Origin: Hylemonella sp.
GTDB lineage: Bacteria; Pseudomonadota; Gammaproteobacteria; Burkholderiales; Burkholderiaceae_C
Direction of reading: 5' to 3'
NCBI RefSeq assembly: GCF_027532185.1
Contig: NZ_JAPZSV010000002.1
Coordinates: 310,001-374,000, forward strand
DNA length: 64,000 bases
Shown: piece after piece, positions 1 through 64,000 of the stretch
Numbering within the stretch: the first letter of the stretch is position 1
Layout: the number at the start of each line of letters is the position of its first letter
The notes under the pieces: generated by a model
The model's database searches: none
What the model saw: the letters and a program-made list of their open reading frames with translations, nothing else
What the model was told of the DNA's origin: nothing
Position numbers and translations under genes: made by a program

Positions 1-1136
1 CTGTACATCTGCTTCTGACCGAACAGACGCGGGATCAGGTAGTACATCGAACCCATGGTGACCAGACCCACCCAGCCCAGGGCGCCCGAGTGCACGTGGC
101 CCACGGTCCAGTCGGTGTAGTGCGAGAGCGCGTTGACGGTCTTGATCGACATCATCGGGCCCTCGAAGGTGCTCATGCCGTAGAAAGACAGCGAGACGAT
201 GAGGAAGCGCAGGATGGGGTCGTCACGCAGCTTGTGCCAGGCACCGCTGAGCGTCATGATGCCGTTGATCATGCCGCCCCAGCTCGGCGCCAGCAGGATG
301 AGCGAGAACAGCATGCCGACGGACTGCGTCCAGTCCGGCAACGCGGTGTAGTGCAGGTGGTGCGGACCGGCCCACATGTAGGTGAAGATCAGGGCCCAGA
401 AGTGCACGATGGACAGACGGTAGCTGTACACCGGGCGCTCGGCCTGCTTGGGGATGAAGTAGTACATCATCCCCAGGAAGCCCGCCGTGAGGAAGAAGCC
501 CACGGCGTTGTGGCCGTACCACCACTGCACCATGGCGTCCTGCACACCGGCGTAGGCCGAGTAGGACTTCATGAGGCCGGCCGGTATGGCTGCACTGTTG
601 ACGAGGTGCAGCAGGGCCACGGCAAGGATGAAGGCGCCGAAGAACCAGTTGGCCACGTAGATATGCTTGACCTTGCGCGTGCCGATGGTCCCGAAGAAGA
701 CCACGGCGAACGCCACCCAGACCGCGGTGATCAGGATGTCGATCGGCCACTCGAGCTCGGCGTATTCCTTGCCCTGGGTGTAGCCCAGCGGCAGCGAGAT
801 GGCGGCCAGCACGATGACGGCCTGCCAGCCCCAGAAGGTGAAGGCCGCGAGCTTTTCGCCGAAGAGCCGCACGTGGCAGGTGCGCTGCACCACGTAGTAG
901 GCGGCCGCGAACAGGCCGCAGCCCCCGAAGGCGAAGATCACAGCGTTGGTGTGCAGCGGCCGCAGGCGGCCGTAACTGAGCCAGGGAATGCCGAAGTTGA
1001 GCTCGGGCCAGGTCAGCTGGGCGGCAATGATCACGCCGACCAGCATGCCCACCACCCCCCAGACCACCGTCATGATGGCGAACTGGCGCACAACGGTGTC
1101 GTTGTACACGGTCGCCTGCTGGTTTGAAAATGCCAT
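1..1136 (-). CDS. ccoN: cbb3-type cytochrome c oxidase subunit I, CcoN (partial, runs off the left edge)
   Basis: This is the catalytic haem-copper subunit of the high-affinity cbb3 terminal oxidase in the inner membrane. About 378 N-terminal codons are present and the C-terminus lies outside the window. Translation from the ATG at 1134-1136 begins [13 protein letters not shown]. It contains the low-spin haem histidine in [10 protein letters not shown] (about residue 62), the [10 protein letters not shown] stretch and the His-His pair in GPHHLHYT, both copper-centre signatures, and many transmembrane helices. A purine-rich ribosome site (AGAGAGG) precedes the start. It lies downstream of ccoI and ccoS on the same strand, and an FNR-type box sits 58-71 bases upstream of the start, in keeping with low-oxygen induction of cbb3 oxidases. 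Confidence 0.96.
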
Positions 1137-1193
1137 GTGCACCTCTCTTTTTATGAACCCCGTGGAGTGTCCGCCTTTGGACCAGGACACCAT

Positions 1194-1207
1194 TTGACGC
1201 AAATCAA
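1194..1207. promoter_or_regulatory. FNR/ANR-type box upstream of ccoN
   Basis: The sequence TTGACGCAAATCAA matches the FNR/ANR consensus TTGAT-N4-ATCAA at nine of ten positions. It lies between the ccoS stop and the ccoN start, the usual place for oxygen-responsive control of cbb3 operons. I could not identify a convincing -10 element, so the exact promoter is not assigned. Confidence 0.75.
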
Positions 1208-1213
1208 CCGCCC

Positions 1214-1351
1214 TCACGAATCCCGCAGGATGCGTTCGCCCTCGGACTCCAAGTCTTCGAACTGTCCGCGTTCGATGGCCCACCACAGGCCCGCAAGAAT
1301 GAAGAAGACCAGCGCCACCGACAAAGGGATCAGCAGGTAAAGGATGTCCAT
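1214..1351 (-). CDS. ccoS: cbb3 oxidase maturation protein CcoS
   Basis: A 45-residue membrane protein needed for cofactor insertion into the cbb3 oxidase. It reads [17 protein letters not shown], one transmembrane helix, then [15 protein letters not shown] and a charged tail ending RILRDS. This is the CcoS pattern (helix, WA-x-x-x-GQF(D/E)DLE, acidic tail). Its ATG overlaps the ccoI stop codon (ATGA), so the two are translationally coupled, and ccoN follows 77 bases on. Confidence 0.93.
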
Positions 1352-3693
1352 CAGCGGCTCTCCTTGCCGCGCCAGCCCGGCGCCAGGCGCAATGCATTGA
1401 CGACGACGAGCAGCGAACTGGCCGCCATGCCCAGACCGGCCAGCCAGGCCGGCATCCAGCCCACCACGGCCAGCGGCACGCAGACCGCGTTGTAGGCCAC
1501 AGCCCAGCCCAGGTTCTGGCGCACGATGCGCAGCGTGCGCCGCGCCAGGCGGATGCCCTCCTCCACCCGGGCCAGTTGCTCACCCAGCATCACGAAATCC
1601 GCGCGTGACTGCGCCAACGGCACGGCCCGCCCGAAAGCGATGGAGGCCTGGGCGCCCGCCAGGGCCGGTCCGTCGTTCAGGCCGTCACCCACGACCACGG
1701 CCTGGCGACCCGCCAGCCTTGCCTGTTGCAAGGCCTCCAGCTTGTCCTGCGGCGTGCAGCCGCCGAGCGCCTGGGTAATGCCCAGCTGCTGTGCCACGCG
1801 CGCCACGGCCTCGGGCGCGTCACCCGAAAGGATGCGCACCTCGATGCCCTGGGCCTGCAGCGCCGCTACGGTGGCCTGGGCGTCGGGCCGCAGGTCCTCG
1901 CCAAACTCGAAGGTCGCGAGCCAGCCCTGTGCATCACAGAGCACGGCATGCGGGCCAGCCACCGGCTGCGCCGGCACACCACAGTGCGCGGCCGAGCCCA
2001 GACGCAAGGTCTGCGAGGCCTCGTCGGCGGTCTGACGCACCTGCCCGGTGAGGCCGGCACCAGCCTGCTCCTGCACCTGCTCACTGAGCCAGGGCGCCAC
2101 GGCGTCCGCCTCGGCCGTGGCCTGTAGCGCGCGCGAGACCGGATGGAGCGAATGCCGCGCCAGCGCCGTCGCCTGGGCCAGCACCTGGCCGCGCGTGGCG
2201 CCTGCGCGCAGGCGCAGGCCCTGCAGCACGAGTGCGTCACGGGTCAGCGTGCCCGTCTTGTCGAAGATCACGAGGTCGGTGTGGGCCAGCGCCTCCAGCG
2301 CGCCGAGCCGGCGCACCAGCACCCCCTGACGCGCCAGGGTGCCTGCGGCCGCCAGCATGGCCGCAGGCGTGGCCAGCGAGAGCGCGCAAGGACAGGTGAC
2401 GATGAGCACGGCCACCGCCACCATGAGCGCATGCGCCGGATCCTGCGACCACCACCAGGCGGCAGCACCGGCCGCGGCCAGCAGCACACCGATAAGAAAG
2501 GGCCGGGCCAGCCGGTCCACCAGCAGCGCCAGCTGGGGCCGGCTCTGCGCAGCCTCCTCCATCAGGGCCACGATCTGGGCGTAGCGCGTGTCCTCTCCCG
2601 TGCGCTCCACGCGCACCCCTACGGCGGCGCTGAGGTTGTGGCTGCCGGCGATCACCGCCGCACCGGGGCCGCGCGGCAGCGGGCGCGACTCGCCGGTGAG
2701 CAGGGCTTCGTCGGCATGGGTCTGGCCTTCGAGCACGATGCCATCGGCCGGGAAGGACTCTCCGGGCAGCACGCGCAGCACGTCGCCCGGACGCAAGCGG
2801 TGCACGGCCACGCGCTCGAACTCACCGTCGGCGCGCTCGCGCAGCACGCTGTCGGGCAGGCGGTTCATCAGCGCATCCAGCGCCCCAGCGGTGCGCTCGC
2901 GCAGGCGCTGCTCCAGCCAGCGGCCGGTGAGCAGGAAGAAGACGAACATGGTCAGCGAGTCGAAGTACACCTCGCGACCGAAGAGGCCCTGCGGCTCGAA
3001 AGTACCCGCCGTGCTGACCACAAAGGTGATGGCCATGCCCAGTGCCACCGGCAGATCCATGCTGATGCACCGCTGCAGGATGTCGCGCCAGGCCGCGGCA
3101 AAGAAGGGCGTGCAGGAGAAGAAGAGCACGGGCAGCGTGATGACCCAGGAGGCCCAGCGCAGCAGCTGCTCCATCTCCATCGTGAGGTCACCCGGCTCCG
3201 CTACATAGGCAGGCCACGCGTACATCATGACCTGCATCATGCAAAAGCCCGCAAGCAGCCAGCGCCACAGCGACTTGCGGGTCTCCTTGCGGCGGCGCTC
3301 ACTGGCCAGCGCGTCCTGTGCCGGCACGGCGCGGTAACCGGCGCGACGCACGGCCTGCATCCACTCGGAGGGGCGCACGGCTCCGGCATCCCAGAGCACG
3401 CGCGCGCGCCGACTGCCGGCGCTGACGCTGGCGCTGCTCACGCCGGGCACGCGCCGCAGCGCGTCCTCGACATTGAGGGCGCAGGCTGCGCAGTGCATAC
3501 CTTCGATCAGCAGATGGGATTCCCAGCAGCCCTGCGTCTCGCTGGCGCCTGCCTGGGGCCGGCTGAAGCCCGACCACAGCTGGGGATCATCCAGCAGGCT
3601 TTCGCCCACCAGCCGGTCCGATGGGGCGACGGCCGCGGAGGCGCCAGCAGACGTGGCAGGCGGTGCGGCAAGACTGGCGGAGCTCATGGACAT
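1351..3693 (-). CDS. ccoI: cbb3 oxidase copper-transporting P-type ATPase CcoI
   Basis: P1B-type ATPase that exports copper across the inner membrane for insertion into the cbb3 oxidase copper site. It has about 780 residues. After a non-conserved Ala/Ser-rich N-terminus come a metal-binding HMA domain ([12 protein letters not shown], about residue 67), the transmembrane metal site [11 protein letters not shown] (about 434), the phosphorylation site DKTGTLT (about 477) and [10 protein letters not shown] (about 670). An in-frame TTG lies one codon upstream at 3696. I prefer the ATG at 3693, but ATG 3687 and a GTG near 3610 are alternatives, because the first 30 residues look unlike the family. 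It forms an operon with ccoS and ccoN. A perfect FNR box lies 31-44 bases upstream of the start. Confidence 0.95.
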
Positions 3694-3723
3694 CAAGCCT
3701 ATCGGGCCGAACCCGCCTCCTAC

Positions 3724-3737
3724 TTGATATGGATCAA
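3724..3737. promoter_or_regulatory. Perfect FNR/ANR box between ccoI and uspA
   Basis: TTGATATGGATCAA is an exact match to TTGAT-N4-ATCAA. Its centre (3730.5) is 69 bases from the uspA start and 37 from the ccoI ATG. A class II position (-41.5) would put a transcription start near 3772 for uspA, which fits. For ccoI the same geometry would fall inside the annotated coding start. The box therefore most simply serves the stress protein gene, with ccoI possibly using another geometry or a later start. Confidence 0.85.
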
Positions 3738-3799
3738 GACCATAGCAGAAGCATGTGACCTAAGCTAGGGGCACCGCAACAAAGCCTGAAGGAGTCATC

Positions 3800-4243
3800 A
3801 TGTACAAGCGCATCCTCGTCGCCACCGATGGCAGCACCCTCTCGAAGAAAGCCGTGAGCAGCGCCGTGGCCCTGGCCCAGCTCAGCGGCGCCGAGCTCGT
3901 CGCCCTCAAGGTGGTACCGCGCTACCCGCAGAGTTACTTCGAAGGCGGCCTGGCACTGCCGCTGAGTGACATCAACAGGATCGAGAAGCAGTGGACCACC
4001 CAAGGCCAGGCCGTGGTGGATGCCGTGGCCAAGACCGCGAAGGGCAAAGGCGTCGCGACCAAGGGCGTGGTCGTCAAGTCGGACCTGATCAGCGAGGCCA
4101 TCATCGCCACAGCGAAGAAGAACAAATGCGACCTCATCGTCATGGCCTCGCACGGCCGCAAGGGCATCAAGCGCCTGCTGCTGGGCAGCGAAACCCAGCA
4201 GGTCCTGACGCACTCGCACATTCCGGTGCTGGTCTTGCGCTGA
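3800..4243 (+). CDS. Universal stress protein, UspA family
   Basis: A single-domain cytoplasmic Usp of 147 residues. It starts MYKRILVATDGSTLS (the conserved N-terminal strand with the Asp that contacts ATP) and ends with the ATP-binding signature G-x2-G-x9-G-(S/T), seen as ASHGRKGIKRLLLGS, then HSHIPVLVLR. The presence of that signature suggests an ATP-binding member. A good ribosome site (GAAGGAG) precedes the ATG. The perfect FNR box upstream suggests induction at low oxygen, as known for Usp genes in FNR/ANR regulons. It is divergent from ccoI. Confidence 0.93.
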   Translation: MYKRILVATDGSTLSKKAVSSAVALAQLSGAELVALKVVPRYPQSYFEGGLALPLSDINRIEKQWTTQGQAVVDAVAKTAKGKGVATKGVVVKSDLISEAIIATAKKNKCDLIVMASHGRKGIKRLLLGSETQQVLTHSHIPVLVLR

Positions 4244-4269
4244 GGCAGCGCGCCGCAAACTGGTAAATT

Positions 4270-4290
4270 CCCGGGGGAACACACCCCGGG
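4270..4290 (+). promoter_or_regulatory. Hairpin covering the ribosome-binding region of the 4296 gene
   Basis: CCCGGGG (4270-4276), a 7-base loop, then CCCCGGG (4284-4290) form a perfect 7-bp GC stem ending five bases before the ATG at 4296. There is no separate Shine-Dalgarno sequence. The stem could limit translation or act as a weak terminator or processing stop after uspA. It has no U-tract. Confidence 0.4.
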
Positions 4291-4295
4291 ACACC

Positions 4296-5099
4296 ATGAA
4301 CATCGCGCGCCTCCTCCTCCCTCTTGCCCTGCTGCCGCTCGCGGCGCAGGCCCAGCCGGTCACGCTGCGCTCGGTCGACAGCAGCGAGCTGGGCGTGGAA
4401 ATCATGCAGCTGCGCTATGACGCCGGCAGCGGCAGCACGGCCTTCGAGCACGAGGGCAACAAGGTGGGGCTGATGTTCCGCTTCACCCAGGCCCTGAGTG
4501 ACAACTGGTACTGGGGCGGCGACGCCCGCCAGTCGCACGGCAACATCAACTACAGCAGCGCCAGCCGCGGCGAGAAAGGCGGCAACGCCGACGTCGTAAC
4601 CGAGGTGCGAATCACCGGCGGCAAGGACTATCCCCTGGGCTCGCAGCTGCTAGCCCCCTACTTCGGCCTGGGCTATCGCAAGCTCAGCACCGACCTCAAG
4701 GGCCTGACGAGCACGGGCGACGAAGGCTATCGCCGCCGCAGCCAGTACGTCTACCTGCCCCTGGGCCTGACCCACCGCCTGCAGCTCGGGCCCGAGGCAC
4801 GGCTGTCGAGCAGTTTCGAATACGACCTGCTGCTCGACGGCCGTCAGCAGTCCTTCCTCTCGGACGCCGACGCCACCTCAAACGACCCGGTCAACAGCCA
4901 GCGCAAGGGCTATGGCCTGAGGCTGAACAGCAGCTTCGAGACTTACCACTGGTCCATCGGCTTCTTCGTGCACTACTGGCGCATCGGCGCATCGGACGAG
5001 GCGCGTCAGTCCCTGGGCGGCGCTCCGGGGGCATTGGTCGTGGAGCCACGCAACAGCACGCGCGAAGCGGGCGTGCAGTTCCGGCTGCGCTTTCACTGA
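4296..5099 (+). CDS. Predicted outer-membrane beta-barrel protein, tandem paralogue 1
   Basis: A 267-residue exported protein of unrecognised family. A signal peptide (MNIARLLLPLALLPLAAQAQ) is followed by alternating hydrophobic and polar stretches rich in Tyr, Gly and Ser, typical of a small outer-membrane barrel. It ends VQFRLRFH. Obvious similarity to the next gene (shared YWG-D, LGSQ, GLG-R-L-SDL-G, GYRR-S-Y-YLPLG-THR, K-GLRLN and N-TRE-GVQ-R-RFH) shows a tandem duplication. It lies 52 bases after uspA and could be co-transcribed from the FNR-linked promoter. Function is unknown; a role in envelope response to low oxygen is only inference. Confidence 0.7.
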   Translation: MNIARLLLPLALLPLAAQAQPVTLRSVDSSELGVEIMQLRYDAGSGSTAFEHEGNKVGLMFRFTQALSDNWYWGGDARQSHGNINYSSASRGEKGGNADVVTEVRITGGKDYPLGSQLLAPYFGLGYRKLSTDLKGLTSTGDEGYRRRSQYVYLPLGLTHRLQLGPEARLSSSFEYDLLLDGRQQSFLSDADATSNDPVNSQRKGYGLRLNSSFETYHWSIGFFVHYWRIGASDEARQSLGGAPGALVVEPRNSTREAGVQFRLRFH

Positions 5100-5249
5100 C
5101 TGGCTTGGCCGAGAGCCAAACTCGCGAGACCGCGGGGCCGGCGTCTCCATCCCGCGACAACATCGGCCGGCGCGGTCAGTTGACGCAAGGGCTGGTTTAG
5201 GATGGCGCCAGGCTTGAACCACATCAGAATTCCAAGGTAGGGAGAACTC

Positions 5250-6059
5250 ATGTCCTGCAGGACAGTACTTTGCTCACTCATGCTGGCCGGTATCCCGGCA
5301 CTCGCCCCGGCCCAGAGCATGCCTCTTAAGACCACCACAAGCATCGAGATCGGCGGCCAGCTCTCACAGTACAGCTACGAGGAAGAGGTCAACAACAGCT
5401 TCTTCATGTCGCTCAAGGGCAGCAAACTGGGCCTGGTCGGCAGCTACACGCGGGCCCTCGAGGGAGGGGTCTACTGGGGTGTGGATGGGCGTTTCGCCGC
5501 CGGCAACAACCACTACAAGAGCTCGGGGACGGGCGAGGCCAGCCACAATCCGGACCATTACACTGACGCGCGCCTCATCGCGGGACGCGATATCGAGCTC
5601 GGCTCGCAAGTGCTGTCCCTCTACTCGGGACTCGGCACCCGCTACCTCAAGAGCGATCTTCGCGGCTACTCCACCACCGGCGCCGTGGGCTACCGACGCA
5701 GCAGCCACTACCTCTATCTGCCACTGGGTGTGACACACCGTTTCCGGCTCAGCAACGAGGCACGCTGGGCGACGACACTGGAGTACGACCACCTGATCGA
5801 AGGCACGCAGAAGTCCTATCTGACCGATGTCGCCGGCTACACCAGCGATCTGGAAAACCAGCAGAACAAGGGCCACGGCCTGCGCCTGAACTTGGCCTAC
5901 GAAACTGCGACCTGGTCAGTCGGCATGTTCTACCAGGCCTGGAACATCGGCGATTCGGAGATCGGGACCTACACCTCAACCACCACGGTCTACACGGGGT
6001 ATGAACCTAAGAACACCACGCGCGAAGTCGGGGTACAGGTTCGTTACCGCTTTCACTGA
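5250..6059 (+). CDS. Predicted outer-membrane beta-barrel protein, tandem paralogue 2
   Basis: A 269-residue paralogue of the preceding gene with its own signal peptide (MSCRTVLCSLMLAGIPALAP) and the same block pattern, including GLGTRYLKSDLRGY, SSHYLYLPLGVTHRF and NTTREVGVQVRYRFH. The ribosome site GGGAGAAC precedes the ATG. A 150-base spacer separates it from paralogue 1, so it may have its own promoter. A bidirectional terminator follows. No enzyme motif is visible. A small barrel porin or structural outer-membrane protein is the best guess. Confidence 0.7.
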   Translation: MSCRTVLCSLMLAGIPALAPAQSMPLKTTTSIEIGGQLSQYSYEEEVNNSFFMSLKGSKLGLVGSYTRALEGGVYWGVDGRFAAGNNHYKSSGTGEASHNPDHYTDARLIAGRDIELGSQVLSLYSGLGTRYLKSDLRGYSTTGAVGYRRSSHYLYLPLGVTHRFRLSNEARWATTLEYDHLIEGTQKSYLTDVAGYTSDLENQQNKGHGLRLNLAYETATWSVGMFYQAWNIGDSEIGTYTSTTTVYTGYEPKNTTREVGVQVRYRFH

Positions 6060-6078
6060 CAAGGGGTCGCCCCAAAAA

Positions 6079-6107
6079 AAAAGACGCCGGCAATGCCGGC
6101 GTCTTTT
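6079..6107. terminator. Bidirectional rho-independent terminator
   Basis: GACGCCGGC (6083-6091), loop AAT, GCCGGCGTC (6095-6103), flanked by A-runs on the left and TTTT on the right. It lies between the converging barrel gene and matB and can serve both. Confidence 0.9.
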
Positions 6108-6128
6108 CTGTGCACATCATCCAGGCGG

Positions 6129-7661
6129 TCAGCTGAACAGCGTCTTGTACTGGTCGCGCAGCAGGTTCTTCTGCACCTTGCCCATGGTGTTACGCGGCAG
6201 GTCGTCGACCACATAGCACTTCTTGGGGATCTTGAAGTTGGCCAGCTTGGACTTCAGCGTGGCGATGATCTGTTCGCTATCCAGTGCGGCGCCGGGCTTG
6301 CGCACCACCACGGCCACTCCGACCTCGCCGAAGTCCGGATGGGGCACGCCGACGAGCGCGCTCTCGGCCACGCCGGGCAGCTCGTTGATATAGCCTTCGA
6401 TCTCCGCCGGGTAGACGTTGTAACCGCCACTGATGATCAGGTCCTTGCTGCGGCCTACGATGGTCACGTAGCCACGTTCGTCGTACTTGCCCACGTCGCC
6501 GGTCTTGAAGTAGCCATCGGCGGTGAACTCCTCTTTCGTCTTCTCGGGCATGCGCCAGTAGCCCTTGAAAACGTTCGGTCCTTTGACCTGGATGCCACCG
6601 ATTTCGCCCGTGGGCAGGGGCTGGCCATCGTCGCCGGCCACACGCAGGCTCACGCCGGGCAGCGGGAAGCCCACCGTGCCGCCGCGGCGCTCGCCCAGTT
6701 TGGGATCGTAGGGATTGGAGGTCAGCATGATGGTCTCGCTCATGCCGTAGCGCTCCAGGATGGTGTGGCCCGTGCGCTGCTGCCAGGCCTGGAAGGTTTC
6801 CAGCAGCAGCGGGGCGGACCCGGCGATGAAGAGGCGCATATTGCGCACCGCCTCGCGCGTGAGCGTGGGCTCGGCCAGCATGCGCACGTAGAGCGTGGGC
6901 ACGCCCATGAAGACCGTGGCCTCAGGCAGCTTCTCGATGACCCTCTTGGGATCGAACTTGGCCATCCAGAGGATCTTGCTGCCGTTGAGCAGCGCACCGT
7001 GCAGGGCCACGAAGAGGCCGTGCACATGGAAGATGGGCAGTGCATGGATCAGCACGTCACCGTTCTTCCAGCCCCAGTAATCCTTGAGCACGCGCGCGTT
7101 GCTCAGCAGGTTGCCGTGGGTGAGCATGGCGCCCTTGCTGCGGCCCGTGGTGCCGCTGGTGTAGAGGATGGCCGCCAGGTCGTCCCCCTGGCGCGGCACC
7201 GGCGTGTGGCGGTCTGAACAGTGCGCGGCGCGCTCCAGCAGCGTGCCGGTGCGGTTGTCGTCCAGCGTGAAGACATGCTTGGTGCCGGCCTGGAAGGCCA
7301 GCTTGCTGACCCAACCGAAGTTCTTGGGGCTGCAGACGACGACGGCCGGCTCGGCGTTGCCGATGAAGTACTCGATCTCGGCGCTCTGGTAGGCGGTGTT
7401 GAGCGGCAGGAAGACATAGCCGGCGCGCAAGGTGGCCAAGTAGAGCATGACGGCCTCGACCGACTTCTCCACCTGCACGGCCACGCGTGCGCCTTCGGCC
7501 AGCCCCAGGGACTTGAGCAGATTGGCCATCATGGCCGTGGCGCGCTCCAGGTCGCGCCAGCTGTAGTTCAGACCGTTGTCGGTCTCGATGGCGGTGGCAT
7601 CGAGATCGGACGGAAAGGCCGCGCGCAGCGCGGTGTAGAGGTTGTCGTTGGCTTGTGACAT
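6129..7661 (-). CDS. matB: Malonyl-CoA synthetase MatB
   Basis: An ANL-superfamily acyl-CoA ligase of 510 residues that activates malonate with ATP and CoA to malonyl-CoA. The P-loop-like TSGTTGRSKGAMLTHGN (about residues 168-184), the ERYGMSET motif, the hinge KTGDVGKYDERGY and the C-terminal catalytic Lys in PRNTMGKVQKNLLR are all present. The MatB-type N-terminal stretch VQVEKSVEAVMLYLATLRAG and the operon with malonyl-CoA decarboxylase support malonate over other acids. It is the last gene of the operon, 15 bases after the hydratase gene, and ends at a bidirectional terminator. Confidence 0.9.
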   Translation of the reverse strand: MSQANDNLYTALRAAFPSDLDATAIETDNGLNYSWRDLERATAMMANLLKSLGLAEGARVAVQVEKSVEAVMLYLATLRAGYVFLPLNTAYQSAEIEYFIGNAEPAVVVCSPKNFGWVSKLAFQAGTKHVFTLDDNRTGTLLERAAHCSDRHTPVPRQGDDLAAILYTSGTTGRSKGAMLTHGNLLSNARVLKDYWGWKNGDVLIHALPIFHVHGLFVALHGALLNGSKILWMAKFDPKRVIEKLPEATVFMGVPTLYVRMLAEPTLTREAVRNMRLFIAGSAPLLLETFQAWQQRTGHTILERYGMSETIMLTSNPYDPKLGERRGGTVGFPLPGVSLRVAGDDGQPLPTGEIGGIQVKGPNVFKGYWRMPEKTKEEFTADGYFKTGDVGKYDERGYVTIVGRSKDLIISGGYNVYPAEIEGYINELPGVAESALVGVPHPDFGEVGVAVVVRKPGAALDSEQIIATLKSKLANFKIPKKCYVVDDLPRNTMGKVQKNLLRDQYKTLFS

Positions 7662-7676
7662 GGCGGATCGGAAAGG

Positions 7677-8459
7677 TCAGGACAGAGAAAAATCGGCTGG
7701 CCGCTTGGCCAGGAAAGAGGCGATGCCTTCGCGGTGCTCAGCGCTGTCGGCATAGGCATAGGCGCCGGCGAGCAAGGCCCCGGGCACCTCGGCGGCCATG
7801 GGCTGCAGGGCTCGCAGGGTCTGTTTGTTGAGGCGTGCTGCCTGGGGCGCGAGTCGGCTGACGCGTTGCACGCTCTGCTCGACTTCAGGCGCCAACCCGG
7901 CCTCGGGCACGACGCGCTGCAGAAAACCGCGCATATGCATCTGCGGTGCTGTCAAAACTGCGGCTTCGAGCAGCATCTCGCGGGCGCTGGCGGCGCCCGC
8001 CTCGCGCAGCACCAGGGCCGCCTCACGCGGCGCCATGGGGAAACCCAGGCGCCCGATCGGGGCGCCGAAGCGGGCCGTGTCGGCGGCGATGCGAAGGTCG
8101 CAGCAGCAGGCGATCTCCACGCCCGCGCCCATGCAGTTGCCTTCGATCTGGGCCACCACAGGCACGTCGCAGTCCAGCACAGCCTTCAGACCGCCCCAGA
8201 CCTCGTCCTCGTGGAAGACACGCAGGTCGGGTTCGCTGAAGCGGAAACTCTCGTATTCGGAAATGTCACCGCCGGCACAGAAATGACCGCCCTCCCCGCG
8301 CAGCACGATGCAGCGCAGGGAGGTGTCGGCATGCAAGGCGGTGAAGACGGCGCGCAGTTCACGCCACATCGCACGCGACATGGCGTTGAATTTGCCCGGA
8401 TGGCTCAGCGTCACGCGGGCGATAGCGCCCTGGCGCTCGCTCAGGATCTTGCCGCTCAT
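7677..8459 (-). CDS. Enoyl-CoA hydratase/isomerase family protein of the malonate operon
   Basis: A crotonase-fold protein of 260 residues starting MSGKILSERQGAIARVTL. The oxyanion-hole stretches GEGGHFCAGGDISEYE and QIEGNCMGAGVEIACCCDLR are present. The crotonase position often carrying the second catalytic Glu is hard to assign, so the exact reaction is unknown. An upstream in-frame ATG at 8552 would add 31 low-complexity residues overlapping the tctC end and is not favoured. It sits between tctC and matB, implying a role in malonate or a related dicarboxylate route. Confidence is high for the family and low for the substrate. Confidence 0.85.
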   Translation of the reverse strand: MSGKILSERQGAIARVTLSHPGKFNAMSRAMWRELRAVFTALHADTSLRCIVLRGEGGHFCAGGDISEYESFRFSEPDLRVFHEDEVWGGLKAVLDCDVPVVAQIEGNCMGAGVEIACCCDLRIAADTARFGAPIGRLGFPMAPREAALVLREAGAASAREMLLEAAVLTAPQMHMRGFLQRVVPEAGLAPEVEQSVQRVSRLAPQAARLNKQTLRALQPMAAEVPGALLAGAYAYADSAEHREGIASFLAKRPADFSLS

Positions 8460-8493
8460 ACCGGGTCTGCGCGCCTCACGGTTACCCGCTTGT

Positions 8494-9492
8494 TCAGTCG
8501 AGCTTGGCGCCCGAGAGCTTGACGACCTGGGTCCAACGCTTGACTTCGGCACTGACGAACTGGCCGAACTGCGATGGCGTCATGTCGCTGAACTCGGCGC
8601 CCTGGTTGGCCCAGACGGCCTTGGCCTCGGGCGTGGCACCCGCCTTGCGGATCTCGGCCACGGCGGCGGCGGCGGCGTCGGCCGGCGTGCCCTTGGGCGC
8701 CCAGACGCCGTACCAGGTCTGCACCGTGTAGTCGGGCAGGCCCAGCTCGGCCGCGCAGGGCACGTCGGGGAATGCTGCATTGCGCTTGGTGCCCGCCACC
8801 ATCAGCGCCTTGATGCGACCGCCCTTGATGTGGCCGGCGGAGGAACCGAGGCCATCGAACATCATGTCCACGTTGCCTGCAATCAGATCCTGCAGGGCCG
8901 GACCGGCGCCGCGGTAGGGGATGTGGGTGATGAAGGTCTTGGTCTGCTGCTTGAAGAGTTCGCCCGCGAGGTGGTGCGAGGTGCCGCTGCCAGCCGAGCC
9001 GTAGTTGAGCTTGCCGGGGTTGCGGCGCAGCATCTCGAGGAAGGACTTGAAATCACCTTCGGTGACCTTCTTGGGGTTGACCACCAGCACCTGCGGCACG
9101 GTGGCAACGAGAGCCAGGGGCACGAAATCCTTCTCGATATCATAGTCCAGCTTGGGGTACATGGACGGGGCAATGGTGTGGTGCACGGCGCCCATGAACA
9201 GGGTGTAGCCATCGGGCTGGGCCTTGGCGGCAATGCTCGCGCCCAGGGTGCCGCCGGCGCCGCCACGGTTGTCGATGATGAGCTGCTTGCCGGTCAGCTT
9301 GGAGAAGGACGCCGACAGCGGACGCGCAAAGGCGTCGGTACCGCCGCCCGCCGGGAAAGGCACGATCAGCGTGACGGGCTTGCTGGGCCAGCCCGACTGG
9401 GCCTGGCTCAGCAGCGGGCCGGCGGCCAGGCCGGCGGCGGCATAGCGCAGCACGCTACGTCGGCTCAGGCCTTCGATCTTGTCTTGGTTCAT
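8494..9492 (-). CDS. Tripartite tricarboxylate transporter substrate-binding protein, Bug/TctC family
   Basis: A periplasmic binding protein of 332 residues. The N-terminus MNQDKIEGLSRRSVLRYAAA has a twin-arginine-like motif followed by a hydrophobic segment, then WPSKPVTLIVPFPAGGGTD, the TctC signature. Bug proteins bind carboxylates for TctAB permeases or serve as sensors. No tctA or tctB lies in the window, so this is an orphan binding protein, probably for malonate given its operon. The ATG at 9492 follows AAGGAG; the in-frame ATG at 9573 would add a His/Gln repeat and is rejected. Confidence 0.92.
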   Translation of the reverse strand: MNQDKIEGLSRRSVLRYAAAGLAAGPLLSQAQSGWPSKPVTLIVPFPAGGGTDAFARPLSASFSKLTGKQLIIDNRGGAGGTLGASIAAKAQPDGYTLFMGAVHHTIAPSMYPKLDYDIEKDFVPLALVATVPQVLVVNPKKVTEGDFKSFLEMLRRNPGKLNYGSAGSGTSHHLAGELFKQQTKTFITHIPYRGAGPALQDLIAGNVDMMFDGLGSSAGHIKGGRIKALMVAGTKRNAAFPDVPCAAELGLPDYTVQTWYGVWAPKGTPADAAAAAVAEIRKAGATPEAKAVWANQGAEFSDMTPSQFGQFVSAEVKRWTQVVKLSGAKLD

Positions 9493-9505
9493 CGTTGTCT
9501 CCTTG

Positions 9506-9523
9506 TGTTGATGTTGATGTTGA
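9506..9523. repeat. Hexanucleotide tandem repeat (TGTTGA)x3 in the tctC leader
   Basis: Three perfect copies of TGTTGA, plus two further bases, fill the short spacer between matA and the tctC ribosome site. It is too short for firm claims, but copy-number change would alter the spacer length. Confidence 0.6.
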
Positions 9524-9541
9524 TGGGTAAGACTGCGGCAC

Positions 9542-11023
9542 TCAGAACTGCAGTTCCTCGATAGCGCCCGCAACAGCTATTTTGCCGTCGACAAGCTGGG
9601 CACGGTTGCGATCCAGTCGCTTGAGATCGTACAGGTAGTTCACCATGAGGCCATAGGACTGCTGCAAACCCTTGGGCGAGGGATCGCCCAGCCAGTTCAG
9701 GCGCTCGACCCGTGCGCCATTGCCCAGATGGAAGCGCGCGACCGGATCCACCGGCTTGCCTTCGCTGAGCTCGCGCCCCAGGTACTGGGCGGCGCACTGC
9801 AAGAGCCAGCGCCGCAGCGGCGAACGCGCGTCCAGCGTCTCCACATGCTCCAGCGCCTGAAGCAGGTGGACCGCGGTCGGCGGCTCGAAGCCCGCGGCGC
9901 GGCCCAGCTCAGCCCGCTCCTTCTCAGGCGTGAGTTCGAGCATGCGGGCCGCATTCTGGGCCAGCCATTTGCGCAGGCCGGGGATCGGCGAGAGGGTCGA
10001 GAAATGTTTCAGACGCGGAAACTCGGCGCTCAGGGTCTCGACCACACGCTTGATCAGCGAGTCCCCGAAGCTCACGCCGCGCAGGCCGTTCTGCGTGTTG
10101 CTGATGGAGTAGAAGATGGCCCAGGTAGCCTTGTCCAGGTCGGCCGCGGCAGCCTTCTCATCGAGCAGCGGGGTGATGCTCTCGGCCATGTGGTCGATCA
10201 GCGCGACCTCGACGAAAATCAGCGGCTCGTCGGGTAGGCGCGGGTGGAAAAAGCCGTAGCAGCGGCGGTCGGAATCGAGCCGGTTCTTGACGTCGTCCCA
10301 GCTGCGGATGTCGTGCACAGCCTCGTACTTGATGAGCTTTTCCACCAGCGAAGCCGGCGAATCCCAGCTGATGCGTCGCAGCTCCAGAAAGCCCACATCG
10401 AACCAGGTGGAGAACATGTACTCCATCTCCACGTCCAGGGCCTGCAGACGCTTGTCCTTTTTCAGATAGGGCTGCATCTCGGCGCGTACGTCGACCAGGA
10501 AGCGTATGCCTTCGGGCAGCACGCTGAAACGCTGCAACAGGCGCCGACGGGGCGAGACGGTGGACCGCCGGTACTGCACCTCGGCTGCGGCCTCGTCGGG
10601 CGTGCCCACGGCAGCGGCAAACTTGGCCTGGGCCTTCCTGACCTTCTCGGGGTCAGCCGTGAACATCTCGCTCATCAGCAACCAGATATCGTGCCGGCGC
10701 TCGGCGCTCGCGCGTGCATAGCGTTCGATCAGCACGCGGGCCCGGCGCCCGCCCTCCACTTCCCCGATCTGCGGGTCGATCGTGGCCCGCAGCTCCTCCA
10801 GGGTCAGGCGCAGCATGCGCGGCGACATCGCCTCGCCCTTGTGGCGCAAGCTGGCGGCCAGACGCTCACGCGTCGAGCGCTCGGACGGCGCGGGCTCCGC
10901 ACTCGCGGCTCGGCCCGTGGCGTGCAGCGCCGTCGCCCCGCCCTCGCCTGCGGGCAACAGCCCCTGGCGAGTCACCGGCAGCAGACGCGTGACCTGACGA
11001 CTGATCCAACTGCTCGCGTTCAT
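9542..11023 (-). CDS. matA: Malonyl-CoA decarboxylase MatA
   Basis: Converts malonyl-CoA to acetyl-CoA and CO2. It has 493 residues. After a variable N-terminus comes the helical MCD N-domain (RMLRLTLEELRATIDPQIGEVEGG), then the acetyltransferase-like catalytic domain with HFSTLSPIPGLRKWL and ARFHLGNGARVERLNWLGD, which carry the conserved Ser/His region of the family. It is preceded by GGAGG and its ATG overlaps the stop of the GntR regulator gene (ATGA). Together with matB it forms the malonate to malonyl-CoA to acetyl-CoA pathway. Confidence 0.93.
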   Translation of the reverse strand: MNASSWISRQVTRLLPVTRQGLLPAGEGGATALHATGRAASAEPAPSERSTRERLAASLRHKGEAMSPRMLRLTLEELRATIDPQIGEVEGGRRARVLIERYARASAERRHDIWLLMSEMFTADPEKVRKAQAKFAAAVGTPDEAAAEVQYRRSTVSPRRRLLQRFSVLPEGIRFLVDVRAEMQPYLKKDKRLQALDVEMEYMFSTWFDVGFLELRRISWDSPASLVEKLIKYEAVHDIRSWDDVKNRLDSDRRCYGFFHPRLPDEPLIFVEVALIDHMAESITPLLDEKAAAADLDKATWAIFYSISNTQNGLRGVSFGDSLIKRVVETLSAEFPRLKHFSTLSPIPGLRKWLAQNAARMLELTPEKERAELGRAAGFEPPTAVHLLQALEHVETLDARSPLRRWLLQCAAQYLGRELSEGKPVDPVARFHLGNGARVERLNWLGDPSPKGLQQSYGLMVNYLYDLKRLDRNRAQLVDGKIAVAGAIEELQF

Positions 11024-11685
11024 GCCAACCTCCGGCTCTGTTGACGGGACAAGTCACGCAGCGCCTCGCGCTGACGTGTCAGATGGGTGCGCATGGCGGC
11101 CTCGGCGCCCAAGGCATCACGCGCCTTGAGTGCGGCAAAGACCGCCATGTGTTCGCTCAGGCTCTGCTCCAGCCGACCGGGGGCGTGCAGCTGTTGCAGG
11201 CGCGCGAGCTTGAGAATCTTGCGCAGGTCGCCGATGACCTGAGCCAGCCAGCGGTTGTCCGCCAGGGTGATGATCGCCTCGTGGATGGCGTAGTTGGTGT
11301 CGTAGTAATCGACGATGCGCTTGTGGCGTGCCGCCTTCTGCAGCTTGTCGTGCAGCACCTCCAGCGCGGCCAGATCGGCATCGCTGGCGTGCAGTGCGGC
11401 TTCGTGGGCACAGCGGCCTTCGAGCAGGGCGATCACGGGGAAGATGTCGTCGAGATCGCGCTCGGTCACCTCGTTGACGAAGCAGCCGCGCCGCGGCTCA
11501 TGCCGCACCAGGCCTTCGGCCGTGAGCACCTTGAGCGCTTCGCGCAAGGGGGTGCGGGAGATCGCCAGCCGCTCGCACAGGGCCACCTCGTCCACAAAGC
11601 TGCCCGGCGCCAGCGTGCCGGAGAAGATCTCCTGCCGCAGGGTGTCGGCGACCTGTTCGTGCAGCGAGTTGTGGACGACACGCAT
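11020..11685 (-). CDS. matR: GntR-family (FCD) transcriptional regulator of the malonate operon
   Basis: A 221-residue regulator. The N-terminal winged helix (VADTLRQEIFSGTLAPGSFVDE, then ERLAISRTPLREAL and GLVRHEPRRGCFV) is classic GntR. The C-terminal helical FCD domain carries the D-x3-H...H pattern for metal or acyl ligand (YDTNYAIHEAII, SEHMAVF, MRTHL). It is the first gene of the mat operon, coupled to matA by a 4-base overlap, so it is probably autoregulatory. A perfect palindrome 66-91 bases upstream is the likely operator. Naming it MatR is inference from context. Confidence 0.88.
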   Translation of the reverse strand: MRVVHNSLHEQVADTLRQEIFSGTLAPGSFVDEVALCERLAISRTPLREALKVLTAEGLVRHEPRRGCFVNEVTERDLDDIFPVIALLEGRCAHEAALHASDADLAALEVLHDKLQKAARHKRIVDYYDTNYAIHEAIITLADNRWLAQVIGDLRKILKLARLQQLHAPGRLEQSLSEHMAVFAALKARDALGAEAAMRTHLTRQREALRDLSRQQSRRLA

Positions 11686-11750
11686 GGTGTGGACCCCGGT
11701 AGGTGGAGCGGGAGCAGACGGAAGGATTCCGCCCGACCCTGCTCATAATT

Positions 11751-11776
11751 TTCTGTAATTATGGGTAATTACAGAA
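11751..11776. promoter_or_regulatory. Palindromic operator candidate of the mat operon
   Basis: TTCTGTAATTA (11751-11761), spacer TGGG, TAATTACAGAA (11766-11776): a perfect inverted repeat with 11-bp arms in a short AT-rich patch. It lies upstream of the GntR gene, where such dimeric regulators normally bind. Confidence 0.8.
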
Positions 11777-11833
11777 TCCGTGTAAACCCTGATTGGCCGG
11801 CCCGGCCGGTGGGCTGCCACGTTCCGCAAAGGA

Positions 11834-12646
11834 TCAGCGGAGTCGCGGCTGCCGGCCAGCCCAGACCCAGAGGCCCACACCCGCCGCAATCATGGGCAGG
11901 CACAACCACTGGCCCATGCTGAGGTTGAGCGCCAGCAGCCCCAGGTAGTCATCGGGCTCGCGGAAATACTCTGCGAGGAAGCGCAGCAGGCCATACCCGG
12001 CCAGAAAGACCGCGCCCACCTGCCCACGCGCGCGCGGCTTGCGGGCATAAAGCCAGAGCAGCACGAACAGCAACAGGCCTTCCAGCAGGAACTGGTAGAT
12101 CTGCGAAGGATGACGCGGTGCGTCGCCCGCACCGCGAAAGACCATGGCCCAGGGCAGCGAGGGATCGGCCAGGCGCCCCCAGAGCTCGCCGTTGATGAAG
12201 TTGCCAACGCGCCCGGCGGCCAGCCCCGTGGGCACGCAGGGTGCCACGAAGTCGGCCACGGCCAGCCAGTGTTTCTTGCGCATGCGCGCAAACCAGAACA
12301 GGGCCACGACCACACCCAGCATGCCGCCGTGAAAGCTCATGCCGCCCTGCCAGAGCGCGAAGATCTCCAGAGGATGGCTCAGGTAGTAGGCCGGCTTGTA
12401 GAACAGGCAATAGCCCAGACGCCCGCCGACAACCACGCCGATCACCCCATAGAACAGCACATCCTCGACATCGCGCCGGCTCCAGGCCGCGTCACCCGTG
12501 GCCGACGCATAGGGCTCGTGGCGCAGGCGGCGCAGGCCCAGCCAGAAGAAGAGTCCGAAAGCGATGAGGTAGGTGATGCCGTACCAGTGGATGGCAAGCG
12601 GCCCCAGGCGCAGCGCGACCGGATCGATGGCGGGGTGGATCAACAT
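11834..12646 (-). CDS. lgt: Prolipoprotein diacylglyceryl transferase
   Basis: An inner-membrane enzyme that adds diacylglycerol from phosphatidylglycerol to the lipobox Cys of prelipoproteins. It has 270 residues and about seven transmembrane helices, with the N-terminal [12 protein letters not shown], the MSFHGGMLG segment and the Lgt signature [14 protein letters not shown] (with the essential Arg and Asn). Its start overlaps the end of the LysR gene by 7 bases. Confidence 0.96.
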
Positions 12647-13557
12647 GGGCGCGATTGTGCCAGCGTGCGCACCAGCGCCACGAAGCGCGCAAGCACCGGG
12701 TTCTCGTCCCCATGCCGCCAGACCAGCCGGGTCTCGCAGCGTGGCACATCGGCACGCGACAGCTCGCGGTAGACCACGCCCTGGCGTTCGAAGCGCGTCA
12801 CGCTGCGCGGCACCCAGGCCAAGCCCAGACCGGCCGCCACCAGGTTCACGATGGTCTGCATCTGGATCGCCTCCTGCACCACCCGCGGCGATCGGCCCTG
12901 GGCGTGGTAGAGCGCAAACAGCGCGTCATGGATAGAGGGCAGGATGCGACGCGGAAACAGGACCAGCGGTTGCTCCAGCACCCGCGCGAGGCTCAGGCGC
13001 GCTGCCGTCGCCAACGCATGGCTGGCCGGCAGGGCCAGCACCAGCGGCTCCTCGGCCACGCAGAGGGAGGCGTAGGCCGGCGGCGCAAAGCCCGGCGAGT
13101 GCAGCAGCACGCCGGCATCGAGCTCGCCACGCGCCAGCGCTTCCTGCTGCACATCGCCCGTGGCCTCGATCAGTTCCAGCGCCACCTGCGGCGCGTGCTC
13201 ACGCAGGCCGCGCACCCAGCCCGGCAGCTGCTCAAAGCCCACCGTGGAAACAAAGGCCAGGCGCAGCCGCCCGACCTCGCCCGAGGCGGCCGCACGGGCG
13301 ATATCCGGCAGGCGACGCGCGCGCGCCAGCAACTCCCGCACCTCGGGCAGCAGGGCCAGCGCGGCCGGAGTGAGGGCCACATGGCGGCGGCTGCGCTCGA
13401 ACAGGCGCAGGCCCAGTGTCGCCTCGAGCTGGGCAATGGCCTGGGTCAGCGGCGGCTGGGTCATGTGCAGGCGCGCTGCCGCACGGCCGAAATGCAGCTC
13501 TTCGGCCAGGGTCAGGAACTGGCGCCAGACGCGCAGATCCACGGAAGCGGTAGTCAT
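12640..13557 (-). CDS. LysR-family transcriptional regulator
   Basis: A 305-residue LTTR with an N-terminal winged helix-turn-helix ([28 protein letters not shown], given here as a domain span of residues 13-40) and a two-lobed effector domain. It is divergent from ilvD, with a dyad ATCAA-TAG-TTGAT just upstream, so control of ilvD and its own gene is the simplest guess. The effector is unknown. It overlaps lgt, which may be co-transcribed. Confidence 0.9.
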
Positions 13558-13568
13558 ACGCCAAGCAT

Positions 13569-13581
13569 ATCAATAGTTGAT
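13569..13581. promoter_or_regulatory. Dyad in the LysR-ilvD divergent region
   Basis: ATCAA-TAG-TTGAT is a perfect 5-bp dyad, 12 bases upstream of the LysR start and 75 upstream of ilvD. It resembles an LTTR-type site but is short. Confidence 0.4.
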
Positions 13582-13655
13582 GAAAAATAGATTGGAAGCT
13601 ATCAACGGCCGCGCGCATACTCCGGGCTTCGTCTCTTTTAAGGACACCTCCGACC

Positions 13656-15344
13656 ATGAACCAGAAAGTCATCAAACTGCGCAGCGCCAACATCACCGAG
13701 GGCAAGTCGCGTGCACCCAACCGATCCATGTACTACGGTATGGGCTATCAGGAGGGCGATTTCGGCAAGCCCATGGTCGGCGTGGCCAATGGCCACAGCA
13801 CCATCACCCCCTGTAACTCAGGCCTGCAGAAGCTGGCCGATGCGGCCGTGGCCGGCATCGAGGAAGCCGGCGGCAACGCCCAGATCTTCGGCACGCCCAC
13901 CATCAGCGACGGCATGGCCATGGGTACCGAAGGCATGAAGTACTCCCTCGTGAGCCGCGAGGTCATCAGCGACTGCATCGAGACCTGCGTGCAGGGCCAG
14001 TGGATGGACGGCGTGCTGGTCGTGGGCGGCTGCGACAAGAACATGCCCGGCGGCCTGATGGGCATGCTGCGCGCCAACGTGCCCGCCATCTACGTCTATG
14101 GCGGCACCATCCTGCCTGGCCACTACAAGGGCCAGGACCTGAACATCGTGAGCGTGTTCGAGGCCGTGGGCCAGAACGCGGCCGGCAAGCTCAGCGACGA
14201 GGACCTCAAGCAGATCGAACAGCGCGCCATCCCCGGCACCGGCTCCTGTGGCGGCATGTACACGGCCAACACCATGTCCAGCGCCTTTGAAGCTCTGGGC
14301 ATCTCCCTGCCCTACTCGTCCACCATGGCCAACCCGCACGACGAGAAGATGAACTCGGCCAAGGAATCGGCCAAGGTGCTGCTCGAAGCCATCAAGATGG
14401 ACCTCAAGCCGCGTGACATCGTCACGCGCAAGAGCATCGAGAACGCCGTGGCCGTGATCATGGCGACCGGCGGCTCGACCAACGCCGTGCTGCACTTCCT
14501 GGCCATCGCCCATGCCGCCGGCGTGGAGTGGACCATCGACGACTTCGAGCGCGTGCGCAGGAAGACGCCCGTGCTCTGCGATCTCAAGCCCAGCGGCAAG
14601 TACCTGGCGGTGGACCTGCACCGCGCCGGCGGTATCCCCCAGGTCATGAAGATCCTGCTCAACGCCGGCCTGCTGCACGGTGACTGCATCACCATCACGG
14701 GCAAGACTGTGGCCGAGACGCTCAAGGACGTGCCCGACCAGCCGCGCGCCGACCAGGACGTGATCCGCCCCATCGGCAATCCCATGTACAAGGAAGGCCA
14801 CCTCGCCATCCTCAAGGGCAACCTCTCGCCCGAGGGCGCCGTGGCCAAGATCACCGGCCTCAAGAACCCGGTCATCACCGGCCCGGCCCGCGTGTTCGAC
14901 GACGAGCAGTCGGCCCTGCAGGCCATCCTGGACGGCAAGATCAAGGCCGGCGACGTGATGGTGCTGCGCTACCTCGGTCCCAAGGGCGGTCCGGGCATGC
15001 CCGAGATGCTGGCCCCCACGGGCGCGCTGATCGGCGCGGGCCTGGGCGAAAGCGTGGGCCTGATCACCGATGGCCGCTTCTCCGGCGGCACCTGGGGCAT
15101 GGTGGTGGGCCACGTGGCGCCCGAGGCTGCCGCGGGCGGTACCATCGCCTTCGTCAACGAAGGTGACAGCATCACCATCGACGCGCACCAGCTCAAGCTC
15201 GAACTCAACGTGCCCGAGGCAGAGATCGCCAAGCGCAAGCAGGGTTGGACGCCGCCCAAGCCGCGCTACACCCGCGGCGTGCAGGCCAAGTTCGCCTTCA
15301 ACGCCTGCTCGGCCAGCAAGGGCGCCGTGCTCGACAACTACTGA
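13656..15344 (+). CDS. ilvD: Dihydroxy-acid dehydratase
   Basis: An Fe-S enzyme converting 2,3-dihydroxy acids to 2-oxo acids in isoleucine and valine synthesis. It has 562 residues, the usual length. The conserved cysteines in [24 protein letters not shown] and [14 protein letters not shown] are present, with [11 protein letters not shown] near the C-terminus. It is unlinked to the ilvBHC cluster at 28.7-32.2 kb and divergent from a LysR gene. A bidirectional terminator follows. Confidence 0.97.
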
Positions 15345-15362
15345 GCACCCCACCCCGCAGAC

Positions 15363-15392
15363 AAAAAAGCCCCGGCATGCCGGGGCTTTTTT
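15363..15392. terminator. Bidirectional rho-independent terminator
   Basis: A six-base A-run, GCCCCGGC (15369-15376), AT, GCCGGGGC (15379-15386), then TTTTTT. It lies between ilvD and the converging small Trp-rich gene. Confidence 0.92.
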
Positions 15393-15406
15393 CTCGGGCG
15401 TCGACT

Positions 15407-15646
15407 TCAGCGCCTTTTCTTCTTGAGGCCCATGGCGTCGCGCTGCTTGTTGATGCGGTCCAGCCGTCGCTGATCTTCGCGCTCCATGGCCTTGCGCCGC
15501 GTGTAGCCACTGGCGTCCGCCCAGGTCCACCAGGCCACCGCCAGGGCAAAGGGTGCCAGCACGATCCACCAGCTCCAGCCCATGACGGGATCGATGTCCA
15601 GGTACTTCATCAGCAGCAGAATGATTCCCAATCCCAGAAAATACAT
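15407..15646 (-). CDS. Small Trp-rich membrane protein (TIGR04438-like)
   Basis: A 79-residue protein with two hydrophobic segments (MYFLGLGIILLLMKYL and WSWWIVLAPFALAVAWWTWAD) followed by a highly charged tail (RRKAMEREDQRRLDRINKQR) ending GLKKKRR. It matches the small Trp-rich protein family known from Burkholderiales, whose function is unknown. AAGGAC precedes the ATG. Confidence 0.82.
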   Translation of the reverse strand: MYFLGLGIILLLMKYLDIDPVMGWSWWIVLAPFALAVAWWTWADASGYTRRKAMEREDQRRLDRINKQRDAMGLKKKRR

Positions 15647-15749
15647 GTGTCGTCCTTGGTCTTTGCCCTGAGCTACCCCACCGGTGTCAACGCCGGCCTT
15701 TACAATTACGTTGCTTGATTATCCACTCAACCCTAGCCCAGAGGAATCC

Positions 15750-16055
15750 ATGAAGCGCGTCCTGTTTGCCCTGTTTGCCGCCGCCGTTGTGAGCACCCCT
15801 GCCCTGGCCGATCAGGCCCTGGCCACGTCTAAGAACTGCATGGCCTGCCACGCCGTCGACAAGAAGCTGGTTGGCCCCTCCTTCAAGGACATCTCCAAGA
15901 AGTACGCCGGCAACAAGGCTGCCGCCGACACCCTGGCCCAGAAGGTCATCAAAGGCGGCTCTGGCGTCTGGGGCCCCGTGCCCATGCCGGCCAACCCGCA
16001 GGTCAACGACGCGGACGCCAAGAAGCTCGTGGCCTGGATCCTGGCCCAGAAGTAA
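15750..16055 (+). CDS. Class I c-type cytochrome (c551/c552-like)
   Basis: A small periplasmic electron carrier of 101 residues. A signal peptide (MKRVLFALFAAAVVSTPALA) precedes a haem site CMACH at residues 30-34 and an axial Met candidate in VPMPANPQV (Met79). The ATG at 15750 follows GAGGAA; a longer in-frame start at 15684 has no support. A strong terminator follows. Confidence 0.93.
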   Translation: MKRVLFALFAAAVVSTPALADQALATSKNCMACHAVDKKLVGPSFKDISKKYAGNKAAADTLAQKVIKGGSGVWGPVPMPANPQVNDADAKKLVAWILAQK

Positions 16056-16074
16056 GACGGGCCCACTACAAGGC

Positions 16075-16102
16075 AAAAAAGCCCGCACGAGCGGGCTTTT
16101 TT
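16075..16102. terminator. Bidirectional rho-independent terminator
   Basis: A six-base A-run, GCCCGC (16081-16086), ACGA, GCGGGC (16091-16096), TTTTTT. It ends the cytochrome transcript and also lies where acs readthrough from the other strand would stop. Confidence 0.9.
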
Positions 16103-16132
16103 GTTGCTGCCTGGGAGCAGGATTTTGGTGAG

Positions 16133-16259
16133 CACATCACGTCGCCGCACGACATGAGTGCTCCCCGAATCCAGCCCAGCGCCTGACGGCGCCCTCCACG
16201 CTCACGCGCGGCGTGGATCAGTTGTTCTGTGACAACTGATCCAGGATCGCTGGATTCTG
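16133..16259 (-). pseudogene. Second copy of the acs 3' end (relic or tandem duplication)
   Basis: On the minus strand, 16218-16259 reads [13 protein letters not shown]-stop, repeating the true acs ending [13 protein letters not shown]-stop (16347 onward). The two copies differ by several synonymous changes (such as CCA/CCC, GCG/GCC, TCA/TCC) and only one amino acid. The flanking non-coding parts (16133-16217 and 16264-16346) also align loosely, sharing GCACATCAC and ATGAGTGC. Around the relic stop codon, GATCAGTTGT-N6-ACAACTGATC is a perfect 10-bp inverted repeat; the true acs stop has nearly the same hairpin. No other gene is visible in 16103-16346. Confidence 0.75.
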
Positions 16260-16346
16260 CCGGCACATCACATCGGCTGCGCCGATATGAGTGCCGTCGA
16301 ATCCCGCAACAGCGCTTCGCGCTGAGCGCCTCACGGCGCTTCTTGC

Positions 16347-18341
16347 TCAGTTGTTTTGGGACAACTGATCAAGGATGGCGGGATTCTCCAGCGTCGTGGT
16401 GTCCTGCGTGATGGCCTCGCCCTTGGCGATGGAGCGCAGCAGGCGGCGCATGATCTTGCCTGAGCGGGTCTTGGGCAGGTTGTCGCCGAAACGGATGTCC
16501 TTGGGCTTGGCGATGGGGCCGATCTCCTTGGCCACCCAGTCGCGCAGTTCCTTGGCAATCGCCTTGGCTTCGTCACCGGTGGGGCGCGGACGTTTGAGCA
16601 CGACGAAGGCGCAGATGGCCTCGCCCGTCAGGTCGTCGGGGCGGCCCACCACGGCCGCCTCGGCCACCAAGTCGGTCTTGGACACCAGGGCCGACTCGAT
16701 CTCCATCGTGCCCATGCGGTGACCGCTGACGTTGAGCACGTCGTCGATGCGGCCCGTGATGCGGAAGTAGCCGCGGTCGGCGCTGCGCACAGCACCGTCG
16801 CCCGCCAGGTAGTAGCCCCTGAGCTCATCGGGGAAGTAGCTCTTCTTGAAACGCTCCGGGTCACCCCAGATGGTGCGGATCATCGAAGGCCACGGCTTCT
16901 TCACGACCAGGATGCCGCCCGAGCCGTTGGGCATCTCGTTGCCCGCCTCGTCGACGATGGCGGCCATGATGCCCGGCAGCGGCAGCGTGCACGAGCCCGG
17001 CACCAAGGGCGTGGCGCCCGGCAGCGGCGTGATCATGTGGCCGCCGGTCTCGGTCTGCCAGAAGGTGTCGACGATGGGGCAACGCTCGCCCCCCACGTGC
17101 TTGTGGTACCACATCCAGGCCTCGGGGTTGATGGGCTCGCCCACCGAACCCAGGATGCGCAGGCTGCTCAGGTCTGAGCGGGCCGGGTGCACCTTCTCGT
17201 CACCCTCGGCCGCCTTGATCAGCGAGCGGATGGCCGTGGGCGCCGTGTAGAAGATGGTGACCTTGTGCCTCTCGATCATCTGCCAGAAACGCCCCGCGTT
17301 GGGATAGGTGGGAACGCCCTCGAAGACGATCTGCGTCGCACCTGCGGCCAGGGGGCCGTAGGCCACATAGGTGTGGCCGGTGATCCAGCCGATGTCGGCC
17401 GTGCACCAGAAGACATCCTTGGGCTGCAGGTCGAAGGTCCAGTCCATGGTCAGGCGGGCCCAGAGCAGATAGCCGCCCGTGGAATGCTGCACACCCTTGG
17501 GCTTGCCGGTGGAGCCGGAGGTGTAGAGGATGAAGAGCGGGTGCTCGGCGCCCACAATCTCGGGTTTGCACACCGTGCTCTGCCCGGCCAGCGCCTCGGC
17601 GAAGGTCTTGTCGCGGCCGGCCACCATATTGCAGGCGGTGGCGGTGCGCTGGTAGACCAGCACGGTCTTGATGGACTCGCAGCCGCCCATGGCCAGGCCT
17701 TCGTCCACGATGGCCTTGAGGGGCAGCTCCTTGCCGCCGCGCATCTGGTAGTTGGCGGTGATCACGGCCACGGCACCAGCGTCGATGATGCGCTCCTGCA
17801 GCGATTTGGCCGAGAAGCCGCCGAAGACCACGGAGTGTGTGGCGCCGATGCGCGCGCAGGCCTGCATGGCCACCACGCCCTCGATGGTCATGGGCATGTA
17901 GATCAGGACGCGGTCGCCCTTCTTGATGCCCTGGGCCTTGAGCGCGTTGGCGAACTGGCTCACCTTGGCCAGCAGTTCCTTGTAGGTGACCTGGGTCACC
18001 TTGCCGTTATCGGCTTCGAAGATGATGGCCGTCTTGTTCTCGGTCGACGTGCCCATGTGCTTGTCCAGGCAGTTCGCCGAAGCGTTGAGCTCGCCATCCT
18101 CAAACCATTTGTAGAAGGGCTTGTTGGACTGGTTCAGCGTCTTGGTGAAGGGCTTGGCCCAGACCAGGTTTTCACGCGCCAGCCGGGCCCAGGTTCCCTC
18201 GAAATCCTTCTCGAAGGTCTCGCACATGGCCTGGTACTGCGCCATGCCCGAGACGCGGGCGGCCTTGACCACGGCGGCAGCCGGGGGGAAGACACGGTTC
18301 TCGACCAGGACGGACTCGATGGCGGACGAAGACGAACTCAT
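16347..18341 (-). CDS. acs: Acetyl-CoA synthetase (acetate-CoA ligase)
   Basis: AMP-forming acetate activation to acetyl-CoA. It has 664 residues from the ATG at 18341, which has GAGGAAAC upstream; an ATG at 18356 is five codons earlier with no ribosome site. Motifs are [39 protein letters not shown] (the Trp that limits the pocket to acetate), [11 protein letters not shown] and the acetylation-site Lys in [12 protein letters not shown]. It is monocistronic on the minus strand. Its 3' end is partly repeated downstream. Confidence 0.97.
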
Positions 18342-18510
18342 GGCTTGTTTCCTCATGTGGTTTTAGGTGCGCCCCGCACTGTCGGGGCTGGCGCTTACAA
18401 GTCACTGACTGGGGTGCGAGCACAGCCCACCCGGCAATGTACCGAATCGACCCCTGCTTTGAAATGCAGCCTAGAATCCGCGAACTAGATAGAAACCCGA
18501 ACACCGCCCC

Positions 18511-19122
18511 ATGTCGACCCCCGAACCCTCCAAGGCCTCGCCCCTGCGCCCCCTGCCCTCCTTCATCTTTGCCAGCCGCTGGCTGCAGCTGCCACTCTAT
18601 CTGGGCCTGATCGCGGCCCAGGGCGTCTACGTCTTCCATTTCTGGGTCGAGCTCGTGCATCTGCTGGAAGCCGCCTTCGGCAGCCAGAAGGCCCTGCAGG
18701 CCCTGGTGACGAGTATCGGCTACAAGGAGACGGCCAACCTCACGAGCCTGAACGAGACCATCATCATGCTGGTCGTGCTGGCCCTCATCGACGTGGTGAT
18801 GATCTCCAACCTGCTGATCATGGTCATCGTCGGCGGCTACGAGACCTTTGTGAGCCGCATGCACCTGGAGGGCCATCCGGACCAGCCCGAATGGCTGAGC
18901 CACGTGAACGCCTCGGTGCTCAAGGTCAAGCTGGCCACCGCCATCATCGGCATCTCCTCGATCCACCTGCTCAAGACCTTCATCAACGCGGCGAACTACG
19001 ACGTCAAGGTCCTGATGTGGCAGACCATCATCCACGTCGTGTTCCTGCTCAGCGCCATTGCCATCGCCTACACGGACAAGCTGCTCAACAGCAGCCATCA
19101 GGCGCCAGGCAGCGGTCACTGA
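18511..19122 (+). CDS. UPF0114 (YqhA/TIGR00645) membrane protein
   Basis: A 203-residue inner-membrane protein with four predicted helices (residues about 24-47, 80-110, 140-160, 170-190). It carries the family stretches [38 protein letters not shown] and [15 protein letters not shown]. The family function is unknown. No clear ribosome site is seen before the ATG. It is divergent from acs. Confidence 0.9.
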
Positions 19123-19143
19123 AGTCCCGCCGAGAGGCAGCGC

Positions 19144-19356
19144 ATGCCCCTGCTGCTCCTCATCGCCGGACGGGTCGCGTTGATCCGCGGCGCCTCGTTG
19201 CTGGTGCAGGGGCCTCCGAGCTGGCCCTGGCCTGCCTGCCGGTCTTCATGACCGGGCGCGAGATCACGCGCAGGAAAGGCGGGGGTCGTTCTGCCCGTCA
19301 CCATGGTCTCGCTCGTGTTGGTGCTGATCCGGCGCCTGCCGTCGGCACGACCCTGA
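19144..19356 (+). pseudogene. Possible decayed small membrane-protein gene
   Basis: From the ATG at 19144 the frame reads MPLLLLIAGRVALIRGASLL, meets an in-frame TGA at 19249-19251, and continues in the same frame to VVLPVTMVSLVLVLIRRLPS and a TGA at 19354. Between them another frame gives ELALACLPVFMTGREITRRK, so two compensating shifts would restore a small membrane protein. This may be chance in GC-rich DNA. Otherwise the 307-base gap 19123-19429 holds only this and the fumarase leader hairpin. Confidence 0.25.
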
Positions 19357-19384
19357 GGCAGCCCGCGGAGCCTGTCAAAATAGC

Positions 19385-19409
19385 GGGCTGCGGCCGCCGG
19401 CCGCAGCCC
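19385..19409 (+). promoter_or_regulatory. Hairpin in the fumarase leader
   Basis: GGGCTGCGGCC (19385-19395), GCC, GGCCGCAGCCC (19399-19409): a perfect 11-bp stem, 20 bases before the fumarase ATG. There is no U-tract, so a terminator is unlikely. It may affect mRNA stability or translation. Confidence 0.5.
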
Positions 19410-19429
19410 TTCGAGACCGAGTAACGACC

Positions 19430-20983
19430 ATGACCACGATCATCAAGCAAGCCGACCTGATCGAATCGATCGCCGCCGCCCTGCAGTACATCAGCTACTA
19501 CCACCCGACCGACTACATCGCCCACCTAGCGCGAGCCTACGCGCGTGAGCAGAGCCCGGCCGCCAAGGACGCCATCGCGCAGATCCTGACCAACAGCAAG
19601 ATGAGCGCCATCGGTCACCGCCCGATCTGCCAGGACACCGGCATCGTCAACGTCTTCCTTAAGGTCGGCATGAACGTGCGCTGGGAAGGCTTCACCGGCG
19701 GCCTCGAAGACGCCGTCAACGAGGGCGTGCGTCGCGCCTACAACCACCCGGACAACACCCTGCGCGCCAGCGTGCTGGCCGACCCGCACTTCGCCCGCAA
19801 GAACACCAAGGACAACACGCCAGCGGTGATCTTCACCGAGATCGTGGCGGGTGACACGGTGGAAGTCACTGTGGCCGCCAAGGGCGGTGGCTCCGAGAAC
19901 AAGTCCAAGATGGTCATGATGAACCCTAGCGACTCCCTCGTGGACTGGGTGCTCAAGACCGTGCCCACCATGGGCGCAGGCTGGTGCCCGCCCGGCATGC
20001 TGGGCATCGGTATCGGCGGCACGGCCGAGAAGGCCGTGCTCATGGCCAAGGAAAGCCTGATGGACGACCTCGACATGTACGAGCTGCAGGCCAAGGCCTC
20101 CAAGGGCGAGAAACTCGACCAGGTCGAGGAACTGCGCCTGGAGCTCTACGAGAAGGTCAACGCGCTCGGTATCGGTGCCCAGGGCCTGGGCGGCCTGACC
20201 ACGGTGCTCGACGTCAAGATCAAGATGTACCCCACCCACGCGGCCAGCAAGCCTGTGGCCATGATCCCCAACTGCGCCGCCACACGCCACGCGCACTTCG
20301 TGCTCAACGGCTCGGGCCCGGTCTACCTGGATCCGCCCAGCCTGGACCTCTGGCCCGACGTCAACTGGACGCCCGACACCAAGAAGAGCAAGCGTGTCGA
20401 CCTGAACAAGCTCACCAAAGAGGAAGTGGCCAGCTGGAAGCCCGGCGACACCCTGCTGCTCAACGGCAAGATGCTCACCGGCCGTGACGCGGCGCACAAG
20501 CGCATCGCCGACATGTTGGCCAAGGGCGAGAAGCTGCCCGTGGACTTCACCAACCGCGTGATCTATTACGTGGGCCCGGTGGACCCGATCAAGGGCGAGG
20601 CCGTGGGCCCCGCTGGCCCGACCACCGCCACGCGCATGGACAAGTTCACCGAGACCATGCTGGGCCAGACCGGCCTGATCGCCATGATCGGCAAGGCCGA
20701 GCGCGGCCCCGAGGCCGTGGAAGTGATCCGCAAGCACAAGAGCGCCTACCTCATGGCCGTGGGCGGCGCCGCCTACCTGGTCAGCAAGGCCATCAAGACC
20801 GCCAAGGTCGTGGGCTTCGAGGACTTGGGCATGGAAGCCATCTACGAGTTCGACGTGGTCGACATGCCGGTGACCGTGGCGGTGGACGCCGGCGGCACCA
20901 GCGCCCACGTCACCGGCCCTGCCGAGTGGAGCAAGCGCATCGCCAGCGGCGAGTTCAAGGGCATCTCGCTCGCCACCGCCTGA
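19430..20983 (+). CDS. fumA: Class I fumarate hydratase (4Fe-4S)
   Basis: Interconverts fumarate and malate in the TCA cycle using an oxygen-labile 4Fe-4S cluster. It has 517 residues with fused alpha and beta parts. N-terminal ICQDTGIVNVFLKVG, CPPGMLGIGIGGTAEKAVL and ATRHAHFVLNGSGP carry cluster and substrate residues, and the beta part has GPAGPTTATRMDKFTE. It is followed one base later by murI, so the two are probably co-transcribed. Confidence 0.95.
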   Translation: MTTIIKQADLIESIAAALQYISYYHPTDYIAHLARAYAREQSPAAKDAIAQILTNSKMSAIGHRPICQDTGIVNVFLKVGMNVRWEGFTGGLEDAVNEGVRRAYNHPDNTLRASVLADPHFARKNTKDNTPAVIFTEIVAGDTVEVTVAAKGGGSENKSKMVMMNPSDSLVDWVLKTVPTMGAGWCPPGMLGIGIGGTAEKAVLMAKESLMDDLDMYELQAKASKGEKLDQVEELRLELYEKVNALGIGAQGLGGLTTVLDVKIKMYPTHAASKPVAMIPNCAATRHAHFVLNGSGPVYLDPPSLDLWPDVNWTPDTKKSKRVDLNKLTKEEVASWKPGDTLLLNGKMLTGRDAAHKRIADMLAKGEKLPVDFTNRVIYYVGPVDPIKGEAVGPAGPTTATRMDKFTETMLGQTGLIAMIGKAERGPEAVEVIRKHKSAYLMAVGGAAYLVSKAIKTAKVVGFEDLGMEAIYEFDVVDMPVTVAVDAGGTSAHVTGPAEWSKRIASGEFKGISLATA

Positions 20984-20984
20984 C

Positions 20985-21779
20985 GTGACGACACGTCCGG
21001 TCGGCGTCTTCGACAGCGGCATCGGCGGCTTGAGCGTCCTGCAGGCGCTGCGAGCCGACCTGCCGCACCAGAGCTTCGTCTACGTGGCTGACAGCGGCCA
21101 TTCCCCGTATGGCGAGCGCGATCCCTCGCACGTGATCGCGCGTGCACGCGCCCTCACACGTTATCTGCGTGAGGCCCATGACATCCAGACCCTGGTCGTG
21201 GCCTGCAACACGGCCACGGCCGCGGCCATCCACTTGCTGCGGGAAGAGAACGCTGACCTGCCCATCGTCGGCCTCGAGCCGGCACTCAAACCTGCGGCTC
21301 TGGCAAGCCAGACGCATCGGGTCGGCGTGCTGGCCACGCGCGGCACCCTGCAGAGCGCGAAGTTCCAGGCCCTGCACCAGTCCCTCACCGAGCAGGCGGA
21401 TTTCGTGCTGCGGGCCTGTGATGGTCTGGCCGATGCGATCGAGCACCAGGACCTGCCGCGCATCGAGGCCCTGGCACGGGAGCATGTGACGGCCCTAGGG
21501 AGCTGTGGTGCCGCCAAGGATCAGATCGACACCGTGGTGCTGGGCTGCACGCATTACCCCTTGATCCTGCCCACCTTGCAGGCCCTGCTCGGCCCGGAGG
21601 TGACGCTCGTCGAGAGCGGGGCGCCGGTGGCACGACAGACACGCCGCATGCTGCCCCAGGCGGCTGAAACCGGCGAGCCTCGCGTGCTCTGGTACACCAC
21701 GGGTGACGCGGGCGAACTGCAGACCGCCGTGCAGCGCTGGCTACAGCCGCAGGCCCGCGTTGAAACACTGAGGATCTGA
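20985..21779 (+). CDS. murI: Glutamate racemase
   Basis: Makes D-glutamate for peptidoglycan. It has 264 residues from a GTG start one base after the fumarase stop. The N-terminal VGVFDSGIGGLSVL and the two catalytic cysteines are present, in VVACNTATA (Cys74) and VLGCTHYPL (Cys188). Confidence 0.95.
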   Translation: MTTRPVGVFDSGIGGLSVLQALRADLPHQSFVYVADSGHSPYGERDPSHVIARARALTRYLREAHDIQTLVVACNTATAAAIHLLREENADLPIVGLEPALKPAALASQTHRVGVLATRGTLQSAKFQALHQSLTEQADFVLRACDGLADAIEHQDLPRIEALAREHVTALGSCGAAKDQIDTVVLGCTHYPLILPTLQALLGPEVTLVESGAPVARQTRRMLPQAAETGEPRVLWYTTGDAGELQTAVQRWLQPQARVETLRI

Positions 21780-21792
21780 AACAGCGCGCCGC

Positions 21793-22284
21793 CTATTTGC
21801 GGCGCCCCGCCCGGTATTCCCAAGGCGGGATGGGCTGCTTGTCGCGCCAGAGGCCGACACGGGCCAGACGGGCTTCTTCCTGGGCGGCGGCATAGGCCTG
21901 ACGCTCAGGCTCCGACAAGGCCTGCGCACGCGACTTGTCGTACCAGACCGCCCCGCGCTGCAGCTGCTCCATGCTGATGTCACGGCCTTCGACGCGCACG
22001 CGGCCGATGCGGGGGCTCCCACTGCCGACGCCCTCCACCGTCACATACTTCTGGAACGCCAGTTCACGTAGCGCATCCAGCGAGCGCTGACCATGGGCCT
22101 GGAACTTCTCGGGCGCATCCACACCGGCCAGCCGCACGGTGTGCTGGACCTTCTTCTCATCACGGATGCGCAAGGTGTCGCCGCTGACGACCGCCATCAC
22201 CTGGCCCTGCAGGGTCCAGGCCCCGGCCATGGTGGCCGAGCACAAGAGCATCAGGCCCAGAGCCCGACGGAACAGAGATCGCAT
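21793..22284 (-). CDS. Exported thermonuclease-family (SNase-like) protein
   Basis: A 163-residue protein with a signal peptide (MRSLFRRALGLMLLCSATMA) and one SNase domain: VVSGDTLRI, the catalytic Arg in RLAGVDAPEK, GRVRVEGRDI and GLWRDKQPIPPWEYR. It is a probable periplasmic or secreted Ca-dependent nuclease. It converges on murI and is downstream of tRNA-Pro on the same strand. Confidence 0.9.
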   Translation of the reverse strand: MRSLFRRALGLMLLCSATMAGAWTLQGQVMAVVSGDTLRIRDEKKVQHTVRLAGVDAPEKFQAHGQRSLDALRELAFQKYVTVEGVGSGSPRIGRVRVEGRDISMEQLQRGAVWYDKSRAQALSEPERQAYAAAQEEARLARVGLWRDKQPIPPWEYRAGRRK

Positions 22285-22308
22285 GGGATCGGTCCGGCAA
22301 AAAGTGAA

Positions 22309-22385
22309 TGGTCGGGGCGATACGATTCGAACGTACGACCCTCTGCTCCCAAAGCAGATGCGCTACCAGGCTGCGCTACGCCCCG
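22309..22385 (-). tRNA. tRNA-Pro (anticodon TGG)
   Basis: A 77-base cloverleaf with encoded CCA. Acceptor stem CGGGGCG/CGCCCCG, D-arm GCGCAGCCTGGTAGCGC, anticodon arm CTGCT-TTGGGAG-CAG giving TGG, T-arm with GTTCGAATC, 3' end ACCA. It lies between the thermonuclease and aat genes. Confidence 0.96.
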
Positions 22386-22445
22386 ACTGGACGCGTATTC
22401 TACCGGGCGAGCTGCACGTCTCTGCGCATGCGCTAAAGTTTCTCC

Positions 22446-23210
22446 ATGCGTGCGCGCCACTTCCCACTGCCCTGGCTGGAGCCCGGCGAGGACTTTCCGC
22501 CGGTGGAACAGGCGTGGGGGCCGGGCTCGGATGCGCCAGGCCTGCTGGCCGCCGGCGGCAGCCTGGACGCGGACACCCTGTGTCGCGCCTATGCCCACGG
22601 CATCTTTCCCTGGTTCAGCCCCGGCCAGCCCATCCTCTGGTGGAGCACCGATCCGCGCATGGTGCTGAAGGTGGATGCGTTCCGCCTGCACCGATCACTG
22701 CGCAAGACACTGCAAAAATTCCTCATCACGCCAGGCTGCGAGATCCGCTTCGATTCAGCCTTTGAAGACGTCATCAAGGCCTGTGCCGGTAGCCCGCGCC
22801 CGGGGCAGGATGGCACCTGGATCGTCCCGGCCATGGTGCAGGCCTATCTCGCCCTGCACCGCGCCGGCCATGCACACAGCGTGGAGACCTGGGTGGACGG
22901 CCAGTTGGTCGGTGGTCTGTACTGCGTATCCCTGGGCCAGGCGGTGTACGGCGAATCGATGTTCGCGCGGGCCAGCGACGCCTCCAAGATCGCGCTGGCT
23001 GCGCTCGTCGCCTTCTGCCGCGCGCAGGGGATCACCCTGATCGACTGCCAGCAGAACACGTCACACCTGGCGACGCTCGGTGCACGAGAAATTCCCCGTG
23101 TGGACTTTCTGCGCCACATCGACGCGGCGCGCCAGCTGCCGCGCCCCCGCTGGCAATTCCTGCCTCTATACTGGCAACAACTGCTGAAGCCTCCCACGGA
23201 ACCCACGTGA
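22446..23210 (+). CDS. aat: Leucyl/phenylalanyl-tRNA-protein transferase
   Basis: Adds Leu or Phe to proteins with N-terminal Arg or Lys, marking them for ClpSAP degradation. It has 254 residues with [39 protein letters not shown] and the C-terminal [17 protein letters not shown]. Its stop overlaps the GTG start of bpt, forming an N-end-rule operon. Confidence 0.96.
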
Positions 23211-23977
23211 CGCACCTCAAGGATCTGCCCCTCCAGAGCCTGCAGTTCTATGCCACGGCGCCTTACCCGTGCAGCTATCTGGCCGGGCGGCTGGCACGCT
23301 CGCAGGTGGCCACCCCCAGCCACCTGATCAACAACTCCACCTATTCCGGACTCGTCGCCCAAGGCTTTCGCCGCAGCGGCATGTTCACCTACCGCCCGCA
23401 CTGCGACGGCTGCCAGGCTTGCGTTCCCCTGCGTGTCCGCGTACCGGACTTCCAGCCCACCCGCAGCCAGCGCCGGGCCTGGAAGCAGCACCAGCACCTT
23501 CAAGTCCGGGTCTCACGCCTGTGCTTCGTACCCGAGCACTACCAGCTCTACCTGCGCTACCAGAACGGCCGTCATGCCGGCGGCGGAATGGACCAGGACA
23601 GCATCGACCAGTACACCCAGTTCCTACTCCAGAGTCGCGTCAATTCGCGTCTGGTTGAGTTCCGAGAACCTCTCGCCGACGGCAGCCCCGGTCCACTGCG
23701 CATGGTCTCGGTGCTCGATGTCCTCGACGATGGCCTGTCGGCGGTCTATACCTTCTACGACCCTGACATGCAGGCAAGCTACGGCACCTACAGCGTGCTC
23801 TGGCAGATCGAGCAGGCGCGCCAGCTGGGGCTGTCTCACGTCTATCTGGGGTATTGGATCCAGGAAAGTCCCAAGATGAACTACAAGGCCCGCTACGCCA
23901 TGCACGAGGTGCTGCTCCAGGGGCGATGGCAACCCAACCCAGGGCATGACGGCAACATGTCGAGCCCCAAAGAGTAA
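23207..23977 (+). CDS. bpt: Aspartate/glutamate leucyltransferase (Ate1-like)
   Basis: Adds Leu to proteins with N-terminal Asp or Glu, the acidic branch of the bacterial N-end rule. It has 256 residues from a GTG start overlapping the aat stop. It carries [16 protein letters not shown], the cysteine cluster [13 protein letters not shown], and the C-terminal [18 protein letters not shown]. With aat, this genome has both branches of the pathway. Confidence 0.95.
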
Positions 23978-24020
23978 TTTCACGAGATAAAATCGGGAGC
24001 CCGATGCAGGAGCGCCCCCG

Positions 24021-24815
24021 ATGAAGAAAAAAGACCCGGATGCCGTTGCCACACCGACCGTACAGGTGATTGAACGCATGTTCACCCTGATGGACGTGCT
24101 GGCCACGCGCGAAGACGCCATTTCGCTCAAGGAAATCAGCGAGAAGACCGGGTTGCATCCCTCCACCGCCCATCGCATCCTCAACGATCTGGCCAGCGGG
24201 CGTTACGTCGACCGCCCCCAGCCAGGCACCTATCGCCTGGGCATGCGCCTGCTGGAGCTGGGCAATCTGGTCAAGGCCCGCCTGAACGTACGCGACGCGG
24301 CAATCGCCCCCATGCGCGAGTTGCACCGCCAGATCCAGCAGCCGGTGAACCTGAGCATGCGCCAAGGCGACGAGATCGTCTATATCGAGCGCGCCTACAG
24401 CGAACGCTCGGGCATGCAGGTGGTGCGCGCCATCGGTGGCCGCGCCCCGCTACACCTCACGTCCGTGGGTAAGCTCTTCCTGGCCGACGACGACCCACAA
24501 CGTGTGCGCGCCTACGCCACGCGTACTGGTCTGGCCGGCCACACCAAGAACAGCATCACTCAGCTGCCGGTGCTGGAGCGTGAACTCTCCAAGGTGCGCC
24601 AGTACGGCGTAGCCCACGACGACGAAGAACTGGAACTGGGCGTGCACTGCATGGCCGCCGGCATCCACGACGATCAGGGCAAGCTGGTGGCAGGACTCTC
24701 GATCTCGGCGCCCACCGGTCGGCTGGACAAGGACTGGTTGCCCAAGCTGCAGGCCATCGCCAGCGAAATCTCGCGCATGCTGGGCTATCAGGCCGGCGGC
24801 ACCGACAAACGCTAA
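24021..24815 (+). CDS. IclR-family transcriptional regulator
   Basis: A 264-residue regulator. The N-terminal winged helix (ISLKEISEKTGLHPSTAHRI) is followed by a GAF-like effector domain with GDEIVYIERA, PLHLTSVGKLFLA and the C-terminal LVAGLSISAPTGRL. AGGAG precedes the ATG. Its target is unclear, as no catabolic operon adjoins it. The stop codon lies inside a strong hairpin. Confidence 0.93.
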   Translation: MKKKDPDAVATPTVQVIERMFTLMDVLATREDAISLKEISEKTGLHPSTAHRILNDLASGRYVDRPQPGTYRLGMRLLELGNLVKARLNVRDAAIAPMRELHRQIQQPVNLSMRQGDEIVYIERAYSERSGMQVVRAIGGRAPLHLTSVGKLFLADDDPQRVRAYATRTGLAGHTKNSITQLPVLERELSKVRQYGVAHDDEELELGVHCMAAGIHDDQGKLVAGLSISAPTGRLDKDWLPKLQAIASEISRMLGYQAGGTDKR

Positions 24816-24836
24816 GGGGCGCCGCAGCGCCCCTTA
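24813..24836. terminator. Stem-loop spanning the iclR stop codon (probable terminator)
   Basis: TAAGGGGCGC (24813-24822), CGCA, GCGCCCCTTA (24827-24836): a perfect 10-bp stem beginning with the stop codon. It is followed by AAAAC rather than a U-run, so termination efficiency is uncertain. It lies between converging genes. Confidence 0.5.
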
Positions 24837-24861
24837 AAACCCGCATCGGCTGTACCGCGTA

Positions 24862-25890
24862 TCAGAGCACGCGCGTGGCCTGCGGCTCCGTGCGGTTGTC
24901 GGTCATAGGCACGATCTGCTGCTTGACAGGGATCGACTCAACCCAGCGACGCACACGTTCAGCGTCACCCAAACGGCTGAGCTTGCCCGCGGAATCCAGG
25001 AACACCATGATCACGTTGCGCCCCGCCACGCGGGCTTGCATGACCAGGCACTGACCCGCCTCGGAGATGTAGCCGGTCTTCTGCAGGCCGATCTCCCACC
25101 GGGGATTGAGCACCAGGCGGTTGGTGTTGCTGAACATCAGCTTGCGGCGACCGTCGGCCACCTGATGGGCGCGTGAGGTGGAATAGTCGCGCAGCAGTTC
25201 GTCTTCGGAGGCGACGTCCACCAGTACCGCCAGATCGCGCGCGCTTGACTTGTTCTTGCTCGACAGACCCGTGGGCTCGACGAAGCGTGTGTCCTGCATG
25301 CCCAGCAGCTGGGCCTTGGCATTCATCATCTCGACAAACACGTCCAGCCCACCGGGATAGGTGCGGCCCAAGGCATGCGCCGCCCGGTTCTCACTGGACA
25401 TCAAGGCCAGATGCAAGAGCTCGCCGCGGGTCAGCGTGGCACCGATGCGCAGGCGCGAGGCGCTGCCTTTTTCGGTGTCCACATCATCACGGGTGATCGT
25501 GATGGCTTCGTCCAACGGCAACTCGGCCTCGCTGATCAGCAGCGCCGTCATGAGCTTGGTCAGGGAAGCGATGGGCAATACGGCTTCTTCATTCTTGCTG
25601 AAGAGCACTTCCTGGGTTTCCTGGTCAACCACATAGGCCACACTGGAACGCAGCGAGAGCGGATCGCGGGTGCCATGCAAGCCTGCCCGCATGGCATCGG
25701 AAGGTCGGGCTGGACGCACGACACGCGCACTGCGCTTGGCGTAGGCCTTACGCTTGGCGTCAGAGGAAGTTTTCTTGGCCGTGGCACTCTTGCCGGTCCC
25801 TTGGGACTGGGCAACGGCCGTCATGGGAACGGCCGCCAGCATGGCCAGCACGACCGAACCCACCCAGAAAAAATGACGCAAATGTTTCAC
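24862..25890 (-). CDS. pbpG: D-alanyl-D-alanine endopeptidase (PBP7-like, S11 family)
   Basis: A periplasmic serine peptidase that cleaves peptidoglycan cross-links. It has 342 residues from a GTG at 25890, chosen because AAGGG lies seven bases upstream and a signal peptide (KHLRHFFWVGSVVLAMLAAV) follows directly. A basic Lys/Ser linker precedes the catalytic motifs: SLTK (in IASLTKLMTA), SEN (in MSSENRAAHALG) and KTG (in LQKTGYISEAG). No C-terminal amphipathic anchor is obvious, which favours PBP7 over PBP5. Confidence 0.85.
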   Translation of the reverse strand: MKHLRHFFWVGSVVLAMLAAVPMTAVAQSQGTGKSATAKKTSSDAKRKAYAKRSARVVRPARPSDAMRAGLHGTRDPLSLRSSVAYVVDQETQEVLFSKNEEAVLPIASLTKLMTALLISEAELPLDEAITITRDDVDTEKGSASRLRIGATLTRGELLHLALMSSENRAAHALGRTYPGGLDVFVEMMNAKAQLLGMQDTRFVEPTGLSSKNKSSARDLAVLVDVASEDELLRDYSTSRAHQVADGRRKLMFSNTNRLVLNPRWEIGLQKTGYISEAGQCLVMQARVAGRNVIMVFLDSAGKLSRLGDAERVRRWVESIPVKQQIVPMTDNRTEPQATRVL

Positions 25891-26029
25891 CCGCACACCC
25901 TTGAACCGCAAAAAATCGGTGCCAGGGGAACATGGCACCATCTGAGTCAAGGTTATACAGAAAATATCATGCAGGATCAAGCACTTGGCGTCGTTTTCTC
26001 AACACATTCTTACAAGTTACGAAGTGTTC

Positions 26030-27568
26030 TTACCCTTGCGCCGCGACACGGTCGGCCTTGCTGTGCAGTTTGTTGAGGGCACTCAGGTAGGCCTTGGCAG
26101 AGGCCACCACGATATCGGGGTCCGCGCCCACCCCATTGACCACCCGGCCGCTGTTCTGCAGACGCACTGTCACCTCGCCCTGGCTCTCGGTGGAGCCGCT
26201 GATGGCATTGACGGAATACAGCACCATCTCGGCACCGCTCTTGATGTGCGACTCGATGGCCTTGAGCGAGGCGTCGACCGGGCCATTGCCGTCCGACTCG
26301 CCGTGCACCTCTTTACCCTCAACGGTGAACACGATGGTCGCGTGCGGCTTCTCGCCCGTTTCACTGTGTTGCGCCAGGGAGACAAAGCCGTACTGCTCCT
26401 TCTCGCTGGTGATACTCTCGTCGTTGACCAGGGCCAGGATGTCCTCGTCGAAAATCTCGCTCTTGCGGTCCGCCAGTTCCTTGAACCGGGCAAACGCCGT
26501 ATTGAGTTCGGTCTCGCTCTCCAAGGCCACGCCCAGATCCTGCAGGCGCTGCTTGAAGGCGTTGCGCCCCGACAGCTTGCCCAGCACGATCTTGTTGGCG
26601 CTCCAGCCCACGTCTTCGGCGCGCATGATCTCGTAGGTGTCGCGGGCCTTGAGCACGCCATCCTGGTGGATGCCCGAGGCGTGGGCGAAGGCATTGGCCC
26701 CCACGACCGCCTTGTTTGGCTGAACCACGAAGCCCGTCGTTTGGCTGACCATGCGGCTGGCCGGCACGATCTGGGTGGTGTCGATGCCCACCTCCAGGCC
26801 GAAATAATCGCGGCGCGTCTTCACGGCCATGACAATCTCTTCCAGGCTGCAGTTGCCTGCCCGCTCACCCAGGCCATTGATCGTGCACTCGATCTGGCGC
26901 GCGCCACCGATCTTCACCCCGGCCAAGGAATTGGCCACGGCCATGCCCAGGTCGTTGTGGCAGTGCACGGACCAGATCGCCTTGTCCGAGTTCGGGATCT
27001 TCTCGCGCAGGGTCCGGATGAACTCGCCGTAGAGCTCGGGCACCGCATAGCCCACGGTGTCGGGGATGTTCAGGGTGGTCGCGCCTTCCTTGATGACCGC
27101 TTCCAGCACGCGGCACAGGAAGTCGATCTCGCTGCGGTAACCGTCTTCGGGGCTGAACTCCACATCGGCCACTTGGTTGCGCGCAAAACGCACCGCCAGC
27201 TTGGCCTGCTCCAGCACCTGCTCGGGCGTCATGCGCAGCTTCTTCTCCATGTGCAGCGGCGAGGTGGCGATGAAGGTGTGGATGCGGGCCCGGTTGGCGC
27301 CCTTGAGCGCCTCGGCAGCACGCGAGATATCACGGTCGTTGGCGCGCGAAAGCGAGCAGATCGTGGAGTCCTTGATCGTGTTGGCGATCGCCTGTACGGC
27401 CTCGAAATCGCCATTCGAGCTCGCGGCAAAGCCGGCCTCGATCACGTCCACCTTCAGGCGCTCCAACTGACGGGCAATGCGTAGCTTCTCGTCCTTGGTC
27501 ATGGACGCGCCAGGCGACTGTTCGCCGTCACGCAAGGTGGTGTCGAAAATGATCAGTTTGTCAGCCAT
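26030..27568 (-). CDS. leuA: 2-isopropylmalate synthase
   Basis: First step of leucine synthesis (2-oxoisovalerate + acetyl-CoA). It has 512 residues. The metal and substrate residues of the TIM barrel ([41 protein letters not shown]) are followed by the C-terminal LeuA dimer domain for leucine feedback (from about residue 395, with [14 protein letters not shown]). AGGAG precedes the ATG. A leucine-rich leader peptide and terminator hairpin lie just upstream, indicating transcription attenuation. Confidence 0.97.
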
Positions 27569-27622
27569 GTTTTGCTCCTGTTCGCTGGGCGCCCGCAGTT
27601 CAAAAACGAAAACCTAAAACAA

Positions 27623-27651
27623 AAGGCCCGCTGCGGGTGCATACGGGCCTT
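27623..27651 (-). promoter_or_regulatory. leuA attenuator hairpin
   Basis: Read on the minus strand, AAGGCCCG, a 13-base loop and CGGGCCTT are followed by TTGTTTT: a rho-independent terminator between leuL and leuA. GCCCGT in its 5' arm (27643-27648) can instead pair with ACGGGC inside the leader reading frame (27682-27687), an antiterminator that would be available when ribosomes stall on the upstream Leu codons. Confidence 0.8.
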
Positions 27652-27670
27652 GATTGGGAATGCGCGCGCG

Positions 27671-27727
27671 CTACCGGATCCGCCCGTGTTGGCAGGTAAG
27701 CAGTAGAGCTAGCGCGAGCAATCTCAT
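27671..27727 (-). CDS. leuL: leu operon leader peptide
   Basis: An 18-codon peptide, MRLLALALLLTCQHGRIR, with six leucines in codons 3-10 (TTG, CTC, CTA, CTA, CTG, CTT), two being CTA, a rare codon in GC-rich genomes. GAGG lies just upstream. It is placed 20 bases before a terminator hairpin that precedes leuA, the classic arrangement for leucine-responsive attenuation. Confidence 0.8.
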   Translation of the reverse strand: MRLLALALLLTCQHGRIR

Positions 27728-27783
27728 GACCTCAATGTAGCACAAAAGTCAGGAAGGGTGATAGCAATCGCCTATACCGGCAT

Positions 27784-28602
27784 TCAGTGGTGCAGGCCGC
27801 GCTCGTCCGGCTCGTCCGTCGAGGTGCTGATCACGCTCACGGGTTCGCCCTTGAGCTTGCGCCAGGCGTAGACACCGTAGCCGCTCAGGCCATAGACCAC
27901 GAAGACGCCAAAGAGCACGGTGGCCGGATCGATGGTGACCACGGCAATGCCCAGCACGATGAGGATGACCACGGCGAAGGGCACGCTCTTCTTCATGCTC
28001 AGGTCCTTGAAGCTGTAGAAAGGCACGTTGCTGACCATGGTCAGCCCGGCATAGAGCGCCAGCGCGAACATGGGCCAGGCCACCACGGCCGGGTCCACGC
28101 CCCACTCGGTCATGATCCAGATGAAGCCCGTGACCAGTGCCGCCGCTGCCGGTGAAGGCAAGCCCTGAAAGTAGCGCTTGTCGACCACGCCGGTATTGAC
28201 GTTGAAGCGCGCAAGGCGCAACGCAGCGCAGGCGCAATAGACGAAAGCGGCCACCCAGCCCCAACGCCCCAGACCCCGCAAGGCCCACTCATAGGCCACC
28301 AAGGCCGGCGCGGCTCCAAAGGAGACCATATCCGCCAGGGAGTCCATCTGCTCGCCGAAAGCGCTCTGGGTATTGGTCATGCGCGCCACCCGGCCATCCA
28401 GGCTGTCGAGCACCATGGCGCTGAAGATGCCGATCGCCGCCAGGTCATAACGGCCGTTCATGGCCATGACGATGGCGTAGAAGCCACCGAACAGCCCCCC
28501 CAGCGTGAAGAGATTGGGCAGGATGTAGATGCCCTTGCGGCGCTTGCGCACCACCACACCGGCCTCCTGCGTGCCCTGCTGCAACTCCGGTACATCACTC
28601 AT
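27784..28602 (-). CDS. pssA: CDP-diacylglycerol-serine O-phosphatidyltransferase
   Basis: Inner-membrane synthesis of phosphatidylserine, precursor of phosphatidylethanolamine. It has 272 residues and about seven helices, with the CDP-alcohol phosphotransferase motif DSLDGRVAR...G...DSLAD spanning residues 66-88. It sits between ilvC and leuA on the same strand, an arrangement common in Burkholderiales. It follows the ilvC terminator, so it probably has its own promoter. Confidence 0.94.
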   Translation of the reverse strand: MSDVPELQQGTQEAGVVVRKRRKGIYILPNLFTLGGLFGGFYAIVMAMNGRYDLAAIGIFSAMVLDSLDGRVARMTNTQSAFGEQMDSLADMVSFGAAPALVAYEWALRGLGRWGWVAAFVYCACAALRLARFNVNTGVVDKRYFQGLPSPAAAALVTGFIWIMTEWGVDPAVVAWPMFALALYAGLTMVSNVPFYSFKDLSMKKSVPFAVVILIVLGIAVVTIDPATVLFGVFVVYGLSGYGVYAWRKLKGEPVSVISTSTDEPDERGLHH

Positions 28603-28688
28603 GGCTCATCATCCCAATGGACTGGATCATCTTGAAACTCCGCTCATATCGGTTCATGGCGGCAAGTGTAAGCCCACCAAGCCCCCAC

Positions 28689-28717
28689 AAAAAACAAGGC
28701 CACCGAAGTGGCCTTGT
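28689..28717 (-). terminator. Rho-independent terminator of the ilvBHC operon
   Basis: On the minus strand ACAAGGCCAC, loop TTCG, GTGGCCTTGT, then T6: a perfect 10-bp stem with a stable UUCG tetraloop and a U-run, 21 bases after the ilvC stop. Confidence 0.95.
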
Positions 28718-28737
28718 GTATCGCTTGATCCGTGGGA

Positions 28738-30274
<1,537 letters not shown>

Positions 30275-30316
30275 ATGTGATTCCTCTTTTCGACTAGCGG
30301 AAGCTTGCGCTTTCGC

Positions 30317-30354
30317 CGCCCTCCCCGGATGGCGGTAACCATCCGGCTCGGCGG
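30317..30354 (-). promoter_or_regulatory. Structured element in the ilvB-ilvH spacer
   Basis: CCGGATGG (30325-30332) pairs with CCATCCGG (30339-30346) around a 6-base loop, and an outer CCGCC/GGCGG stem (to 30354) extends it across a small internal loop. A second GC-rich hairpin adjoins the ilvB stop. An 'ilvH' RNA motif has, as I recall, been described from Betaproteobacteria; whether this is an instance is not established here. Confidence 0.5.
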
Positions 30355-30406
30355 TCAATAGATTCGTCTTGAGTTGAGGTGGTGCGACCGGGTCGGCCGC
30401 ACCGGC

Positions 30407-32182
30407 TTAAAGGTCTTCCGCTCCCAGCAGCATCTCGGTGATGCCCTTGCCGGCCTGCACCATCGGGAACACGTTCTCGGTGGGGTCGGTACGGAAGTCC
30501 ATGAAGACCGTGCGGTCCTTGAGCTTGCGCGCCTCGCGCAGCGCGGGCTCCACGTCCTGCGGCTTCTCGATCAGCATGCCGACATGGCCGTAGGCCTCGG
30601 CAAGCTTCACGAAATCAGGCAGCGCGTCCATGTAGCTGTGGCTGTAGCGGCCGGAGTACTCGATCTGCTGCCACTGGCGCACCATGCCCAGGTAGCGGTT
30701 GTTGAGCGACAGCACCTTGATCGGGGTGTTGTACTGCAGGCAGGTAGACAGCTCCTGGATGCACATCTGCACCGAACCCTCGCCCGTCACGCAGTAGACC
30801 TCGCTCTCCGGCTTGGCCAGCTTGATGCCCATGGCGTAAGGGATGCCCACGCCCATGGTGCCCAGGCCGCCGGAGTTGATCCAGCGACGCGGCTCATCAA
30901 ACTTGTAGTACTGGGCCGCCCACATCTGGTGCTGGCCGACGTCGGAGGTGATGTAGGTGTCGACGTCACGCGTCATGTTCCACAGCGTTTCGATGACGAA
31001 CTGGGGCTTGATGACTTCGGTGTTGCCGCGGTCGTACTTGAGGCAGTCACGCTTGCGCCAACCGTTGATGGCCTCCCACCAGCCGCCCAGGGCATGGGTG
31101 TCGGGCCGCAGCGGGCTTTCCTTGATCATGGCGATCATCTCGGTCAGCACGTCCTTGACATCCCCCACGATCGGAATGTCGACCTTGACGCGCTTGGAGA
31201 TGCTCGAGGGGTCGATGTCGATGTGGATGATCTTGCGTTCGTTCTGCGCAAAGTGCTTGGGGTTGCCGATCACGCGGTCGTCAAAGCGCGCGCCCACCGC
31301 CAGCAGCACGTCGCAGTTCTGCATGGCGTTGTTGGCCTCGATCGTGCCGTGCATGCCCAGCATGCCCAGAAACTTGGGATCGGTCGCAGGGTAGGCGCCC
31401 AGACCCATGAGGGTGTTGGTCACTGGATAGCCCAGCATATCCACGAGGGTGCGCAGCTCAGCCGTCGCATTGCCCAGCAACACGCCGCCGCCGGTGTAGA
31501 TGTAGGGACGCTTGGCCGTCAGCAGCAGTTGCAGGGCCTTGCGGATCTGGCCCGCATGACCCTTGCGCACCGGGTTGTAGGAGCGCATCTCCACCGTCTC
31601 GGGGTAGCCGTTGTAAGGCACCTTCTTGAAAGACACATCCTTGGGGATGTCCACCACCACCGGGCCGGGGCGGCCACTGCGGGCGATATGGAAAGCCTTC
31701 TTCAGGGTCTCAGCCAGATCCTTGGCATCCTTGACCAGGAAATTGTGCTTGACGATGGGGCGCGTGATGCCCACGGTGTCGCACTCCTGGAAGGCGTCGA
31801 GACCGATCGCGGCCGTCGGCACCTGACCCGTGATGATCACCATGGGGATGCTGTCCATATAGGCGGTGGCAATGCCGGTCACGGCATTGGTCACGCCCGG
31901 ACCCGAGGTCACCAGGGCCACGCCCACGTCACCCGTGGCGCGTGCATAACCGTCGGCCGCATGCACAGCGGCCTGCTCGTGACGCACGAGGATGTGCTGG
32001 ATGGTGTCCTGCTTGTAGAACGCGTCGTAGATGTGGAGAACGGCGCCGCCGGGATAACCCCAGACGTACTTGACGTCCTCGGCCTGCAGAGCCTTGACGA
32101 GGATCTCGGCGCCACGCAGTTCTTCGGAGCCGGCCGCGGATGCAGCAGCAGCCGAAGTGATTTCAGCCTTGGAAATTTCCAT
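30407..32182 (-). CDS. ilvB: Acetolactate synthase large (catalytic) subunit
   Basis: TPP- and FAD-dependent condensation of pyruvate, the first common step of Val/Leu/Ile synthesis. It has 591 residues, starting [10 protein letters not shown] with AAAGG upstream. N-terminal pyrimidine-binding domain ([30 protein letters not shown]), middle FAD domain ([10 protein letters not shown]) and C-terminal TPP domain, where the usual GDGS reads [17 protein letters not shown] 32-codon uORF ends two bases before its start. Confidence 0.97.
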
Positions 32183-32184
32183 GA

Positions 32185-32283
32185 TCAACCTTTGTGAATT
32201 TCTCTGACGAAAAACCTTGGGTGCCCCTTCACAAACGCTTGTGGCATCGCGTCGGGACTTGAGGTCAGGGACATGGGCGCCAT
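32185..32283 (-). CDS. Candidate upstream ORF of ilvB
   Basis: A 32-codon frame starting [18 protein letters not shown] and ending [12 protein letters not shown]; its TGA is two bases from the ilvB ATG, close enough for coupling. The end overlaps the ilvB ribosome site. It has no run of Ile, Leu or Val codons, so classic attenuation is not evident. The remaining leader (32284-32464) shows no other gene. Coding is unproven. Confidence 0.4.
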
Positions 32284-32464
32284 GGATAGCCGCGCCGGAC
32301 CGTGACCCGTTTGCTTTTTGATGTGCGTGCCGATTATCGCACCGCAACATGCGGATTTGGCGCCCAGACACTGAAAAATTCAGGCCGCGACTGCCATAAT
32401 CCCACGAAAAGCCGGTGCCCCGCGGCCCGATACGAGACACACAGCGCTCCCGCAGCCCTCCCCC

Positions 32465-33031
32465 TTGGCCACCGAACAAGAACTGTCCGATTTCCTCAAA
32501 AGTGTGGAAAAACGCGCTTTCAAGCGCTCGGTCTACCACGTCCGCAACGACGAGGCCGCGCTGGACATCGTGCAGGACAGCATGATGAAGCTAGTCGAGC
32601 ACTACAGCCACAAGCCTCCCGACGAGCTGCCCATGCTCTTCCAGCGCATCCTGTCCAACACCACCCTGGACTGGTTTCGTCGGCAGAAGACCCGTCATGC
32701 CCTGTTCTCCAACATCGGCGACCTGGAGGCGGCGGCCGACGACAGCGGCTTCGATCTGCTGGAAAATCTGGACAGCACGGGGGCATCGGCCCAGGTCGAA
32801 AGTGCCGAAAGCTCAACCCAGCGGGCCCAGATCCTGCGGGAAATCGAACTCGAAATACAGGAGCTGCCCGCCCGTCAACGGGAAGCCTTCCTGATGCGTT
32901 ATTGGGAGGAATTGGACGTGGCAGAAACTGCCGCGGCCATGGGATGTTCGGAGGGCAGCGTCAAGACCCACTGCTCGCGGGCAGTCCAGGCTCTGAACAA
33001 GGCGCTGCGAGCCAAGGGAATACAACTATGA
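32465..33031 (+). CDS. ECF-type RNA polymerase sigma factor
   Basis: A 188-residue sigma-70 family protein: region 2 ([21 protein letters not shown], about residues 23-43, and [13 protein letters not shown]) and region 4 ([36 protein letters not shown], about 139-174). The start is a TTG, since the family-like N-terminus [18 protein letters not shown] begins there and no other start is available; no ribosome site is visible. A possible promoter (CTGAAA, 18 bases, CATAAT at about 32395) lies upstream. It overlaps the DUF3619 gene by 4 bases. Confidence 0.9.
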
Positions 33032-33468
33032 AGAAGCCGATGTCCATAGATAGCAAACTTTCCGCCGTGGATCGTTTGGGCCGCCGCATGGCGGCCCGTC
33101 TGGACGCGTCCGCCCAGGAGCTGCCCCACGACATCAGCGAGCGTCTGCGGGTCGCCCGGCTTCAGGCCCTGGATCGCTACCGCGCCGCGGCCCCGGCCAT
33201 GGCAACCGTCAGCACGACTGGCACCGCTGCCCTGCTGACCGGCGATGAAGAAGGGCGTGGTTTCTGGCCCCGGCTGGTGTCGCTGATCCCTCTGCTGGCC
33301 TTGCTTGCCGGCCTGGTACTCCTCCAGACCCAGGGCGACGACAGCCTGACCGAAGAGCTTGCGGCCATCGATGCGGCCATCCTGACCGACGATCTGCCGC
33401 CCCAAGCCTACGCGGATCCCGGCTTTGCCCAGTTCCTCAAGAGCCGCCTGCAAGCCGGGAAGGATTGA
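33028..33468 (+). CDS. DUF3619 family protein, possible anti-sigma factor
   Basis: A 146-residue protein with a roughly 88-residue cytoplasmic part (SKLSAVDRLGRRMAARLDAS), one transmembrane helix (LVSLIPLLALLAGLVLLQT) and a short periplasmic tail (LAAIDAAILTDDLPPQAYAD). DUF3619 has no known function. The translational coupling with the ECF sigma gene and the one-helix topology are those of a membrane anti-sigma factor; that role is inference. Confidence 0.85.
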   Translation: MKKPMSIDSKLSAVDRLGRRMAARLDASAQELPHDISERLRVARLQALDRYRAAAPAMATVSTTGTAALLTGDEEGRGFWPRLVSLIPLLALLAGLVLLQTQGDDSLTEELAAIDAAILTDDLPPQAYADPGFAQFLKSRLQAGKD

Positions 33469-33470
33469 TC

Positions 33471-34178
33471 ATGTCGATGCATCGCCTGTCTGCCGCTGCC
33501 CGTCTGCTTTGGTCCATCCCCCTGTTGCTGACCCTGGCCCTGCCGGCCTGGGCAGCGCCCTCGGAAGGTACGGCCGGCCAGACGGTGACCGCCCGTTCCG
33601 TCCACCGCTATGACAGCACCCGCCAGGCCGGCACCTGGGTCGCCTCGGCGCCCACCACCCGCCCTACCTGGCGCGAACTCAACCCGGCCCAGCAGCAGGC
33701 CCTCAGTCCCCTGGCCGCGCACTGGGACCGGCTGAGCGAAGAACGCAAGCGCAAGTGGCTGGTCATTTCGAAGAACTTCTCTTCGCTCTCACCGGCAGAG
33801 CAGGTCAAGCTGCACCGCCGCATGAGCGAGTGGGTAACGCTGAGCCAGCAGCAGCGCAACCAGGCACGCCAGAATTTCTCGGAGATCAAGAAACTCAGTC
33901 CCGAAAAGAGAGCCTCCGAGTGGGAGGCCTACCAAGCCTTGAGCGCCGACGAAAAGCGCAAGCTGGCCACCCAGGCCCCGCCCCAGCCCCCCAGCCTGGC
34001 CGTAGGCAGGCCCGGGGCTCAGCCCAAACTCACGTCCGTGCCTCGCAAGGCTTCGCCCGCCAGAGCCCGCTTGGCTGATGTTGGGACGACACCCCCGTAC
34101 CGTTCTCTGGACCCACAGCAAGAGCGCCAGCACAAGGACGCCGAGCACTCGACGAACGCCGACGAGCCAGCTGAGTAA
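33471..34178 (+). CDS. DUF3106 family exported protein
   Basis: A 235-residue protein with a signal peptide (LLWSIPLLLTLALPAWAAPS) and a central helical region of repeated W/R-rich turns (TWRELNPAQQQALSPLAAHW, ERKRKWLVISKNFSSLSPAE, ALSADEKRKLATQ). This is the DUF3106 pattern, reminiscent of Spy/CpxP-like periplasmic helical proteins. AGGAT precedes the ATG, three bases after the DUF3619 stop. The C-terminal 60 residues are Pro/Ala-rich and low in complexity. Confidence 0.85.
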   Translation: MSMHRLSAAARLLWSIPLLLTLALPAWAAPSEGTAGQTVTARSVHRYDSTRQAGTWVASAPTTRPTWRELNPAQQQALSPLAAHWDRLSEERKRKWLVISKNFSSLSPAEQVKLHRRMSEWVTLSQQQRNQARQNFSEIKKLSPEKRASEWEAYQALSADEKRKLATQAPPQPPSLAVGRPGAQPKLTSVPRKASPARARLADVGTTPPYRSLDPQQERQHKDAEHSTNADEPAE

Positions 34179-34187
34179 AATCAGCAC

Positions 34188-34721
34188 GTGAGTTCTGCTT
34201 CCACCGCCTCGGCCTCCCCGCCCGCTTCCACCCTCTCCCTGCCACCCACACCCGGCCTGTGGCGCCGTATGGCCTGCTGGCTCTACGAAGGCATGCTGCT
34301 GTTCGGTGTGGTCTTCCTCGCAAGCTATCTGTTCAGCGCCCTGTCCCAGACTCGCCATGCGCTGGACAACCGCGCGTTGCAGCAAGCCTTTCTTTTTGTC
34401 GTCCTGGGCATCTATTTCACCTGGTTCTGGGCCAAGGGCCAGACCCTGGCCATGAAGACCTGGCACATCCGCGTCGTCGATCGACAGGGAGCCCAGGTCA
34501 GCCAGTGGCGCGCCCTGCTGCGCTACCTGCTGAGCTGGCTTTGGTTTCTGCCGCCGCTGGCGGCCTACACCCTGGGCCTGCCCGTGCTGGAGGTGCTGGT
34601 GCTGCTGTTCGGCTGGATCGCGGTCTGGGCACTGCTGAGCCGCTTCCATCCGCAAGGCCAGTTCTGGCACGACGCCCTGGCCGGCACACGCCTGATCGAT
34701 GCCCGCCCCCGGGCCTCCTGA
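34188..34721 (+). CDS. RDD family membrane protein
   Basis: A 177-residue inner-membrane protein from a GTG start: a Ser/Ala/Pro-rich N-terminus, then RRMACWLYEGMLLFGVVFLA, GQTLAMKTWHIRVVDRQGAQ and WHDALAGTRLID, which carry RDD-domain features. The transported substrate is unknown. Nine bases separate it from the DUF3106 gene, so it probably belongs to the sigma-factor operon. Confidence 0.88.
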   Translation: MSSASTASASPPASTLSLPPTPGLWRRMACWLYEGMLLFGVVFLASYLFSALSQTRHALDNRALQQAFLFVVLGIYFTWFWAKGQTLAMKTWHIRVVDRQGAQVSQWRALLRYLLSWLWFLPPLAAYTLGLPVLEVLVLLFGWIAVWALLSRFHPQGQFWHDALAGTRLIDARPRAS

Positions 34722-34753
34722 TTCCTGTCATCTCGCTGGGGGACAATCTGCCC

Positions 34754-35151
34754 ATGTCCGAGACACCTACCCCGCACACCGCCAATCCCCAGAAAGGCCG
34801 CGTCGGCCTCAACCGGATCCTGCATGCCCTGGGCTACTCCATGGAAGGCCTGCGCGCCGGCTGGCATGAGACGGCCTTTCGCCAGGAAGTCGTCGCCGCC
34901 TGCGTCCTGCTGCCGCTGTCCTTCTGGCTCGGACGCAGCTGGGTGGAGACCGCACTGCTGGCTGGTTCGGTGCTGCTGGTCATGATCGTCGAGCTGCTCA
35001 ACACTGGCATCGAAACCGCCATCGACCGCATCGGCCCGGAGTGGCATGACCTCTCCAAGCGCGCCAAGGACATGGGCAGCGCCGCCGTGCTGCTCAGCCT
35101 GCTGCTGTGTGGTGGCATCTGGGCCGCCGCCCTCTACCAACGTTTCTTCGC

Positions 35152-35155
<4 letters not shown>
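34754..35155 (+). CDS. dgkA: Diacylglycerol kinase
   Basis: Phosphorylates diacylglycerol to phosphatidate in the inner membrane. It has 133 residues and three helices, with the catalytic and Mg residues in VELLNTGIETAIDRIGPEWH and KRAKDMGSAAVLLSL. The ATG at 34754 gives the usual family length. Its stop overlaps the LOG gene start (ATGA). Confidence 0.94.
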
Positions 35156-37795
<2,640 letters not shown>

Positions 37796-37797
<2 letters not shown>

Positions 37798-39001
37798 GGA
37801 CGAGAAGAAAAGTCTGGAAGGCGGCGAGAGCTTGGGCAATTATGTCATCCAGGTGCACGACTCGCCGCTGCAGATCGAGGCCACTGCCTGGAACGAGCTG
37901 CTGGCACGGCAATCCCATCCCACGCCCTTCATGCGCCACGAGTACCTGGCCGCCCTGCACCGAAGTGGCAGCGCCGTGCCCGCCACGGGATGGTCGCCCT
38001 GCTTCCTCACGCTACGCGATGGGGCGGGGCAGCTCCAGGCCGCCTGCCCGCTGTACCTGAAAAGCCATTCGCGTGGCGAGTACGTGTTTGACTGGTCCTG
38101 GGCCGATGCGCACCATCGCCATGGCCATGCCTACTATCCCAAAGGTGTGGTGGCCGTGCCCTTCACGCCGGCGCCAGGCAGCCGGCTGCTGGCACGCGAT
38201 GCCTCGGCGCGCCAAGCCCTGATCCAGGCCCTGCTGACCGAGTGTCGCACCCGCAACCTTTCCTCGCTGCACCTGCTCTTTGGCAGCGAGGAGGATCTGG
38301 CTGCCTGTCGCGAGGCCGGCCTCATGCTGCGCCACACCGTGCAGTTCCACTGGGACAACCGTCGCCCCCAGCCCTATGCGGACTTCGATGACTTTCTGGC
38401 CGCCCTGAGCCAGGAGAAGCGCAAGAAGATCCGCCAGGAGCGACGCAAGGTACGCGAATCCGGTGTCACGCTGCGTCCATTGCTAGGCGCAGAGATCCGG
38501 GAGACGGACTGGGACTTCTTCTACCGCTGCTACGAGCGCACCTACCTGGAACACGGCAACCCGCCCTATCTGAGTCGCGCCTTCTTCAGCGAGATCGCCC
38601 GGGAGCAGACGCAGAGCTGGCTGCTGTTCCTGGCCGAGCACCAGGGGCGGCCCATCGCCTGCAGCCTCATCGCGCTGGGCACCGATGCCGCTGATCGCGT
38701 CGCCTGGGGGCGTTACTGGGGAGCACTTGAACGGGTCGACTGCCTGCATTTCGAAGCCTGCTACTACGCCCCTCTGCAGTGGTGCATCGCCCAGGGCTAC
38801 CAGCGCTTCGAAGGCGGCGCCCAGGGGGAGCACAAGCTGGCGCGCGCCCTGCTGCCGGTGCGCACCACCAGCGCTCACTGGCTGGCCCAGCCCGACTTCG
38901 CCAGCGCCGTGCAACGCTTTCTGGACCGTGAGAGCGAAGGGCTGGCCAGCTATGTCGAAGAGCTGGACCGGCACTCGCCCCTGCGCCAACAGCCGGGCTG
39001 A
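37796..39001 (+). CDS. GNAT/FemAB-like N-acyltransferase
   Basis: A 401-residue protein matching the peptidogalycan biosynthesis/recognition (FemAB-like, PF04339) family: FMRHEYLAALHRSG, YVFDWSWADAHHRHGHAYYP, LSQEKRKKIRQERRKVRESG and GAQGEHKLARALLPV. The substrate is unknown. The ATG at 37796 follows AGGG but overlaps the divergent nadE start codon (CATG). A GTG at 37852 (VHDSPLQIEA) is a plausible shorter start. Confidence 0.85.
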
Positions 39002-39005
39002 GCCC

Positions 39006-40739
39006 TCAGAAGGTTTCCCAGTCGCCGTCGTCGGCCTTGCTGGCCGTGAGCTTCGGTGGCGCGAGCGGTGCCGCAGCGGCTGGACGCGCCGCGGCCGTGG
39101 TCGTCGCAGGACGGGCCGCAGGCGCTGCCGGCCTGGCCACGGAACGCGGCGCCGTGGCCATCGGCGCACGCGCCGGTGTCGCCTGCACGGCGTCGTGGCC
39201 AGACACCTTGAAAACGGCCACGGTATCGACCAGCTCCTGGGCCTGCGTCTTGAGGCTACTGGCCGCCGCGGCCATCTCCTCCACCAGCGCGGCGTTCTGC
39301 TGCGTGGCCTGATCCATGTTCGTCACGGCCTCGCCGATCTGGGAGACCCCAGAACTCTGCTCGCTGCTGGCCGCGCTGATCTCACCCATGATGTCGGTCA
39401 CGCGCCGGATGCTGGCCACCACCTCGTTCATGGTGGCACCCGCGCGGTCGACCAAGGCCGTGCCCTGCTCCACCCGGCCGACGCTGTCGGTGATGAGCTG
39501 CTTGATCTCCTTGGCCGCCTCGGCCGAGCGGCTGGCCAGGTTGCGCACCTCGCCGGCGACCACCGCGAAACCACGGCCCTGCTCACCCGCACGGGCCGCT
39601 TCCACCGCGGCATTGAGCGCCAGGATGTTGGTCTGGAAAGCGATGCCATCGATCACGCTGATGATGTCGGCGATCTTGCGCGAGCTGTCGTTGATGCCTT
39701 TCATCGTGTCCACCACCTGGGCCACCACCTCGCCGCCTTGCACGGCCACGGTGCTCGCGCTCTGCGCCAGCTGGTTGGCCTGACGCGCGTTGTCGGCGTT
39801 CTGACGCACGGTAGACGACAGCTCCTCCATCGAGGCCGCCGTTTGCTGCAAGGCGCTGGCCTGGGTCTCGGTGCGTGCCGACAGGTCGTGGTTGCCCTGG
39901 GCGATCTCGGCACTCGCGGTCGACACCGCGTCGCTGCCCCGACGTACCCGGCTCACGATCTGGCCCAGGTTGTGCTGCATGGCCGCGAGTGACTGCAGCA
40001 GCTGGGCCACTTCATCACTGCCGCGCGTCGGGATGTCGCTTGTGAGGTCACCCTCGGCGATGTGACGGGTGGACACCGCTGCCTGCTGCACCGGCCCGAC
40101 GATGGAGCGTGTGACCAGGAAGGCCAGTGCCATGCCGAGCACCACCGCCAGAGCCGCGCCGATGGACTGCGCCCACTGGCTGCGGACCGCCGTGGCGTTG
40201 GCCTTCTCCTGCGTGTCGGCCAGCATCTGGCGTGCATGGGCGGCCACCTGATCAACCGCCTTCAGATAGGTTTCAGCCAGAGGACGCAGATCGTTGTCCA
40301 CCGCACCGGCGATATCCTCGCCAGCCTGCTGGCGCTTGATCAGCGCAGCCCGTGCATCCACATAGGTCTTGCGGTGCTTGGCCACCGCGGCCAGCAGCTC
40401 CTTGCCTTCGCCATCCGCGATGAGGGATTCAAGCTCTTTCTGATCCTCGCTGATGGCCTTGGACGTGGCGGCCATGTCCTTGGTGAGCGCATCGATGTAG
40501 GCCGTGTCCCGGGTCTTGAGGGCCGCCGAGGCCCGGACCCAGTTGATCGAGATCTGCGAGGCCCAGCGCTGCGCCAGCAGGCTGCGCTGCATCTCGAGCG
40601 TGGCAATCTGCTGACTAGTGTCCTTGAGCGTGCCCAGGCGCCAGACACCAAGCACCGACACCGTGGTGGTGATGGTCAGCACCAGCATGAACGCCAGCGC
40701 CAGACGGGTACCGATACGAAACCGCAGCCAGAAACTCAT
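39006..40739 (-). CDS. Methyl-accepting chemotaxis protein
   Basis: A Tar-like chemoreceptor of 577 residues: helix 1 (about 11-31), a four-helix-bundle periplasmic sensor (32-190), helix 2 (about 191-212), HAMP, and the cytoplasmic signalling hairpin with its tip [20 protein letters not shown]. The Ala/Pro-rich linker ends in DDGDWETF, a C-terminal pentapeptide (DWETF) like the NWETF tether for CheR/CheB. The ligand is unknown. GAGGAG precedes the ATG, and a cheW gene lies upstream on the same strand. Confidence 0.95.
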
Positions 40740-40807
40740 GACCAGTCTCCTCTTGTCTCAAACTCCCTGCCGGCCTCTGCGGGCCCTCGCAGTCCGGTCT
40801 GCGCCGG

Positions 40808-41314
40808 TCAATGTGTTGAAGCGTCCAGCATACCCATCTCGGCATTGCTCATCAGGGCTTCCATGTTCATGACGATCAGCATGCGTTCGCCGACATTGGC
40901 CAGGCCGGTGATGAAACGTGTGTCCATGGTGGTGTCGAACTGCGGCGCGGGTTTGAGCATGTCCGCACCCAGGGTGACCACATCGGAGACCGAGTCCACC
41001 ACGGCACCGATCACGGTGCCGCGCACGTTGAGAATGATGACCACGGTGAAATCGTTGTACTCGACCTGGTCGAGCTGCAGCTTCATGCGCAGGTCGATGA
41101 TGGGCACGATGACGCCGCGCAGATTGACCACGCCCTTGATGAAGGGCGGCGCATTGACCATGCGGGTCGGCTCTTCGTACGAGCGGATCTCCTGCACGCG
41201 CAGGATGTCGATGGCGTACTCCTCGCGGCCCAGACGCAGGGTGAGGTACTGCCCGGAATCGCTCGCGGCGACCGAGGTGGCACGGGCCTCAATGGGGCTG
41301 GGGGTCTGCATCAT
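40808..41314 (-). CDS. cheW: Chemotaxis coupling protein CheW
   Basis: Couples receptors to CheA. It has 168 residues as a single CheW domain: YLTLRLGREEYAIDILRVQE, NAPPFIKGVVNLRGVIVPII and the C-terminal GLANVGERMLIVMNMEAL. Two consecutive ATGs; the first (41314) has AAGGAG at good spacing. The chemoreceptor gene follows 68 bases later. Confidence 0.95.
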   Translation of the reverse strand: MMQTPSPIEARATSVAASDSGQYLTLRLGREEYAIDILRVQEIRSYEEPTRMVNAPPFIKGVVNLRGVIVPIIDLRMKLQLDQVEYNDFTVVIILNVRGTVIGAVVDSVSDVVTLGADMLKPAPQFDTTMDTRFITGLANVGERMLIVMNMEALMSNAEMGMLDASTH

Positions 41315-41431
41315 GTTTGCTCCTTGCGGCGCCACGCACCGGCTGGTTCTCCAAACCATCATACACACGGACCCTGTTCAGGGGTAGCGCGAACAGGGCC
41401 GTGAAAACCCTGCGATTCCTCGCGCCGAAAA

Positions 41432-41467
41432 CAAAACCGCCGGCAGGCCATGGGGGCCTTGCCGGCG
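41432..41467 (-). terminator. Rho-independent terminator of ppa
   Basis: On the minus strand, CGCCGGCAAGGCC pairs with GGCCTGCCGGCG (one bulge) and is followed by GTTTTGT, 20 bases after the ppa stop. Confidence 0.85.
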
Positions 41468-41487
41468 TCCGCTCCAGCGCAACCGTG

Positions 41488-42027
41488 TCAGCTGCGCGAC
41501 TGCTTGGCGTAGTTGGCGATGCCGTCCATGATTTCCTTCTTGGCGGATTCCGGGCCTTCCCAGCCCTGCACCTTGACCCACTTGCCTTTCTCCAGATCCT
41601 TGTAATGCTCGAAGAAGTGCTCGATGGTGCGCAGGCGCATGGGGTTCAGGTCCTCGGGCTTCTGCCACTGGGTGTAGAGGGAGAGGATCTTGTCGGTGGG
41701 CACGGCCAGCACCTTGCCGTCTTCACCGGCCTCGTCCGTCATCTTGAGGATGCCGATCGGACGGCAGGGCACGACGACGCCGGGGATCAGCGGCACCGGG
41801 GTGATGACCAGCACGTCCACCGGGTCGCCGTCGCCCGAGATGGTCTTGGGCACGTAACCGTAGTTCGTGGGGTAGTGCATGGCCGTGCTCATGAAACGGT
41901 CCACGAAGATTGCGCCGGTTTCCTTGTCCACCTCGTACTTGATGGGGTCGGCGTTCATCGGGATTTCGATGATCACGTTGAAGGCTTCGGGGGCGTTCTT
42001 GCCAGGGGTGACGTTGTCGAGAGACAT
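41488..42027 (-). CDS. ppa: Inorganic pyrophosphatase (soluble, family I)
   Basis: Hydrolyses cytoplasmic PPi. It has 179 residues with [15 protein letters not shown] and the family I signature DGDPVDVLV, with further acidic metal ligands in [20 protein letters not shown] precedes the ATG. It is divergent from the membrane pyrophosphatase gene hppA. Confidence 0.97.
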
Positions 42028-42103
42028 CAGCTTCCTTTGTTGCGAATAGTCAAAAAGTGATCGGGATTAACCCTGATTTTACTTGCTGGCCCCTGACGAC
42101 CCC

Positions 42104-42131
42104 TTGCCGCGTCACATTTTCCGGCTAGAGT
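42104..42131 (+). promoter_or_regulatory. Candidate sigma-70 promoter of hppA
   Basis: TTGCCG, 16 bases, TAGAGT: four of six matches in each hexamer. It would give a leader of roughly 115 bases that includes the 42188-42220 hairpin. Confidence 0.4.
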
Positions 42132-42187
42132 CGGCGCGTTGGCCAATCGTCCCTGTGCGACATGTGAAGGTCGGACGCGGCGAGGAA

Positions 42188-42220
42188 GCAACGCATCGGT
42201 GGCTCCGCCCCCTGCGTTGC
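42188..42220 (+). promoter_or_regulatory. Nested hairpin in the hppA leader
   Basis: GCAACGCA (42188-42195) pairs perfectly with TGCGTTGC (42213-42220). Within the loop GGTGG can pair with CCGCC after a symmetrical two-base internal loop. It ends 35 bases before the hppA ATG and 24 before its ribosome site. Confidence 0.55.
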
Positions 42221-42255
42221 CACCTCTACGCGATACAACAACACAGGAGATTGAT

Positions 42256-44322
42256 ATGACAGGCAATGCAGCGCTGATTCTGGCGCTCGTATGCGGACTG
42301 ATCGCCGTGGTCTACGGCGTCTGGGCACGCAGCTGGATCCTCTCGAAAGACGCGGGCAACGCCCGCATGCAGGAGATTGCCGCCGCCATCCAGACCGGTG
42401 CGGCAGCCTATCTGGCCCGCCAGTACAAGACGATCGCCATCGTGGGTGTCGTGCTGGCTGTGCTGATCGGTGTCTTCCTCGACATGCAGACCGCCATCGG
42501 CTTCGTCGTCGGTGCGGTCCTCTCGGGCGCCTGCGGCTTCATCGGCATGAACATCTCGGTGCGCGCCAACGTACGTACCGCGCAGGCCGCGACGCAGGGC
42601 ATCGGCCCGGCGCTGGACGTGGCGTTCCGCGGCGGCGCCATCACCGGCATGCTGGTGGTGGGCCTGGGCCTGCTGGGCGTGACAGCCTTCTACTGGTTCC
42701 TGGTCGGCAACGGCAACCTGAACCCGAACGCCAATCTGGCCAAGCTGCTCAACCCTCTGATCGGCTTCGCCTTTGGCTCCTCGCTGATCTCCATCTTCGC
42801 GCGCCTGGGCGGCGGCATCTTCACCAAGGGCGCCGACGTGGGCGCCGATCTGGTGGGCAAGGTCGAAGCCGGTATCCCCGAGGATGACCCGCGCAACCCG
42901 GCCGTGATCGCCGACAACGTGGGCGACAACGTGGGCGACTGCGCCGGCATGGCCGCCGACCTGTTCGAGACCTACGCCGTGACGCTGATCGCCACGATGG
43001 TGCTGGGCGCCCTGCTCGTCACCGGCGCCGGCACCGCTGCCGTGATCTACCCGCTGGCGCTGGGCGCGGTGTCCATCATCGCCTCCATCATCGGCTGCTT
43101 CTTCGTCAAGGCCACGCCCGGCATGAAGAACGTGATGCCTGCGCTCTACAAGGGCCTCGCCGTCTCGGGCGTGCTCTCGCTGGTCGCCTTCTTCTTCGTC
43201 ACGATGTGGCTGATGCCGGACAACGCCATCACCGCCAGCGGCAGCCAGATGCGCCTCTTCGGCGCCTGCGCCGTGGGCCTGGTGCTGACCGCGGCCCTGG
43301 TCTGGATCACCGAGTACTACACCGGCACCCAGTACAAGCCCGTGCAGCACATCGCCCAGGCCTCCACCACCGGTCACGGCACCAACATCATTGCCGGTCT
43401 GGGTGTCTCCATGCGCTCTACCGCCTGGCCTGTGATCTTTGTCTGCATCGCGATCTGGGTGTCCTACCAGCTGGCCGGCCTGTACGGCGTGGCGGTGGCT
43501 GCCACGTCCATGCTGAGCATGGCCGGCATCGTCGTGGCGCTGGATGCCTACGGCCCCATCACCGACAACGCTGGCGGCATCGCCGAGATGGCCGAGCTGC
43601 CCTCCAGCGTGCGCGACATCACCGACCCGCTGGACGCCGTGGGCAACACCACCAAGGCCGTGACCAAGGGCTACGCCATCGGCTCGGCCGGCCTGGCCTC
43701 GCTGGTGCTGTTCGCTGACTACACGCACAAGCTCGACACGCTGGGCCAGTCCATCCGCTTCGATCTGTCAGACCCGATGGTCATCATCGGCCTGATCATC
43801 GGCGGCCTGATCCCCTACCTCTTCGGCGCCATGGCCATGGAAGCCGTAGGCCGCGCCGCCGGCTCGGTGGTGGTGGAGGTTCGTCGTCAGTTCCGAGAGA
43901 TCAAGGGCATCATGGACGGCTCGGGCAAGCCCGAGTACGACACCGCGGTCGACATGCTGACGACGGCGGCCATCAAGGAAATGATGATCCCCTCGCTGCT
44001 GCCGGTGGTGGTACCGGTGCTGGTGGGCCTGCTGCTGGGCCCGGCCGCGCTGGGTGGTCTGCTCATGGGCACCATCGTCACGGGCCTCTTCGTCGCCATC
44101 TCCATGTGCACGGGCGGCGGCGCCTGGGACAACGCGAAGAAGTACATCGAGGACGGTCACCATGGCGGCAAAGGCAGCGAGGCGCACAAGGCCGCTGTCA
44201 CGGGTGACACCGTGGGCGATCCCTACAAGGACACCGCCGGCCCGGCCATCAACCCGCTGATCAAGATCATCAACATCGTCGCGCTGCTCATCGTGCCGCT
44301 GGTGGTGCGCTTCCACAGCTGA
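42256..44322 (+). CDS. hppA: Membrane-bound proton-pumping pyrophosphatase
   Basis: Couples PPi hydrolysis to proton export. It has 688 residues and about 16 helices. The PPi-binding loop [20 protein letters not shown] (about residue 193) and [19 protein letters not shown] are present. The motif [10 protein letters not shown] (about residue 462) has Lys where K-dependent enzymes have Ala, so this should be the K-independent H+-pumping type. AGGAG precedes the ATG. A strong terminator follows. Confidence 0.96.
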
Positions 44323-44342
44323 GCAAGCCTCGCCCATCTGCA

Positions 44343-44367
44343 GCCCGCCATCCGGCGGGCTTTTTTT
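44343..44367 (+). terminator. Rho-independent terminator of hppA
   Basis: GCCCGCC (44343-44349), ATCC, GGCGGGC (44354-44360), then seven Ts. Confidence 0.95.
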
Positions 44368-44456
44368 CGCCCGCCCCGCGCAAGCGGGGCGACGGATGGC
44401 TTGGCCTCACGCCAAATGCACTTAATTGGTGCGAGTCATTTCTTTTTGCGACATTT

Positions 44457-44486
44457 TTGTCTATTTGTAAGCGCAGTCCCTATAAT
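44457..44486 (+). promoter_or_regulatory. Candidate sigma-70 promoter of the 44566 gene
   Basis: TTGTCT (44457-44462), 18 bases, TATAAT (44481-44486): a consensus -10 box in an unusually AT-rich stretch. The predicted leader is about 70 bases and contains a small CCCG/CGGG hairpin. Confidence 0.65.
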
Positions 44487-44565
44487 GAATCCGCTGATGT
44501 TGGAGAGAACCCGGGCTACAACGGGCTTTGATTTCTAGACCTATCCCCTCAGGGAGTGCTCGTCC

Positions 44566-45081
44566 ATGTTTGAGATGTTCCGTTCCTCGCGCAGCCCCTC
44601 CGGCCGTAACGCGCAATCCGACACCCCGTCAACGACGGGCTCCTCCATCCAGTCGCAGAACCCCATCAACTACCGCGACCTCGTGCGCATGGTGCTGCGG
44701 GACACCTTGCGCCTCAATGGCATCCCGATCGACTGGGTGGGCTGCGAGGTGATCCCGCGACCCCACAACGGCCAGGTCCAGACCTTCCAGATCAATCTCA
44801 TCGTCCACGCCTGGCACGAAGGGCTGTTGCGCTATGCGCCCCTGCTCAAGCAGCAGGTTCTGCAGGGCCTGCAGCATTTCGACCCGGCCAACAACCACAG
44901 CAACCACGTCATGGCGTGGGTGTTCGCCCCCAACTGCGGCTTCCCGCACACGCGTATGCCGGGACCGGCCTATTGGCGCGTGTCTTCCAGCGCAAGCAAG
45001 TTCGACCTGCCCCCGTCTCCCCACGACCAGGTGCGCGACGAGCAAGATCACATCCCCACGGTGCCCTCCCCGCTGCGCTAG
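44566..45081 (+). CDS. Uncharacterised protein
   Basis: A 171-residue cytoplasmic protein that I do not recognise. A Ser-rich N-terminus (MFEMFRSSRSPSGRNAQSDT) leads into a compact region: NYRDLVRMVLRDTLRLNGIP, WVGCEVIPRPHNGQVQTFQI, then LIVHAWHEGLLRYAPLLKQQ. The tail is Pro/Ser/Asp-rich. No signal peptide or helix is seen. A strong promoter and a terminator bracket it as a single-gene unit. The response regulator gene follows on the same strand. Confidence 0.75.
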   Translation: MFEMFRSSRSPSGRNAQSDTPSTTGSSIQSQNPINYRDLVRMVLRDTLRLNGIPIDWVGCEVIPRPHNGQVQTFQINLIVHAWHEGLLRYAPLLKQQVLQGLQHFDPANNHSNHVMAWVFAPNCGFPHTRMPGPAYWRVSSSASKFDLPPSPHDQVRDEQDHIPTVPSPLR

Positions 45082-45108
45082 GCCCGCCCTGGCCGCGCGC
45101 TGGCGACA

Positions 45109-45131
45109 CGCCCCCGATCGGGGGCGTTTTT
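45109..45131 (+). terminator. Rho-independent terminator after the 44566 gene
   Basis: CGCCCCC (45109-45115), GATC, GGGGGCG (45120-45126), TTTTT. It separates the uncharacterised gene from the response regulator. Confidence 0.92.
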
Positions 45132-45175
45132 GCATGCGCTACCATGCAGCAGCCCTGCCCTGTACGGATACCTGC

Positions 45176-45838
45176 TTGAAGATACTCGTCGTTGATGATC
45201 ACGCCCTGATCCGCGAAGGCCTGCGTCAGGTCCTGCGCGGGCTGGAAGAGGATGTGGAAGTGTTCGAAGCCGGCTCCTGCGCCCGGGCCTTCGAGCTCGC
45301 CTTGCAGGAACCGGAACTCGATCTGGTCCTGCTGGACTACCACCTGCCCGACATGAGCGGCCTGGAAGCCCTGGACATCTTCGCGCGCCAGCACCCGGCG
45401 CTGCCCATCATCGTGATCTCGGGCTCGGTCAATCCGCGCGTCATGCAGCAGGTCATGAACAAGGGGGCCGCGGCTTTTCTCACCAAGTCAGGTATGAGTG
45501 ACGAACTCCTGTCGGTGACGCGGCTGGTGCTGGCCGGCGGCGTGCACATGCCGGCGCTGGCGCCGCTCGCCTCCGAGGAGGGCGCTGCCGACGCCCCACC
45601 CCTGCTGACACCGCGCCAGGAAGAAGTGCTGCAGCTGCTGCTCGACGGCTACACCAACAAGGAGATCGGACGCATGCTCTATCTCTCCGAGGAGACGGTG
45701 AAAAACCATGTGAGCAGCATCCTGCGTTGCTTCGGCGTCACCACACGCACCCAGGCTGTGCTGGTCGCCCGCCGCCATGGCTATGCCGGCGCGGGACGCT
45801 CGCAGCCGCTGACTCCTGGTGACCTCGGCGCCGCCTGA
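45176..45838 (+). CDS. NarL/FixJ-type response regulator
   Basis: A 220-residue regulator: receiver domain (LKILVVDDHALIREGLRQVL, phospho-acceptor Asp in VLLDYHLPD, Lys in FLTKSG) and a LuxR-type helix-turn-helix (LTPRQEEVLQLLLDGYTNKE, then IGRMLYLSEETVKNHVSSIL). I take the TTG at 45176 as the start: the domain begins there, and the upstream ATG at 45134 lies in the terminator just downstream of the U-tract. It converges on the hybrid kinase gene with a 2-base gap and is its likely partner. Confidence 0.9.
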   Translation: MKILVVDDHALIREGLRQVLRGLEEDVEVFEAGSCARAFELALQEPELDLVLLDYHLPDMSGLEALDIFARQHPALPIIVISGSVNPRVMQQVMNKGAAAFLTKSGMSDELLSVTRLVLAGGVHMPALAPLASEEGAADAPPLLTPRQEEVLQLLLDGYTNKEIGRMLYLSEETVKNHVSSILRCFGVTTRTQAVLVARRHGYAGAGRSQPLTPGDLGAA

Positions 45839-45840
45839 AC

Positions 45841-47775
45841 TCAACCCGGCGCCGGCTGCGGCCGTGCCAGACGGCGGATCAGGGTGCGCAGCTTGGCCGG
45901 GCGCACCGGCTTGTGCAGCAGCGGCAGGCCCGCATCACGGCTGGCCTGGATCAGCTCCGGGTCGGTGTCGCCACTCATCAGGCAGGCCGGCAAAGGCCGC
46001 TCCAGCTGCGTGCGCAGCCTGTGCAGGGTCTGCATGCCGCTTTCGCCTGCCCGCAGACGGAAGTCGCTGAGCACCAGATCGGGGACGAAGCCACCGTCCA
46101 GCACCGTCAGCGCGCCCTGAAGTCCTTCCACGACGGCCACCACGCAACCCCAGGAATCGAGCAGGCCACGCAGGGCCTGGGCCGACTGCCGGTCGTCCTC
46201 GATGACCAGGATGCGCAGGCCGCGCACATCGTCCACCTGCTGGGGCTGCTCCGCGGCTGCCATCAGGGCCTGCAGATCGCCCGCGGGCGCCAGCGGCAGC
46301 TCGATGCGGAAGCGGGTCCCGTGCCCCGGCACAGAGCAGAGCTTGAGCTCGTGCCCGAGCAGGCGCGCGGTGCGATCGACGATGTTGAGCCCGAGGCCCA
46401 GGCCCTTGCTGCGGTCGCGCTCGGGGTTGCCGATCTGGTAGAACTCACGAAAGATGTCATGCTGGTGCTCGGCCGGTATGCCCACGCCGGTGTCCCAGAC
46501 CTCCAGCCACAGATGACTGCCGCCACGGCTGCGGCGGCAGCCCACGAGCACGCCACCGTGCCCGGTATATCGCAGGGCGTTGCTCACCAGATTGAGCAGA
46601 ATGCGATGCAGCAGCGTGGGGTCGCTCAGCACCCAGAGCGTGCTGTCGCGCACGCGCAGGCGCAGGCCCTTGTCGGTCGCCACGGGCATCAGCGCACCGC
46701 GCAGCTGCTCGAACAAGGGCCCCAGCGGCACCGGCTGCAATTGCACCCGCACAGCGTCCGCGTCCAGGCGCGAGATGTCCAGCAGCGCATCCAGCAGATC
46801 CTGCATGGCGCGCACCGATGCCTCCAGGTTGCCGATCAGATGGCGCGTCTCACGGTCATGCGGCAGCTGGGCCAGACGGGCGACGAACATGCCCAGGGCA
46901 TGGATGGGCTGACGCAGGTCGTGGCTGGCCGCTGCGAGGAAGCGCGACTTGGCGCGCGTGGCCGTCTCGGCCTCTTCCTTCTTGCTGCGCAGCTCCGCGG
47001 TGGCCAGGGTCACCCGGCGCTCCAGTTCATCCCGTCCCTGCTGCAGATGCTCGGCCATCTGGTTCAGCCCCTGCTGCAGATCGCGCAGGGGATCGTCGGG
47101 CCGGACTTCACCACGCACGCTCAGCTCGCCGCTGCCGATGCGCTCGATCATGCGCGAGACGCGCAGGATGGGCCGGATCACCCCACGGCCGATGCGCACC
47201 GCCAGCACGCTACCGAACAGCAGCCCGCCGAGGGTCACGGCCAGGCCGATGGCCAGCATGTCCTGGCTGCGCGATACCACGCCCGCACGCGACACTTCCA
47301 TCACCACATGGCCCAGGGGGGGCGCATCCTCGCCGCCCGCGCGGGACCGCCCCTCGAACAAATCGTCGAGCTGCAACTGCGAGGGGCTCACGGGCTGCAC
47401 CAGCAGATCGTGTCCGGTCCTGGCGTCCACCCAGTGCTGTTCCTGCATGCCCAGCGCCGGCAGCACCACCTGCCCGGTCCAGCCCGCAATGGCCAGGGTC
47501 TGCCCCTGAGCATCGAGGATGAGCACGGAGCGCACGTCGGATTCGCGCAAGGCACCCGCGGCGATCGACTGCAGGCTGCTGGTGTTGGCCGAGAACAGGC
47601 CGTACTCGCTGGCACTGGCCAGCTGGCGAGCCAGCGAGCGGGCACGCTGCTGATGCGCCTCGTCCAGATCGGCATAGCGCCCAGCGAGAAAGACCGAGGA
47701 CAGCAGCACCGCCACCAGGGTCACGGGCAGCAGCGCAGCCAGCAGCATGCGCGCGCGGATGTCGAGAAATCTCAT
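45841..47775 (-). CDS. Hybrid sensor histidine kinase
   Basis: A 644-residue membrane kinase: helix 1 (about 10-31), a periplasmic sensor region (32-165), helix 2 (about 170-192), HAMP (DDPLRDLQQGLNQMAEHL), coiled coil, H-box SHDLRQPIHALGMFVARL (about residue 285), ATPase domain (SNALRYTGHGG, WDTGVGIP, KGLGLGLNIVDRTARLLG) and a C-terminal receiver (LVIEDDRQSAQALR, acceptor Asp in VLSDFRL, Lys in LLHKPVRP). No HPt domain is seen. Its ATG overlaps the stop of the periplasmic binding protein gene, so it probably reads that protein as input. Confidence 0.93.
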   Translation of the reverse strand: MRFLDIRARMLLAALLPVTLVAVLLSSVFLAGRYADLDEAHQQRARSLARQLASASEYGLFSANTSSLQSIAAGALRESDVRSVLILDAQGQTLAIAGWTGQVVLPALGMQEQHWVDARTGHDLLVQPVSPSQLQLDDLFEGRSRAGGEDAPPLGHVVMEVSRAGVVSRSQDMLAIGLAVTLGGLLFGSVLAVRIGRGVIRPILRVSRMIERIGSGELSVRGEVRPDDPLRDLQQGLNQMAEHLQQGRDELERRVTLATAELRSKKEEAETATRAKSRFLAAASHDLRQPIHALGMFVARLAQLPHDRETRHLIGNLEASVRAMQDLLDALLDISRLDADAVRVQLQPVPLGPLFEQLRGALMPVATDKGLRLRVRDSTLWVLSDPTLLHRILLNLVSNALRYTGHGGVLVGCRRSRGGSHLWLEVWDTGVGIPAEHQHDIFREFYQIGNPERDRSKGLGLGLNIVDRTARLLGHELKLCSVPGHGTRFRIELPLAPAGDLQALMAAAEQPQQVDDVRGLRILVIEDDRQSAQALRGLLDSWGCVVAVVEGLQGALTVLDGGFVPDLVLSDFRLRAGESGMQTLHRLRTQLERPLPACLMSGDTDPELIQASRDAGLPLLHKPVRPAKLRTLIRRLARPQPAPG

Positions 47776-48677
47776 GGGCCACGCTCCAGTCGGCGCAGAC
47801 GCTCTGTCAGGTTGGCGGCGTCGAGCCGCAGGCCGAGCGAGCGCGCCACATGCTCGTTCACGCTGACGTCGAACTGCAGCGGAAACTGCGGTTGGCCCAG
47901 CGGCTGGCCCTGCAACACGCCGCGCGCCAGCACACCGGCCTGCTGGCCGATCTGACGCGGCGTCGAGTGCACGGCCATCAGGGCACCGGCGCGCACATAG
48001 GCTGGCGAGAAGGCCAGCATGGGCACTTGCGCCCGGAACGACGTCAGCAGGATGTTCTGGATGCTGTTGCTGTTGTAGATCTGCGGGTCAGCCAACGCCA
48101 GCAGCACATCAGACTCATCGAGGATCTTCTTCAAGCCGGCAAAGACCGGCTCTTCGGGCCGCACCGGCACCCCCACCATCCGCAGTCCGCGCGCCTGGGC
48201 CGCAGCCTCCAGTGCGGCCTCATTGGCCACGGAATCCGGCCCCCAGAGCACGCCGACGCGGCGCGCCTGAGGCAGGGCCAGCCGGATCAGGTCAAGCTGC
48301 CGGCCCGGCGGCTGGTTCAGGTAGAGCGCAGAAAACGAGGCGCCGGCGCGCCGCCCCGACTCGCGCAGCACGCGCTCGAAACTGGCACGCGGCAACAGGG
48401 TGCACAGCACCGGCGCCGGCAAGGCCTGCTGCGCCAGCTGGCTGCAGGCCTCGGTGCCCAGCGCCACGTACAACCGCGGGCCAGCGCCGCTGTAGGTCGG
48501 CAACTCCGCCAGCTGCAACTGCAAAACCTCGCGGCGTGCAAGCTCGGCGACCACCGCGTCCGCCGCCTCCTGGTAGGCCGGACTGCGCTCGCTGCTGACC
48601 AGGAGCACCTCGTTGGCACGCGCCCCCAGGGCCAGGAAGGCCAGCAAGACCAGCAGGGACAGCGGCGCCAGACGCAT
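47772..48677 (-). CDS. Periplasmic substrate-binding-like protein (PF04392 type)
   Basis: A 301-residue exported protein with a signal peptide (MRLAPLSLLVLLAFLALGAR) and a type I periplasmic-binding fold: GPRLYVALGTEACSQLAQQA, ARRVGVLWGPDSVANEAALE and MLAFSPAYVRAGALMAVHST. It resembles the ABC_sub_bind family, but no permease or ATPase gene is present. It lies between a TonB receptor gene (5-base gap) and the hybrid kinase gene (4-base overlap), suggesting a sensor subunit rather than a transporter part. No lipobox is visible. Confidence 0.85.
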   Translation of the reverse strand: MRLAPLSLLVLLAFLALGARANEVLLVSSERSPAYQEAADAVVAELARREVLQLQLAELPTYSGAGPRLYVALGTEACSQLAQQALPAPVLCTLLPRASFERVLRESGRRAGASFSALYLNQPPGRQLDLIRLALPQARRVGVLWGPDSVANEAALEAAAQARGLRMVGVPVRPEEPVFAGLKKILDESDVLLALADPQIYNSNSIQNILLTSFRAQVPMLAFSPAYVRAGALMAVHSTPRQIGQQAGVLARGVLQGQPLGQPQFPLQFDVSVNEHVARSLGLRLDAANLTERLRRLERGP

Positions 48678-48682
48678 GCGGC

Positions 48683-50629
48683 TCAGTGCTCCACCTTGAG
48701 CTGGACGAAGACCTGGCGGACGACGCGGAAACTCGGCATGAAGTCGCGGTACGCAGGGCTCAGGCTCTGGCCCACCAGGGCCAGCTGGGCCCGGCTCCCG
48801 CCGATCTGCAGGGACTTTGCGACACGCGCGTCGGTCCGGTAGTAGGCCGGTTGAAATCCATTGGAGTCACCGGGCAGACGCGTGGCGTCCGCCTCGTGCT
48901 GGCTCAGGCTCGTCTCCCATCCGCGCGGCAGTTGCTGCATCCACAGCAGCGTGTGGCTGCCATAGCGTCCCACGAGCACGCCTCCGTAGGACTGTCCGCT
49001 GGAGTAGCGCGAGCTGGCATAAACGAAACGGCCCCCCTGCCAGGGGCGCCAGTTGAGCTGGGTCTCATAGCCACGGATGCGGAAGCTTTCGTCGTTCACG
49101 TAATCTTTGACGGTGTTTTCCAGGGTCCCGCTGCCCGCCTGGGTGAACGCGGCCGTCTCGGCAATCAGGCCCTTGACCCGTTCGTCGAAAACCCGCAAGT
49201 CGAGGGTGACATCCCGCGCGGGGGTCTCGAAAAGATAGCCGAACTCGCGCGCTTCCACCCTTTCCGACAGGACGTTGCCCGTCGAGACATAGGTCGAATC
49301 GAGCAGCACACCGCCGTCGAAGTAACGCACGTTGGCGTACTTCTCATAAATGCTGGGCGGCCGGAAGGCTCGGGAGTAGCCGGCACGAAGGGTATGCCCC
49401 TCGGCGGCATTCCAATTGAGCATCACCCGTGGCGATGCGTTTCCACCTCCCAGATCACTTCTCTCCAGCAGCGCCCCCGCGTTGAGCAGCAAGGCAGGCC
49501 GCAGACGCCATTCGACGTTGGAAAACAGACGTGTGAAATCCGTGGAAAAGGACGCGTCCGTGTTGTACAGCGGACGCGATCGCACAACCTCCCGCCGCAG
49601 CTCGGCGCCCCAGACATAGCGCAGATTGCTGTCGACCCGGACCGTGTGCTGTGCACTCAGATTCGAATTGCCGGCCCGGCCTCCGAAGTCCACCGTGATG
49701 CGAGGAACGCCCGGGGAAATGTAGGGAAAGTTGTCTCTCACCGCTTCTTCGGTGTGGGACGCCTGGACCACCAGATCCTGGTCCGCATCGAGATTGCGGC
49801 GCCAGTCCAGCTGCGCGTACGAGGTCTCGATGCGCCGGGTCCGGACATAGTTGTCGGCTTTGTCCGCAAAGCCGACGCCGGCGTCGATCAGACTCTGCCC
49901 TGTGCGCAACTCCAGCAAGTCCCGTGGGCCGTTCCGTACGTCTGCACGCAAATTGACCCGCTGGACCCGGCTTGAACCGCTGGTGCCTTGGAGGCCGTCG
50001 TCATTCCGACCGTCAGCGCTGATCCGGAATCGGGCCCGGTCGTCGCCCCAGCCCACCCGAACCCCCTGGTCCGCGACGCCGTTCTCGCCCCGGGCAAGCT
50101 GTACCGCCGTGCCCTGAGTGTCGGTCAAGTCGCGCGTGACGATGTTGATGCTGCCCAGAAAGGCCCGCGCGCCGTAGGCGGCGGAATTGGAACCGCGGTA
50201 GACCTCGATGCGCTCGATGTCTTCCAGTGCCACCGTCTGCAGGCCCGGCCCGGTACTGCCCCGCAGATAGGTGGAATAGACCGAACGACCATCCACCATG
50301 ACCTGGATATGGTTGGAGTAATCGCTGAGCGTGGTGTGGTAGCTGCCCTGGGGCGTGTTGCTCTCGAAGGAGTTGGTCACGCGGAACCCCGGCACCAGCC
50401 GCAGCAGATCGGCCACGTCGCGCGCGCCGCTCATGCGGATCATCTGCCGGTCGATGATGGTCACCGCGCCGGGCGTCTCGTCCAGCCGCTGCGGCAGGCG
50501 TGACACCGACAGCACCACCGGGACATCGTCGAGGTAGTCCTTTTCGCTCACGGCGGCGGACTGCGCGCCGGCCAAGGTACTCAGGCCGTACAGCAGCAAC
50601 AGAACAGAGGGTTGGCGACAAGATTTCAT
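48683..50629 (-). CDS. TonB-dependent outer-membrane receptor
   Basis: A 648-residue receptor: signal peptide (MKSCRQPSVLLLLYGLSTLA), TonB-box region (DDVPVVLSVSRLPQRLDETP), plug domain (MSGARDVADLLRLVPGFRVT, IERIEVYRGSNSAAYGARAF) and a 22-strand barrel. It is short for a siderophore receptor and nearer BtuB or colicin-receptor size. The C-terminus is QLKVEH rather than an aromatic residue. The ligand is unknown. It heads the operon with the binding protein and hybrid kinase. Confidence 0.9.
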   Translation of the reverse strand: MKSCRQPSVLLLLYGLSTLAGAQSAAVSEKDYLDDVPVVLSVSRLPQRLDETPGAVTIIDRQMIRMSGARDVADLLRLVPGFRVTNSFESNTPQGSYHTTLSDYSNHIQVMVDGRSVYSTYLRGSTGPGLQTVALEDIERIEVYRGSNSAAYGARAFLGSINIVTRDLTDTQGTAVQLARGENGVADQGVRVGWGDDRARFRISADGRNDDGLQGTSGSSRVQRVNLRADVRNGPRDLLELRTGQSLIDAGVGFADKADNYVRTRRIETSYAQLDWRRNLDADQDLVVQASHTEEAVRDNFPYISPGVPRITVDFGGRAGNSNLSAQHTVRVDSNLRYVWGAELRREVVRSRPLYNTDASFSTDFTRLFSNVEWRLRPALLLNAGALLERSDLGGGNASPRVMLNWNAAEGHTLRAGYSRAFRPPSIYEKYANVRYFDGGVLLDSTYVSTGNVLSERVEAREFGYLFETPARDVTLDLRVFDERVKGLIAETAAFTQAGSGTLENTVKDYVNDESFRIRGYETQLNWRPWQGGRFVYASSRYSSGQSYGGVLVGRYGSHTLLWMQQLPRGWETSLSQHEADATRLPGDSNGFQPAYYRTDARVAKSLQIGGSRAQLALVGQSLSPAYRDFMPSFRVVRQVFVQLKVEH

Positions 50630-50789
50630 GGTCAGGATTCCAGGGGATGCTTGCTTTTCTTGTTCCCTGCCCTGATTCTGCCCTGCCCGGCTCGGCCTGA
50701 TCCTCAGGGAAGACCGCCATCCGTGGCCCTGTCGCGCGTTTTGAACACCCCCGGCATCAGGGGCTTGCCGGCTGGGCCACAATAAGGCC

Positions 50790-51941
50790 ATGTCCGAACG
50801 TGTCATCCCCCTCGTCGACCAGCGTATCCCCACGCTGCAGGCACCGGCCGCGGCCTTCGACCCGGCCACCCGCATCGCCGCCACGGGCCTGCTCGCCGAC
50901 CGCCTGGGCCGCCCGCTGCGCGACCTGCGCATCAGCGTCACCGACCGCTGCAACTTCCGCTGCAGCTACTGCATGCCCAAGGAAATCTTCGACAAGGACT
51001 ACGCCTACCTGCCGCACAGCGCCTTGCTGAGCTTCGAGGAGATCACGCGCGTGGCCCGTCTCTTTGCCGCCCACGGCGTACGCAAGCTGCGCCTGACCGG
51101 CGGCGAGCCCTTGCTGCGCAAGAACATCGAAATCCTGATCGAGCAGCTCGCCGCGCTGCGCACCGTGGACGGCGAGCCACTGGACCTGACGCTCACCACC
51201 AACGGCTCCCTGCTCGCCCGCAAGGCCCGTGCGCTCAAGGACGCCGGCCTGCAGCGTGTGACCGTGAGCCTGGACGGCCTGGACGACGCCGTCTTTCGCC
51301 GCATGAACGACGTGGACTTCCCCGTGCAGGACGTGCTCGAAGGCATCCAGGCCGCCAGGGACGCGGGGCTGGGACCCATCAAGATCAATATGGTGGTCAA
51401 GCGCGGCACCAACGAGCATGAAATCCTGCCCATGGCGCGCCACTTCCGCGGCACGGGCATGGTGCTGCGCTTCATCGAGTACATGGACGTGGGCGCCACC
51501 AATGGCTGGCGCATGGACGAGGTGCTGCCCTCGGCCGAGGTCGTCAAGAAGATCCACGCCGAGCTGCCCCTGGTGCAGCTGGGCGCCAGCGCCCCGGGCG
51601 AAACCGCCGAGCGCTGGGGCTATGCCGGCCCCGATGGCCGGCACGATCCGGCGCTGGGCGAGATCGGCGTGATCAGCAGCGTCACGCATGCCTTCTGCGG
51701 CGACTGCAATCGCGCGCGTCTGTCCACCGAAGGGCGGCTCTACCTCTGCCTCTTCGCCACCCAGGGCCACGACCTGCGCAGCCTCATCCGCGGCGGCGCC
51801 AGCGATGCCGACATCGAATCGGCCATCGGCCACATCTGGGGCGCGCGCGACGACCGCTATTCTGAGTTGCGCAGTCTGCAGCCCCCCGAACTCGGCAGCC
51901 CCCCGCAGCGCCGCGTCGAAATGAGCTACATCGGCGGTTGA
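50790..51941 (+). CDS. moaA: GTP 3',8-cyclase (molybdenum cofactor synthesis)
   Basis: A radical SAM enzyme for the first step of molybdopterin synthesis. It has 383 residues. The N-terminal cluster CNFRCSYC is preceded by [11 protein letters not shown]; the C-terminal cluster region contains [20 protein letters not shown]; and the chain ends MSYIGG with the required Gly-Gly. It has an N-terminal extension of about 40 residues compared with E. coli. It is divergent from the TonB receptor gene. Confidence 0.96.
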
Positions 51942-51951
51942 ACATGGCACA

Positions 51952-52042
51952 CCCCCAGGCTGCGCGCACTGCGTGTCGCTACGCCCCCCCCTTGCAGGGG
52001 GCGACGCCAGCGGCCCGGCGAAGCCGGTTCCGCGGCGTCCCT
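51952..52042. repeat. GC-rich intergenic repeat of the Comamonadaceae type
   Basis: The moaA-mobA gap holds a stretch starting CCCCCAGGCTGCGCGCACTG, with a C-run/G-run hairpin around TTGCAGGGGGCG, then CCGGC-GAA-GCCGG and GGTTCCGCGGCG. I recall near-identical intergenic elements in many Comamonadaceae genomes. This is recollection, not a search. Confidence 0.6.
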
Positions 52043-52094
52043 CGGATTGCTTCACATCTGTTGCAACAGTCAGCACTGTCTACGAAAACTTCAA

Positions 52095-52718
52095 ATGATC
52101 GACTCTTCTGAAATCACCGGCCTCATCCTCGCCGGCGGCCGTGGCAGCCGCATGGGCGGCGTGGACAAGGGCCTGCAGAACTTCAACGGCATGCCCCTGG
52201 CCCTGCACACGCTGATGCGCCTGCAGCTGCAGGTCGGCACGGTCATGATCAACGCCAACCGCAATCTGTCGGCTTATGAGTCTTTCGGCGCCGAGGTCTG
52301 GCCCGACGTGCTGGCCGACTACGCCGGGCCGCTGGCCGGCTTCCTGACCGGGCTCGAGCGCTGCGAAACGCCCTACATGGTCACCGTGCCCTGCGACACC
52401 CCGCGCTTCCCATTGGACCTCGTGGCACGCCTGGCGGTCGCGCTGGAACGCGAAGATGCCGAGATCGCCATGGCAGCCGGCCCCGAACGCGACGACCAGG
52501 GCCAGGTCTTGGTACGCACCCAGCCCGTGTTCTGTCTGCTCAAGGTGGACCTGCTGGAAAGCCTGACCCGCTTCACGCAAGGCAGCGGTCGCAAGATCGA
52601 CACCTGGACGGCGCAGCACCGGACCGTGGTCGTGCCCTTCGACGAGGCCGGCGATGATCCGCTGGCTTTCGCAAATGCCAACACCCTGGCCGAACTCAAG
52701 CAACTTGAAGACTCCTGA
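52095..52718 (+). CDS. mobA: Molybdenum cofactor guanylyltransferase
   Basis: Links GMP to Mo-molybdopterin to make the MGD form. It has 207 residues with the nucleotide-binding motif [20 protein letters not shown], the metal site [10 protein letters not shown] and [10 protein letters not shown] near the end. The ATG at 52095 is chosen because the motif normally begins within the first 15 residues. The moeA gene follows 4 bases after the stop. Confidence 0.94.
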
Positions 52719-52722
52719 GGGC

Positions 52723-54000
<1,278 letters not shown>

Positions 54001-56511
54001 TCAGCGACGCGTCGGGGCCAGGCGTCGCGCCGTCAGCCGGATCACTTCGAACCACAGCAGACAGAGCCCGGCCGCCAGCATCGCCACGCCCAGCACACCC
54101 GGTTCAAGCGGCGCCATGCGCAGCACGGCCGCCAACGGCGGCAGGTAGAGCGCCAGGGCCAGCAGAACCAGCGTGAAGGCCATCACCCCCCAGAGCATGC
54201 GGTTGCGCACGCGCAGCGAGGCCAGCAAGCCGCGGGCCCCCGCCCGGTTGGACAGGATCAGCGCCAGATTGCCCAGGACCAGCGCGCTGAAGGCCAGTGA
54301 CCGCGCTTGGGTCTCATCCAGCTGTTGCGTCCCCCAGAGATACACCCCCAGCACCGCCGCCAGCACCCCCAGGCCCTGCAGCACCGCCTGCACCAGCGCG
54401 CTACCGGAGAACAGGGGCATGGCCGGATCGCGTGGCGGCTGGCGCATCACGTCCTCGTCGGCGGGCTCGCTCTCAAACACCATGGCGCAGGCCGGATCGA
54501 TGGCCAGTTCCAGCAGGGCGATGTGCATGGGAAAGAGCACGATGGGCCAGCCCAGCAGCAGTGGCAACAGGGCCATGCCGGCGATCGGCACGTGGACGGC
54601 CAGGATGTAGCTCATGGACTTGCGCAGGTTGCCGAAGATGCGACGGCCCTGGCGCACGGCACGCACGATGGAGGCAAAGTTGTCATCCACCAGCACGATG
54701 GCCGCCGCCTCGCGTGCCACATCGGTACCACGCCCGCCCATGGCCACGCCCACATGCGCGGCCTTCAGGGCGGGGGCATCGTTGACGCCGTCACCCGTCA
54801 TGGCCACCACCGCCCCGTCAGCCTGAAGCGCCTGCACGATGCGCAGCTTCTGCGTGGGCGCGATCCGGGCGCAGATGCTCGCTTTCTGCAGGCGCTGCTG
54901 CAGCTCGGCATCCGACAGGCGGTCCAGTTCGTCGCCGAGCAGGACCGTACCGTCCGCCAGGCCAGCCTGGCGCGCAATGGCCTTCGCGGTCACCGGATAG
55001 TCGCCAGTGATCATCACCACGCGGATGCCCGCCTCACGGCACTCGCGCACGGCCTGGGGAATCTCCTCGCGCAGCGGGTCCGCCAGGCCCAACAGTCCCA
55101 CAAACGCAAAGTCGAAGTCGTGCTCGCCGGCCGGCCACGGCGGACCGGGGTGCCGCGTCCGCGCCACGCCCAGCACACGCAGGCCCCGCGCGGCCATGGC
55201 ATCCGCGGCAGCGGCCACCGATGCGCGCTGCGGTGCATCGAGATGGCAGAGATCGACGATGGCTTCGGGTGAGCCCTTGGCCGCCACCACGTGGTCCCCA
55301 CGCGCGTCACCCTGCCAGACATGCGCCATCGCCCGCAGCTCGGGCGTGAGCGCGTATTCCTGTACCAACACCCAGTCACGGTGCAGATGCTCGGTCTGCG
55401 CCAGGAACTGCTGACCCAGGGCGTGAAAGGCCTGCTCCATGGGATCGTAGGGATCGGGGCGGCTGGCCAGGATGGCGTACTCCACGAGCGCATGGAAGCC
55501 CTCCGGCAACTCGCTGCGCAAGGCGTCGTCGAGGAACAGCTCGGCGCCCCCTGCAGAGAGGCTCGCCACCCGCATGCGGTTCTGCGTCAGCGTGCCCGTC
55601 TTGTCCACGCACAGCACCGAGGTCGCACCCAAGGTCTCGATGGCGGCGATGCGACGGGTCAGGACCTGCTGATGCGACAGTCGCCACGCCCCCAGGGCCG
55701 GCAGCACGGTCAGCACCACGGTGAATTCCTCCGGCATCATCGCAATGGCCAGGGCTATGCCGGCCAGCAGGGCCTGCAGCCAATCGCCGCGCATCAGGCC
55801 TTGCAGCAACACCAGCAGCACGCACAGGCCCAGCCCCAGCCAGGCCAGCCGGTGAACCAGGGTCCGGGTCTGGCGCCGCAGCGGCGACTCCTCGGCCCGC
55901 ACCGTCTGCAGGGCCCGGCCGATCTGCCCCATCTGGCTGCGTGGCCCGGTGGCGCTCACCCGCGCCAGACCCTGCCCCTGCACCACCAGCGTACCGGCGT
56001 GCAGCGCCGACGCCCCGCCTGCGCTCTTGCTGACCGGCACCGACTCACCGGTGAGCAGGGACTCGTCCACCTGGAGTTCGCCGGGCGAGAAGAGTTCGGC
56101 ATCGGCGGCGATGCGATCTCCCTCGGCCAGCAGGATGAGATCGCCGCGCACCAGCTCGCGGCCGGCCACGGTCTGCGCCTGACCGTCGCGGACGACCCGC
56201 GCACGCGGGCTGGACAGGTCCCGCAAGGCCTGGATCGCCCGCTCGGTCTTGCCTTCCTGGTACAGCGTGAGCCCGATCACCACGCACACCATCAGGGCCA
56301 GGCTCAGGCTCTCCTGCAATTCGCCCAGCAGCAGATAAAGACCGGCCGCGGCGAGCAGCAAGGAGAACATGGGATCGCGCACGGTCTCGCGCACGATGTG
56401 CAGCCAGCTACGGCCGCCATCGCCCGGCAGGGCGTTGGGGCCATCCTCGGCCAGTCGCCGGGCAGCTTCTGCAGCGCACAGGCCGGGATCATCGGGGGTC
56501 GACAGGCTCAT
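54001..56511 (-). CDS. Cation-transporting P-type ATPase (P2-like)
   Basis: An 836-residue inner-membrane pump: N-terminal cation ATPase domain, TGES actuator motif (LLTGESVPVSK), phosphorylation site DKTGTLTQNRM, MITGDYPVTAKAIA, TGDGVNDAPALKAAHVGVAM, and a C-terminal six-helix domain. In helix 4 the usual PEGLP reads MMPEEFTVVLTVLPALG, so the ion site differs from SERCA-type calcium pumps. The ion is not assigned; Ca or Mn is possible. There is no adjacent regulator. Confidence 0.88.
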   Translation of the reverse strand: MSLSTPDDPGLCAAEAARRLAEDGPNALPGDGGRSWLHIVRETVRDPMFSLLLAAAGLYLLLGELQESLSLALMVCVVIGLTLYQEGKTERAIQALRDLSSPRARVVRDGQAQTVAGRELVRGDLILLAEGDRIAADAELFSPGELQVDESLLTGESVPVSKSAGGASALHAGTLVVQGQGLARVSATGPRSQMGQIGRALQTVRAEESPLRRQTRTLVHRLAWLGLGLCVLLVLLQGLMRGDWLQALLAGIALAIAMMPEEFTVVLTVLPALGAWRLSHQQVLTRRIAAIETLGATSVLCVDKTGTLTQNRMRVASLSAGGAELFLDDALRSELPEGFHALVEYAILASRPDPYDPMEQAFHALGQQFLAQTEHLHRDWVLVQEYALTPELRAMAHVWQGDARGDHVVAAKGSPEAIVDLCHLDAPQRASVAAAADAMAARGLRVLGVARTRHPGPPWPAGEHDFDFAFVGLLGLADPLREEIPQAVRECREAGIRVVMITGDYPVTAKAIARQAGLADGTVLLGDELDRLSDAELQQRLQKASICARIAPTQKLRIVQALQADGAVVAMTGDGVNDAPALKAAHVGVAMGGRGTDVAREAAAIVLVDDNFASIVRAVRQGRRIFGNLRKSMSYILAVHVPIAGMALLPLLLGWPIVLFPMHIALLELAIDPACAMVFESEPADEDVMRQPPRDPAMPLFSGSALVQAVLQGLGVLAAVLGVYLWGTQQLDETQARSLAFSALVLGNLALILSNRAGARGLLASLRVRNRMLWGVMAFTLVLLALALYLPPLAAVLRMAPLEPGVLGVAMLAAGLCLLWFEVIRLTARRLAPTRR

Positions 56512-56544
56512 GTCGCCGATTGTGCGACATGGCCGTGACCCGGT

Positions 56545-59500
56545 TTACTTGGCGATCAACTCCGCGTCGTGCGCAGCCGCCTCATGGACCGCGCGCTTGT
56601 CGGCCCCGGGCGCGTGCCGGCGCGCCAGCAGGGTGTACATGGTCGGCACCACGAAGATGGTCAGCAGCGTGCCCAGCGTCATGCCGCCGACGATGACCCA
56701 GCCGATCTGCACGCGGCTTTCGGCACCGGCCCCCGTGGCCAGTGCCAGCGGCACGGCCCCCAGCACCATGGCACCGGTGGTCATGAGAATGGGTCGCAGG
56801 CGCTGCCCGGCTGCCTTGACCACGGCCTCCATCATGTCCATGCCCTGCTCACGCATCTGGTTGGCAAACTCCACGATCAGGATGCCGTGCTTGGTGATCA
56901 GGCCTACGAGCGTGATCAGGCCGATCTGCGAATACACATTGAGTGAACCGCCCGTCAATTTGAGCGCCAGCAGCGCACCGATCATGGACAGCGGCACGGA
57001 CAGCATGATCACAAAGGGGTCGACAAAGCTCTCGAACTGTGCCGCCAGCACCAGGAAGATGAACAGCAGCGCCAGGATGAAGACGATGGTCAGCGAGCCC
57101 TGCGAGTTGCGGAACTCGCGCGAGGTGCCGTTGAGGTCGGTGGTGTAGCCGGGCTGGAGCACGCGCTTGGCCACCTCGTCGAGGAAGTCCAGCGCCTCGC
57201 CCAGCGAATAGTCGGGTGCGAGGTTGGCCGTGATGGTCACGGCACGGCGCTGACTGAAGTGGTTGAGCTCGCGCGGCGCCACCGACTCCTTGACCGTGAC
57301 CAGGGAGGCCAGTGGGATCATGGCGTCGTTGCGGCCGCGCACGAAGATGCGCTCGATGTCATCGGGCGTGTCACGCCCCACCGACTGGGTCTGTACGATC
57401 ACGTCATACTGGTCGCCCTCGCGCTTGTAGCGCGTCACGAGCCGCCCACCCAGCATGGTCTCGATGGCGCGCGCCACCGCATCCACACCCACGCCCAGGT
57501 CGGCCGCCTTCTCGCGGTTGACGTCGATCTTGAGCTCAGGCTTGTTCAGGCGCAGGTCCACATCCGCACCCTGGATGCCCGGGTTCTTGGCGATCTCGTC
57601 AAGGAACTGGCGCGTGACCTGGTTCAGATCCTCGTAACTCTCGGACGTGAGGATCACGAAGTTGACCGGCCGCTCGCGAAAGCCCTGGCCCAGCGAGGGT
57701 GGCGTGATCGGGAAGGCGGAGACGCCGGGCAGCGCGCTGATGCGCGGCTGCATCTCACGCGCCATCTCCAGCGTGGTGCGCTTGCGCTCATCCCAGTCCA
57801 CAGCACGCAAGGTGACGTTGGCCTGGCTCACCGTCGGATTGCCCAGCACGACGAAGATTCGGTCGAACTCTGGATAGTCGTTGCCGATCTTCTCGATCGC
57901 GGTCGCATACTTGTCCGTGTAGTCCAGCGTGGAGCCATCCGGTGCGTTGATCACGTTGAGGACCACGCCGCGGTCCTCCAGTGGCGCGAGCTCGCTCTTC
58001 ATGCCAGGCAGGATGAGGGCAATGGCGGCCATCACGATTCCCATGCCCAGCAACACCACCCAGCGCATGGTCAGCACGCGGCGCAACAGGTTCTCATAGC
58101 CCGTGCTCAGCGCCGTCAGCCAGCGCTCCATGGTGCGGTCGAAGACGCCGGGCTTGGGGTTGTGCCGCAGCAGCTTGGCGCACATCATGGGCGAAAGCGT
58201 CAGCGCGATGAAACCCGAGACCACCACTGCGCCGGCCAGCGCCAGCGCGAACTCGACGAAGAGGCGACCCGTGCGCCCCGGCGTGAAGGCCAACGGCGCA
58301 TAGACCGCCGCCAGCGTGAGGGTCATGGCCACCACGGCAAAGCCCACTTCGCGTGCACCCTTGATGGCCGCGCTGAAAGGGTCCAGGCCTTCCTCGATGT
58401 GGCGGTAAATGTTCTCCAGCACCACGATGGCATCGTCCACCACGAGACCGATGGCCAGCACCAGCGCCAGCAGGGTCAAGGTGTTGATCGAGAAGCCGGC
58501 CAGGGCCATCAGTGCAAAGGCCCCCACCAGACTCACGGGGATGGTGACGATGGGGATGATGGAGGCGCGCAGCGTGCGCAGGAAGACGAAGATCACCAGC
58601 GCCACCAGCACCACGGCCTCGACGATGGTCTGGAACACGTTCTTGATCGAGCGGTCGATGAAGACCGAGTTGTCATTGGCCACGGTGATGCTCACCCCCG
58701 CCGGCAGATCGGCCTGCAACTTGGGCAGCATGGCGCGCACACCGGCGCTCAGTTCCAACGGGTTGGCCGTCGCCTGACGGATCACGCCAGTGGCAATCGC
58801 CGGGCGGCCGTTGAAGCGCACCGAGGTGCGCTCTTCGGCAGCACCCTCCTCGATGCGCGCCACGTCGCGCAGCTTGACGGGAAAGCCGTTGACCGTGCGG
58901 ATCACGATGTCGCCGAACTGCTGCGGCGTGCGCAGGTCGGTATTGGACGAGACGGAGAACTCGCGCTGGTTGCTCTCGATCCGGCCCGCCGGCACTTCCA
59001 GATTGCTGCGGCGCAGGGCGTCCTCGGCATCCTGGGTGGTGAGCTTGTAGGCGGCCAGCCGGTCCGGGTCCAGCCAGACGCGCATGGCGTACTTGCGTTC
59101 GCCGAAGATGCGCACGTCGGCCGCGCCTGTCACCGTCTGCAGGCGCGGCTTGACCAGGCGGTTGATCATCTCGTTGAGCTGCAGGGCGCTGTGCGTGTCG
59201 CTGGAGAAGGCCAGCCAGATCACGGGAAAGGCGTCGGCCTCGACCTTGGCGATCACCGGCTCATCGATGGTCTGCGGCAGCCGGTTGCGCACGCGCGACG
59301 TGCGGTCGCGCACCTCGGCCGCGGCCGCGTCGGCGTCCTTTTCCAGACGGAAGCGCACCGAGATCTGGGCCTGCTCGGCGCGCGAGATGGAGGTGATCAC
59401 GTCCACCGCGTCGATGCCGGCAATCGAATCCTCCAAGGGCTTGGCAATCTGCGACTCGACCACTTCAGCCGAAGCGCCGGCGTAGCGCACCGTGACCGTG

Positions 59501-59634
59501 ACCACGGGTTCGTCAATCTTGGGGTACTCACGCACCGGCAGCTGCAGAAAGCTGACCGCACCGATCAGCAGCACGAGCAGCGAGAGCACGGTGGCAAAGA
59601 CCGGGCGGCGGATCGCTATTTCAGGCAGTTGCAT
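56545..59634 (-). CDS. RND efflux pump permease (HAE1, AcrB/MexB-like)
   Basis: A proton-driven inner-membrane exporter of 1029 residues and 12 helices, starting MQLPEIAIRRPVFATVLSLL. The proton-relay Asp pair lies in GLVVDDAIVVLENIYRH, and helix 4 and 10 signatures (LALVLAIG, LITKHGILIVEFANQM) are present. It is translated just after its adaptor gene. No outer-membrane factor gene adjoins, so it must use one encoded elsewhere. Confidence 0.94.
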   Translation of the reverse strand: MQLPEIAIRRPVFATVLSLLVLLIGAVSFLQLPVREYPKIDEPVVTVTVRYAGASAEVVESQIAKPLEDSIAGIDAVDVITSISRAEQAQISVRFRLEKDADAAAAEVRDRTSRVRNRLPQTIDEPVIAKVEADAFPVIWLAFSSDTHSALQLNEMINRLVKPRLQTVTGAADVRIFGERKYAMRVWLDPDRLAAYKLTTQDAEDALRRSNLEVPAGRIESNQREFSVSSNTDLRTPQQFGDIVIRTVNGFPVKLRDVARIEEGAAEERTSVRFNGRPAIATGVIRQATANPLELSAGVRAMLPKLQADLPAGVSITVANDNSVFIDRSIKNVFQTIVEAVVLVALVIFVFLRTLRASIIPIVTIPVSLVGAFALMALAGFSINTLTLLALVLAIGLVVDDAIVVLENIYRHIEEGLDPFSAAIKGAREVGFAVVAMTLTLAAVYAPLAFTPGRTGRLFVEFALALAGAVVVSGFIALTLSPMMCAKLLRHNPKPGVFDRTMERWLTALSTGYENLLRRVLTMRWVVLLGMGIVMAAIALILPGMKSELAPLEDRGVVLNVINAPDGSTLDYTDKYATAIEKIGNDYPEFDRIFVVLGNPTVSQANVTLRAVDWDERKRTTLEMAREMQPRISALPGVSAFPITPPSLGQGFRERPVNFVILTSESYEDLNQVTRQFLDEIAKNPGIQGADVDLRLNKPELKIDVNREKAADLGVGVDAVARAIETMLGGRLVTRYKREGDQYDVIVQTQSVGRDTPDDIERIFVRGRNDAMIPLASLVTVKESVAPRELNHFSQRRAVTITANLAPDYSLGEALDFLDEVAKRVLQPGYTTDLNGTSREFRNSQGSLTIVFILALLFIFLVLAAQFESFVDPFVIMLSVPLSMIGALLALKLTGGSLNVYSQIGLITLVGLITKHGILIVEFANQMREQGMDMMEAVVKAAGQRLRPILMTTGAMVLGAVPLALATGAGAESRVQIGWVIVGGMTLGTLLTIFVVPTMYTLLARRHAPGADKRAVHEAAAHDAELIAK

Positions 59635-59646
59635 GCGGCCTCCGGA

Positions 59647-60777
59647 TCAACCAGCCGCCGGGCGATTCAGTTCGAGCACCTTGACCGGGCTGCCGTCGCG
59701 CTGCAGGCGCTGCTGGCCGGCCGTGACCACGGTGTCTCCTTCCTGCAGACCTTCGACGATCTCGACCTGGCCCGGGCGGCGGATCCCAACCTTGACCTCG
59801 ACGCGGCGCGAGACCAGGGTGTCGTTGTCCGGTCCTGGCACGAGCTTGATGACGAACTGGCGCCCGCCCTGGGGCACGATGGCCTCCTCCGGCACCACGC
59901 GGGCGCGCTCACGCACGCCGAACAGCGTGCTCACGCGCGCAAACATGCCCGGTCGCAGCTGCAGCTGCCGGTTGGGGATGCTGGCGCGCACGCCGATGGA
60001 ACGGCCATTGGCGTCGATCAGCGGATCGACCGCCTGCACCCGCGCCTCGAAGCTGCGACCGGGCAGCGCATCGAGCTCCACGGTAACGCGCTGGCCGGCC
60101 TTCACCTGGGTCTGGTAGCGCTCGGGCAGGCGGTAGTCGACATAGACCGTGTCGATGTCTTCCAGGTTGACGATGTCGGCGCCGTCCTTGAGGTAGTCGC
60201 CGACGTTGACGTTGCGGATGCCGGCGATGCCGTCGAAGGGCGCGATGATGCGCAGCCGCTCGGCCGTGGCCTGCGCCAGCGCCAGCTTGGCCTGCGCCAC
60301 TTCCAGGTTGGCCGCGCTCTCATCCAGCGAACGTTGGCTGACGAAGTTCTGTGCCAGCAGTTCCTCGTTGCGTTTGTGGTTGGCCCGGGCGATGGAGAGC
60401 TCGGCTTGGCTCTGCTTGATCTGGGCCTGCTGCAGCTGGTCGTCGAACTGCACCAGCAGCTGCCCCTTGCGCACACGCTCCCCGTCCTTGAAGTTGAGCC
60501 GCACCACGCGACCGCTGACCTCGGGACGCAGCATCACGCTCTGGCGCGAGCGCAGGCTGCCCACGGACTGGGCGTCGTCCGTGAGCTTCATCACACGCAC
60601 GCGCACTGCTTCGACGGTGATGGGGCGGGACGGGGCCGCGCTGCTGGCGCGCGCTGAGGGACTGGCCGATGCCGCGGCCGAGCTTGCCGCGCTGCGGTTC
60701 TGGAACCACCAGGCGGCCCCCGAGGCCGCTGCGATGCCGACAGCGGCAATGACCGGATAGAGGATTTTGGAAGGCAT
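59647..60777 (-). CDS. RND efflux periplasmic adaptor (membrane fusion protein)
   Basis: A 376-residue HlyD/MFP-type adaptor. A short N-terminal anchor (MPSKILYPVIAAVGIAAASG) and an Ala/Ser-rich linker lead to the lipoyl half-motifs (SGRVVRLNFKDGERVRKGQL, IAPFDGIAGIRNVNVGDYLK) flanking a coiled-coil hairpin (KQSQAELSIARANHKRNEEL), then a beta-barrel domain. The ATG at 60777 is chosen over an upstream one because the anchor begins there. It is followed 12 bases later by the permease gene. Confidence 0.92.
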   Translation of the reverse strand: MPSKILYPVIAAVGIAAASGAAWWFQNRSAASSAAASASPSARASSAAPSRPITVEAVRVRVMKLTDDAQSVGSLRSRQSVMLRPEVSGRVVRLNFKDGERVRKGQLLVQFDDQLQQAQIKQSQAELSIARANHKRNEELLAQNFVSQRSLDESAANLEVAQAKLALAQATAERLRIIAPFDGIAGIRNVNVGDYLKDGADIVNLEDIDTVYVDYRLPERYQTQVKAGQRVTVELDALPGRSFEARVQAVDPLIDANGRSIGVRASIPNRQLQLRPGMFARVSTLFGVRERARVVPEEAIVPQGGRQFVIKLVPGPDNDTLVSRRVEVKVGIRRPGQVEIVEGLQEGDTVVTAGQQRLQRDGSPVKVLELNRPAAG

Positions 60778-60911
60778 GGACAACAGGCAGGCGGCGGGCA
60801 CCGGCGGTGCCCTGGCAGAGCTGAATTCCGTCGACTGTAGCAGTCTCACGCCCACTCTGCATGCGTAGGAGTCCGCATGCGCCGGCTTGTACGGACCGGC
60901 TTTGCAGAACT

Positions 60912-61352
60912 TTACAGAACCTGTTCCACGCCGCGATTGGCCAGGGCGTCGGCCCGCTCGTTGCCGGGATCACCGTCGTGCCCCTTGACCCAGCGCCACT
61001 CGATGCGGTGCTCCGTCTGGCTCAGCAGGCTGTCCAGCCGCTGCCACAAGTCCACGTTCTTCACGGGCTGCTTCGAAGCCGTCTTCCAGCCCCTGGCCTT
61101 CCAGCCCGCGAGCCATTCGTTGATGCCTTTGAGCACATACTGGCTGTCCGCATGCAGGATGACATGACAGGGCCGCTTGAGGGCCTCCAGCGCCTGGATC
61201 ACGGCCATCATCTCCATGCGGTTGTTGGTGGTCTCGCGTTCGCCGCCGAACAGCTCCTTCTCCACGCTGCCGGATTTCAGCAGCACGCCCCAGCCCCCGG
61301 GGCCCGGGTTGCCCTTGCAGGCGCCATCGGTATAGATCTCGACCGTGTTCAC
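60912..61352 (-). CDS. rnhA: Ribonuclease HI
   Basis: Cleaves RNA in RNA-DNA hybrids. It has 146 residues from a GTG overlapping the methyltransferase stop (GTGA), with AGGAA upstream. The catalytic set is visible: Asp9 ([12 protein letters not shown]), Glu47 (NNRMEMMAV), Asp69 (HADSQYV) and Asp135 (GNERADALA), with His125 in VKGHDGDPG. Confidence 0.96.
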
Positions 61353-62134
61353 TCGTGTTGTTCCTGTTTCATCGAAAGGGGGTGGTCGCCGTTGCGCCTG
61401 GCCAGCGGCACCGTGGCCACGGCCTTGCTGCCTGCCTTGCGCCAGCCCGGCTCGAGCAGGCGCACACCGTGCACACGCTTGACCGCCACCAGCACATAGG
61501 CCGCGCCGAAGAAGGGCCACCAACGCGTACCTGCACGATCCATCCAGCGCCAGCGCAGCAGCCACTTCTCGCTGCCCAGCAGCGGACGGTAGCAACCGTA
61601 GCCTCCGGTCTCAATCTCGAAGTCCAGCAGTCGCAGCCAGTCACGCAGACGGCGCGAACCAATGAAGTCCAATCCCTGCGGCAGCGAGGGCGTGCCCACC
61701 TTGAAGCGCCGGCACAGATGCTCGCAGCCCTGGCGCAATCCCCACAGGCTTGCAGGGTTGAATCCACTGACCACCACCCGCCCGCCGGGCACGAGCACGC
61801 GCGCCACCTCACGCAGCACGGCATGCGGATCAACGTGGCTGTCCAATGCGTGCGGCAGCACGACCAGGTCCAGGCTGGACTCGGGGAAAGGCAGTGCCGC
61901 GTAATCGGCCTGCAGCACGGCATGCGAGGCGCGCACGCCCTCGGCCGTGGCCAGCCAGCGGTGCGGCATGCGGTTGGCGGCCAGCGCATCGAGTGCCGGC
62001 AGACCCAGCTGCAGGGCGTGGTAGCCGAAGATGTCGACCACCGCCAGATCGAGCTGCTGTTGCTCCCACGCCAACAGATAAGCCCCCGCGGGGCTCTCGA
62101 ACCAGTCCTGCAAACCTATAATTCCGGCATTCAT
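61349..62134 (-). CDS. Class I SAM-dependent methyltransferase
   Basis: A 261-residue Methyltransf_11-like protein: [20 protein letters not shown] in the position of motif [21 protein letters not shown] and [15 protein letters not shown]. The target is unknown; it lies between gloB and rnhA as in many betaproteobacteria. The ATG at 62134 ([12 protein letters not shown]) overlaps the divergent gloB ATG as CATG; an ATG at 62167 would overlap gloB by more and is less likely. Confidence 0.85.
62117..62122 (+). promoter_or_regulatory. TATAAT box just before gloB
   Basis: A perfect -10 hexamer ends 10 bases before the gloB ATG, so transcription would begin within a few bases of the start codon, giving a leaderless or near-leaderless mRNA. 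The -35 region is weak. Confidence 0.4.
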
Positions 62135-62900
62135 GACCCTGCTTCCACTGCCCGCCTTCGACGACAACTACATCTGGATGCTGCATGACGGCCACCAGGC
62201 TCTCGTCGTCGACCCCGGTGATGCACAACCGGTGCTGCAGGCGCTGCAGGCCCAACACCTGCAACTCCAGGCGATTCTAGTCACACACCACCACGCCGAT
62301 CACGTGGGCGGTGTTGCCGAACTCCGCGCGGCCACCGGCGCCACGGTCCACGGCCCGGCCGGCGAAGAGATGCCCGAGCCGCTGCAACGCTACAGCGAGG
62401 GCGACGGGCTCGACCTGCTGGGCCTGCACTTCGAGGTGCTGGACGTGCCGGGACACACGGCGGGCCACATCGCCTGGTACTGCGCCGACGCCGACGGTGC
62501 TCCCCTGCTGTTCTGCGGTGACACACTGTTCTCCGGCGGCTGTGGGCGCCTCTTCGAAGGCACGCCTGCGCAGATGCTCGCCTCGCTCGACAAGCTCGCG
62601 GCCCTGCCCGGCCACACCCGCGTGTGCTGCGCCCACGAATACACGCTGAGCAATCTGCGCTTCGCGCGTGCCGTCGAACCCGGCAACGCGGCGCTGCAGC
62701 AGTACGTGCAGCAGTGTGAAAGTCTGCGCGCCCGACAGCAACCCACCCTGCCCTCGACCCTGGCGGTCGAGCGCGACATCAACCCCTTCCTGCGCACCCG
62801 CGAGCCCGCCGTCGTGCAGGCCGTGCAGCCCCGGGCACAGGCCCGAGACGAGGCCGGCATCTTTGCCGCCCTGCGATTGTGGAAAAACGACTTTCGATGA
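62133..62900 (+). CDS. gloB: Hydroxyacylglutathione hydrolase (glyoxalase II)
   Basis: Hydrolyses S-lactoylglutathione in methylglyoxal detoxification. It has 255 residues, a metallo-beta-lactamase fold with the metal motif [10 protein letters not shown] (51-60), [33 protein letters not shown] and the C-terminal HAGH domain ([20 protein letters not shown]). The mltD gene starts in its stop codon (ATGA). Confidence 0.96.
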
Positions 62901-64000
62901 AACTGCTCAGCACCACCGGCCTCGTGGCCCTCCTGCTCCTGCTGGCCGGCTGCGCCAGCAACCCGCCCGGCCCCGGCGCCCAGACCGACGCTCCCTCCTC
63001 CCTCACGACCCATGCCGAGACGGCGTTTCCCGCACCCAGCCGGCACACCCCCATCTACCCGCAGGGCGAACTGACGCCGATCGCTCCCCACGAGCCCGCG
63101 CCGCGCCGCGTGGCTGCCCTCACGCCACCGGACGACCTGTGGGAGCGCATCCGCAGCGGCTTTGCCATGCCCGACCTCGACAGCCCGCTGGTCCCGGGCC
63201 GTGAGCAGTGGTACGCCGCGCGCCCCCAGGATCTGGAGAACATGGCCGAGCGCTCGCGCATGTACCTCTTCCACATCGTCGAGGAGATCGAGCGCCGCGG
63301 CCTGCCCACCGAGCTGGCCCTGCTGCCCTTCATCGAGAGTGCCTACAACCCCCAGGCCTATTCGCATGCACGTGCCGCCGGCATGTGGCAGTTCATCCCC
63401 AGCACCGGAAAGCTCTACCAGCTCAAGCAGAACGCCTTCCGTGACGATCGCCGCGACGTGCTGGCCTCGACGCGTGCCGCGCTCGATTACCTGGAGCGGC
63501 TCTACGGCATGTTCGGTGACTGGCACCTCGCCCTCGCCTCTTACAACTGGGGCGAAGGCAGCGTGGGCCGGGCGATCGCCAAGAACAAGCGCATGAACAA
63601 GGGCACGGGCTACCTGGACCTGAACATGCCCATGGAAACGCGCTACTACATCCCCAAGCTGCAGGCCATGAAGAACATCGTGGCCGATCCCGGCAAGTTC
63701 AACATCAAGCTGCCGGTCATCGAGAACCACCCCTACTTCGACACCGTCAACATCACGCGCGACATCGACGTCGCCCTGGCTGCCAAGCTGGCCGAGGTGC
63801 GGCTGGAAGACTTCAAGGCTCTCAACCCCTCGCTGCACCGCCCGGTCATCCTGGCCGCGGGCACCTCCCAGATCCTGCTGCCCTGGGACAACGCCGCCAT
63901 CTTCCAGCGCAACCTCGACGCCTATGCTGGCGACCGGCTCTCCAGCTGGACCGTCTGGATCGCCCCGCGCAACATGACGCCGACCGAAGCCGCGGAGCGC
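62897..64000 (+). CDS. mltD: Membrane-bound lytic murein transglycosylase D (partial, runs off the right edge)
   Basis: A peptidoglycan-cleaving lipoprotein. The 368 codons present include a lipoprotein signal with lipobox LLAGC (Cys at about residue 19), a Pro-rich linker, and the SLT catalytic domain with the Glu in [20 protein letters not shown] and [17 protein letters not shown]. The C-terminal LysM repeats would lie beyond the window. The ATG overlaps the gloB stop. Confidence 0.94.

Follow-up and report, generated by a model that had tools for sequence, protein, structure and literature searches.

A TonB-dependent receptor, a binding protein, a hybrid kinase and a response regulator as a probable trans-envelope sensing module, and its relation to GacS/BarA

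Four adjoining genes of the window (the whole 64-kb stretch of DNA analysed here) probably form a single trans-envelope sensing module, in which a TonB-dependent receptor (TBDR) captures a ligand, a periplasmic binding protein (SBP) binds it, a hybrid kinase responds and a NarL-type regulator provides the output. This chain is the best reading because SBPs of this family divide into sensor and transport types, because the sensor-linked ones are linked to TBDRs, because outputs turn over and because the block recurs. Its components are:

48683..50629, minus strand: TBDR, plug and barrel (Pfam PF07715, 75.5 bits; PF00593, 81.3 bits)
47772..48677, minus strand: SBP of the ABC_sub_bind family, sensor-linked subfamily with a DPxIYN motif (PF04392, AF2 model and motif table)
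45841..47775, minus strand: hybrid sensor histidine kinase, sCache_4-HAMP-HisKA-HATPase-REC (Pfam)
47284..47679, minus strand: periplasmic sCache_4 domain of the kinase, GacS/BarA type (PF09984, residues 33-164, 43.6 bits, cut-off 22.1)
47599..47610, minus strand: SEYG motif of the sensor, residues 56-59 (invariant in a 17-row alignment)
45176..45838, plus strand: NarL/LuxR-type response regulator, REC and GerE domains (PF00072, 81.8 bits; PF00196, 61.9 bits)

The open-reading-frame list and the sequence place the genes in the order TBDR, SBP, kinase, with a gap of 5 bases between the first two and an overlap of 4 bases (ATGA) between the last two. The regulator gene is convergent to the kinase gene at a distance of 2 bases. 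Coordinates and sequence thus agree with an earlier note on this DNA, which had described this tight coupling and tail-to-tail arrangement and proposed a sensing module whose binding protein has no permease and whose route differs from the FecIR type. No permease or ABC ATPase gene adjoins the SBP gene in the window (open-reading-frame list and Pfam), and none is linked to any of 103 sensor-linked SBPs surveyed (see below). The receptor has no Pfam match to the STN signalling domain, so its route is not of the FecA–FecR–FecI type. At the thresholds applied, the SBP is the only match to PF04392 in the entire genome.

Co-occurrence of the genes in relatives, on which the earlier note had staked its proposal, survives: matches to all four together are found in 13 of 17 related loci, with identities of 41–96%, and three of the other four loci are interrupted by contig ends. 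The regulator gene is broken into two frames in one locus (L002) and truncated by a contig end in another (L006). Two loci (L011 and L012) keep the block where moaA and hppA were not found nearby. Of two other same-genus genomes sampled, one has no SBP and the second has it split into two frames. Four-gene co-occurrence exceeds chance. That the genes are a chance operon of neighbours without a functional link is extremely improbable, given that the module recurs across Burkholderiales and other Gammaproteobacteria with differing flanks and gene orders, and that the SBP–kinase pair is also present in a Zixibacteria metagenome-assembled genome (MAG; L018).

Two further elements lie at the start of the receptor gene:

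50489..50527, minus strand: TonB-box-like stretch DVPVVLSVSRLPQ near the mature receptor start (by eye in the translation)
50671..50682, minus strand: putative promoter-like element GGCAGAATCAGG, conserved in the upstream alignment of the receptor gene; it may be just an ordinary −10 region

Stretches similar to DVPVVLSVSRLPQ were seen by eye in the N-termini of other module receptors. The GGCAGAATCAGG pattern has three exact copies genome-wide. Close relatives share an element, GGCARAATCRGG, in front of the TBDR gene. Footprinting a regulon with it was rejected because this pattern resembles a generic −10 region and has 43 genome hits with at most one mismatch (3 exact) versus 24 for its reverse. 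No common element was seen before the regulator gene in an alignment of 12 relatives. The regulator starts with TTG, and the aligned position in 12 relatives is TTG, GTG or ATG.

The top NCBIfam match of the receptor is the TOL_0244 family (NF053590, 175.7 bits), as it is for 10 other module receptors scanned, all scores being 121–252 bits against a cut-off of 645. OmpS of Alcanivorax dieselolei as an alkane sensor, and an increase of TOL_0244 on n-C28, are reported in passages of PMC6304351. A hydrophobic ligand was nevertheless dropped as a candidate: the likeness is one of best family, and with scores so far under the cut-off a ligand inference from it is unsafe. In one locus (L056), TBDR and SBP share a 982-residue frame that still contains a signal-peptide-like stretch, and a frame error is therefore likelier than a natural fusion.

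The SBP scores 55.6 bits against PF04392 (cut-off 25.9), and its single-chain AF2 model (pLDDT 90.7) has 3lkv, CD0873 and TrpX (3lft) as its nearest solved folds; LuxP from the LuxP–LuxQ complex (2hj9, TM 0.49) is among many binding-protein fold matches. At a conserved motif, permease-linked SBPs carry DN (N in 30 of 31, D in 29 of 31), whereas the kinase-linked motif has D in 70 and P in 46 of 79 and is two residues longer. Since the sensor-linked SBP departs from the transport type here, the hint from TrpX and CD0873 at an aromatic amino acid ligand was not used.

SBP loci were surveyed across genomes, scoring up to six candidates in each. At family level, contexts were examined for 31 of 32 non-own rows, the remaining row being the latter part of a split gene. 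At class level they cover 60 of about 130 places (every second rank, one swapped away from a contig end), and at phylum level 40 of about 110, hand-picked for family spread. Among 148 loci, 103 adjoin a GacS/BarA-like input half, 31 a permease or ATPase, none both and 14 neither. A TBDR lies near 83 of the 103 sensor-linked loci versus 1 of the 31 permease/ATPase-linked ones; the other 20 sensor-linked loci, some interrupted by contig ends, have none within 3.2 kb. In 77 of 87 sensor-linked loci (part of the 103), the SBP gene overlaps the sensor gene or ends fewer than 15 bases before it. Four loci (L127, L146, L246 and L255) have TBDR–SBP without a detected sensor. The outputs beside the SBP vary, comprising hybrid kinases, HisKA_3 kinases, GGDEF and GGDEF-EAL proteins. 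A reverse search used a sensor HMM built from these module loci with HAMP included, and many of the weaker among its more than 150 matches span little beyond HAMP. Of 29 loci taken from the best 30 of these matches, 20 have an SBP gene beside the sensor, including two (L124 and L142) with the SBP on its far side, and 9 have none. When 10 sensor proteins of other loci were scanned, Pfam sCache_4 exceeded its cut-off in 3 and matched weakly in another 3, and the remaining 4 had no match.

In a tree of the 148 SBPs, a single change divides sensor-linked from permease-linked proteins once the 14 unassigned rows are left out, and outputs change at least seven times. With these rows included, permease-linked SBPs are separated from all others by five changes, in a tree with several long branches. 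The single change, the lack of any SBP linked to both kinds of partner, the motif difference, and the retention of the SBP beside the input half when outputs switch to GGDEF or GGDEF-EAL all speak against an uptake operon with a private regulator. Under that reading, TBDR and SBP would serve the import of a nutrient by way of a permease encoded elsewhere, and the kinase would sense the ligand with its own Cache domain. We consider such an operon quite unlikely, even though the SBP family otherwise consists of TrpX-type transporters and DctB and CitA, with their ligand-binding Cache-like domains, are among the folds that weakly match the sensor.

Judged from sequence distances (58 rows kept, 7 near-duplicates removed), the SBP shares its evolutionary history more with the kinase input half (r = 0.905) than with the kinase core (r = 0.555). 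This was not taken as contact coevolution of SBP and sensor. The TM2-HAMP segment (r = 0.861) matches the periplasmic part alone (r = 0.845 at equal column number), and the correlation is therefore read as a sign that the parts were inherited together, not that they touch.

The AF2 model of the kinase input half is single-Cache-like (pLDDT 83.1). An E(Y/F)(G/A) motif is present in 16 of 17 SBP-linked versus 4 of 16 SBP-less BarA-type sensors, a set of 33 sequences that includes near relatives (for example L348-L350, L300/L301 and L351/L352). SEYG is not a general mark of SBP partners and is clear only among BarA-type sensors, because 43 other SBP-linked kinases keep its E in 26 cases and its Y in 11, with L instead in 19. 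The kinase core is nearest to NahK/ErcS (NF041832, 348.7 bits, below the cut-off of 400). The kinase scores 209.3 bits with the BarA/GacS model NF008318 (cut-off 890) and has no Pfam match to an Hpt domain. For the regulator, the nearest NCBIfam models are ErdR (118.9 bits, cut-off 390) and MadR (117.9 bits, cut-off 300), and GacA/UvrY (NF007018) gives 72.4 bits (cut-off 280); all three scores are below their cut-offs. A NarL-type regulator gene lies near just 32 of the 87 sensor-linked loci, so this pairing is weaker outside Burkholderiales.

For docking, signal direction, phosphotransfer and ligand, we infer a chain of the following kind. The TBDR would bring a scarce ligand across the outer membrane, and the SBP, lacking a dedicated permease gene, would bind it in the periplasm. 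Either liganded or empty, the SBP would dock on the sCache_4 domain and, through HAMP, set the balance of kinase and phosphatase activities. Output would pass to the NarL-type regulator, by phosphotransfer that may be direct or run through an unlinked Hpt protein. In a variant of this chain, the SBP-fold protein binds no small ligand and acts as a YfiR-like brake, keeping the sensor repressed until it is pulled off by an event at the outer membrane, be it receptor occupancy, TonB action or envelope stress. DUF4154 (YfiR) genes do occupy a similar slot, with a sensor-like neighbour in 25 and a TBDR-like neighbour in 17 of 30 loci, although the sensor scores beside them are low (26–77 bits) and may be due in part to HAMP. 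According to PMC4887326, YfiB sequesters YfiR and thereby frees YfiN. We hold the brake to be unlikely, as many SBP residues are near-invariant in the alignment and the modelled SBP fold still appears close to those of ligand-bound TrpX and CD0873.

The capture–binding–kinase chain may extend to GacS/BarA. BarA-model scoring covered up to two candidates per genome, and matches were kept by hand as full-length if they scored at least 600 bits and began no later than the first few positions of the model, sensor-less ones being excluded. An SBP gene is adjacent in 24 of the 42 matches so obtained. Two of the 24 reach the cut-off of 890 (G468, 919.6; G370, 907.5) and the other 22 score 601–815; Pseudomonas-like GacS proteins without an SBP are also under it (847 and 832). 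Among up to six SBP candidates per genome, one SBP-less BarA genome (G310) has an SBP on another contig and none is listed for the other 17. The markers cysM, rlmD, relA, pdxJ and acpS, which we take to be the barA/gacS neighbourhood, occur near 16 of the 103 sensor-linked loci, and 11 loci have at least two markers when Era and RecO are also counted. One of the loci (L407) reads cysM-TBDR-SBP-BarA-acpS-pdxJ. All 7 kinases scanned from the 16 barA loci have the architecture sCache_4-HAMP-HisKA-HATPase-REC-Hpt. SBP–BarA pairs without a TBDR occur (L400 and L401), and two SBP-less loci (L282 and L288) carry RelA and CysM/RlmD. In Pseudomonas-like genomes, the TBDR–SBP–kinase trio lies beside fabA, at the position of PA1611, and GacS itself (L300 and L301) has neither an SBP nor a SEYG-type motif. 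In the E. coli control, BarA is above the cut-off and there is no PF04392 match.

We tentatively propose, as a plausible reading that falls short of probable, that the input of GacS/BarA in a large share of Gammaproteobacteria is a dedicated SBP encoded just upstream and usually fed by a TBDR. This input would have gone from gacS/barA in the E. coli and Pseudomonas lineages, with Pseudomonas keeping it on PA1611, and the window module would be a betaproteobacterial cousin with another kinase core. The single module of the earlier note stands as regards the block, the missing permease and the missing STN domain, but is too narrow: beyond this genome outputs vary, and the SBP-linked sensor of many Gammaproteobacteria appears to be GacS/BarA itself. 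A passage of PMC7695008 calls the GacS signal unknown, and a table of PMC5812489 enters that of PA1611 as 'Unknown'. According to a passage of PMC3462791, a test of PA1611 as a regulator of fabAB showed no effect of its deletion on a fabA fusion. No link of GacS/BarA to a TBDR and SBP is described in the titles or abstract openings of the open-licence PMC matches shown. With SBP and TBDR genes beside GacS/BarA and at the PA1611 position, the question of the GacS and PA1611 signals becomes testable: if receptor and SBP feed these kinases, ligands could be fished with purified SBP instead of screening whole-cell extracts.

Several known systems resemble the module in part. GacS/BarA and PA1611 have the sCache_4 sensor type in common with the window kinase, and an SBP gene, usually with a TBDR, adjoins the former in many Gammaproteobacteria and the latter as the fabA-linked kinase; the window kinase differs from GacS/BarA in its lack of Hpt and its NahK/ErcS-like core. 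In LuxP–LuxQ and TorT–TorS, a periplasmic binding protein acts on a hybrid kinase instead of a permease, a contact that is predicted for the window proteins; these systems have another SBP family, other sensor domains and no known outer-membrane receptor in the unit. YfiBNR likewise signals in three parts from outer membrane through periplasm to inner membrane, but YfiR is not an SBP, the output is GGDEF, and the outer-membrane part is a lipoprotein in place of a TBDR. FecA–FecR–FecI and PfeA–PfeRS tie a TBDR to gene control. The former differs by the STN domain that the window receptor lacks and by FecR and sigma-factor genes, of which none is among the genes adjoining that receptor. PfeA–PfeRS is a precedent for a TBDR with two-component control, and to our knowledge units of the Pfe type have no SBP. 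If the proposed chain is right, signalling from a TBDR through an SBP would be a route in addition to FecR/FecI and to direct sensing by kinases, one whose varied outputs include c-di-GMP enzymes.

The module comprises four genes in a window drawn from a 3.33 Mb genome:

48683-50629, minus strand: TonB-dependent receptor (TBDR), with Plug and barrel and without STN
47772-48677, minus strand: binding protein (SBP), ABC_sub_bind
45841-47775, minus strand: hybrid kinase, sCache_4-HAMP-HisKA-HATPase-REC, without Hpt
45176-45838, plus strand, convergent to the kinase: response regulator, REC-GerE

Successive genes are separated by 5, -4 and 2 bases, which bears out the tight coupling of the first three and the tail-to-tail regulator described in an earlier note. 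By NCBIfam, the kinase core is nearest NahK/ErcS (348.7 bits, under the cut-off of 400), the regulator nearest ErdR/MadR and the TBDR nearest TOL_0244, also under their cut-offs. A 171-aa protein encoded at 44566-45081, adjoining the regulator gene and kept in several relatives, has no match in Pfam or NCBIfam at E 1.

A search with the module returned 17 related loci, from Burkholderiales and other proteobacteria (including Curvibacter, Hylemonella, Rhodoferax and Rhodocyclaceae) and one Zixibacteria MAG; three of them (L003, L004 and L016) end at contig ends. The co-occurrence in relatives expected by the earlier note was found, with all four genes matched in 13 of the 17. The Zixibacteria locus (L018 9992-13053), a distant relative, has an SBP-kinase pair with a 4-base overlap and no TBDR. 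Close relatives share moaA/hppA flanks, and these were not found at L011 and L012, so the block is able to move as a unit. In 27 of the 150 genomes sampled from the family, the SBP had a match at E 1e-10, a count that takes in transport types. One of two other same-genus genomes has no SBP match; in the other (G014; L052 about 3650-4584) the gene is in two frames, through decay or an assembly error. At L056 (1-2951), TBDR and SBP share a single 982-aa open frame, probably a frame error and possibly a fusion.

We extended the 17 loci by places from the family (31), the class (60) and the phylum (40), giving 148 SBPs, the neighbours of which were annotated by HMMs made from these same loci. A gene with a GacS-like input half (its sensor part) adjoins 103 SBPs, a permease or ATPase 31, both none and neither 14. 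A TBDR lies within 3.2 kb of 83/103 sensor-linked SBPs, versus 1/31 permease-linked ones. The outputs of the sensor genes are HisKA kinases in most cases, HisKA_3 kinases in L061 and L062, GGDEF in 8 of the 18 sensor-linked loci from the family and GGDEF-EAL in L069, L117 and L119. A Pfam scan of ten sensor proteins agrees with the assigned outputs; sCache_4 was over the cut-off in three, weak in three and not found in four (L056, L061, L062 and L069), so the input type of these four depends on the HMM from module loci.

On a quick tree of all 148 SBPs, with several long branches, one change accounts for the sensor/permease label once the 14 unassigned rows are left out; compared with every other row, the permease group takes five, and outputs change seven times or more. 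Permease-linked SBPs carry a motif (D in 29/31, N in 30/31); at the same site kinase-linked SBPs have D in 70/79 and P in 46/79, with two extra residues. A reverse search with the sensor alignment gave, among the matches listed, 29 non-own loci: 18 with an SBP in the fetched flank, two with it on the kinase's other side (L273 and L287, visible in L124 and L142) and nine with none. In L124 and L142 the gene order differs, the SBP gene following that of the kinase. L246 and L255 hold TBDR-SBP pairs with a NarL-type regulator gene ~3.3-3.4 kb away; no sensor gene was detected adjoining either pair.

The AF2 model of the SBP is a confident one (pLDDT 90.7) and is nearest 3lkv, CD0873 and L-Trp-bound TrpX, with LuxP from the LuxP-LuxQ complex lower among the matches. 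That of the input half (pLDDT 83.1) is a single-Cache-like domain flanked by long helices, with WalK as top match. Across 58 kinase loci, pairwise SBP distances correlate with those of the input half (0.905), TBDR (0.807) and kinase core (0.555), the last falling to a partial correlation of -0.10 given the input half. The correlation is 0.845 for the periplasmic part alone, with column numbers equalised (130), and 0.861 for TM2-HAMP; owing to the latter, we take the correlation as joint inheritance and not as proof of contact. SBP and input half are read here as a jointly inherited input cassette.

The most valuable result, open to direct testing, is a link to GacS/BarA. A cysM-like gene lies near the module in 13 neighbourhoods. 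By marker genes, 16 of the 103 sensor-linked loci, 13 with a TBDR, lie in a cysM-rlmD-relA / acpS-pdxJ neighbourhood, which we take to be that of barA/gacS. SBP genes, mostly with a TBDR gene, occur there in many Gammaproteobacteria (L400, L401, L405, L407, L109, L132 and others); L407 reads cysM-TBDR-SBP-BarA-acpS-pdxJ-recO-era. All seven kinases scanned from the 16 loci have BarA architecture, Hpt included, and in NCBIfam they score highest against BarA, at 443-781 bits; GacA/UvrY is over its cut-off in 12 of 16 genomes checked. Among 369 class genomes, 42 full-length BarA-model matches (at least 600 bits) were taken, 24 with an adjacent SBP gene and 18 without. Two SBP-adjacent BarAs exceed the cut-off of 890 (G468, 919.6; G370, 907.5), and no TBDR was found at these loci. 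The top-scoring match (G287) is SBP-less, as is, outside the 42, the Pseudomonas-like GacS of L300, even when 12.5 kb around it are considered (L404). The sensor of this GacS matches PDB 5o7j, the P. aeruginosa GacS detector domain. The E. coli control genome has BarA over the cut-off and no PF04392 match. The SEYG motif (residues 56-59 in the window's kinase) was compared across 33 BarA-type sensors: E(Y/F)(G/A) is present there in 16/17 SBP-linked versus 4/16 SBP-less ones (Fisher p 6e-5, for sequences that are not phylogenetically independent). L355 and L364 retain the motif, with no SBP found nearby, and it is looser in 43 other SBP-linked kinases (E 26/43, Y 11/43).

In four Pseudomonas-like loci (L233 and L235-L237), FabB, FabA and GpsA genes flank kinase-SBP-TBDR, in L235 as fabB-fabA-kinase-SBP-TBDR followed by divergent gpsA; this is the position of PA1611-PA1613. 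PMC3462791 places PA1611 beside fabA and describes a PA1612-PA1611 operon; by synteny, the SBP and TBDR are thus predicted to correspond to PA1612 and PA1613, respectively. PMC5812489 enters the PA1611 signal as unknown and describes links to HptB and RetS, and PMC4866733 terms PA1611 structurally related to GacS. In G802, a Pseudomonas-like genome, GacS lacks both the SBP and the SEYG motif; another kinase there, GacS-like and fabA-linked, has the two.

The best and a probable explanation is the chain that the earlier note proposed: capture by the TBDR, followed by SBP, kinase and regulator. Its main rival, a YfiR-like brake, is itself a form of this chain and seems rather unlikely. At L370-L399, DUF4154 (YfiR) genes have TBDR-like genes on one side and genes for a sensor kinase or GGDEF protein on the other. 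Among the loci listed, these 30 include 25 with a sensor-like and 17 with a TBDR-like neighbour, the sensor scores being low and perhaps partly due to HAMP. These loci are a parallel family of three-part modules, with DUF4154 in a slot like that of the SBP. The module itself appears to be a novel form of kinase signalling coupled to an SBP.
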